IMG/VR virus record: IMGVR_UViG_3300024059_000023
Location: 1-28,556 of that record
Length of the DNA stretch: 28,556 nt
Strand: one strand, 5' to 3'
Source: a virus
Within the stretch, counting starts at the first letter, position 1; each line of letters begins with the position of its first letter. Under the pieces are notes generated by a model. The model searched no databases. It was not told the DNA's origin and saw nothing but the letters and a program-made list of their open reading frames with translations. Below, piece by piece: positions 1 through 28,556 of this stretch. The position numbers and the translations under genes are program-made.

Positions 1-1314
1 TATCTTCGTTAGGTTAAATATAGATAACTTACTCTCGTCTCTAAACGCATGAGACTCAGACCTAGGGTATTGTCTATAGAACTCGTTCAACGCATCTGGA
101 TCACCTTTTAATGAATCTACTTCAGCTTCCCAGAAGTCTATAGCTCCGCTATCTATCATCTCTCTATCAACTCCTAGTACAGGTTCGTCTGGAGTCCTGT
201 AAACTGGCATACCGTATCGATCTATAAATCCTTCCATGTTGTGCTCCATTGGAATAAACAATGCGTACAGACCTGACTTAGTCTGTCCGTTCTTATTCCT
301 CTTGGTTACATCAGAGTCGTAATATAAATCTTTGAAGTTTTGACCTCCTTTATCCAATGCGTTACATGTTGAACCCATCATACACTTACCAATAATCTTC
401 CTACCTAATCGGAGACAAGTCTTGGTAACTCTCCAGTTATTTAGAATGTTATTTGGCTTCAACCATTTTCCTGTTTCGTCATGAACTAAACGTTTTAACT
501 TCTCTCCATCGTAAGAGTTGTCGTCTGTATTCTTCCAGTCGATGGTTGTGTCTAGTCCTTGAGTATCATCGTCGTCATCATCGTACATGTTTTTCTTGGT
601 GATACGAGACGCTGGAACTCTAAATGCTAACTCAGTTTTCGGTCTATCCATACCATCCTGAATAGGTTTGAAGAAGAATGGCTGCTTAGATGAGATAGGT
701 ACGACCTTGTCTGTAAACATCTTCTTGGCGTCTGAACCAGTTTTTGATAGTATCCCTAGTCTTGAATCTTTCGTTATGGTACCAACATTAACAAGCTCTG
801 ATGACCCCATAAATGAGAATCCAGAACGACGAATCTTTAGGTAAACCATGCCATAAGATCTGTTGTCAGCTACACATGCTTCCCAGAATAACCATAAGAT
901 CCTGTTAGCCTCCCGATAGTCTGGATACCCAACATCAATTGAATCCCATTGTAAGTACTTGTAATGAGACCCTGTTATATATGTGGAGACTCCGTTGTTC
1001 TTAAACCAAAATCCTTCCTCTCTTCTTTCAAATTCAGTCTCTATATAGTCTACCCATCTAGCTTTAAACTCTTTAGGTTTTCTCTTCCATTGGAATATAG
1101 ACTTAATTTTAGATAGTTCTTTAGGTAGCTCCTTTCTCTCCCAGTACTGATCCTTTTTATTTCTGCTTCTCTTATATACAACTGAAGGTTCTTTAGGTAG
1201 GGCAACTAGCAATCCTTGGATGTTGTATATCTCTCCGATAGTACCATCATTAGATATAACAACCATGTCATACTCCTTATTGTATCCGTACTTCCAGTTC
1301 TTTTTATCATTCAT
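1..1314 (-). CDS. terL: Phage terminase large subunit (TerL), 3' part beyond window
   Basis: ATPase half of the DNA-packaging motor, which cuts and pumps phage DNA into the procapsid. 438 residues are visible; the C-terminal nuclease domain lies past the left edge (such proteins usually run to 600-750 aa). I read an N-terminal block typical of Bacteroidota phage TerL (WKYGYNKEYD, then YLQWDSIDVGYPDYREANRI near 120-140), a Walker-A-like KIRRSGFS (about 160-167), Walker B LVHDETG (D279, E280) and a coupling motif GKCMMGST (309-316), followed by LFIPMEHNMEGFIDRYG (352-368). Start is the ATG at 1314, preceded by GAAAGAAGAGG. The frame stays open upstream to a TTG at 1389 behind AGGAGG, which would overlap the preceding gene and add 25 residues, so the start is uncertain. 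TerL identity is confident. Confidence 0.9.
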   Translation of the reverse strand, partial: MNDKKNWKYGYNKEYDMVVISNDGTIGEIYNIQGLLVALPKEPSVVYKRSRNKKDQYWERKELPKELSKIKSIFQWKRKPKEFKARWVDYIETEFERREEGFWFKNNGVSTYITGSHYKYLQWDSIDVGYPDYREANRILWLFWEACVADNRSYGMVYLKIRRSGFSFMGSSELVNVGTITKDSRLGILSKTGSDAKKMFTDKVVPISSKQPFFFKPIQDGMDRPKTELAFRVPASRITKKNMYDDDDDDTQGLDTTIDWKNTDDNSYDGEKLKRLVHDETGKWLKPNNILNNWRVTKTCLRLGRKIIGKCMMGSTCNALDKGGQNFKDLYYDSDVTKRNKNGQTKSGLYALFIPMEHNMEGFIDRYGMPVYRTPDEPVLGVDREMIDSGAIDFWEAEVDSLKGDPDALNEFYRQYPRSESHAFRDESKLSIFNLTKI

Positions 1315-1366
1315 CCTCTTCTTTCTAGAGGATGGAACTAGATCTTTTACAATTTTATAAAGCTTG

Positions 1367-1660
1367 CTATTTTGCTCTTCTTTCTGCAAAGCCTCCTATT
1401 TCTGAGTTATCGTTATCACCTTCTTCAATATCCTTAATTGTTTGCTCCTCTTCTTCTATTCTGTTAAGAATTTCCAATGCATCGAACATTGCTAGTTTCT
1501 TTGCAGCAGCAGCGTTCTTCATTTTATCGGCAGCAAGGTCTGAGTCTAAATCTTGTTCTGACCCAAGGATCTTGCTGTCGAGAACTTTTATAAGTTCATT
1601 GACTCCGTTGCGAGCTGATTCCAGTAAACGCTTCTTTTGCTCTATTGTAGTTTCTTTCAT
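1367..1660 (-). CDS. Small acidic helical protein directly upstream of terL
   Basis: 97-residue hypothetical protein. Almost entirely helical, charged and Ala-rich in the middle (DKMKNAAAAKKLAMFDALEILNRIEEEEQTIKDIEEG), with no membrane segment or cysteine. Its ATG overlaps the stop of the upstream gene (ATGA), so the two are translationally coupled, and terL follows within about 50 bases. The position immediately before terL is where many phages carry the small terminase subunit, but no helix-turn-helix can be seen, so that role is only an inference from context. Alternative: a virion-assembly helper. Confidence 0.75.
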   Translation of the reverse strand: MKETTIEQKKRLLESARNGVNELIKVLDSKILGSEQDLDSDLAADKMKNAAAAKKLAMFDALEILNRIEEEEQTIKDIEEGDNDNSEIGGFAERRAK

Positions 1661-2220
1661 TTCTTTACAGTTAGATGTATGTCGTATATTCTATATAGTA
1701 ATCTCCCATCAATTCTGAATTCATACTCTGAGTCTGGAGAGAATATAACATGATCTCCCTCTGATAATCCTTGCGATTTTGCATAATCACTAAGGTATAC
1801 CATGGATCCAGTTAATGTTTCATTAACTATGTTTCTGTCTATTTCTGATTTAGCTGCTTTGACCGGCTCAACAAATGAATACATCCCATCACAAAACCAT
1901 TGGTCATTATGCTTATACATAAAGTACTGATCGCTGTCAATTAAAAAAATGTTGTCGAATAGGTATGACTTGCCACTTCGCTCTACGCCTTTAATGTCGT
2001 TGTAGAACTTAAATACATTGTGGTGCACTAGAAGAATGTCTCCCGGAACTATATCTCCAGAATACCCGATAGGTGTATTTACTACCTTAGCAAATCTATT
2101 AGATGCTTTATGATCCTCTTTCGAGGAGCTAGTAATAAAGTCAACATCACCAATCTTAACCGAGTTATCATACCTTCTGTCGTTTAATGGCACCACCAAA
2201 AAACTGTGAGGTGATCTCAT
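1657..2220 (-). CDS. GroES-like double beta-barrel protein
   Basis: 187-residue protein that resembles two GroES-type barrels in tandem. The first half (about 5-110) has a hydrophobic start (SFLVVPLNDRRYDNSVKIG) and a GroES-like stretch (KVVNTPIGYSGDIVPGDILLVHHNVFK, about 45-71). The second half (about 115-187) begins FVEPVKAAKSEI and ends with GLSEGDHVIFSPDSEYEFRIDGRLLYRIYDIHL, matching the last strands of a co-chaperonin barrel. Proteins of this shape recur in Bacteroidota phages and are often annotated as co-chaperonins. It lies between virion genes and terL, far from groEL, so it may cap the chaperonin for one virion substrate or be a structural barrel protein. The fold call is from pattern, not alignment. 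Confidence 0.6.
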   Translation of the reverse strand: MRSPHSFLVVPLNDRRYDNSVKIGDVDFITSSSKEDHKASNRFAKVVNTPIGYSGDIVPGDILLVHHNVFKFYNDIKGVERSGKSYLFDNIFLIDSDQYFMYKHNDQWFCDGMYSFVEPVKAAKSEIDRNIVNETLTGSMVYLSDYAKSQGLSEGDHVIFSPDSEYEFRIDGRLLYRIYDIHLTVKK

Positions 2221-2224
2221 TTTA

Positions 2225-2446
2225 TTATATATTGATATTATATTCTAATACATGTGGAGTGGTAACACTTACCTCCTTCCACTTAACAACTTCATCGTCA
2301 GAGTTTATTATGTATATCTCTATGTACTTCTCTTTCTGGAGAATGTCGTACACTTTGAAGTTGTCATTAATAATCCTACTGCCCACTATGTAGTTCATAG
2401 AGGACTCTTTTAAATTGCTTCCTATGGATATCTTTCTTATTACCAT
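2225..2446 (-). CDS. Small hypothetical protein in virion operon
   Basis: 73 residues from the ATG at 2446, which overlaps the last codons and stop of the upstream gene (ATGGTAA). A longer reading from 2470 would run into that gene and is not preferred. The protein begins MVIRKISIGSNLKESSMNY and looks beta-rich, with alternating hydrophobic residues (KYIEIYIINSDDEVVKWKEV). No motif, signal or membrane segment. I recognise a general resemblance to small conserved proteins near terL in Bacteroidota phages but cannot name a function. Confidence 0.7.
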   Translation of the reverse strand: MVIRKISIGSNLKESSMNYIVGSRIINDNFKVYDILQKEKYIEIYIINSDDEVVKWKEVSVTTPHVLEYNINI

Positions 2447-2907
2447 GTTGATACTGCAACTCTTCTCCAAGTATCATTTTCAATACATACATATAGATGA
2501 GTTTCATCTGCTGCTAACATTCCTTTGTCTCCAGAACTTGTGGGTGTTAAAGGAACATCGTCTAGTATTGACATCCATTGAGGTCTTCCTGTTGTTGGGC
2601 TTACACCTAGAAATAAACCTTTTGTTCCTGTACTATCTCCTTCATCCGTTATTGTTCCTCCTAGCTTTAAATCTCCTCCTACCGCTATCTGCAAGTGATC
2701 AATGGAAGATGGGTCTAAAGCTCCTGATGCTATTGTAAAAGAAACGGTAGAGCTATCTCCTGCCTCTAATACGGATTGCAATGTGTTTAGTCCTGTTAAT
2801 GAGGATATAGGGAACTGAACCGTTTTATTCATGTCATTAGCGTCTGTTCCAATGACGAAGTCTCCAGATTCTGGTGTAGCTGAAGGGTATGAACTTATTT
2901 TAGCCAT
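2440..2907 (-). CDS. Virion/tail-fibre type protein
   Basis: 155 residues. The N-terminus (MAKISSYPSATPESGDFVIGTDANDMNKTVQFPIS) is a short module found at the start of many phage fibre and spike proteins, thought to attach them to the particle. The rest is Ser/Thr/Gly-rich and beta-like, ending LYVCIENDTWRRVAVSTW, a typical closing strand of appendage proteins that describe a measured value. No cysteine cluster or enzyme motif. It sits in the minus-strand virion operon between a coiled-coil gene and a 73-residue gene. Most likely a minor structural or fibre protein; the exact location in the particle is unknown. Confidence 0.7.
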   Translation of the reverse strand: MAKISSYPSATPESGDFVIGTDANDMNKTVQFPISSLTGLNTLQSVLEAGDSSTVSFTIASGALDPSSIDHLQIAVGGDLKLGGTITDEGDSTGTKGLFLGVSPTTGRPQWMSILDDVPLTPTSSGDKGMLAADETHLYVCIENDTWRRVAVSTW

Positions 2908-2910
2908 GTC

Positions 2911-3144
2911 TTATTTCTTTCTTTTTATCTCCCCAGTAGATGAGTCTATGGTTATGTCTGATTCATTTCCATATTTAGTAGAAAGCATTTTGTTTACTTC
3001 CATATACTCCTCTTCTATCTTAGAGATTCGATTCATCTCTATAGCTTTAGCTATTTCTAGGTCAGCTATTTTTAGTTTAGATTCCTTATGTCGACTATGG
3101 ATGTCGACTAATGATTTCAATTCTGATTCAGTTATCTTTTCCAT
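2911..3144 (-). CDS. Small coiled-coil protein
   Basis: 77 residues. Residues 1-58 form one long amphipathic helix with heptad-like spacing (ELKSLVDIHSRHKESKLKIADLEIAKAIEMN...), followed by a short strand-like tail DITIDSSTGEIKRKK. Similar small helical proteins with an ITID..TGEI tail occur in other Bacteroidota phages near structural genes, function unknown. Only three bases separate its stop from the next gene, so it is co-expressed with the fibre-type protein downstream. A scaffold, chaperone or tail-associated role is possible but nothing in the sequence decides it. Confidence 0.7.
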   Translation of the reverse strand: MEKITESELKSLVDIHSRHKESKLKIADLEIAKAIEMNRISKIEEEYMEVNKMLSTKYGNESDITIDSSTGEIKRKK

Positions 3145-3166
3145 TTTGCTAATATACGAATTTTTT

Positions 3167-3403
3167 TTATTCGTCTTCTTTATTCGACTCTTCTTCTTTT
3201 CGCAGTGAATCTAAAGTCTCCCTTTTTATTTTGGTATCTATTCTTATGTTGACTATCTTATATACCAAGAAAATAAAACCTGTTATACCTGTTAATGTGG
3301 TTAATAGAGGATTTACATGTGTGATGTCTAGTGAGTCTGCTATCTGAAGTATGATAGATGTTCCTGCTGTGGCATATCCCCCAGCTTCGAAAAAATTGTC
3401 CAT
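3167..3403 (-). CDS. Small membrane protein, holin-like
   Basis: 78 residues with a weak hydrophobic N-terminal stretch (about 8-24, GGYATAGTSIILQIADS), a clear membrane segment (about 33-50, PLLTTLTGITGFIFLVYKI) and a strongly charged C-terminus (KIKRETLDSLRKEEESNKEDE). Size and topology fit a small holin or antiholin, but it lies about 4 kb from the lysis cassette, inside the virion operon, and a second and better holin candidate exists at 7587-7796. It could instead be a particle-associated membrane protein. Confidence 0.65.
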   Translation of the reverse strand: MDNFFEAGGYATAGTSIILQIADSLDITHVNPLLTTLTGITGFIFLVYKIVNIRIDTKIKRETLDSLRKEEESNKEDE

Positions 3404-3406
3404 TGT

Positions 3407-3820
3407 TTATGTTTTGGGTTTGTTAAAAATTCTTGATATAAACCTCTTAAACAGTCTCCATAGTCTAGCGAAAATATTCGGTCTGTTCATTGGAATAAAG
3501 CTCCTATCTTCATTGTCAACCACTTCAGGTCTCGGAGATGTTATTACGGGTATTCTTCCGTAAGAAGGTTTCTTGTAATTCTTTGTAATGATCTCACCAT
3601 TTTCATCGTACATGATGATGTCATCATAATCTACTTCAATGTATTCAATTTTTCCTATTGCATCTATTATTTCTGGATGCGTATTAATAGTGTTGACATC
3701 AACGAAAAATTCACCGTGAATAGTTAGGCCGTAGTTAAAACTATCTACCCCATTTATACTTCCGTAATTTTCAGTTGCAATATCGGCAGGAATCTTTATG
3801 TATTTCTGAACTAGTCCCAT
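3407..3820 (-). CDS. Hypothetical protein with basic C-terminal tail
   Basis: 137 residues; start ATG overlaps the stop of the upstream fibre-like gene (TAATG). The N-terminal two thirds look like a mixed alpha/beta domain (VDYDDIIMYDENGEIITKN), followed by a proline-rich linker (RIPVITSPRPEVVDNE) and a basic amphipathic tail (RLWRLFKRFISRIFNKPKT, last 20 residues) that could bind membrane or nucleic acid. No known motif. Co-transcribed with virion genes. Confidence 0.7.
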   Translation of the reverse strand: MGLVQKYIKIPADIATENYGSINGVDSFNYGLTIHGEFFVDVNTINTHPEIIDAIGKIEYIEVDYDDIIMYDENGEIITKNYKKPSYGRIPVITSPRPEVVDNEDRSFIPMNRPNIFARLWRLFKRFISRIFNKPKT

Positions 3821-4662
3821 TATCTTCCTAATAAAATTCTTAAATCGTTTGCTACAGCATATAGGTTAGAGGCTTGTGAATCAGATAAACCGTCCCCTAG
3901 TGTTCCATGAGTAAAATCTCCAGCACTTCTATTTATTACTGAACCGCCATTAGACCACGCATTGAAGACAGCGTTTGTTGTTACATCTCCTCCAGTTGCT
4001 AGACCCGAAGATTTTATTTCTAATCCATTTTGGTATACCCTACGATCTCCTGCCACACTATTCCCTATAATCCTACCTATAAACATCTCGTTTGGAGATA
4101 TTACGGTAGTGTTTGTCGCTACGCCTATTAATGCTCCTCCCATTGCTGTAGATGAGGTTATCCTGTTCCATAGTGAAACGGCTGCGTTGTCTCTGGATCC
4201 AAACGTAGCTACATTATTGGTCACGTTTTTTTCCCAGTAACTCCAATGAGCATCATACCTGCTGGCAGCAAAAACGCTATGACTAGTGTTTGAATTTATG
4301 TGTTGAGTTGTCCCGTTAGTCCTAACCCCATAAGATCCGTGAGTAGGGGAACCTACATAAGTTAATTGAGATGCTAATGTTACAGCACATACAGCGTGAG
4401 TAGCTGCTGTACCGCCTATAACTGGAAACCAATGCTTTAGTTTTGAGTAAGTGCCATCACTTTTTGCGTCAACAAAAGCTGTGTTTATACCCTCCTTTAA
4501 TTCATCGAGCGTAATGCTGTAAAGTCCAGACGCATTTATATCTCCACCGTTAACAGTCTTTAAGGTGTCGTAATATGCTTCAGCGTCAGCGTCAGTCCAA
4601 GAGAAGCCGCCTTCTTCCACTAAGCTATTACCAATCTGGTTAGCTATGGAGAGTCCCCCCAT
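3820..4662 (-). CDS. Tail-fibre / receptor-binding type protein
   Basis: 280 residues, Gly/Ser/Thr/Asn-rich and beta-like throughout. The N-terminal 70 residues are mostly helical (a possible attachment region), and the body carries long runs of short strands with phrases typical of host-recognition proteins of Bacteroidota phages (THGSYGVRTNGTTQHINSN, then FIGRIIGNSVAGDRRVYQNGLEIKSSG). It ends SDSQASNLYAVANDLRILLGR, a helical cap like that of laminin-G/concanavalin-like fibre domains. It follows a spike-base-like protein by one base, consistent with a base-plus-fibre pair. Receptor specificity cannot be read from sequence. Confidence 0.7.
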   Translation of the reverse strand: MGGLSIANQIGNSLVEEGGFSWTDADAEAYYDTLKTVNGGDINASGLYSITLDELKEGINTAFVDAKSDGTYSKLKHWFPVIGGTAATHAVCAVTLASQLTYVGSPTHGSYGVRTNGTTQHINSNTSHSVFAASRYDAHWSYWEKNVTNNVATFGSRDNAAVSLWNRITSSTAMGGALIGVATNTTVISPNEMFIGRIIGNSVAGDRRVYQNGLEIKSSGLATGGDVTTNAVFNAWSNGGSVINRSAGDFTHGTLGDGLSDSQASNLYAVANDLRILLGR

Positions 4663-4663
4663 C

Positions 4664-4924
4664 TTACCAGATAGCTAAGATATTTGTAACAGACGTCCCT
4701 GTTGCTTTTACCCTCGTTACAGCTATAGGTAAAAACGTGCCAGCCTTTATCCCTGCGAACGTAACCTCGTCTCCACCTTCCATAATGACAGCGATGTCAC
4801 CATTAGCTCCAGCATACAGTGCTGCTGGTTGAGTAGCGTTAGTTGCTCCTGCTGGATTTGGAATGTTGTCTGTGTCGCTTGGAGTGACAGCTTGCGCTCT
4901 TCGCCCTTGTAATATATAGTTCAT
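4664..4924 (-). CDS. Spike base protein-like (RCAP_rcc01079 type)
   Basis: 86 residues. The sequence follows the pattern of the small spike-base family first known from the Rhodobacter gene transfer agent: AVTPSDTDNIP near the start, LYAGANGDIAVIMEGGDEVTFAGIKAGTFLPIAVTRVKATGT in the middle, and a closing TNILAIW. In that family the protein forms a small barrel at the base of head or tail spikes. Its place just upstream of the fibre-like gene fits. Start is the ATG at 4924. A TAACTTTG sequence at 4944-4951 (minus strand) resembles a -7 promoter box but lacks a convincing -33 partner. Confidence 0.75.
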   Translation of the reverse strand: MNYILQGRRAQAVTPSDTDNIPNPAGATNATQPAALYAGANGDIAVIMEGGDEVTFAGIKAGTFLPIAVTRVKATGTSVTNILAIW

Positions 4925-4975
4925 GTTGTTTTGTTTTTTTTTACAAAGTTAGTTAATAAATTGTTTTCATAATGT

Positions 4976-5737
4976 TTAATTTATTCTTTTTAAAATTCCT
5001 GAAAATCTTAATGAAACAAATGTGTTATTGTGGTCTGATGTTGCTTCAAAATATAATACACTATCTTCACCAATAACAAATGGTTGTGATGGTGTTAATT
5101 GTAATTCACTTGACTGACCATCACCTGTGCTTGTTGTGAATATTTGTTGCCTGACATTTGTTGCCCGGTTATAAACATATCCAAAAGTTTGAATAAATGC
5201 TGTTGCACCTTGTCTTGATGAATTTATTTCAAGCCAATCTGATAAAAATTTATACCCTGATTGAACGTGAAAAATTGATTGTTGCGTTATAGCTTTCATT
5301 GATGGAATTTGCGCTTGTGTTCCAAAAACAGCTGATGTGTCAGAAATTGTTATGTCACCTTGATTATAGTTAGAATTTCCAACTGATGCAACATAAGCCC
5401 TGTTTATGCCTAACCAAGTGTTGGTTGTTGTTACAGGTGTTTGACCATTCATTGTTACGGTTTCTTCTTGGTAATCTCCGTTTGAATCAACACCAACCAA
5501 TACAATTGTTCTTGCTGCTTGACCTCCTGACCTATCATTATTTGATGTTGAAACAACATTTAATGTGTCAGCTGTTGTCATTATATTAAATGTTCCACCA
5601 AATGATGCGACAACTTCAGCCACCCCATTTATATCTGCATTATAACCAAATTTATTCCACGTTGAACTACCGTAAACGTTACCCATTGCAACTTCATAAC
5701 GATATTCTTTGGTCGTATCTTCTCTTAAATCTATCAT
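4976..5737 (-). CDS. Virion structural protein (marine podovirus-like family)
   Basis: 253 residues, beta-rich. It resembles a family of phage structural proteins common in aquatic phages: an N-terminal GNVYGSSTWNKFGYNADI, a GQAARTIVLVGVDSNGDYQEETVTMNGQTPV block (about 72-102) and a C-terminal jelly-roll-like stretch ending VSLRFSGILKRIN. The role is probably a fibre or decoration component. The ATG overlaps the stop of the upstream gene (ATGA). Its bases differ from its neighbours, with many more TTGTTG/AAC-type runs and fewer AGA/TCT-type codons, which suggests a separate origin through module exchange. Function beyond 'structural' is inference. Confidence 0.75.
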   Translation of the reverse strand: MIDLREDTTKEYRYEVAMGNVYGSSTWNKFGYNADINGVAEVVASFGGTFNIMTTADTLNVVSTSNNDRSGGQAARTIVLVGVDSNGDYQEETVTMNGQTPVTTTNTWLGINRAYVASVGNSNYNQGDITISDTSAVFGTQAQIPSMKAITQQSIFHVQSGYKFLSDWLEINSSRQGATAFIQTFGYVYNRATNVRQQIFTTSTGDGQSSELQLTPSQPFVIGEDSVLYFEATSDHNNTFVSLRFSGILKRIN

Positions 5738-6363
5738 AACTCAACGACTTTAAATGTTACATTACCGTTAGATGAATTTGCAGTGTAAGCTACACGTATG
5801 TATTTAGGATAGAACTCGTCATCAAAAAAAGTTTCTGGTATAGGAACATTCGACTGACTCTTATAAGTGTACCATGTACTGTTGTCTCCAGAAAACTCAA
5901 TCGTTGCTGTTGGGTTACCTGATGTATGATCACTATCTAGGTATAAGATAAATTTCGAATTAGGAAATTCCAGCCCATCTGTATTGAAGTCGGAGGCGCC
6001 TGAGAAACCATCTATAGGTTGGGATAATATTTCAAGTGTGGTTGATTCTCCGAAAGCTGGATCTAAAGATGAAGGTATACTTGCATCTTGATCAAAACCT
6101 AAGTTGGCGTTGCAAAACTCTCTAAAAGTCTCAGCGGTAAAAGCTACTGAATTAACGTCTACCGCATCAGATAGATTTATTTCCAATACAGGCTGATCGT
6201 TATTATTTAACGGTAGATACCCTATCTTTACTATTGGGGTAGATTGATTTAGTTTCGGATTAAAGTAATACACTCTAGACTTAGGTACATCCAATATATT
6301 TATTCCAGATGATGTGTCTTCAGCTCTTAAAGCGTTACCAGATGTATAGATCTTAATTGCCAT
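5734..6363 (-). CDS. Virion protein, probable first gene of the structural operon
   Basis: 209 residues from the ATG at 6363; a TTG at 6372 would add three residues but is unlikely. Beta-rich with many Asn/Ser/Thr; phrases such as TATIEFSGDNSTWYTYKSQSNVPI and FYPKYIRVAYTANSSNGNVTFKVVEL read like a discoidin- or jelly-roll-type appendage domain. No enzyme motif. It lies at the head of the leftward virion genes and is divergent from the regulator gene at 6416, so it is probably the first gene of a late transcription unit. Confidence 0.7.
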   Translation of the reverse strand: MAIKIYTSGNALRAEDTSSGINILDVPKSRVYYFNPKLNQSTPIVKIGYLPLNNNDQPVLEINLSDAVDVNSVAFTAETFREFCNANLGFDQDASIPSSLDPAFGESTTLEILSQPIDGFSGASDFNTDGLEFPNSKFILYLDSDHTSGNPTATIEFSGDNSTWYTYKSQSNVPIPETFFDDEFYPKYIRVAYTANSSNGNVTFKVVEL

Positions 6364-6369
6364 ATCAAA

Positions 6370-6406
6370 CAAAGATACATTTATTTTTGTTAAATTTATA
6401 CAAAAA
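6370..6406 (-). promoter_or_regulatory. Possible Bacteroidota-type promoter for virion operon
   Basis: On the minus strand TATCTTTG (6377-6370) matches the -7 consensus TAnnTTTG exactly and lies six bases before the ATG at 6363. The best upstream partner is TTTTTG at 6406-6401, 23 bp away, longer than the usual 19-21, so the match is imperfect. If real, the transcript would be almost leaderless. Confidence 0.35.
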
Positions 6407-6415
6407 TCTAATCTA

Positions 6416-6910
6416 ATGACTAATAAGAAAAAAATAAAAGGCGTAGTCCAAACTTTTAAACATCACCAAAGAACAGCACCAAAGGATGACTACTTGAAAT
6501 ACCTCAGGCCTATCATGTACTGGGCTAAACGAAAGTATGAATTGTCTAATGCTGAACTACACATGATGTTTTTTCTTTACTCAGAAGGGCTGTTCACTAG
6601 GAGTGACTTTAATGAGTTCAATCAGATATTGAGCTGGAACAACGAGAGATTTGGAAACATGATGAGAGACGGGTGGATAAATAAATGGAGAACCCAAAGA
6701 AAGAATCAGCCAGCCTTATACGAACTTTCTTTTAAAGGTAAGTATGCTGTAAAGACCATATACAATAAGTTGAACGGAGAGAAGATATCCGAAAACACAA
6801 ACATGTTTAAAGGTAATCAATCTTTCTCCGACAAGGTTCATAGAAATTACATCAAGAATATTAACAAAGACCGGCCGAAGCATAATTGTGGCAGACTAAA
6901 GAACCACTGA
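6416..6910 (+). CDS. Probable winged-helix regulator, lone rightward gene
   Basis: 164 residues, basic. Residues about 25-115 read as a winged helix (KYELSNAELHMMFFLYSEGLFTRSDFNEFNQILSWNNERFGNMMRDGWINKW, then QPALYELSFKGKYAVKTIYNKLNG), like MarR-type DNA-binding proteins; the last 50 residues are polar and Lys/Asn-rich. It is the only rightward gene in the first 14 kb, divergent from the virion operon (52 bp between start codons) and with its 3' end overlapping groES by 15 bases. This suggests a regulator of late leftward transcription. DNA binding is inferred from pattern only. Confidence 0.7.
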   Translation: MTNKKKIKGVVQTFKHHQRTAPKDDYLKYLRPIMYWAKRKYELSNAELHMMFFLYSEGLFTRSDFNEFNQILSWNNERFGNMMRDGWINKWRTQRKNQPALYELSFKGKYAVKTIYNKLNGEKISENTNMFKGNQSFSDKVHRNYIKNINKDRPKHNCGRLKNH

Positions 6911-7153
6911 TATACTTCTGTACTGAGTCACAACAAGGTTCTCAGAATTAATCAGCGTATTGAATCCAGATGATGAGTCGTATAGAACTATGTCTCCTTC
7001 GGATACGTGTTCAGCATCCGGACCAGATGAGACTACCTCCCCTCTTTTATAACGTATAGTCTTACTCATCTCAGCAGTAAGATCTAATCCTCCTGCTACA
7101 GTTTCATTCTCGGTGATCTCACGGATCACTACATGTGTACCTATTGCTTTCAT
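6896..7153 (-). CDS. groES: Phage GroES-like co-chaperonin
   Basis: 85 residues from MKAIGTHVVIREI. The order of elements is that of GroES: first strand (THVVIREI), mobile loop ITENETVAGGLDLT (about 12-25) whose AGGLDL corresponds to the AGGIVL contact of bacterial GroES with GroEL, then YKRGEVVSSGPDAEHVSEGDIVLYDSSSG and a final NLVVTQYRSISVVL. It should cap the phage GroEL (8446-10074) or host GroEL during folding. A longer frame exists upstream but overlaps the spanin gene; the chosen ATG gives a normal GroES length. Odd points: it sits at the end of the lysis cassette, not beside groEL, and its 3' end overlaps the convergent regulator gene. Confidence 0.88.
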   Translation of the reverse strand: MKAIGTHVVIREITENETVAGGLDLTAEMSKTIRYKRGEVVSSGPDAEHVSEGDIVLYDSSSGFNTLINSENLVVTQYRSISVVL

Positions 7154-7161
7154 ATTGTATT

Positions 7162-7590
7162 TTATTTTTGTTTTCTTGACATTATAAAGAAAAGGATCGT
7201 CATGACGAACAATCCTGCCATTATCCAATAAGGAATGTAGTCCTTATCTTCCTTGTAAACTATCTGTTCGTAGGGTACCTTAATCTCTCTGTACTCAATA
7301 AGAGTATCTTCAGCACATTCCCCCTCGATGTAAATACTATCATTGTTGTAGTAATGCTTCACTGTTAGTCTGTCTTTTTGAATTATAACCGTATCTGTAG
7401 TCAGTTTGAATACGCTATCAACTTGTACCTTTTCAGATATAAGTGAAACTGTATCAACAACCGTTATTGTGTCTTCTTGAATTATAGTCGGGTCTTTCTG
7501 AATAGCCTTCCTAAGATGCCAGTTTGCAGAACACGACACCATGCATATTAAGATGTAGAGAAGTATAAGCAGTTTTGCTACAACCCTCAT
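7162..7590 (-). CDS. Candidate unimolecular spanin (lipoprotein plus C-terminal TM)
   Basis: 142 residues from the ATG at 7590, whose bases overlap the holin stop (ATGA). It begins with a lipoprotein signal: MRVVAKLLILLYILICMVSC, with Cys20 as the lipidation site, then SANWHLRKAIQKD. The middle (25-115) is beta-rich and Thr/Val/Asp-rich. Residues about 118-137 (YIPYWIMAGLFVMTILFFIM) form a C-terminal membrane helix with a basic end SRKQK. An outer-membrane lipid anchor plus an inner-membrane C-terminal helix is the defining plan of one-piece spanins such as phage T1 gp11, which fuse the two membranes in the last step of lysis. Gene order amidase, holin, this gene fits. Experimental family membership is not shown. 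Confidence 0.7.
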   Translation of the reverse strand: MRVVAKLLILLYILICMVSCSANWHLRKAIQKDPTIIQEDTITVVDTVSLISEKVQVDSVFKLTTDTVIIQKDRLTVKHYYNNDSIYIEGECAEDTLIEYREIKVPYEQIVYKEDKDYIPYWIMAGLFVMTILFFIMSRKQK

Positions 7591-7796
7591 TTTACGAACT
7601 TGTTCCATACGGTTAAACCTAAAGTTGCTGCTGTCAATGTGATCAGCGTTATGAATACGTACTCCTTTGTTTCTACTCCTATAATTGGTAGAATTGATTC
7701 GTATAGTAATGCACCAATAAATGAAGCAAATGCAGTCAATGACTTTCTTGACCATTTCCCTTCTGGGTTCTTTAATATGTCTCTAAATATTTTCAT
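7587..7796 (-). CDS. Holin
   Basis: 69 residues. A charged start (MKIFRDILKNPEGKWSRKS) is followed by two membrane segments, about 20-38 (LTAFASFIGALLYESILPI) and 45-64 (EYVFITLITLTAATLGLTVW), and a short NKFVK end: a typical two-helix small holin of Bacteroidota phages. It would form the inner-membrane lesion that releases the amidase. Its start overlaps the amidase 3' end by 14 bases and its stop overlaps the spanin start, so the three lysis genes are tightly coupled. Confidence 0.78.
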   Translation of the reverse strand: MKIFRDILKNPEGKWSRKSLTAFASFIGALLYESILPIIGVETKEYVFITLITLTAATLGLTVWNKFVK

Positions 7797-8352
7797 CCTC
7801 TATGAGTTCCCTTAATACCTTCGTGAATAGCTTACACTCGCTATCTTTAATTTTTTGACAGTCGGATTCGTTGTCTCCGAAAAATGGCTCGATCAAAAGA
7901 GCATTAGGTATCTGTCGTTTTAAGAATCCAGAACCCCTACCGTTAGTTACAGGAATCGCTCCGTGTCTTCTTCTTGTTTTTATTCCTATATGCTCCTTGA
8001 CTAGCTTACAGAACTTCTTAGCTAACATCTCAGTCTTCTTATTCCCTTCATAGTAAAGACATTCGCATCCGCTAGCGTCACCATCTCCATCTCCGTCAGA
8101 ATCCTTGAACCCATTGAAGTGTAACTCGATAACTAAGTCGTAGTCCTTCGTTCTTATCGCCATCTTCTTCTGTCTTGAAGTGTAGCTAGTTGTGTTAGAA
8201 TCATGTTCGAACACGTCTCCTAATATATTAAGGTCGTCTTCAAATGATTTATACCAGTCCCACTCTGACTGGTTTAACCACTTGGAGAACTTACCCTTGT
8301 CTTTCTCTTTTCTTAAACCGTCTGTATGTCCTAACACAAAAGCTACTTTCAT
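7783..8352 (-). CDS. Endolysin: N-acetylmuramoyl-L-alanine amidase (Amidase_3 type)
   Basis: 189 residues. Cuts the amide bond between muramic acid and the stem peptide of peptidoglycan to release phage. Amidase_3 marks: first zinc His in FVLGHTDG (H9), the LVIELHFNG strand with H78, GCECLYYEG, and the catalytic-type Glu in ALLIEPFFGDN (E155). One domain only, no signal peptide, so export depends on the adjacent holin. Odd feature: an acidic insertion DSDGDGDGD (84-92), just after the catalytic HFNG strand, resembles a calcium-binding loop. It starts a transcription unit just downstream of the groEL terminator; a TATATTTG box lies four bases before its ATG. Confidence 0.88.
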   Translation of the reverse strand: MKVAFVLGHTDGLRKEKDKGKFSKWLNQSEWDWYKSFEDDLNILGDVFEHDSNTTSYTSRQKKMAIRTKDYDLVIELHFNGFKDSDGDGDGDASGCECLYYEGNKKTEMLAKKFCKLVKEHIGIKTRRRHGAIPVTNGRGSGFLKRQIPNALLIEPFFGDNESDCQKIKDSECKLFTKVLRELIEDENI

Positions 8353-8356
8353 ACTT

Positions 8357-8364
8357 CAAATATA
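8357..8364 (-). promoter_or_regulatory. Possible -7 box before lysis cassette
   Basis: TATATTTG on the minus strand matches the Bacteroidota -7 element TAnnTTTG and ends four bases before the amidase ATG at 8352. No clear -33 TTTG lies at the usual distance (nearest is 26 bp upstream), so this is a weak call. It is the third first-in-unit minus-strand gene with such a box almost touching its start codon. Confidence 0.3.
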
Positions 8365-8380
8365 GTTATAAATATCTACA

Positions 8381-8420
8381 CTAGAATAAACAAAGCATGG
8401 ACTTTTAAATCCATGCCTTG
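8381..8420 (-). terminator. Rho-independent terminator after groEL
   Basis: In the minus-strand transcript the bases 8420-8410 and 8401-8391 form an 11-bp stem (CAAGGCATGGA with TCCATGCTTTG, one G-U pair) around an 8-base loop, followed by UUUAUU. The G-U pair would be an A-C mismatch in plus-strand RNA, so the hairpin is tuned for leftward transcripts. It separates groEL from the lysis cassette. Confidence 0.8.
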
Positions 8421-8445
8421 AACCTGTCGGGTTTTTATTTTATTA

Positions 8446-10074
8446 TTACTTTGCTCTAGCCAACGTGACTATAGCGTTAGTACTCAGTATAGTTGTGGCT
8501 ACACTTATAGAATTCTCCAATGCATTAGATGTTACCTTTAGTGGATCTATGATTCCCTCCTTAGATAAATCCGCAAACTCTCTCGTTTTTACATTGAATC
8601 CGAAAGACTTGTTGTCGTTATCAAGTATAGCTTCCTCAATATCCTCTATTACATCTGGAGCTATATGAGCGTTTCGCAACATCTGCCAAAACGGCTCTTT
8701 AATAGCTTCAGAGATTATCCTAGCAGCTATACTGTTTGGAGTCCTGTTTGTTTCTTTATCGTTTTCATACATAACTTTTAAGAGCTTATGAACTCGAAGG
8801 AATGGTACACCTCCACCCGGAAGGTAACCCTCTTCTAGAGCTGCTCTCACAGCGTACACCGCATCCTCTATTCTATCATAAAGTTCCTTCTGCTCCACGT
8901 CAGAATACCCCCCAGCATAAATAACAGCCATACCTCCATCTAAGAGTGCTATTCTTTCATCGATATGATCCCTCTCTGCTTTCTTGTTTGTCAACTCCTT
9001 TTGTTTCTTTAGCTCTTCAATCCTCTGCGATATTGAACTAGTCGTGTCCTCGTTAGGGTTTTCAGGCAGAGAAATAACTGTTTCATCTCTAGAGACTTTA
9101 ATTTTGGAAGCTCTACCTAAGTTACCTACAGTGATGTTGGTTAAGTTATCACCTTGTTGTTCTGAGTAGAACGTGGTACCTAACACCAATGCTAGGTCGT
9201 CCATGATTTCCTTCTGCTTCCAACCAAAACTTGGAGGTGTTATCGTACAGATCTTAACCCCATTCTTTCTGACGTTTGCAGCTAGTAAGTTTTTCATAGC
9301 TGTGGTAACATCTCCGATGATCAGTAAACTCTCGTTTGCTTTTACTACGTGAGAAAGAATTTTTTCTATGGTATGAAAGCTTTCTATGCTTTGATCAGTT
9401 AAAAGTATGTGTGGGTTTGTGAAAACACACTCATCCTTCTCATGATCGTTCACGTATACATTAGTGTCATAACCTCTCTTTAACTTTATACCATTAGTCA
9501 CATCGATATAAGTCTCAGCTGAGTCCGAATTCTCCACAGTTACAAATGCATTTCTGCCGGCTTGCTTATATGCCCTAGCGACTAGCCCACCAATGTAGGT
9601 ATCGTTGTTGGCTGAAATTGTCGCAACGTCTTTCATTTTCTTCACCGTCAGCTTTCTACTCATGTTTTTAAGTATGGAAAGAACTTGATCCTTGGTCTCA
9701 TTCATCTCTCGGATGATCTCCGTCTTATCGTCGCCTGCAACAATGTTTTTCATTCCATGCTTTAGTAACGCCTCAGTGAGAACCACTGAAGTTGTCGTCC
9801 CGTCTCCTGATGAAGTAGCTGTTCTGGACGCAACGTCAACAACCATCTGAACCGCCAAGTTTTCGACTGGGTCATCTAGATGGATGTCTTTAGCTACGGT
9901 AACGCCATCTTTTGTAATCCTGATCCCATGTGTATGGTTTGGTGATTCAATCAGCACAGTTTGTCCAGCTGCACCCATTGTACTCTTTACTGCCTTTGCG
10001 AGTTTCTCAACTCCAGAAAGCAACTTCTGTCTGCCTTCGTCTTCGAAGACCATGTCTCTAGGTATTTGATCCAT
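8446..10074 (-). CDS. groEL: Phage GroEL-like chaperonin
   Basis: 542 residues, full length for GroEL. ATP-driven folding cage, probably for phage structural proteins. Visible marks: KDGVTVAKDI (55-64), SGDGTTT (89-95, D91 equals the catalytic D87 of E. coli GroEL), ATISANND (151-158), the apical RGYDTNVYVND (200-210), RIEDAVYAVRAALEEG (401-416, D404 equals catalytic D398) and LPGGGV (418-423). The C-terminus ends LARAK with no Gly-Gly-Met tail, as in other phage chaperonins. In the apical substrate groove some hydrophobic positions are replaced by polar ones (for example ESFHTIEKIL, 231-240), which may tune it to phage substrates. It is preceded within two bases by a 135-residue gene and followed by a dedicated terminator; its GroES partner is 1.3 kb downstream. 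Confidence 0.95.
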   Translation of the reverse strand: MDQIPRDMVFEDEGRQKLLSGVEKLAKAVKSTMGAAGQTVLIESPNHTHGIRITKDGVTVAKDIHLDDPVENLAVQMVVDVASRTATSSGDGTTTSVVLTEALLKHGMKNIVAGDDKTEIIREMNETKDQVLSILKNMSRKLTVKKMKDVATISANNDTYIGGLVARAYKQAGRNAFVTVENSDSAETYIDVTNGIKLKRGYDTNVYVNDHEKDECVFTNPHILLTDQSIESFHTIEKILSHVVKANESLLIIGDVTTAMKNLLAANVRKNGVKICTITPPSFGWKQKEIMDDLALVLGTTFYSEQQGDNLTNITVGNLGRASKIKVSRDETVISLPENPNEDTTSSISQRIEELKKQKELTNKKAERDHIDERIALLDGGMAVIYAGGYSDVEQKELYDRIEDAVYAVRAALEEGYLPGGGVPFLRVHKLLKVMYENDKETNRTPNSIAARIISEAIKEPFWQMLRNAHIAPDVIEDIEEAILDNDNKSFGFNVKTREFADLSKEGIIDPLKVTSNALENSISVATTILSTNAIVTLARAK

Positions 10075-10075
10075 T

Positions 10076-10483
10076 TTATTTTATTTTTTTGTTATAAGAT
10101 TCTAGCCCATAGGAATGGACGTGGTTGTGTTTAATTGCCTTGTTGATATGTTCTAGCTGACTGTCGTCGCATATCTTGTAGTATATCGTGTATGCCCCTA
10201 CTAGTTTTGCTGCCTTGACAACTTTAGGGTCTGATAATATTTTGCGGTAACCATTTTTCTGATGTGTAAATCTAAATCTAAGTTCATTACTCATATCAAA
10301 TTTCATATCGTGAGATTTTACACCGTTGAAATACTTTTCTAGATCCAACAGTTTTATCTCCCTGTCTTCCGAAATGGTCTTCTCGTTCAGGTGTTTCTTA
10401 AATATATTCCTGCACTCGTTCTGATTGTATCCAGTCAACTCAGAAAGTTCTTTAAAATTTACCAATATATCTTCGTACTTCAT
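10076..10483 (-). CDS. Hypothetical protein upstream of groEL
   Basis: 135 residues, basic. The N-terminal 50 residues (FKELSELTGYNQNECRNIFKKHLNE) could be a small helix-turn-helix-like domain; residues 65-135 are mixed with several His and Lys residues (YKICDDSQLEHINKAIKHNHVHSYGLESYNKK). No recognised family. One base separates its stop from the groEL start, so it is co-transcribed, and a tRNA gene ends 14 bases before it. Role unknown; DNA or RNA binding is a guess from charge. Confidence 0.65.
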   Translation of the reverse strand: MKYEDILVNFKELSELTGYNQNECRNIFKKHLNEKTISEDREIKLLDLEKYFNGVKSHDMKFDMSNELRFRFTHQKNGYRKILSDPKVVKAAKLVGAYTIYYKICDDSQLEHINKAIKHNHVHSYGLESYNKKIK

Positions 10484-10496
10484 AATTATTTTGTTG

Positions 10497-10570
10497 TGAC
10501 TCCGGAAGGATTCGAACCTTCGACCGTCTGCTTAGAAGGCAGATGCTCTATCCAGCTGAGCTACGGAGCC
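10497..10570 (-). tRNA. tRNA-Arg (anticodon TCT)
   Basis: Complete cloverleaf on the minus strand: acceptor GGCTCCG/CGGAGTC (one G-U), D arm GCTC/GAGC, anticodon stem TCTGC/GCAGA with loop CTTCTAA (anticodon TCT, reads AGA), T stem GAAGG/CCTTC with loop TTCGAAT, discriminator A. CCA is not encoded. AGA is visibly common in this phage's genes, so the tRNA probably supports phage codon use. Confidence 0.95.
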
Positions 10571-10581
10571 AACGCTTGTTG

Positions 10582-10655
10582 TGGATCTTGCAGGGATTGA
10601 ACCTGCGACCCCCTGATTATGAGTCAGGTGCTCTGACCAACTGAGCTAAAGATCC
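10582..10655 (-). tRNA. tRNA-Met (anticodon CAT)
   Basis: Complete cloverleaf on the minus strand: acceptor GGATCTT/AAGATCC, D arm GCTC/GAGC, anticodon stem CCTGA/TCAGG with loop CTCATAA (anticodon CAT), T stem GCAGG/CCTGC with loop TTCAATC, discriminator A. The paired G1-C72 argues against an initiator tRNA; elongator Met is most likely, and a lysidine-modified Ile tRNA cannot be excluded. CCA is not encoded. It lies 11 bases from tRNA-Arg. Confidence 0.93.
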
Positions 10656-10804
10656 AGTTACCCCGTCTGGTGGGGTCTACCTCCTTTGACTGTAATGCGC
10701 TCAAAAATGTACCTGTCTCGCAATCAGGCGTGGTCATAGCGTCCAGCTTACAGCCCATGGCTTCTCTCGGAATTGAGAATCATTATGATGACCACCTTAC
10801 TTCT
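10656..10804. other. 149-base spacer upstream of tRNA pair
   Basis: No gene I can support. On the minus strand it contains a short hairpin (CCCC/GGGG, 10660-10675) just before the tRNA-Met 5' end, and an open frame from 10759 that runs into the tRNA and is probably chance. It presumably carries the tRNA leader or processing site. Confidence 0.4.
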
Positions 10805-11011
10805 TTAATTATTTTTGTAGTCCGTCTCTATTTGTTCCATATTACAGAACAGCTCAACTGTCACGGTTGAAATTTCAAAGTCGCAGTAGCTGATTGCCTT
10901 GTTTACTGCTTCCTTACTGTTTACTGCTGAGATAAATTTCGTGATGGATTCCTCATTCTCTACGAATGGCTTGTCGCTTTGATATATGTCTACTCTGAAT
11001 AAATCGTTCAT
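10805..11011 (-). CDS. Small hypothetical protein
   Basis: 68 residues from MNDLFRVDIYQ; the frame is open 18 codons further upstream but those codons cross a hairpin-forming leader, so the inner ATG is preferred. Mixed alpha/beta, ending CNMEQIETDYKNN. The pattern 'short beta strand, SKEAVNKAISYCDFE helix, TVTVELF strand' is that of small ferredoxin-like phage proteins, but no family can be named. Confidence 0.65.
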   Translation of the reverse strand: MNDLFRVDIYQSDKPFVENEESITKFISAVNSKEAVNKAISYCDFEISTVTVELFCNMEQIETDYKNN

Positions 11012-11027
11012 TTTATTGTATTTATAA

Positions 11028-11055
11028 CCGAGAGAGCTTTGCTCGATCGGTCGAG
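11028..11055 (-). promoter_or_regulatory. Hairpin/dyad in leader of the 10805-11011 gene
   Basis: Two overlapping dyads. CTCGA-TCGG-TCGAG at 11042-11055 is a 5-bp-arm palindrome, and CCGA..GAGC-AAA-GCTC..TCGG at 11028-11050 (minus strand) is a stem with a symmetrical internal loop. Both lie 17-44 bases before the ATG at 11011 and are mutually exclusive as RNA. They could be an operator or an RNA switch; nothing more can be said. Confidence 0.4.
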
Positions 11056-11110
11056 TTTTAAACAAAAATAATAATTATTAAACTATATAACTAGAAAAAT
11101 GTAGAATTTA

Positions 11111-11302
11111 TTACGTTAAAATTTTAACATCTATATCGAACTGCTTGAGAACGTCTCGGATTGCTTTCGCTGATTCATACTCCTCCATCTTTATATCTTT
11201 GGCATGAGCCTTCACGAAATATTCAGGAGGGTCGATTCCTTTTTCCAAAGATCTGAAGGTATTAATTGCTACCTTCTCGTACTTTTCTTTGTTCCAAGGC
11301 AT
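11111..11302 (-). CDS. Small protein with UVR-like motif
   Basis: 63 residues. The second half, AKDIKMEEYESAKAIRDVLKQFDID (about 34-58), fits the UvrB/UvrC interaction motif pattern (a helical hairpin with E..E.A..IRD), which also occurs in small Bacteroidota proteins. It may be a protein-protein contact module. Its start overlaps the 3' end of the metallophosphoesterase gene by 41 bases, so the two are co-expressed. Whether it acts in repair is unknown. Confidence 0.65.
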   Translation of the reverse strand: MPWNKEKYEKVAINTFRSLEKGIDPPEYFVKAHAKDIKMEEYESAKAIRDVLKQFDIDVKILT

Positions 11303-12398
11303 CCATTACGATTTTTATGTTTATAGTTTTTCGATCTACCTCTCCATACTTCTTGTGGTATGTTATTACTGAGCTGTCTCTGCCACTCAACCATCCACCT
11401 CTAGATGCGTATGCATCCTTTGCCGACAAAGTTCTGTGTTGTTCGATTATCATTAGTATCGACTCTATCATTTTTTTATGATGAAGGTGCCCTATGTGTC
11501 CGTATAAATGTTCGCATTCTCCGAATACCTTCTTAAACTTTGAGGCAAACACAGCATCGATGTTGTTTATATTCCTCTTGTGACCGTGGTGGTAGAATAA
11601 TCCAACTTGTCCCCACTGGAAGCAGTAGTATGGATCTGGTCTGGTTTCAATATTTATCCTAGGCTCGTTCTCATACATCGAATGAAGTACCTCTCTAAGC
11701 CAAATCGAACTCGCCATGTCATGGTTACCTTCTGCCATTATAACATGAACGTTCCTGTACTTTCTAAGAAGCATGTCGATAACCCTTCTTATAACTCTTA
11801 TCGCAACACGAACCAATTTTTGGAACCGTGTGTCAGCATCAAGTAGGTGTCTGTTTTGAGGGGTTACCGCATCCATACCATCCCAATGTAGAAAGTCTCC
11901 AAGTTGTGCAAAAATTGCAGTATCTGTTTTAGGACTGTTTTCAATAGCGTACCTGAAGTACTCAACCATAACTTCCTCTCCGATACTTATATCCCAGTCT
12001 GAACCAGTTTCCTCTCCCCATGCCATCATACCAAGGTGAAAGTCTGTCAGCATATACTGGTTTATCAAGTTAGAGTTTATGAATGGCATCGTGGGTTCCC
12101 TTGGGGTGAACTTCGGAATCTCACTCTTCATCTCCTCTACTGCACACCTAAATGCCTCAAGTCGCTTCTGAAGCTTGTAGTCGTGCTTCTTCCAAACAAG
12201 TTTTGCGTTCCCATCGGCATCCTCTAGGATAGATTCACCAGTTAGTGAAATTTCATCTGATCTAAGTTTTAAGATATCCCTGTGTTGTTTCTTACTTAAA
12301 CTGTACTTTGGGTTACCGTATTTGTTTCTAGGTTTTGGATTAAGACCGATAGCTATTGCTTCCTCTGGCTTTAGTCTCAGTTCTGCTTTTTTCCCCAT
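11262..12398 (-). CDS. Calcineurin-like metallophosphoesterase
   Basis: 378 residues. All five metal-binding blocks of the family are present: LTDFHLG (117-123), LGDFLHWDG (166-174), AEGNHDM (222-228), YHHGHK (269-274) and GHIGHLHHK (300-308). The first 110 residues are a charged extra region (EAIAIGLNPKPRNKYGNPKYSLSKKQHRDILKLR) with possible nucleic-acid binding. Similar long proteins are widespread in phages; the substrate is not established, and nuclease or nucleotide phosphodiesterase activity on DNA/RNA ends is plausible. It is followed by an overlapping UVR-motif gene. Confidence 0.88.
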   Translation of the reverse strand: MGKKAELRLKPEEAIAIGLNPKPRNKYGNPKYSLSKKQHRDILKLRSDEISLTGESILEDADGNAKLVWKKHDYKLQKRLEAFRCAVEEMKSEIPKFTPREPTMPFINSNLINQYMLTDFHLGMMAWGEETGSDWDISIGEEVMVEYFRYAIENSPKTDTAIFAQLGDFLHWDGMDAVTPQNRHLLDADTRFQKLVRVAIRVIRRVIDMLLRKYRNVHVIMAEGNHDMASSIWLREVLHSMYENEPRINIETRPDPYYCFQWGQVGLFYHHGHKRNINNIDAVFASKFKKVFGECEHLYGHIGHLHHKKMIESILMIIEQHRTLSAKDAYASRGGWLSGRDSSVITYHKKYGEVDRKTINIKIVMDALEQRKVREGSN

Positions 12399-12434
12399 AA
12401 GATTATATTGTTTTGTGAATATAAGTATTATTTA

Positions 12435-12629
12435 CTAATTCCTTATTACCTCAGCATCGAAATACTTAGATAGGTTGTTAATCTCCTCCTCGAAGTCCTT
12501 GCCTTCCATGTCTCTCTTCAGCAAGAGTGTCTCTACAGTCCCGTCCACATCCCGAACAAGGCAGTAGGTTTTACTCTCTTCATTGAACGGATCTGTGTGG
12601 GCGAATATTGCGTGTCTAGGCTTGGTCAT
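12435..12629 (-). CDS. Small hypothetical protein
   Basis: 64 residues. Beta-strand-rich first half (HAIFAHTDPFNEESKTYCLVRDVDGTVETLLLKRD), helical second half (DFEEEINNLSKYFDAEVIRN). No motif. Its ATG overlaps the 3' end of the upstream Cys-cluster gene by 14 bases, indicating one operon with 12616-13961. Function unknown. Confidence 0.65.
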   Translation of the reverse strand: MTKPRHAIFAHTDPFNEESKTYCLVRDVDGTVETLLLKRDMEGKDFEEEINNLSKYFDAEVIRN

Positions 12630-13077
12630 GGTCGATGTTGTTGGTCGCCTCAGAAAGTCTTGAACACATGATCCAGTCCGGTCCTGAAAATTTTGATTTC
12701 ACCGGGGCGTTCCCAGCGTTGAACTCGCACTCCTGACATGACGCACTTCCGATCATAATACCCTCCTTTACTTGACATGGTTCAACGCAGTTGTTGCCCA
12801 TCCATCCTTTAGCCTTGAAGTAGTATGGCTGAGATGGCTCATCGATGTACATCTTATCCACGTCAACCAGCTTGAATAATATCTTCCTGTAAGAGGTGTC
12901 GTCTTTATGGATGTGAACCATGTAGTAGTCGTTGGATAGTTCTTGATATCCGAAATTCTTTCCGAATAGCTTCTCCTTGATCAGATCCTTTACCTTATCT
13001 CTGGAGTCAACTATACCAATCACATCTTTGATCAGAAGCTCCTTACTCTTTTCGTTTACCTTTACTAATATCTTCAT
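12616..13077 (-). CDS. Hypothetical protein with Cys cluster
   Basis: 153 residues from the ATG at 13077, which overlaps the upstream stop (TAATG). The C-terminal half holds a likely metal site: NNCVEPCQV (about 104-112), SASCQECEF (about 122-130) and a later IMCSRL, that is, C-x3-C, C-x2-C and one more Cys. The N-terminal half is alpha/beta. A zinc- or iron-sulphur-binding role is inferred from cysteine spacing; there is no family name I can support. Confidence 0.7.
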   Translation of the reverse strand: MKILVKVNEKSKELLIKDVIGIVDSRDKVKDLIKEKLFGKNFGYQELSNDYYMVHIHKDDTSYRKILFKLVDVDKMYIDEPSQPYYFKAKGWMGNNCVEPCQVKEGIMIGSASCQECEFNAGNAPVKSKFSGPDWIMCSRLSEATNNIDHDQA

Positions 13078-13283
13078 TACTGGTAGTTTATTTGTCCCGT
13101 CCAATCCTTCTCTCTAGAAATTTCTAACTCATCGAATGTCATCGCAGACATTATATGTGAGCATCTGTAAGCTATAGATGTCGAGCTTACGACAATGTCT
13201 GTTACCATCCATGGTAGCTGTTCTGTATCCGTCTTCACGTAGACGATCTCTCCAATTTCAAATACGTTGTTTATTTTTATCAT
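13077..13283 (-). CDS. Small SH3/Tudor-like protein
   Basis: 68 residues. FEIGEIVYVKTDTEQLPWMVTDIVVSSTSIAYRCSH (about 8-43) reads as a five-strand SH3/Tudor-like barrel, followed by a short ELEISREKDW tail. Small proteins of this form are frequent in Bacteroidota phages and have no defined role. It overlaps both neighbours (stop/start), showing tight coupling. Confidence 0.65.
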   Translation of the reverse strand: MIKINNVFEIGEIVYVKTDTEQLPWMVTDIVVSSTSIAYRCSHIMSAMTFDELEISREKDWTGQINYQ

Positions 13284-13531
13284 TGTTGTTGTTTTAAGTG
13301 TTCCCTTAGTTCTGCTGCTTTCGATAGGTACCAGTCCACCTTTTTCATGTCCAAGTCAATAGGTTGTCCGGGCTTTGATCCCATTCTCATCCTGTACTTG
13401 AACGCACACATCTCGCAGTGGTACATTGCTGCCTCTGCTCCCCATATGCTGATCATCATCTCGATCACCTCGTAACTAAACGCATTGTAGTGATCTGGAT
13501 TTACATAGTCGTAATCTTCATTATTCTTCAT
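13280..13531 (-). CDS. DUF3310-family protein
   Basis: 83 residues. VNPDHYNAFSYEVIEMM (10-26) and CAFKYRMRMGSKPGQPIDLDMKKVDWYLSKA (about 42-72) match the DUF3310 pattern (xPxHY...E.I...C...KY..R...K...DL.KA.WYL), found in many phages and in part of T7 gp1.7, a nucleotide-kinase-related protein. A role in nucleotide metabolism is the best guess. Overlaps the DnaA-like gene upstream by 11 bases. Confidence 0.8.
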   Translation of the reverse strand: MKNNEDYDYVNPDHYNAFSYEVIEMMISIWGAEAAMYHCEMCAFKYRMRMGSKPGQPIDLDMKKVDWYLSKAAELREHLKQQQ

Positions 13532-13961
13532 CTTGCTTTATTTTGTCTATGTGGTTTTTGATTTTACTTACAGTTGCGTTGTAGATCGACGTGTACACTG
13601 GGTCGAAACCAAGCCATCCATCAAGCTTCCTGAGCTTCAAGTACACCGACGACCTGTCTCGGTAGATATCGTTAGCCAGCTCCTTGTCTGGATAAACTCT
13701 CTTACCGTTTGACACCTTCCTGCTTAGTATGTGGCAGTAAAGTGACCTTGCGTTTACATACTTTTGCTTAGATGTCTCCTTATTGAAATCTGATGGGGAG
13801 ATGTTATAAGCCTCGCATGCATATAGCTTTACAATCTCCTTATACCCATCTGGTCGGTAATTCGCAACGTTGTACTCGTTGATGATCTTGTTTATCTGGA
13901 ACGACATTGCTCCAGCGTCAACCGCAGCAACCAACCTGTCTATTAGTTCTTGTTTTGTCAT
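13521..13961 (-). CDS. DnaA domain-IV-like helix-turn-helix protein
   Basis: 146 residues. The middle (about 65-115: VNARSLYCHILSRK...YPDKELANDIYRDRSSVYLKLRKLDGW) fits the C-terminal DNA-binding domain of DnaA, including the basic-loop/helix region and the RDRSSVY equivalent of the DnaA RDHSTV signature. No ATPase domain. Such short proteins in phages may mark the replication origin or regulate. One of three in this window (see also 25277 and 26400). Its leader carries a copy of the TTAAACCAAAACAAAG element, 22 bases before the ATG. Confidence 0.65.
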   Translation of the reverse strand: MTKQELIDRLVAAVDAGAMSFQINKIINEYNVANYRPDGYKEIVKLYACEAYNISPSDFNKETSKQKYVNARSLYCHILSRKVSNGKRVYPDKELANDIYRDRSSVYLKLRKLDGWLGFDPVYTSIYNATVSKIKNHIDKIKQDEE

Positions 13962-13982
13962 TCGTTTTTTAATTTTCGTAAA

Positions 13983-13998
13983 CTTTGTTTTGGTTTAA
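13983..13998 (-). repeat. Leader element TTAAACCAAAACAAAG, copy 1
   Basis: Exact 16-base element in the leader of the DnaA-like gene (ATG 13961). It overlaps the stop codon of the 40-residue gene upstream. The same 16-mer lies before three other start codons, at 14118-14133 on this strand and at 23293-23308 and 23411-23426 on the plus strand. Confidence 0.85.
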
Positions 13999-14117
13999 TT
14001 TAAGTAAGGTGTGAGGACTTTCTTTATTCCCTTACTGTACGGGCAACGGGGTGGATTCTCCTCAAGAGTTTGCAACCTCTCTTTACATATCATACCAACA
14101 AGTTTTTCCTTACTCAT
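13995..14117 (-). CDS. Micro-gene, 40 residues
   Basis: A short ORF (ATG at 14117, TAA at 13995) that begins MSKEKLVGMICKERLQTLEE and contains a NPPRCPYSKGIKKVLTPYLN end. It is preceded directly by the TTAAACCAAAACAAAG leader, has normal spacing to both neighbours, and fills what would otherwise be a 174-base hole in a dense operon. Two cysteines; no motif. The start MSKEKL recurs in the small zinc protein at 23101, which also has a related leader. Coding status rests on the leader and context. Confidence 0.6.
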   Translation of the reverse strand: MSKEKLVGMICKERLQTLEENPPRCPYSKGIKKVLTPYLN

Positions 14118-14133
14118 CTTTGTTTTGGTTTAA
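14118..14133 (-). repeat. Leader element TTAAACCAAAACAAAG, copy 2
   Basis: Exact copy directly abutting the ATG at 14117. The absence of a purine-rich Shine-Dalgarno and the repeated use of this A-rich stretch suggest it is the translation-initiation leader. Confidence 0.85.
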
Positions 14134-14135
14134 TT

Positions 14136-14489
14136 TTAAAGCACAACATTCGATCCATCAAAATCCGTGATCAACTTCTTGCGTGGGTGGAAGTGCAACA
14201 CGTTCGCCTCTTTACCCTTGATGTATGAGTACGAGTTAATCAGACAGCCTCCCTCTACGTTCATACCACTCACAACGAACTGGCTTTTCCCAGACTCCAT
14301 TTTTGAAATCTGTCGGAAGCCATCAGGTACCGATTGACGGGTTTTTATAGAGGCAGGCCGCTTTTGAAATCTAGACGGCAGCCCCTTGAAGAACTTAGCT
14401 ACCGAATCAAGTCCGTGTCTGCTGATCATTACTCCAACGAATATGATCGCTAGTAGGGCTGCTAATAATAAAAATTGTCCTGTTGTCAT
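14136..14489 (-). CDS. Membrane-anchored hypothetical protein
   Basis: 117 residues from MTTGQFLLLAALLAIIFVGV. An N-terminal membrane helix (about 5-23) is followed by a basic cytoplasmic region (RHGLDSVAKFFKGLPSRFQKRPASIKTRQ) and a small beta-rich domain ending HFHPRKKLITDFDGSNVVL. An upstream in-frame ATG (14543) lies inside the promoter and is rejected. A well-formed promoter at 14514-14544 places it first in its own unit. Function unknown; an early host-takeover or superinfection protein is possible. Confidence 0.7.
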   Translation of the reverse strand: MTTGQFLLLAALLAIIFVGVMISRHGLDSVAKFFKGLPSRFQKRPASIKTRQSVPDGFRQISKMESGKSQFVVSGMNVEGGCLINSYSYIKGKEANVLHFHPRKKLITDFDGSNVVL

Positions 14490-14513
14490 GATGTACTTGT
14501 TTAACGTTTTATA

Positions 14514-14544
14514 CAAATGTACAAAACTATTTAACAATAACAAA
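14514..14544 (-). promoter_or_regulatory. Bacteroidota-type promoter (TTTG-N19-TACATTTG)
   Basis: On the minus strand TTTG (14544-14541), 19 bp, then TACATTTG (14521-14514): a full match to the Bacteroidota primary-sigma consensus. The start of transcription would be near 14507, giving a leader of about 18 bases before the ATG at 14489. Confidence 0.75.
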
Positions 14545-14581
14545 ATTTTTCTAGAAAAAAATCGAAAATAAAAAACCTAAT

Positions 14582-14851
14582 CTAGTCCACCAAGCCATCC
14601 AGCGAGTCAAAGTCAAAGCTATACGAATGAATCCGCATCCGATAGATATCCTCGTCCGACAGTACACTCAACTCAGGTAGCTTACTCAACTCATCTGGGT
14701 CTACATCCTTGTACACCTTGTGACCAGTCAGCGGATCATTACTCCATACAACAACCCTACCACCAGATGTAACTCCAGATACAACGTGTAGTCCATAGCT
14801 CACCTTATCACTCCTATATATAACTGGGTCGCCCTCTTTGAAATCTTCCAT
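14582..14851 (-). CDS. Small hypothetical protein, first leftward gene of the divergent spacer
   Basis: 89 residues, acidic C-terminus. EGDPVIYRSDKVSYGLHVVSGVTSGGRVVVWSND (6-39) reads as a small SH3-like barrel, then an acidic helical tail (SDEDIYRMRIHSYSFDFDSLDGLVD). No family. It is the first leftward gene after the noncoding spacer and has a near-consensus promoter four bases before its ATG, so it is probably expressed early. Confidence 0.7.
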   Translation of the reverse strand: MEDFKEGDPVIYRSDKVSYGLHVVSGVTSGGRVVVWSNDPLTGHKVYKDVDPDELSKLPELSVLSDEDIYRMRIHSYSFDFDSLDGLVD

Positions 14852-14855
14852 ACCA

Positions 14856-14887
14856 TAAAGATAAACATTACATATCAGAGTGACAAA
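14856..14887 (-). promoter_or_regulatory. Near-consensus promoter, TTTG-N20-TATCTTTA
   Basis: Minus strand: TTTG (14887-14884), 20 bp, TATCTTTA (14863-14856), one mismatch to TAnnTTTG. It ends four bases before the ATG at 14851, so initiation would give a leaderless or nearly leaderless mRNA. Confidence 0.45.
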
Positions 14888-14907
14888 TATGCCGATGACA
14901 AACTCTG

Positions 14908-15163
14908 TGTCGAAAAAACCTAGTGTTTACGGGGGTTGTGTCGAATCGACATTTTGCTGTGTCGTTTTATTTTTAGCTAACTTGTTGATAGTCAGTGGGA
15001 TGTCGAAAATGACAACTTTTTAGGGCAATATTACTTTTTTATTCTATATTATTTTAAAATTATTTTTTTTTTTTTTTTTTTTTTTTAAGGTTAAAAACGA
15101 CATTATCGACATCTCTCTAAGAACCAGTAAGTTAGAAGACATCAAATCGACATACTACCGACA
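14908..15163. repeat. Cluster of TGTCGA/TCGACA dyads
   Basis: TGTCGA or TCGACA occurs at 14908, 14939, 14946, 15001, 15106 and 15147, with near copies at 15098 and 15158. TGTCGA-A-TCGACA at 14939-14951 is a perfect dyad. TGTCGAAAATG at 15001-15011 faces its inverted copy (one mismatch) at 15101-15111. Probable operator or origin-binding sites. Confidence 0.7.
15063..15086. repeat. 24-base T homopolymer
   Basis: A run of 24 consecutive T, framed by further A/T-only sequence (15016-15086), lies between the two arms of the TGTCGAAAATG inverted repeat. Such a tract melts easily and is also prone to sequencing length error. Confidence 0.9.
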
Positions 15164-15385
15164 CAGATGGGACGTTTTTTGTCACAGATGCTATATACCG
15201 ATACTTTTTTGTGGTGTTAGGTATGTGGAGGTTTTGGGTAATAAATCGATTTTTTGAAAAATTTTTTCAAAGGAAAAACGAAAAACTTTTTGAGGGGTGG
15301 GGGGTTGGATTTGAAATTCCCTAGGGATATTTTTGGGGTTTTCTTGTTGTGATCTGAAGGGGTGTTTGTTCTCCAGATAGATAAC

Positions 15386-15776
15386 CACCGACCGATCTTA
15401 CGTCCGACCGATCCGTATATATGTTGGTCTATAGGTTGAGGGCTCCTCCTCCTGCTCCTGTGGTGAAACTACGGGTTAACAAATTTGAACAAGAATGTTA
15501 AGAATTGAACATGAGTGTATGGTATATAACTTAGATCCTAGAATATAACGCCTATTTAACATAATGTACGCACTGAGAATCGCCTGTACGATTTTGAACT
15601 GGACTATTTCCCGTACACGCAAATTTAACGCAATCCTCGGCCATTGGTATCAGCCCGATGCAGAGCAATGTTAAGAATTTAACACCGACCGACCTAACTG
15701 TTAAAATATAAACAAAGCCAGCCGATCACCTGAAAACCATAGCAAAACCAAGGGATCGACCGACCGACCGACCGAT
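15386..15776. repeat. Dispersed CCGACCGA repeats
   Basis: CCGACCGA/CCGACCGAC occurs near 15387-15396, 15402-15411, 15683-15692 and as a tandem GACC run at 15752-15776. A related GATCGGTCGAG lies in the leader hairpin at 11045-11055. Tetranucleotide slippage may explain the tandem run. Confidence 0.6.
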
Positions 15777-15849
15777 AGCTTTTATCTATAGTCCTGACTC
15801 TTGTATAGGTTTTCCTTATGAAGATCATCAAATATACGGGGATATCTTC

Positions 15850-15927
15850 GCCAATATTCTTAGATTATTGCCAATATAATTAGCTTTCATTGCCAATATA
15901 TTTAGCTTTTTTTACTAATATTTTTAG
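15850..15927 (+). repeat. Four iteron-like direct repeats
   Basis: GCCAATATnnTTAG at 15850-15863, 15870-15883 and 15892-15905, and a degenerate ACTAATATTTTTAG at 15914-15927. Start-to-start spacing is 20, 22 and 22 bp, about two helical turns, so bound proteins would line up on one face. GATATC sites flank the array (15841 and about 15941). Confidence 0.7.
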
Positions 15928-16087
15928 TTTTATGCTAACAGATATCGGGTTAAACCAGTCCCATACTTCCCCCCACCAAATTATTTTTTTATTTTTTTTG
16001 TTAAAATCCTAACATCGACATCTCAGTATTTATGGGGGTTGTAGAGGTACATCGGTGGGTTTGTTAATTTTTGAACATCTTTTTTCA

Positions 16088-16117
16088 TTGTCATTCCAGA
16101 TATGTGCCTTATATTTG
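16088..16117 (+). promoter_or_regulatory. Bacteroidota-type promoter for rightward genes
   Basis: TTG (16088-16090), 19 bp, TATATTTG (16110-16117), a full -7 match. The transcript would begin near 16124, run through two direct copies of ACGRTGCACA (16126-16135, 16137-16146), then through the structured RNA at 16172-16383 and into the HExxH gene at 16414. Confidence 0.7.
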
Positions 16118-16171
16118 AACCGTAAACGATGCACAAACGGTGCACACAGATTTACAGAGTTCTTTGACATC

Positions 16172-16283
16172 ATGCATTATATAGTCTAGTACTAACGACT
16201 GTAAGTCGGTCCTCAAAGGATCGCATCGCCTGTAAGTTGGAGCAGGCTTTAATCGGAATTTCTCCTCTACCTATATAATGCAT
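16172..16283 (+). ncRNA. Structured RNA, 13-bp closed multibranch domain
   Basis: ATGCATTATATAG (16172-16184) pairs perfectly with CTATATAATGCAT (16271-16283). Inside are three hairpins: CGACT/AGTCG (16196-16208), TCCT/AGGA (16210-16220) and GCCTG/CAGGC (16228-16247), plus a weak GGA/TCC. Two internal segments repeat CGnCTGTAAGTnGG (16196 and 16228). It lies 48 bases after the predicted transcription start. It could be a leader switch, a stable small RNA or a processing signal; I do not recognise a known RNA family. Confidence 0.65.
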
Positions 16284-16298
16284 ACGGAAAGCAATCGA

Positions 16299-16383
16299 GT
16301 CCGCCTAATGCGGTGTGGACGTTAAGCCAAACGCATTACCCATTGAACGGTTAGCCGTTACTCAGTTCGTTACTGACAATGGG
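16299..16383 (+). ncRNA. Structured leader: switchable hairpin plus three-way junction
   Basis: GTCCGC/GTGGAC (16299-16320) forms a hairpin that competes with TAATGCG/CGCATTA (16306-16312 with 16332-16338). Next, CCCATTG/CAATGGG (16339-16345, 16377-16383) encloses two 5-bp hairpins, AACGG-TTAG-CCGTT and TCAGT-TCGTT-ACTGA, with almost no linker: a clean three-way junction. It ends 30 bases before the ATG at 16414. Confidence 0.65.
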
Positions 16384-16413
16384 AGCTAACAAACAATAAC
16401 TAAATTTAATATT

Positions 16414-16824
16414 ATGAGAAATTTACCAGTAGGAGCAAGAAACAGAAATGCAAACAAGACAGGATTTAACTACAAAGTTAACCAGATGAATGATGAAACA
16501 TATACGCTTAGAAGGAATGTAATGTCAGTGATATATGAAGCTAAGAACAAAGGATTTAAGCTACCGAGAATTGAAGTAAGAATCGTTTCTGGAGGGGATA
16601 AAAAGATATGTGGTTATGCTTATTTGAGTAGTAACGTAATCCACATTACTGAGAAGTATTCAAAGTATGATTCTGATACATTAACTGCATTGGTGCTGCA
16701 TGAAATTGTACATGCAGTAACTGGATTTATGCATGATGATAAGTGTTACTTAATGAATCCATATATAAAAGTAAAGCCAGATTTGACCAAGACATGGAAA
16801 TCGTTTGCTAAGTACATCAAATAG
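16414..16824 (+). CDS. HExxH metalloprotease-like protein
   Basis: 136 residues. TALVLHEIVHAVTGFMHDD (91-109) carries a zinc-protease HExxH (H96, E97, H100) and a third His at 107, followed by CYLMNPY, which recalls the Met-turn of metzincins (M114). The third His is six residues after HExxH instead of the metzincin five, so it may instead be SprT-like. The N-terminus is basic (RNLPVGARNRNANKTGFNY). As the first rightward gene, behind a structured leader, it is likely early; it might cleave a host protein. Protease activity is inferred from the motif alone. Confidence 0.7.
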   Translation: MRNLPVGARNRNANKTGFNYKVNQMNDETYTLRRNVMSVIYEAKNKGFKLPRIEVRIVSGGDKKICGYAYLSSNVIHITEKYSKYDSDTLTALVLHEIVHAVTGFMHDDKCYLMNPYIKVKPDLTKTWKSFAKYIK

Positions 16825-16855
16825 ACTAAGCAAGCATAAACAGTAAATCACCTTG

Positions 16856-16879
16856 CCTCGAATCAGAAACGGTTCGGGG
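16856..16879 (+). promoter_or_regulatory. Intergenic hairpin B
   Basis: CCTCGAA (16856-16862) pairs with TTCGGGG (16873-16879, one G-U) around a 10-base loop, followed by TTTTGGTGGTAGAAACAAT and the leader of the micro-gene at 16912. It shares the downstream GGTGGTAGAAACAA text with hairpins at 18576 and, partly, 17959 and 20725, but not their exact fold. Confidence 0.6.
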
Positions 16880-16911
16880 TTTTGGTGGTAGAAACAATTA
16901 AAACATAAATT

Positions 16912-17004
16912 ATGAATAAGACAATTAAAATACTAGCACTACAGAAAAAAGTAGAAGAATTAAACAAGGAAATAATAAGGTTGAACAATTTAATAAAAAA
17001 ATAG
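16912..17004 (+). CDS. Micro-gene, 30-residue leucine-zipper-like peptide (copy 1)
   Basis: Starts MNKTIKILALQKKVEELNK and ends RLNNLIKK. One amphipathic helix with Leu/Ile/Val at heptad positions and Lys/Glu elsewhere, so it may dimerise or bind a partner coil. A paralogue differing at only a few residues lies at 18026-18115, and conservation of the protein through mostly silent base changes argues that it is translated. Four bases separate its stop from the next ATG. Confidence 0.7.
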   Translation: MNKTIKILALQKKVEELNKEIIRLNNLIKK

Positions 17005-17008
17005 AATT

Positions 17009-17269
17009 ATGAACTTATCAGAATTAGCCGTATTGAGAAAGATGTTAAAACATCTAGAAAAAGATCAAATAAATAGTATAAGACTTATGCTATTAGATGA
17101 AAAAACTAAAATTGCTATTGAAATTGCAGACAACAAAGAACATTTTGGGGCAGATACTCTTGAAGAAAGATATGATTCTGTCAAATATATGATTAAACAA
17201 ATTGATTTTGTTAATCATAGATCAATTGATGAGCAATTATTTCCTAACACTGTAAAACAAGCAATATGA
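17009..17269 (+). CDS. Small helical hypothetical protein
   Basis: 86 residues, mostly helical (LSELAVLRKMLKHLEKDQINSIRLMLLDEKTKIAIEIADN, then a second amphipathic segment). Leader AAATAGAATTATG. Its stop overlaps the next micro-gene (ATGA). No recognised family; the leader shared with other genes in this block suggests membership in the same cassette series. Confidence 0.7.
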   Translation: MNLSELAVLRKMLKHLEKDQINSIRLMLLDEKTKIAIEIADNKEHFGADTLEERYDSVKYMIKQIDFVNHRSIDEQLFPNTVKQAI

Positions 17270-17364
17270 AAACTGAAACACTAATGAAATTATGGATGGG
17301 AGCATTGATCGGCTCTGTAGTATTAGGGATTGTATGGAATGTAATTATTGAATGTAGTAAATAA
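17266..17364 (+). CDS. Micro-gene, single-pass membrane peptide
   Basis: 32 residues starting MKTETLMKLWMGALIGSVVL. One hydrophobic segment (about 9-28), a short charged start and an ECSK end. The ATG overlaps the upstream stop. Many phages make such small membrane peptides early to alter the host envelope or block superinfection; here that is only a suggestion. Confidence 0.6.
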   Translation: MKTETLMKLWMGALIGSVVLGIVWNVIIECSK

Positions 17365-17372
17365 ATAGAGAT

Positions 17373-17612
17373 ATGAACCAAGCAGTATACAACCACAAGA
17401 AGAAAAATTACGATCGCCTTTGCGCTGAACAGAACAAGGCATCGAGAGCAGTTAAGAACTACCAGTACGAACTGCGCCATAGATTCGTTTTAACGGACGA
17501 AGAGCGATTCAAATTGCTGGAGCTAGAGCATGCGAACGAACAGCTAGTTGAACGCTGTGATGCGCTTGCAGATGAGTTACTTACCTTCGAGTTATTCGGA
17601 GAACTGGTCTAA
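17373..17612 (+). CDS. Small coiled-coil protein
   Basis: 79 residues, almost all helix with heptad-like leucines (ERFKLLELEHANEQLVERCDALADELLTFELFGELV, 44-79) and a basic first third (NHKKKNYDRLCAEQNKASRAVKN). No enzyme motif. Base composition is noticeably richer in G+C than in the genes just before it. Function unknown. Confidence 0.65.
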   Translation: MNQAVYNHKKKNYDRLCAEQNKASRAVKNYQYELRHRFVLTDEERFKLLELEHANEQLVERCDALADELLTFELFGELV

Positions 17613-17644
17613 GCCAGTATAAACAGTCATTAGGCTTAGAGCGT

Positions 17645-17660
17645 CACTCCTTCGGGAGTG
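17645..17660 (+). promoter_or_regulatory. Intergenic hairpin C with UUCG tetraloop
   Basis: CACTCC-TTCG-GGAGTG: a perfect 6-bp stem closed by the very stable cUUCGg tetraloop, 30 bases before the ATG at 17690. It occupies the same place as the GNRA hairpins of the neighbouring cassettes. There is no T-run, so simple termination is unlikely. Confidence 0.75.
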
Positions 17661-17689
17661 GGTTGAACAAACAATTTAAAATTAGAATT

Positions 17690-17950
17690 ATGAGACACGT
17701 AACAATTAGTCCAGTACAAGTACTGGTGAACAAGGTAAATGCAAGACAAAAATTTGTCAAGATCTTAAGACCTGAAATTAAGACGGAATCACCATTGATC
17801 AACACAATCTATGAAGGCAAAAATCCTTCGTATGACTGCAACGACATGGGGCTAAGGATTCTCAACTTGATTGAAGATGAAAATGTGATTGCTATCATAG
17901 GTGATCACGTTGGAGGTAATTACGAACTCACCTCGATAGTGAATGCATAA
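17690..17950 (+). CDS. Small hypothetical protein
   Basis: 86 residues from MRHVTISPVQVLVNKV; a TTG at 17663 would extend into the leader and is rejected because the AAAATTAGAATTATG leader matches its neighbours. Alpha/beta, ending EDENVIAIIGDHVGGNYELTSIVNA, which looks like a small domain with a buried strand and Gly-turn. No family recognised. Confidence 0.7.
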   Translation: MRHVTISPVQVLVNKVNARQKFVKILRPEIKTESPLINTIYEGKNPSYDCNDMGLRILNLIEDENVIAIIGDHVGGNYELTSIVNA

Positions 17951-17958
17951 ACATTAAA

Positions 17959-17990
17959 CCCCGTAACGACTCGGAAGAGGATCGGCGGGG
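17959..17990 (+). ncRNA. GNRA-type hairpin element, copy D
   Basis: Fold: outer stem CCCCGT/GCGGGG, two-base 5' bulge AA, CGA/TCG, CTC/GAG, loop GGAA, two-base 3' bulge GA. The same plan recurs at 18576-18607 and 20725-20754 with paired changes in the outer stem. It is followed by the leader of the micro-gene at 18026; 27 bases around that start match the leader at 16391-16417. Confidence 0.75.
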
Positions 17991-18025
17991 TTAAGTGGGT
18001 AGAAACAATAACTAAATTTAATATT

Positions 18026-18115
18026 ATGAAGACAATAAAAATATTAGCACTAGAAAAAAAAGTAGAGGAATTAAGTAAGGAAATAATAAGGTTAAAGAAT
18101 TTAATAAAAAAATAA
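18026..18115 (+). CDS. Micro-gene, 29-residue leucine-zipper-like peptide (copy 2)
   Basis: Starts MKTIKILALEKKVEELSKE and ends RLKNLIKK. Paralogue of the peptide at 16912-17004, with the same heptad pattern and Lys/Glu-rich surface. It too is preceded by a hairpin-plus-leader and followed within three bases by the next gene. Probably a small dimerising helix; partner unknown. Confidence 0.7.
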   Translation: MKTIKILALEKKVEELSKEIIRLKNLIKK

Positions 18116-18118
18116 ATT

Positions 18119-18532
18119 ATGAAGTACACAACATTGAATGCCGAGGACATGGCACAAAACGAATTAACATCTATTTACGCTGAGATTCAGACAGCGTTAA
18201 ACTGCGGACTGACTGAGTTAACGGTAGAGATGACAATCGGAGTGAATAGAACGCTAACAGACCTTAGAGGATTTTTAGAATACTACACCGGAGGGTTAAA
18301 TTCTACCTACGCAGAGGGTGGAGAGATAGAAGATGTTGATTATGGAGATTACATTGATTTAGGAAGTAAAGGCAAAAAATACTTCAAACAATGGGATGGA
18401 GCAAGAATGATTGTTGTTGATTCTATTGATGATGTAGACACTTCAAAAGGCTCGTCTGTTTACCCCGAATCATTTGTGAAAATTATTGAAAAATATGATG
18501 AAGACGAATCCTACGCAGAGGGTGGAGAATGA
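18119..18532 (+). CDS. Hypothetical protein with repeated YAEGGE motif
   Basis: 137 residues. An N-terminal helical region (1-60) ends at YAEGGE (63-68), then comes a compact alpha/beta segment (DYIDLGSKGKKYFKQWDGARMIVVDSIDDV) and a second YAEGGE as the very last residues. The two motifs are encoded by an exact 19-base repeat (18306-18324, 18510-18528), in frame. This suggests that a shorter protein ending at the first motif gained a second domain by repeat-mediated insertion. No function recognised. Confidence 0.7.
   Translation: MKYTTLNAEDMAQNELTSIYAEIQTALNCGLTELTVEMTIGVNRTLTDLRGFLEYYTGGLNSTYAEGGEIEDVDYGDYIDLGSKGKKYFKQWDGARMIVVDSIDDVDTSKGSSVYPESFVKIIEKYDEDESYAEGGE
18306..18528 (+). repeat. 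19-base direct repeat inside the YAEGGE gene
   Basis: CCTACGCAGAGGGTGGAGA occurs at 18306-18324 and 18510-18528, 204 bases (68 codons) apart, keeping frame. The second copy runs straight into the stop codon. Confidence 0.9.
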
Positions 18533-18575
18533 TCCTAAAGTAAACTGTCTAACAATTTTTTGCATCCAACATACA

Positions 18576-18607
18576 GCAGGTACCGACTCGAAAGAGGTTC
18601 GACCTGC
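18576..18607 (+). ncRNA. GNRA-type hairpin element, copy E
   Basis: Outer stem GCAGGT/ACCTGC, 5' bulge AC, CGA/TCG, CTC/GAG, loop GAAA, 3' bulge GT. The outer stem is quite different from copies D and F yet fully paired. It is followed by TTTTGGTGGTAGAAACAAT and then 20 bases (18621-18640) identical to the 3' end of micro-gene copy 1. Confidence 0.78.
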
Positions 18608-18644
18608 TTTTGGTGGTAGAAACAATTTAATAAAAAAATAAATT

Positions 18645-18905
18645 ATGAAATTAAGCAATAGAGAGTACTTATTCATCATGGTGGAGCAAGGGGATAAGGT
18701 AGAGGTAGTTATTACCTTAGATGAGCTCCTACAAGTCGATGAAAACAAATCAGAGTACGAATACATCTACGCAATTCAAGATGACATCGACTATGTGCTA
18801 GACCTTCATGTTGGTCAGTCAATTTATTTCTCTCCAGATAGAAATTATCCTTCATCTGGCGCAGACCTGAATGATCCTAAAGGAATTTTTATACGAATTA
18901 AATAA
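18645..18905 (+). CDS. Small acidic hypothetical protein
   Basis: 86 residues, acidic, beta-rich: VEQGDKVEVVITLDELLQVDENKSEYEYIYAIQDDIDYVLDLHVGQSIYFSPDR. The end (PSSGADLNDPKGIFIRIK) looks like a last strand. No motif. It has the hairpin E leader, and its stop is eight bases before the next start. Confidence 0.65.
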   Translation: MKLSNREYLFIMVEQGDKVEVVITLDELLQVDENKSEYEYIYAIQDDIDYVLDLHVGQSIYFSPDRNYPSSGADLNDPKGIFIRIK

Positions 18906-18912
18906 GGTGGTT

Positions 18913-19203
18913 ATGAATTTAGAAGAGAAAGTAAAGCAAGGTCTTGAGGAGGCCATCTGTAGTAGAGGTAAACGCAAAGGAATGCTGAAAGCTAAATGTC
19001 CTCCGATTAACACATATGGCAGTGCTGTATGGTCAGCTATACAGTCTTATAGTAATCCGTACAAGGTTGGACTTGGACATATGTTTTTCATGGATAAAGA
19101 CAAGAGAGAGGTATACAATTATCTTATAGAAGAAGGTAAGCATGTAAACCTAACGACATTCGATAGCGATGCAAATGTATTAAGAGAGTTAAATTTAATG
19201 TGA
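18913..19203 (+). CDS. Small hypothetical protein
   Basis: 96 residues from MNLEEKVKQGLEEAI, chosen over an upstream in-frame ATG (18871) because AAGGTGG precedes it and the upstream start overlaps the previous gene. Mixed helix and loop with a basic GKRKGMLKAKCPPINTYG patch and an aromatic HMFFMDKDKREVYNYL segment. No family recognised. Confidence 0.65.
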   Translation: MNLEEKVKQGLEEAICSRGKRKGMLKAKCPPINTYGSAVWSAIQSYSNPYKVGLGHMFFMDKDKREVYNYLIEEGKHVNLTTFDSDANVLRELNLM

Positions 19204-19204
19204 T

Positions 19205-19561
19205 ATGAAAGGACATTTTTTGAACATAGGACTAACGATTGGAGTTGATACTTTGACTCAAAATGCAGGTGAAAAAATACTACCTGAGACGGTGGCAAAT
19301 CAGCTGTCTGAGGTGCTAAAAAAAATGGTGCTAGTAACTGATCGAAATTTAGTTGAGGAGGATACGTTGGTGGTTGAGTTGATCAGACCATTGGATTCAT
19401 TTTCTATAGGTCACCTGATTAAGGTCTTAGGTCAGAAATCTATACCACAGTTATCTGACGGTAAAGGTCAGATGCATGGATCAAAAGAATGGGGCGAATT
19501 TGACCCGTATTTTTTTATTATGAACGATGGCAAGAGATTGTCAGAAAAAAATAAGCTATGA
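19205..19561 (+). CDS. Hypothetical protein
   Basis: 118 residues. Two likely helices (QNAGEKILPETVANQLSEVLKKM) between beta strands (FLNIGLTIGVD, EDTLVVELIRPL), then a Gly-rich segment (GKGQMHGSKEWGEFD). Begins one base after the previous stop and overlaps the next gene (ATGA), so it is in a tight operon. Function unknown. Confidence 0.65.
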   Translation: MKGHFLNIGLTIGVDTLTQNAGEKILPETVANQLSEVLKKMVLVTDRNLVEEDTLVVELIRPLDSFSIGHLIKVLGQKSIPQLSDGKGQMHGSKEWGEFDPYFFIMNDGKRLSEKNKL

Positions 19562-19848
19562 ATTTTGAAGACAAAGTAATAAGAATGGAAAACGGAACCA
19601 GAGGTGGAGGAATTGAGATTGATCTGTCAGGTTTTGGATATCCTGACGGAGAGAAGATGTCGGCATACCAAAACTACTTAGGAGGTGGAATGTTGGGGTC
19701 AATCCAAAATAGCTGCACGATCAGCAACTGGATGAACGACAATAAGCTACTAAAGATCGCCTCTGAGCTATCCAAATATTATTATTACCTTACTGGTCAG
19801 GAGACGGATTATAGCTCACTACAGGAGCGATTAGGCAGTGCTTACTAA
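19558..19848 (+). CDS. Hypothetical protein, Gly-rich start
   Basis: 96 residues: ENGTRGGGIEIDLSGFGYPDGEKMSAYQNYLGGGMLGSIQNSC, then a helical second half rich in Tyr (ASELSKYYYYLTGQETDYSSLQERL). No motif or membrane segment. Translationally coupled to the gene before it. Confidence 0.65.
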   Translation: MNFEDKVIRMENGTRGGGIEIDLSGFGYPDGEKMSAYQNYLGGGMLGSIQNSCTISNWMNDNKLLKIASELSKYYYYLTGQETDYSSLQERLGSAY

Positions 19849-19861
19849 AAAAAATAGAATT

Positions 19862-20233
19862 ATGTTTAAAGTAAGGTTCAACCTAGGTAGGGGTAAAAAC
19901 TACCTCAAGTGGCAAGTGAGAATGCCTAACAAAGAGGTGGCATACTTCAATCCTGAAGAGGTATCAATCCTTATGATTAACGCTAAGTTGGTTAACAACA
20001 AGTCTACAGCTAAAAAGATTCACGAAGGCTCAAACAAGTCTGTGTGTGCTTGGATCGAGGCTGAGAATGTTTCAGTTGAAGACGTCCGTTCGTTTGAACC
20101 GTCGACACATAAGGACAAGCAAGTTAGATACAATCCTAGGGTATACCCCTCATGGACACAGAGAGACAATGACGTAGATGGGGAGACCTATCGCAAGCTA
20201 GTGACAAGTGGTAGAAATGTATATGAATTTTAA
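19862..20233 (+). CDS. Conserved phage protein (KVRFNLGRG type)
   Basis: 123 residues from MFKVRFNLGRGKNYLKWQV; an upstream GTG (19838) is rejected because the AAAAATAGAATTATG leader sits at the ATG. Contains the pattern FNPEEVSILMINAKLVNNKSTAKKIHEGSNKSVCAWIEAENVSV, which I recognise from other Bacteroidota phage early regions, never with a known function. Beta-rich and basic, so nucleic-acid binding is possible. Confidence 0.72.
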   Translation: MFKVRFNLGRGKNYLKWQVRMPNKEVAYFNPEEVSILMINAKLVNNKSTAKKIHEGSNKSVCAWIEAENVSVEDVRSFEPSTHKDKQVRYNPRVYPSWTQRDNDVDGETYRKLVTSGRNVYEF

Positions 20234-20248
20234 AAAAAAAATAGAGTT

Positions 20249-20707
20249 ATGAAGAATGTAATAGGATACCGATGGAAGGATCGGATGATGGCTAAACTTT
20301 GGTGGTTGGCTGATCAGGAACTTAACGATGAATCGTTCGATGAATTTATCGAGCCGTTTTATAATTCTGGAGGCCGTGTCGAAATGACGGTCGATAGCGC
20401 AATTGCTGACATAATGCGTAAGGATGGTATTTTGGAAGATGTGACGTACCCTGTGTACGACAATGAATGGATCGTTAGTAAAATGCAGTCATTGTATCCA
20501 GAGATAGACGGTATTCCGACAAGGGGTTGGAAGGTTGTGTCTACTGAATCTGGATTCTACGCTGAATGCACGAATGGTGAGAGTCAATACTTAGACATAA
20601 AAAGTCTTGTTTGCCCGTTCGATGGCTACACCATGACAGGTCCAGCATGTATTGAAGACGACGAGAGATTAACTAGGTGGAGGTTCTTCTTCACGTTCAA
20701 AAGATAA
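20249..20707 (+). CDS. Hypothetical protein
   Basis: 152 residues. Trp-rich helical start (GYRWKDRMMAKLWWLADQELNDESFDEF), a central WIVSKMQSLYPEIDG stretch and a beta-rich C-terminus (GFYAECTNGESQYLDIKSLVCPFDGYTM) with two Cys. Possible small enzyme or binding fold, but no catalytic pattern. Last gene before the GNRA hairpin copy F and the compositional change to a more A+T-rich block. Confidence 0.65.
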   Translation: MKNVIGYRWKDRMMAKLWWLADQELNDESFDEFIEPFYNSGGRVEMTVDSAIADIMRKDGILEDVTYPVYDNEWIVSKMQSLYPEIDGIPTRGWKVVSTESGFYAECTNGESQYLDIKSLVCPFDGYTMTGPACIEDDERLTRWRFFFTFKR

Positions 20708-20724
20708 TGTTTGTTCACACGATG

Positions 20725-20754
20725 CCCCGTAACGACTGCAAAGGTTCGACGGGG
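20725..20754 (+). ncRNA. GNRA-type hairpin element, copy F
   Basis: Outer stem CCCCGT/ACGGGG, 5' bulge AA, CGA/TCG, CT/AG, loop GCAA, 3' bulge GT. The last outer pair is T-A here and T-G in copy D, a compatible change. It is followed by TTTTGGTGGTAACAAATT and the leader of the gene at 20785. Confidence 0.75.
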
Positions 20755-20784
20755 TTTTGGTGGTAACAAATTAAAAACAAGATT

Positions 20785-20997
20785 ATGACACCGAAAGAAA
20801 AAGCAAATGAATTAGTAGGATCATTTATAGACTATGTTCCTGACGTTGAAAATTATAAAGAAATTCAACAACATTGTGCATTGATTTGTATTAATGAAAT
20901 ACTAAGTGACACACGAAATCCTTTATCTTATGAAGCTAAGAGAGATTTTTATGAATACTGGAAGCAAGTAAAACATGAAGTTTCTGTATTGTTCTAA
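20785..20997 (+). CDS. Small hypothetical protein
   Basis: 70 residues, helical: TPKEKANELVGSFIDYVPDVENYKEIQQHCALICINEILSDTR. Short proteins of the pattern TPKEKA.ELV...ALI...EI are very common in Bacteroidota phages and prophages; no role is known. First gene of the A+T-rich accessory block. Confidence 0.7.
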   Translation: MTPKEKANELVGSFIDYVPDVENYKEIQQHCALICINEILSDTRNPLSYEAKRDFYEYWKQVKHEVSVLF

Positions 20998-21035
20998 AAT
21001 AAATGTGTTTTTAACGATTAACTAAAAATAAGATT

Positions 21036-21269
21036 ATGAAAATAGAAAATAAATATTGCGAAATACAAGACTTAAATGAAGGCGATTGGTTTATGCTAAA
21101 CAACGGAGAAAAAATAAGAAACAAGTATAGATATTTAGGTGAAGTAATTCCAAAAGTTTACGGTGGTGTTTGCCCTAATGATGATAGAGATTTTGACTTT
21201 GGAACTAAGGTTGAAAAAATTGATGGGTTTTCTTTGTACTTATTACAAAATGGTAGAGATTGGGATTAA
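21036..21269 (+). CDS. Small hypothetical protein
   Basis: 77 residues. Starts with a beta-barrel-like CEIQDLNEGDWFMLNNGEKIRNKYRYLGE and ends KIDGFSLYLLQNGRDWD. No known motif. Leader AAATAAGATTATG resembles those of the next two genes. Confidence 0.65.
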   Translation: MKIENKYCEIQDLNEGDWFMLNNGEKIRNKYRYLGEVIPKVYGGVCPNDDRDFDFGTKVEKIDGFSLYLLQNGRDWD

Positions 21270-21287
21270 TCAAATGGATAATTATGT

Positions 21288-21320
21288 TAGCAACAATAAC
21301 AAACTAAAAACAAGATTATG
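21288..21320 (+). repeat. Leader repeat copy 1 (before ASCH gene)
   Basis: A 33-base segment from TAGCAACAATAACAAACT through ACAAGATTATG recurs with one extra A at 21708-21741 before the 3D-domain gene. Shorter versions precede 20785 and 21036. Reused leader, apparently carried with each gene cassette. Confidence 0.85.
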
Positions 21321-21707
21321 AACTTACAACTATCATTAAAAAGAAAATGGTTTGAAATGACCAAGAAAGGCATCAAAACAGAAGATTATAGGGAGTTAAC
21401 ACCTTATTGGTGCAAACGTTTTCTTTATAGGATTAATGGTCCTGTTGGAGGCTATATGTCTGCTGAAAATGAGATTCTAAAAGGCGGTGATGGTTCAGGA
21501 TGGAATATGAATGGAATAGGTCCACCAATATTTAAAGAATTTGAAACCAACATTATGACTCTAGGATATCCCAAGAAAGGTGATAAAGATCGTACATTAA
21601 TCTTAGAGCATAAAGGCATTGAAATAAGAACAGGGAATCCTGAATGGGGAGCAGAAGAAGGTAAACTTTATTTTGTCATTAAACACGGTAAAATTTTACA
21701 ACCATGA
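21318..21707 (+). CDS. ASCH-domain protein
   Basis: 129 residues. LSLKRKWFEMTKKGIKTEDYRELTPYWCKRF (5-35) and FETNIMTLGYPKKGDK, then GIEIRTGNPEWGAEEGKLYFVIKHG (about 101-125), match the ASCH-domain proteins common in phages: a small PUA-like barrel thought to bind RNA or modified bases. A link to nucleoside or RNA modification is plausible, especially with a Mom-like gene nearby, but unproved. Confidence 0.8.
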   Translation: MNLQLSLKRKWFEMTKKGIKTEDYRELTPYWCKRFLYRINGPVGGYMSAENEILKGGDGSGWNMNGIGPPIFKEFETNIMTLGYPKKGDKDRTLILEHKGIEIRTGNPEWGAEEGKLYFVIKHGKILQP

Positions 21708-21741
21708 TAGCAACAATAACAAACTAAAAAACAAGATTATG
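21708..21741 (+). repeat. Leader repeat copy 2 (before 3D-domain gene)
   Basis: Nearly identical to 21288-21320 (one extra A in the A-run). It begins immediately after the stop of the ASCH gene and ends at the ATG of the next gene. Confidence 0.85.
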
Positions 21742-22215
21742 AAAACAATTATTATAATGCTGATGACTATGGCTCTAAACTATAGCACAGTAAAAATTAA
21801 ACAATCGCCATTCATAGAATTGGATAGGGCAACAACATACTATTGTAATGTCAGCCAATGTGATAATGATCCCTTCACAACAGCAGATGGATCTGTGATT
21901 GATCCGATCAAGTTGAAAAACAAGCAAATCAGATGGTGTGCATTGTCAAGGGATTTGATTTGGGATGAATATCGACAATCAATCCATGCAGAAGGTTTCA
22001 GAGGGTTATTTGAGTTTGGTTATACAATAACCGTATATTCAAAAACGTGTCCACAAATCAACGGAAAATGGACAATCCACGATACAATGAACAAGAGGTA
22101 CACAAACTCTATTGATTTCTTGATTGACCCATTAAACAATAAGCCAAAGCTGGGAGTTTGTGATGATGTGAAAATATTGAAGCCTAATTATACGGCTTAT
22201 GGGACTAATGACTAA
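21739..22215 (+). CDS. Exported 3D-domain (double-psi barrel) protein
   Basis: 158 residues from MKTIIIMLMTMALNYSTVK; an in-frame upstream start lies in the previous gene. A short hydrophobic signal (about 2-17) is followed by TTYYCNVSQCDNDPFTTADGSVIDP, a QIRWCALSRDL strand, FGYTITVYSKTCPQINGKWTIHDTMNKRYTNSIDFLI and GVCDDVKIL. This fits the 3D domain (named for its conserved Asp residues; a double-psi barrel related to MltA/RlpA), usually acting on or binding peptidoglycan. Four Cys suggest disulphides outside the cytoplasm. It is unusual in an early block rather than the lysis cassette. Confidence 0.75.
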   Translation: MKTIIIMLMTMALNYSTVKIKQSPFIELDRATTYYCNVSQCDNDPFTTADGSVIDPIKLKNKQIRWCALSRDLIWDEYRQSIHAEGFRGLFEFGYTITVYSKTCPQINGKWTIHDTMNKRYTNSIDFLIDPLNNKPKLGVCDDVKILKPNYTAYGTND

Positions 22216-22232
22216 CGGCTTGTGGCGGACTG

Positions 22233-22250
22233 TTTAATTTTAAAAATTTT
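22233..22250 (+). repeat. 18-bp inverted repeat, left arm
   Basis: TTTAATTTTAAAAATTTT, exact reverse complement of 22906-22923. The pair encloses the Mom-like gene (outer ends 22233-22923). Both arms are A/T only. Confidence 0.8.
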
Positions 22251-22253
22251 AGC

Positions 22254-22880
22254 GTGGGATTAAAAGAAAAATATAAAATAAAGCTGATTGATAAAAAGTT
22301 AGCGAACAAAATACAGATAGAAAACCATTACCTACATACAAGAGCTTCTTGTATTTACGGCTTTGGGTTGTTTGAAGATGAAGAAATAATTGGTGTAATA
22401 TTATATGGAAACCCTACAGCACCAACTACATTGGATATTTGCGGTAAGGATGAAAGAAAAAGTGTAATTGAAATTACAAGGCTTTGGATAAAAGATGATA
22501 CTCCTAAAAATACAGAAAGTTATTTTATAGGTAACACCATTAAACTAATTGATAAAGAAATAATAATTGCATTTGCAGACCCCGAATTTGAACACGTAGG
22601 AACTGTGTACCAAGCAAGTAATTTTATTTACACAGGAAGAAGCAAAAGAGGTGGTAGAGTAATTGCGATAAAAGGAAATAAAATACACAATAAAACTTTA
22701 TGGAAGCAATATAAAACAGCTAAACGAATAAGAGAGGTTTTTGGTGATGAGAATGTTTATTATAAACCATACATAACAAAGTTGAGATATGTTTATTTTA
22801 ACTGTTCTAAAAAAAGAAAGAAAGAACTATTGAGTAAGATGATTTATAAAATTGAACCGTACCCAAAACCTAATGGCTGA
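22254..22880 (+). CDS. Mom-family DNA modification protein
   Basis: 208 residues with a GTG start at 22254 (no ATG upstream). ENHYLHTRASCIYGFGLFEDEEIIGVILYGNP (23-54), VIEITRLWIKDDTPKNTESYFIGNTI (71-96) and IIAFADPEFEHVGTVYQASNFIYTG (104-128) match the Mom family, GNAT-fold proteins that alter adenine in phage DNA (Mu Mom: carbamoylmethyl type) to evade restriction. A restriction-evasion role follows from the family; substrate base and chemistry cannot be read here. The gene is very A+T-rich, unlike the replication genes, and is enclosed by an 18-bp inverted repeat, suggesting an acquired cassette. Confidence 0.85.
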   Translation: MGLKEKYKIKLIDKKLANKIQIENHYLHTRASCIYGFGLFEDEEIIGVILYGNPTAPTTLDICGKDERKSVIEITRLWIKDDTPKNTESYFIGNTIKLIDKEIIIAFADPEFEHVGTVYQASNFIYTGRSKRGGRVIAIKGNKIHNKTLWKQYKTAKRIREVFGDENVYYKPYITKLRYVYFNCSKKRKKELLSKMIYKIEPYPKPNG

Positions 22881-23041
22881 CGATAGGAAGACACAGAGCG
22901 TTGGCAAAATTTTTAAAATTAAATTGCAACTAACACCAAACTAAAATTTCGTTTTAATGAAATTTACACGTTGTTATTGTTATACGTAAAAACATATAAA
23001 ATGATGGGAAAACCCAACATTATACGCAAATACATATACTA
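22881..23041. other. Spacer after Mom gene with repeats
   Basis: Contains the right arm of the 18-bp inverted repeat, a perfect AAATTTC/GAAATTT hairpin (22944-22965) and the first of two tandem leader repeats (22980-23007). Phrases such as GCGTTGGCAAAAT and GCAACTAACACC recall host-type intergenic text of Bacteroidota chromosomes, consistent with import of this segment. Confidence 0.5.
22906..22923 (-). repeat. 18-bp inverted repeat, right arm
   Basis: AAAATTTTTAAAATTAAA, exact reverse complement of the left arm at 22233-22250. Confidence 0.8.
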
Positions 23042-23048
23042 ATGATGG
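22980..23048 (+). repeat. Tandem 28/29-base repeats
   Basis: TTATACGnAAAnACATATA followed by an A-rich end and AATGATGG, at 22980-23007 and 23020-23048, 40 bases apart. Each copy ends in a double ATG, so a start-codon leader has been duplicated. Confidence 0.8.
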
Positions 23049-23104
23049 TTAAAAGAAACATTATCGAACGTTTCAATGTTCGACAAAAACAAAAGCAAAG
23101 ATGA
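23042..23104 (+). CDS. Possible micro-gene, 20 residues
   Basis: Starts MMVKRNIIERFNVRQ, ends QKQR, very basic. Its stop overlaps the next start (ATGA), as for the other small genes here, and the ATG follows a duplicated leader. It may only serve to couple translation. Weak call. Confidence 0.35.
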   Translation: MMVKRNIIERFNVRQKQKQR

Positions 23105-23316
23105 GTAAAGAAAAATTAAGATATACTTTGTGGGAATGTGAACTATGCCATGACATTTTTATAACAGATTCCAAAAAAAGATGGAGTATGGTTATTTGTA
23201 AGTGTGGTAAGACTTCTGTAGATGATGAAGAGTGGTATAGCAGATATATGGGCAAACCTAAATTCTTACAGCAATCAGATAAATTAAAGGAATTAAACCA
23301 AAACAAAGATGAGTGA
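23101..23316 (+). CDS. Small zinc-ribbon-like protein
   Basis: 71 residues. WECELCHDIFITDSKKRWSMVICKCGKTSVDDEEWYSRYMG (11-51) has C-x2-C and C-x-C pairs 20 residues apart: a zinc ribbon or knuckle of the kind seen in small phage proteins. The leader CAAAAGCAAAG resembles the TTAAACCAAAACAAAG element. The last residues LNQNKDE are encoded by a copy of that element, which also serves as the leader of the next gene. Confidence 0.7.
   Translation: MSKEKLRYTLWECELCHDIFITDSKKRWSMVICKCGKTSVDDEEWYSRYMGKPKFLQQSDKLKELNQNKDE
23293..23308 (+). repeat. Leader element TTAAACCAAAACAAAG, copy 3
   Basis: Exact 16-mer ending one base before the ATG at 23309. It lies inside the upstream reading frame, where it encodes LNQNK. 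Confidence 0.85.
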
Positions 23317-23434
23317 GAATTCGGATAAACCATATTGGGTATATGATAAAAAGACAGGCAAAATAAAAGGCTTTTATAAGTGGAAAGATGCCGTTAAATA
23401 TGATAAAATTTTAAACCAAAACAAAGATGAATAA
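23309..23434 (+). CDS. Micro-gene, 41 residues
   Basis: Starts MSENSDKPYWVYDKKTGKIK and contains GFYKWKDAVKYDKI; ends LNQNKDE, the same last seven residues as the preceding protein, because both genes end within a copy of the leader element. Basic-aromatic, probably a small helix plus strand. Overlaps both neighbours by eight bases, showing a chain of coupled genes. Function unknown. Confidence 0.65.
   Translation: MSENSDKPYWVYDKKTGKIKGFYKWKDAVKYDKILNQNKDE
23411..23426 (+). repeat. Leader element TTAAACCAAAACAAAG, copy 4
   Basis: Exact 16-mer directly abutting the ATG at 23427, again embedded in the preceding frame and encoding LNQNK. Confidence 0.85.
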
Positions 23435-23513
23435 GAAAGAAATATCACGAAAGATAGTTGAGTACTTCAACCGTAACGAAATGTGGGAGTATTACAAATC
23501 GATAAAAGAATAA
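23427..23513 (+). CDS. Micro-gene, 28 residues
   Basis: Starts MNKKEISRKIVEYFNRNEMW and ends YYKSIKE. One amphipathic helix or a short helical hairpin. The leader and eight-base overlap with the preceding frame support translation; the next 85 bases are noncoding and contain a promoter. Function unknown. Confidence 0.55.
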   Translation: MNKKEISRKIVEYFNRNEMWEYYKSIKE

Positions 23514-23545
23514 CTAGCATAAACGTTAATTAATTAATTTTTTAC

Positions 23546-23576
23546 TTGTAAATGTGCAAATTTAGTGTTAGATTTG
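23546..23576 (+). promoter_or_regulatory. Bacteroidota-type promoter before replication block
   Basis: TTG (23546-23548), 20 bp, TAGATTTG (23569-23576), full -7 match. Predicted start near 23583, 16 bases before the ATG at 23599. It would drive the recombination/replication genes independently of the accessory block. Confidence 0.75.
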
Positions 23577-23598
23577 TGCGAAATTAAATATAATAAAT

Positions 23599-23895
23599 AT
23601 GGATCCGATAGGAAAATTAATAGAAACAATTAAGGAGCGTGAAGACATCAGCGTTCATACAGGTGTGGATGGGTTTCTGCATCTTCAAATAGAGACCGAC
23701 TACGACATAGATTACTTCAACATAACCATGGAACATTCATCTGAAGAGGTAGATGGTGAGGTTGTCACAGAGATTGTTGAGATTAAAGACTTCGAGTTTG
23801 AATTGAAGGAGTTTGATAAGCCTATCCATTTAGCTATGAGTGATATAAAGCAAGACGAGTTGGTTAAATTTTTAAATGAAAATCTAGAGTTATGA
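23599..23895 (+). CDS. Acidic hypothetical protein, first of replication operon
   Basis: 98 residues, strongly acidic: KEREDISVHTGVDGFLHLQIETDYDIDYFNITMEHSSEEVDGEVVTEIVEIKDFEFELKEFD. Beta-rich. Its charge would suit DNA mimicry or binding to a basic partner, but that is only a suggestion. Stop overlaps the next start. Confidence 0.68.
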   Translation: MDPIGKLIETIKEREDISVHTGVDGFLHLQIETDYDIDYFNITMEHSSEEVDGEVVTEIVEIKDFEFELKEFDKPIHLAMSDIKQDELVKFLNENLEL

Positions 23896-24149
23896 ATATT
23901 AAAAGAGAATTTAAATTGGATCGAATCATGAAAATCGGTGTACTGGGTCAGAGTGATAGCTACTCTTCAAAAATAATGGACGAAAAAAGAGAGATTGTTA
24001 TCAGCATATCTTGCACTGGTCTAGAGGATGCTCAATCGATATCCAGTTCGATAGTAAACTTCTTAAATGGAGATGTTCCTGAAGCAGATGCTGAGAAGGA
24101 CAGAAAGATAGCTGAGTTGACTAAGATCATTCAGGACAGAGCTAAGTAA
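23892..24149 (+). CDS. Small hypothetical protein
   Basis: 85 residues, coupled to the previous gene by an ATGA overlap. First half beta-rich (FKLDRIMKIGVLGQSDSYSSKIMDEKREIVISISC), second half helical (AEKDRKIAELTKIIQDRAK). No family recognised. Part of the replication/recombination operon by position. Confidence 0.65.
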   Translation: MNIKREFKLDRIMKIGVLGQSDSYSSKIMDEKREIVISISCTGLEDAQSISSSIVNFLNGDVPEADAEKDRKIAELTKIIQDRAK

Positions 24150-24170
24150 TTAATTAAAAATCAAAATAAA

Positions 24171-24653
24171 ATGAGCGAAAAGACACACTGGCGAAAGCTA
24201 CAGAATCCAGAGTACATTGGATCATGGGATTTGGAAGGTGATACAGATGTATTGATAACTGATATCACTACCAAGGAAATCACTGGAATAAAGGGAACGA
24301 CTAAGGAAACGGTTCTAATCCTGAAAGGAATGAAGCCAATGATTGTAAACGTCACGAACCAATTAACCATTCAACAATTATATGGTGCGTACATCGAGGA
24401 CTGGATTGGTAAGACTGTAACACTATTCCCTACCACCACGAAGGTTAGAGGCGAGAAGATGGACTGCATCCGTATTCGGAAGAGAAAGCCTACTCAAAAG
24501 CAGGAGAAGAAAAAAAGTCCTATCGATGACGCTAGACTTGAGCAAGCTATCGATGCCATTAAAAGTGGTGCCGTAACAAGAGAGAAGGTGGAAAGCCAAT
24601 TTACATTAACTGCTAAACAAAAAAATAGACTAGATGAAGGACTTAAAGATTAG
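24171..24653 (+). CDS. Conserved phage protein beside YqaJ nuclease
   Basis: 160 residues. THWRKLQNPEYIGSWDLEGDTDVLITDI (5-32), MKPMIVNVTNQLTIQQLYGAYIEDWIGKTVTLFPTTTKVRGEKMDCIRIRKRKPTQKQ (about 54-111), then a Lys-rich linker and a helical tail. This family lies next to YqaJ-type nucleases in many phages. The beta-rich core, basic tail and position suggest an OB-like DNA-binding or recombination accessory protein, by analogy with exonuclease/annealing pairs; no annealing activity is shown. Overlaps the nuclease gene by 20 bases. Confidence 0.7.
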   Translation: MSEKTHWRKLQNPEYIGSWDLEGDTDVLITDITTKEITGIKGTTKETVLILKGMKPMIVNVTNQLTIQQLYGAYIEDWIGKTVTLFPTTTKVRGEKMDCIRIRKRKPTQKQEKKKSPIDDARLEQAIDAIKSGAVTREKVESQFTLTAKQKNRLDEGLKD

Positions 24654-25296
24654 ATGCCACGAATTGTGGAAGATTATGGGTAACGGTCGTGGCGATTTCG
24701 GTTTAACTGAGACCGCCATGACGTTAGTCAAAGAAAAGGTAAAGCAACATCTGTACCACTACAAGAGTACGATCGAAAGTAAGTACCTTACTAAGGGTAT
24801 TGAGACCGAAGATCAGATCAGAGAGATGTACAACGGATTCTTCTTTACTAACCTAGAAAAGAACACTGAAAGGAAGAGTAATGACTGGATCGAAGGAGAG
24901 CCTGATGCTGTATCTGACAAGATTATAGACTTCAAGTCTGCTTGGTCATCCGAAACGTTTCCAGCTTCTATGTCAGACGCAGATAAGAAGATCAAGAAGG
25001 CTGGGTATGAAACTCAACTCAGAGGTTACATGTGGCTATGGGGTCTAGATTCCGCTGAACTAGTTTATGGTTTAGTAGACACTCCAGAACACTTGATTGA
25101 GTGGGAGCAGAACAGATCTATTCATGAGGTGGAGCACCTCCCTGTACATCTCAGGCTTACTTGTGTTCAATACGAAAGAGATAAGGATTACGAGATGATG
25201 ATCAGATCCAAGGTTGAAGACTGCCGTAAGTTTGCAGAACAATACATGAAGGAGATTGAATCAAAACACTTAAAACATGAAGAGAGAAATATTTAA
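24634..25296 (+). CDS. YqaJ-like PD-(D/E)xK recombination nuclease
   Basis: 220 residues. Nuclease marks in order: KGIETEDQIREMY (54-66, motif-I Glu), IEGEPDAVSDKIIDFKSAW (86-104: D91 and the D99-x-K101 pair), and KKAGYETQLRGYMWLWG (121-137, Q128). This is the RecB/YqaJ fold used by phages to resect double-strand ends before annealing. Substrate and polarity follow from the family. It sits between its probable partner (24171) and a DnaA-like gene, and overlaps both. Confidence 0.85.
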   Translation: MKDLKIRCHELWKIMGNGRGDFGLTETAMTLVKEKVKQHLYHYKSTIESKYLTKGIETEDQIREMYNGFFFTNLEKNTERKSNDWIEGEPDAVSDKIIDFKSAWSSETFPASMSDADKKIKKAGYETQLRGYMWLWGLDSAELVYGLVDTPEHLIEWEQNRSIHEVEHLPVHLRLTCVQYERDKDYEMMIRSKVEDCRKFAEQYMKEIESKHLKHEERNI

Positions 25297-25576
25297 TAGA
25301 TATGTGGAAGCTATTGCTAGTAATTTCAACATAGATGAGGATGACTTGTTTACGGTGGATATCGATTACAAAGTTGCCAAGCCTAGGCAGATGTTATACT
25401 ACCTATGTATGAAGCGTAACATGACGTCGACCGAAGTAGCTAAGTACATGAGAGACAATGGCGCAAACACACGTCACTCTTCTGTACTTAGAGGTAGAGA
25501 TAGAATGAGTTCCATCATAGAAAATGATAGGGATTATTACTTACTAGAAAAAAGAATAGCTAAATGTATAGACTAG
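25277..25576 (+). CDS. DnaA domain-IV-like protein
   Basis: 99 residues. VAKPRQMLYYLCMKRNMTSTEVAKYMRDNGANTRHSSVLRGRDRMSSII (33-81) fits the DnaA C-terminal DNA-binding domain, with RHSSVLRG where DnaA has RDHSTVLHA. No AAA+ domain. It may bind phage DnaA-box-like sites or counter host DnaA. Embedded between the nuclease and another small gene with overlapping ends. Confidence 0.72.
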   Translation: MKREIFNRYVEAIASNFNIDEDDLFTVDIDYKVAKPRQMLYYLCMKRNMTSTEVAKYMRDNGANTRHSSVLRGRDRMSSIIENDRDYYLLEKRIAKCID

Positions 25577-25980
25577 ATCAAATTTGGGAACAAGCTAACC
25601 AAGAAGAAAGAGGCTTGTTGATATGCGGCAGGTACTTCATATCTAGAGGGTTTAAAATCTCCTGCGACAATGGAGATATATCTGTAGGAAAGTATGTCGA
25701 TGACGATCTTGTACCATTAGACGATGGGGAGATGGATCTCCTACTGGCATCTGGATGGGTGCTCGGAACGATATTGCTTTCTATGGAGTTTATCCGTAGA
25801 GATATCGACAGGATTAACGACCTGATAAAGCTAGAGATGAACGGAAGGAAGAACGGGAAGTTCATTAAAGGGTTGAAGCGAAGACGTTCCCAAAAGATTG
25901 AGGTCTATACAAAAAGAATGAAAGAATTATCAAAGGTGCAAACCTCGACAGCACCATTTAATGTTGAGGACAAAAATTAA
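25564..25980 (+). CDS. Hypothetical protein
   Basis: 138 residues. A first half with CGRYFISRGFKISCDNGDISVGKYVDDDLVPLDDGEMDLLLASGWVLG, then a strongly basic helical region (FIRRDIDRINDLIKLEMNGRKNGKFIKGLKRRRSQKIEVYTKRMKEL). Basic charge suggests nucleic-acid contact. Not recognised. Overlaps the DnaA-like gene by 13 bases and precedes the SSB-like gene by five. Confidence 0.65.
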   Translation: MYRLDQIWEQANQEERGLLICGRYFISRGFKISCDNGDISVGKYVDDDLVPLDDGEMDLLLASGWVLGTILLSMEFIRRDIDRINDLIKLEMNGRKNGKFIKGLKRRRSQKIEVYTKRMKELSKVQTSTAPFNVEDKN

Positions 25981-25985
25981 ATACA

Positions 25986-26339
25986 ATGGAACAAGTTTTT
26001 AGAGGTACCATTACAGATGTAGACGAGTTAAAATCAAACGGAGATTGGTCTGCAATTAGTTTCGAGGTCACAGAGAGTGAGCCTAACAATCCTGAATATC
26101 CACAGGTAGCGAAGTTTGACTACTTCAAGAACGGTGAGTACAAGAAGTATGCTGACAGTTTTGAGGGTGACTTCCCTATTGGGACTCATGTTGAGGTTCA
26201 TTATAGCTTCAAAGCGAATGACTGGACGGACAAGGAAGGTAACGAACGTAAGTTCTACAAGGTGTCTGCTTGGAAGGTTATGAAACTTCAAGAGGAGCCA
26301 GCTTCAGCAGGTGACGATGAAGGGGATTTGCCTTTCTAG
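25986..26339 (+). CDS. ssb: Single-stranded-DNA-binding-like protein (DUF3127 type)
   Basis: 117 residues. An OB-fold pattern (FRGTITDVDELKSNGDWSAISFEVTE, YPQVAKFDYFKNGEYKKYADSF, FPIGTHVEVHYSFKANDWTDKEGNERKFYKVSAWKVMKL) is followed by an acidic tail ending DDEGDLPF. That tail mimics the DDDIPF tip through which bacterial SSB recruits partner proteins. This is the DUF3127/SSB-like family common in Bacteroidota. It would coat single strands during replication and recombination. A strong terminator follows directly. Confidence 0.82.
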   Translation: MEQVFRGTITDVDELKSNGDWSAISFEVTESEPNNPEYPQVAKFDYFKNGEYKKYADSFEGDFPIGTHVEVHYSFKANDWTDKEGNERKFYKVSAWKVMKLQEEPASAGDDEGDLPF

Positions 26340-26356
26340 GTAGAAATTAAATTATG

Positions 26357-26388
26357 TGGGTCGGTCTATAATGGCTGACCCATTTTTT
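26357..26388 (+). terminator. Rho-independent terminator after ssb
   Basis: TGGGTCGGTC pairs with GGCTGACCCA (10 bp, two G-U pairs) around loop TATAAT, followed by six T. It would end transcription after the SSB gene or act as an attenuator for the two genes downstream. Confidence 0.85.
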
Positions 26389-26399
26389 AAATCAAAGTT

Positions 26400-26843
26400 A
26401 TGACACAACAAGAATTGATTCACGAAATAGCTGACTGCTTTGAAACTATGCCGACACATATTAGACTAAGGACTAGGAACTATGATGAAGTTTTTATCAG
26501 GTGGTTGTATATTGTAATAGCTAGAAAGTACCTGAACATAGAAGCCAGTAGAATAATTCGGTTTCTAGACCTAGCGAACCACAGCTCTGTTGGATATGCA
26601 CTGAAGCATTGGGAATCAAAAAGTATTTACGTAAAAGACTGCGACCTAAAAATGAATAAGCTAGTTGGAAGACTTCTTATGAATCATGGGGTTGACATTA
26701 CTGATCTTAACAACAAGAATGTTACCGTCATAAACCTAGATGGATACGAGAAGGTCAGAAAGAATACCGTACTCAAAGATGGGTATAGGTACATCAAGAT
26801 AAACGACACATTATTTCAAAGCTGTGTCGAAAATGACAAATAA
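26400..26843 (+). CDS. DnaA domain-IV-like protein
   Basis: 147 residues. RTRNYDEVFIRWLYIVIARKYLNIEASRIIRFLDLANHSSVGYALKHWESK (24-74) again fits DnaA domain IV, with NHSSVGYAL at the signature helix. The rest (75-147) is mixed, ending KINDTLFQSCVENDK. N-terminus MTQQELIHEIAD resembles MTKQELIDRLVA of the homologue at 13521, so the two may be related duplicates. The last codons contain one arm of the TGTCGAAAATG repeat. A regulator or origin-binding role for the primase unit is possible. Confidence 0.7.
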   Translation: MTQQELIHEIADCFETMPTHIRLRTRNYDEVFIRWLYIVIARKYLNIEASRIIRFLDLANHSSVGYALKHWESKSIYVKDCDLKMNKLVGRLLMNHGVDITDLNNKNVTVINLDGYEKVRKNTVLKDGYRYIKINDTLFQSCVENDK

Positions 26844-26926
26844 AGTTTGCTTTACTTATAGATAGTATATATATTGCAGACTCTTTTTTTTTAAAATCTA
26901 ATATAAAGTCGACATTTTCGACATCT
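26825..26926. repeat. TGTCGAAAATG inverted-repeat module before primase
   Basis: TGTCGAAAATGACAA (26825-26839) faces CGACATTTTCGACATCT (26910-26926). The 11-bp arms TGTCGAAAATG/CATTTTCGACA match exactly, and a T-run lies between. The same arrangement, with one mismatch, is at 15001-15114. It ends 18 bases before the primase ATG. Confidence 0.85.
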
Positions 26927-26943
26927 AACTGATAATCAATACA

Positions 26944-28556
26944 ATGAATAACATAATAACGGCATTCAAGAATATAAAGGATACGAACCAACCATTTCAC
27001 AAGCCATTAAGCGAGGTGTTGAAGCGTATAAAAGACGGTGTATCACGAGAGCTTGTGAATAAAATCAGGTTTGAGGATGACAAGACTGCTCGTAATCTAT
27101 TGAAGCAGGATCTACCATCGATTTGTTTTTCAGGAAAGTTTAGAAAGAGGAAAGACGATGAGCTGATTGAGCATAGTGGCTTAATCTGTTTGGACTTTGA
27201 TGGGTACGAGACAACTACCGATATGGTTGAGGCTAAGAAGATGCTGTCCAAGGATAAGTATTCACTAGCGGTATTCGTTTCTCCATCGGGCAAAGGGTTG
27301 AAGGTGATCGTGAAGATACCTAAAGATCCAGACAATCACCAGAATTATTTTAACTCACTGAAGGAGCATTACAATTCTGATAAGTTCGATCCGACCAGTA
27401 AAAATATTAGTCGTGTGTGCTACGAGTCTTATGATCCAGAAATTTATATAAATGAAGATTCATCTGAGTGGACATATCTAGGTCAGAAGGAATACAAGGA
27501 GATTGTTAGGAATAGAGATTCAGTAACGGTTCCTATCACGGATGACTCAAAGGTTGTTGAGATCCTTCTTCGTTGGTGGACCAAAGAGTACCCAATGTCT
27601 GAGGGTTCGAGAAATGAAAACGCTTATGTACTGGCTTCAGCACTAAACGACTACGGTGTATCGAAGGAGAACGCTATGAATGTTCTGCTACAATACCAAG
27701 AAAAAAGTTTTCCTCAATCTGAAATAAGAGCTACTGTTAATTCAGCGTACTCTAGGTCAGAGAATTTTAACACGAAGTACTTTGAAGACGAAGAGCGATT
27801 GAACAACCTTCGATCAGACATGAGAGGTGGAGCTTCTAGGAATGATATCAACCAGCAACTCAAAGGAATGAACATCGATGAGTCAATGGCTGATCAGATA
27901 TCAGACAAGCTAGAGCGAGAAGTTTCTGGAGATAAGTTTTGGAAGAAGTCGGACAAGGGTGTGGTGAAAATCATACACATATCTTTCAAACGATTCCTTG
28001 AGAAGCATGGGTTCTTTAAGTATAACCCTGAAGGCTCGAAGAGTTATGTATTCGTGAGGGTGGTAAACAACTTAATAGACCACACGACAGAGAAGGATAT
28101 CAAGACGTTTGTTTTGGATTACCTTTTGGAGGTAGGTGACGACAGTGTGTACAACTACTTTGCTGAGAAGACAAAATACTTTAAGGAGGATTTCTTAACC
28201 TTCCTAGCAAGTGTTAACGTACACTTTGTGGATGACGAAAAGGATACTGGGTATATATACTTCAAAAATGTAGCGGTCAAGATTACTCCTAAAAAAATCT
28301 ACGAGATAGATTACATAGACCTTGGTGGATATGTTTGGAGAGATCATGTAATGGATAGAGATTTCAAGTTACTGAAAGATCGTGAATGCGACTTCAAGAA
28401 GTTTATCAGTAATGTATGCTTCTCGGATGAGAAGAGAACCAAAAGCATGGAGTCTACTATTGGGTATCTCTTGCATGGATACAAGCCACCTAGCCAGTGT
28501 CCGTCAGTGATACTTAACGATGAAGTTATTAGTGACAATCCTGAAGGTGGTACTGG
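26944..28556 (+). CDS. Primase-helicase, VirE-N/BT4734 type, cut by right edge
   Basis: At least 537 residues; the end lies outside the window. The N-terminal domain is a BT4734-like archaeo-eukaryotic primase: HSGLICLDFDGYET (about 77-90, metal-binding Asp pair) and AVFVSPSGKGLKVIVKIP (about 111-128). A helical linker follows (VEILLRWWTKEYPMSEGSRNENAYVLASALNDYGV). The C-terminal part leads into a D5/SF3-like helicase; the last residues read SVILNDEVISDNPEGGT, just short of the expected Walker A. It makes primers and unwinds phage DNA. Start is the ATG at 26944, directly after the TGTCGAAAATG module, so that module may control it. Confidence 0.85.
   Translation, partial: MNNIITAFKNIKDTNQPFHKPLSEVLKRIKDGVSRELVNKIRFEDDKTARNLLKQDLPSICFSGKFRKRKDDELIEHSGLICLDFDGYETTTDMVEAKKMLSKDKYSLAVFVSPSGKGLKVIVKIPKDPDNHQNYFNSLKEHYNSDKFDPTSKNISRVCYESYDPEIYINEDSSEWTYLGQKEYKEIVRNRDSVTVPITDDSKVVEILLRWWTKEYPMSEGSRNENAYVLASALNDYGVSKENAMNVLLQYQEKSFPQSEIRATVNSAYSRSENFNTKYFEDEERLNNLRSDMRGGASRNDINQQLKGMNIDESMADQISDKLEREVSGDKFWKKSDKGVVKIIHISFKRFLEKHGFFKYNPEGSKSYVFVRVVNNLIDHTTEKDIKTFVLDYLLEVGDDSVYNYFAEKTKYFKEDFLTFLASVNVHFVDDEKDTGYIYFKNVAVKITPKKIYEIDYIDLGGYVWRDHVMDRDFKLLKDRECDFKKFISNVCFSDEKRTKSMESTIGYLLHGYKPPSQCPSVILNDEVISDNPEGGT

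Follow-up and report, generated by a model that had tools for sequence, protein, structure and literature searches.

The structured RNA at 16172-16383 of the window, the 28.5-kb stretch of DNA analyzed here (IMG/VR phage record IMGVR_UViG_3300024059_000023, positions 1 to 28,556), is fairly likely to belong to a leader that promotes antitermination on the rightward early operon, nucleated at boxA by NusB/NusE in the manner of rrn or nut sites. The early leader carries an rRNA-type boxA with a large folded RNA behind it. The phage thereby probably induces host polymerase to pass stop signals on the early genes, with read-through of terminators as on rRNA operons.

The leader lies in the spacer between two gene blocks. 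The leftward block carries terminase, structural genes and a phage-encoded GroEL (8446-10074, minus strand), and the rightward early/replication block, which includes a Mom-like DNA modification protein (22254-22880, plus strand), starts from 16414. The structured RNA is thus located 5' of the first rightward gene. A full Bacteroidota-type promoter for the rightward early operon (TTG-N19-TATATTTG) is present at 16088-16117 on the plus strand, as the sequence-only reading had claimed, and is one of four matches to this pattern on both strands of the 28.5 kb. It is unchanged in a close relative, here called R (IMGVR_UViG_3300023210_000409; G052, L131), which was found through its primase gene. 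At the leader start, folding predicts a small hairpin (TGCAC-AAACG-GTGCA, 16130-16144, plus strand) whose pairs are also unchanged in R. The first rightward gene (16414-16824, plus strand) is SprT-like, just under the Pfam cut-off, and its 27-bp translation-start region (16391-16417, plus strand) is repeated exactly at 18003-18029. Weak homologs of this gene occur in three Pelagibacter phages, none were found in IMG/VR, and the 50 records of terminase relatives have neither leader nor first gene in common with the window. Elsewhere in the divergent spacer, four spaced TTGCCAATATNNTTAGNTTT-like repeats at about 15845-15940 are possible replication-origin iterons, and CGAC is tandemly repeated at 15757-15775.

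The boxA, GTTCTTTGACAT, occupies 16159-16170 on the plus strand, 1 nt upstream of a 13-bp stem, and had been overlooked in the sequence-only reading. It is the sole exact copy in the window, is unchanged in R, and matches the boxA of rRNA operons in Bacteroidota letter for letter. Among Bacteroidota genomes selected by their 16S, independently of the motif, GTTCTTTGACAT is found with at most two mismatches in 12 of 13 rRNA spacers and 17 of 23 16S leaders, where shuffles typically give 4-5 mismatches; it is positioned either ahead of 23S, after the spacer tRNAs, or ~80-220 nt before 16S. The Pedobacter genome that was searched (G069) contains the motif exactly once, in the rRNA spacer. Within the window, boxA begins 42 nt past the -7 element of the promoter, and it is likewise found behind a promoter in R and in two further phages, MW202828 (Manatee Spring phage, primase 57% identical) and IMGVR_UViG_3300042507_002438 (G058). 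The leader of MW202828 has all 12 letters of GTTCTTTGACAT, and that of G058 reads GTTCTTTGAAAT. The element combines the sequence of the host-phylum rRNA boxA with a position in a predicted early leader behind a promoter, two features expected of an rrn-type antitermination site. Copies with up to two mismatches are not enriched in the window (3 versus 4.3 expected), so the weight is carried only by the exact copy and its position. The pattern GTTCWTTGAMA occurs 10 times in 33 related phage records, and among these occurrences only the early-leader copies are non-coding and lie 71-118 nt behind a full promoter; for the L288 and L293 copies no ORF was called (locus cut or non-ATG start), and the open frame was recognized by eye. 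BoxA is not universal, since the early leaders of G067 (primase ~50% identical) and Flavobacterium phage elemoF contain no clear boxA, their best matches having 2-3 mismatches.

The same pairing of promoter and boxA extends to other phages. A scan of IMG/VR for the promoter followed after 30-60 nt by boxA returned 29 distinct sites, 19 of them outside any 60-aa ORF, and a scan with 61-91 nt between the two returned 48 distinct sites (12 outside any 60-aa ORF). Same-strand tRNA genes follow 13 of the non-ORF sites from both scans, all of these being raw counts that carry no scrambled-boxA baseline. The non-ORF sites and the downstream tRNA genes suggest that, in phages whose promoters are of the Bacteroidota type, boxA marks transcripts that are not translated. 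Phage tRNA genes or arrays headed by such a promoter and boxA, in the manner of rRNA operons, are seen in L301, L303, L310, L322, L329, L332, L335, L355, L361 and others, and the arrangement is apparently common where these promoters occur.

The leaders of the window, MW202828 and G058 are unalignable, with no common word longer than GTTCTTTGA, besides TATATAGT. The latter falls within the 13-bp stem in the window and within predicted hairpins in the other two phages. The three lineages share an order of elements, in which the promoter is followed by boxA, the leader RNA, a three-way junction (3WJ) with a T-arm-like hairpin, and the ATG of the first early gene. The distance from boxA to this ATG is 237-255 nt in all four phages, R included. 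Fold energy is better than that of shuffles in the window, R and MW202828 and no better in G058, and the three leaders have no common fold in the stretch from boxA to the 3WJ. Used as queries, the G058 and MW202828 leaders recovered no new homologs among phage records. MW202828 also carries a perfect palindrome, GTGTCGTTAACGACAC, before most of its early genes (L110, at about 10046, 10525, 10805, 11070 and 11408), apparently an operator or processing site.

The 3WJ of the window (16339-16383, plus strand) is as compact as previously described, ends 30 nt before the ATG at 16414, and closes both the structured module and the homology with R. It has a T-arm-like hairpin whose loop starts with TTCG. 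In the window, MW202828 and G058, the junction is built from a 5-8 bp outer helix around a hairpin and a 5-bp TTCG-loop hairpin. A descriptor of this build matches the window only at 16339-16383 and is matched in 0-1 of 1000 shuffles per leader; among its 60 matches in 2.48 Mb of phage loci, a boxA within 400 nt upstream is found only in these leaders, at 159-199 nt, and all of these numbers serve as a guide and not as a test because the descriptor was built after seeing the leaders. The G058 junction comes close to a tRNA minihelix, with AGCGG-TTCGAGT-CCGCT, an acceptor-like helix, and then CCA. Neither ARAGORN nor Rfam calls the 3WJ a tRNA in the window or in G058. The junction may be the structural end of the leader or a processing signal.

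Between boxA and the 3WJ, the most prominent element is a stem formed by 16172-16184 and 16271-16283 (plus strand), which proved to be a perfect 13-bp pairing, as had been proposed; the window has no other 13-bp inverted repeat with a 10-150 nt loop. A stem of this length arose in one of 2000 leader shuffles. The region 16160-16390 folds with z = -2.9 on the plus strand versus z = -1.3 on the minus strand, and the parts 16172-16283 and 16339-16383 taken alone give z = -4.2 and z = -3.2, respectively. Of the three hairpins that had been placed inside the stem, two are solid, namely GGTCCT/AGGATC (16208-16222, plus strand), which shows two compensatory pair changes in R, and GCCTG/CAGGC (16228-16247, plus strand), which is indicated by the fold and by comparison with R; the third (GGA..TCC) is weak. 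Both reported copies of the repeat CGnCTGTAAGTnGG are present on the plus strand (16196-16209 and 16227-16240), though the repeat is not strictly kept, as each copy has one substitution in R, where they read CGACTGTAAGaCGG and CGCCTGcAAGTTGG.

Comparison with R supports this folding at the level of base pairs. The window aligns with R over 15143-16383 at about 93-94%, and the homology ends exactly where the 3WJ ends, at 16383, beyond which R has an unrelated first gene; the SprT-like gene is absent from R. The RNA stays while the gene behind it is swapped, which identifies the leader RNA as an exchangeable module and not a single-gene switch. The two leaders differ by 16 substitutions in 266 nt. 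Across 59 pairs, two are changed on both sides with pairing kept (U16210-A16220 to C-G and C16212-G16218 to U-A), two others are kept through G-U, among them a C-G pair of the 13-bp stem that becomes U-G, and one loop-closing pair is broken. Random placement of the same substitutions breaks a mean of 4.2 pairs, and both results together have a P of about 0.0004. The check on homologous spacers that had been suggested, run here on one relative, is therefore in favor of the pairings. The leader is no more conserved between the window and R than the rest of the spacer.

The 3' part of the leader had been described as a switchable hairpin. The structure is real and is better read as an H-type pseudoknot at 16299-16338 (plus strand), in which GTCCGC/GTGGAC (16299-16304 with 16315-16320) is combined with TAATGCG/CGCATTA (16306-16312 with 16332-16338). 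There are three copies in two phages, including a second copy elsewhere in R (L131 12345-12394, minus strand), which follows a stop codon in the gap between two early genes. All 39 cells in the comparison of the copies are paired, with one compensatory pair, and the module follows the pattern TCCGC-YTRATGCGRT-GTGGA-linker-AAGCNAAA-CGCATT. The three sequences support the predicted pseudoknot, short of proof. One speculative reading is that the pseudoknot is a new processing element or a self-cleaving ribozyme; self-cleavage is considered because the copy elsewhere in R has an intergenic position, as has the Pistol ribozyme. A descriptor for H-type pseudoknots has 291 matches on the plus strand of the window and is too unspecific for finding new copies. 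Pattern scans for the pseudoknot and for the double CTGTAAGT motif returned only R, plus a minisatellite (L003) for the double motif; the IMG/VR matches to the double motif (L001-L003) were rejected as unrelated tandem repeats. A comparison of 15950-16450 with Rfam yielded no meaningful match at E up to 10 and none near any cut-off, and the pseudoknot copy likewise had no Rfam match, in agreement with the sequence-only reading, which assigned the RNA to no known class.

The operon behind the leader contains further RNA elements. A Pistol self-cleaving ribozyme (Rfam RF02679, 74 bits) is located between early genes at 17603-17667 on the plus strand, and R carries a Pistol at a different gene junction (L131 13630-13694, minus strand). 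In G058, hammerhead-like ribozymes are found between consecutive early genes (L132 4023-4072 and 4290-4357, minus strand); the type I model gives E 5e-5, slightly under the Rfam cut-off, and the second one is weaker. A terminator scan identified a strong terminator-like hairpin with a T-run inside the rightward operon (26356-26383, plus strand) and 10 terminator-like sites versus 5.6 +/- 2.6 expected; the intergenic hairpins with four Ts are weak terminators. GC-rich intergenic hairpins followed by TTTTGGTGGTAGAAACAAT recur before early genes (16846-16912, 17952-18007 and 18572-18624), with several in L131 at other junctions, and are terminator-like or processing elements. Most of the small early proteins have no family. 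Three different small proteins give weak matches to Bac_DnaA_C, the DnaA C-terminal helix-turn-helix, below the Pfam cut-off (13521-13961 on the minus strand; 25277-25576 and 26400-26843 on the plus strand).

In the favored antitermination scheme, host RNA polymerase would start a few nucleotides after 16117, as the promoter suggests, and would transcribe boxA about 42 nt on. BoxA would then be bound by NusB/NusE (S10) and further Nus factors, which would remain with the polymerase, as in E. coli rrn operons and in lambda. The modified polymerase is predicted to resist Rho across the roughly 300-nt untranslated leader, and would pass the hairpins and at least one terminator-like site (26356-26383) in the following 12 kb. 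The RNA past boxA would meanwhile fold as a block, with pairing backed by the substitutions in R, and the 13-bp helix might by analogy correspond to the boxC/leader-trailer strand of rrn leaders. More speculatively, the 3WJ could act as a processing signal, for example for an RNase P-type cut that separates leader from mRNA, which would fit the ribozymes between the following genes.

Other readings explain parts of this evidence. We consider it unlikely that the folded RNA itself binds and modifies polymerase with boxA as an accessory, in the way of an HK022-type put antiterminator. A large conserved fold directly behind an early promoter and independent of the gene that follows would suit such an RNA, whereas boxA is the best-conserved word of the three leaders and put RNAs are not known to need a Nus-type boxA; the variable fold between boxA and the 3WJ also speaks against it. 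Comparably improbable is a leader for RNA processing or stability, in which the 3WJ and pseudoknot process or protect early mRNA ends and boxA only shields untranslated RNA from Rho. The ribozymes between genes (Pistol in the window and, at another junction, in R, and hammerhead type I in G058), the tRNA-like 3WJ at the leader end in three phages, and the reuse of the pseudoknot between genes in R are all consistent with processing, which alone would leave the retention of the host rRNA boxA unexplained.

The earlier suggestion of a riboregulator is plausible in general terms, and the evidence favors antitermination over ligand or translation control because an rrn-type boxA lies directly 5' of the stem and the RNA is kept while the gene is exchanged. 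Accordingly, it is very unlikely that the RNA controls the first gene as a riboswitch or at the level of translation, or that it acts in trans as a stable small RNA: the compact structures directly upstream of a gene and the pseudoknot in the leader would suit such roles, whereas the start region (16384-16413) lies outside the folded structure and Rfam offers no match. The proposal of a stable small RNA is further weakened by the missing terminator, there being no T-run after the last hairpin, although the leader could be released by processing. It is hardly to be expected that the inverted repeats act as DNA, serving within the divergent spacer as operators or as sites of an origin. The iteron-like repeats nearby would be in keeping with such sites, but substitutions that keep RNA pairing, G-U wobbles included, a strand-specific fold, and a recurrent 3WJ with a T-arm-like loop point to RNA.

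Most of what is known about antitermination in phages comes from lambdoid and related coliphages, and a search of open-licence full texts yielded no description of Bacteroidota phage leaders that rely on boxA. If the boxA-nucleated antitermination reading is true, Bacteroidota phages capture the host rRNA transcription machinery via a 12-nt signal; the promoter with GTTCTTTGACAT would allow early operons and untranslated RNAs to be recognized by sequence across many phage contigs, and the leader would offer a compact natural substrate for the little-studied Bacteroidota Nus complex. A new composite class of RNA in Bacteroidota phages, in which long structured leaders join a boxA copied from host rRNA operons to a tRNA-like 3WJ, so that an rRNA-type polymerase complex carries early phage transcription and tRNA-processing enzymes cut off the leader, is a tentative idea that we hold to be possible but doubtful.

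Several known systems invite comparison. HK022 put RNA consists of two stem-loops and, like the phage leader, is folded and immediately follows an early phage promoter, but by inspection the architecture of the phage RNA differs. The lambda nut site (boxA-boxB, with protein N) resembles the leader in having a boxA in an early phage operon leader with RNA structure after it. In the window, hairpins follow boxA, but neither a gene for an N-type protein nor a 15-nt boxB was identified, and the RNA is far larger, at about 240 nt. In lambda, boxA serves with boxB the same antitermination end as in E. coli, where boxA is necessary and sufficient for assembling the rRNA antitermination complex (PMC10250234). 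Enterobacterial rrn leaders (boxB-boxA-boxC, rrnTAC) place boxC, the 5' strand of the leader-trailer helix, 18-19 nt after boxA (PMC10250234), and their boxA is GYTCTTTAANA (PMC5725501), compared with GTTCTTTGACA in the phage leader. The phage leader shares with rrn leaders a boxA of the Bacteroidota rrn type, near the promoter and before a long untranslated structured RNA, and a long helix strand after it. It differs in fronting protein genes, in having no leader-trailer helix across a gene, and in a 3' end formed by the T-arm-like 3WJ, and its binding of Nus factors is a prediction. Although the 3WJ has no anticodon arm and the loop in the window has no canonical A58, unlike a tRNA, it shares with tRNA-like structures and the minihelix a 5-8 bp outer helix and a 5-bp T-arm-like hairpin, to which G058 adds the TTCGAGT loop and a CCA after the outer helix.
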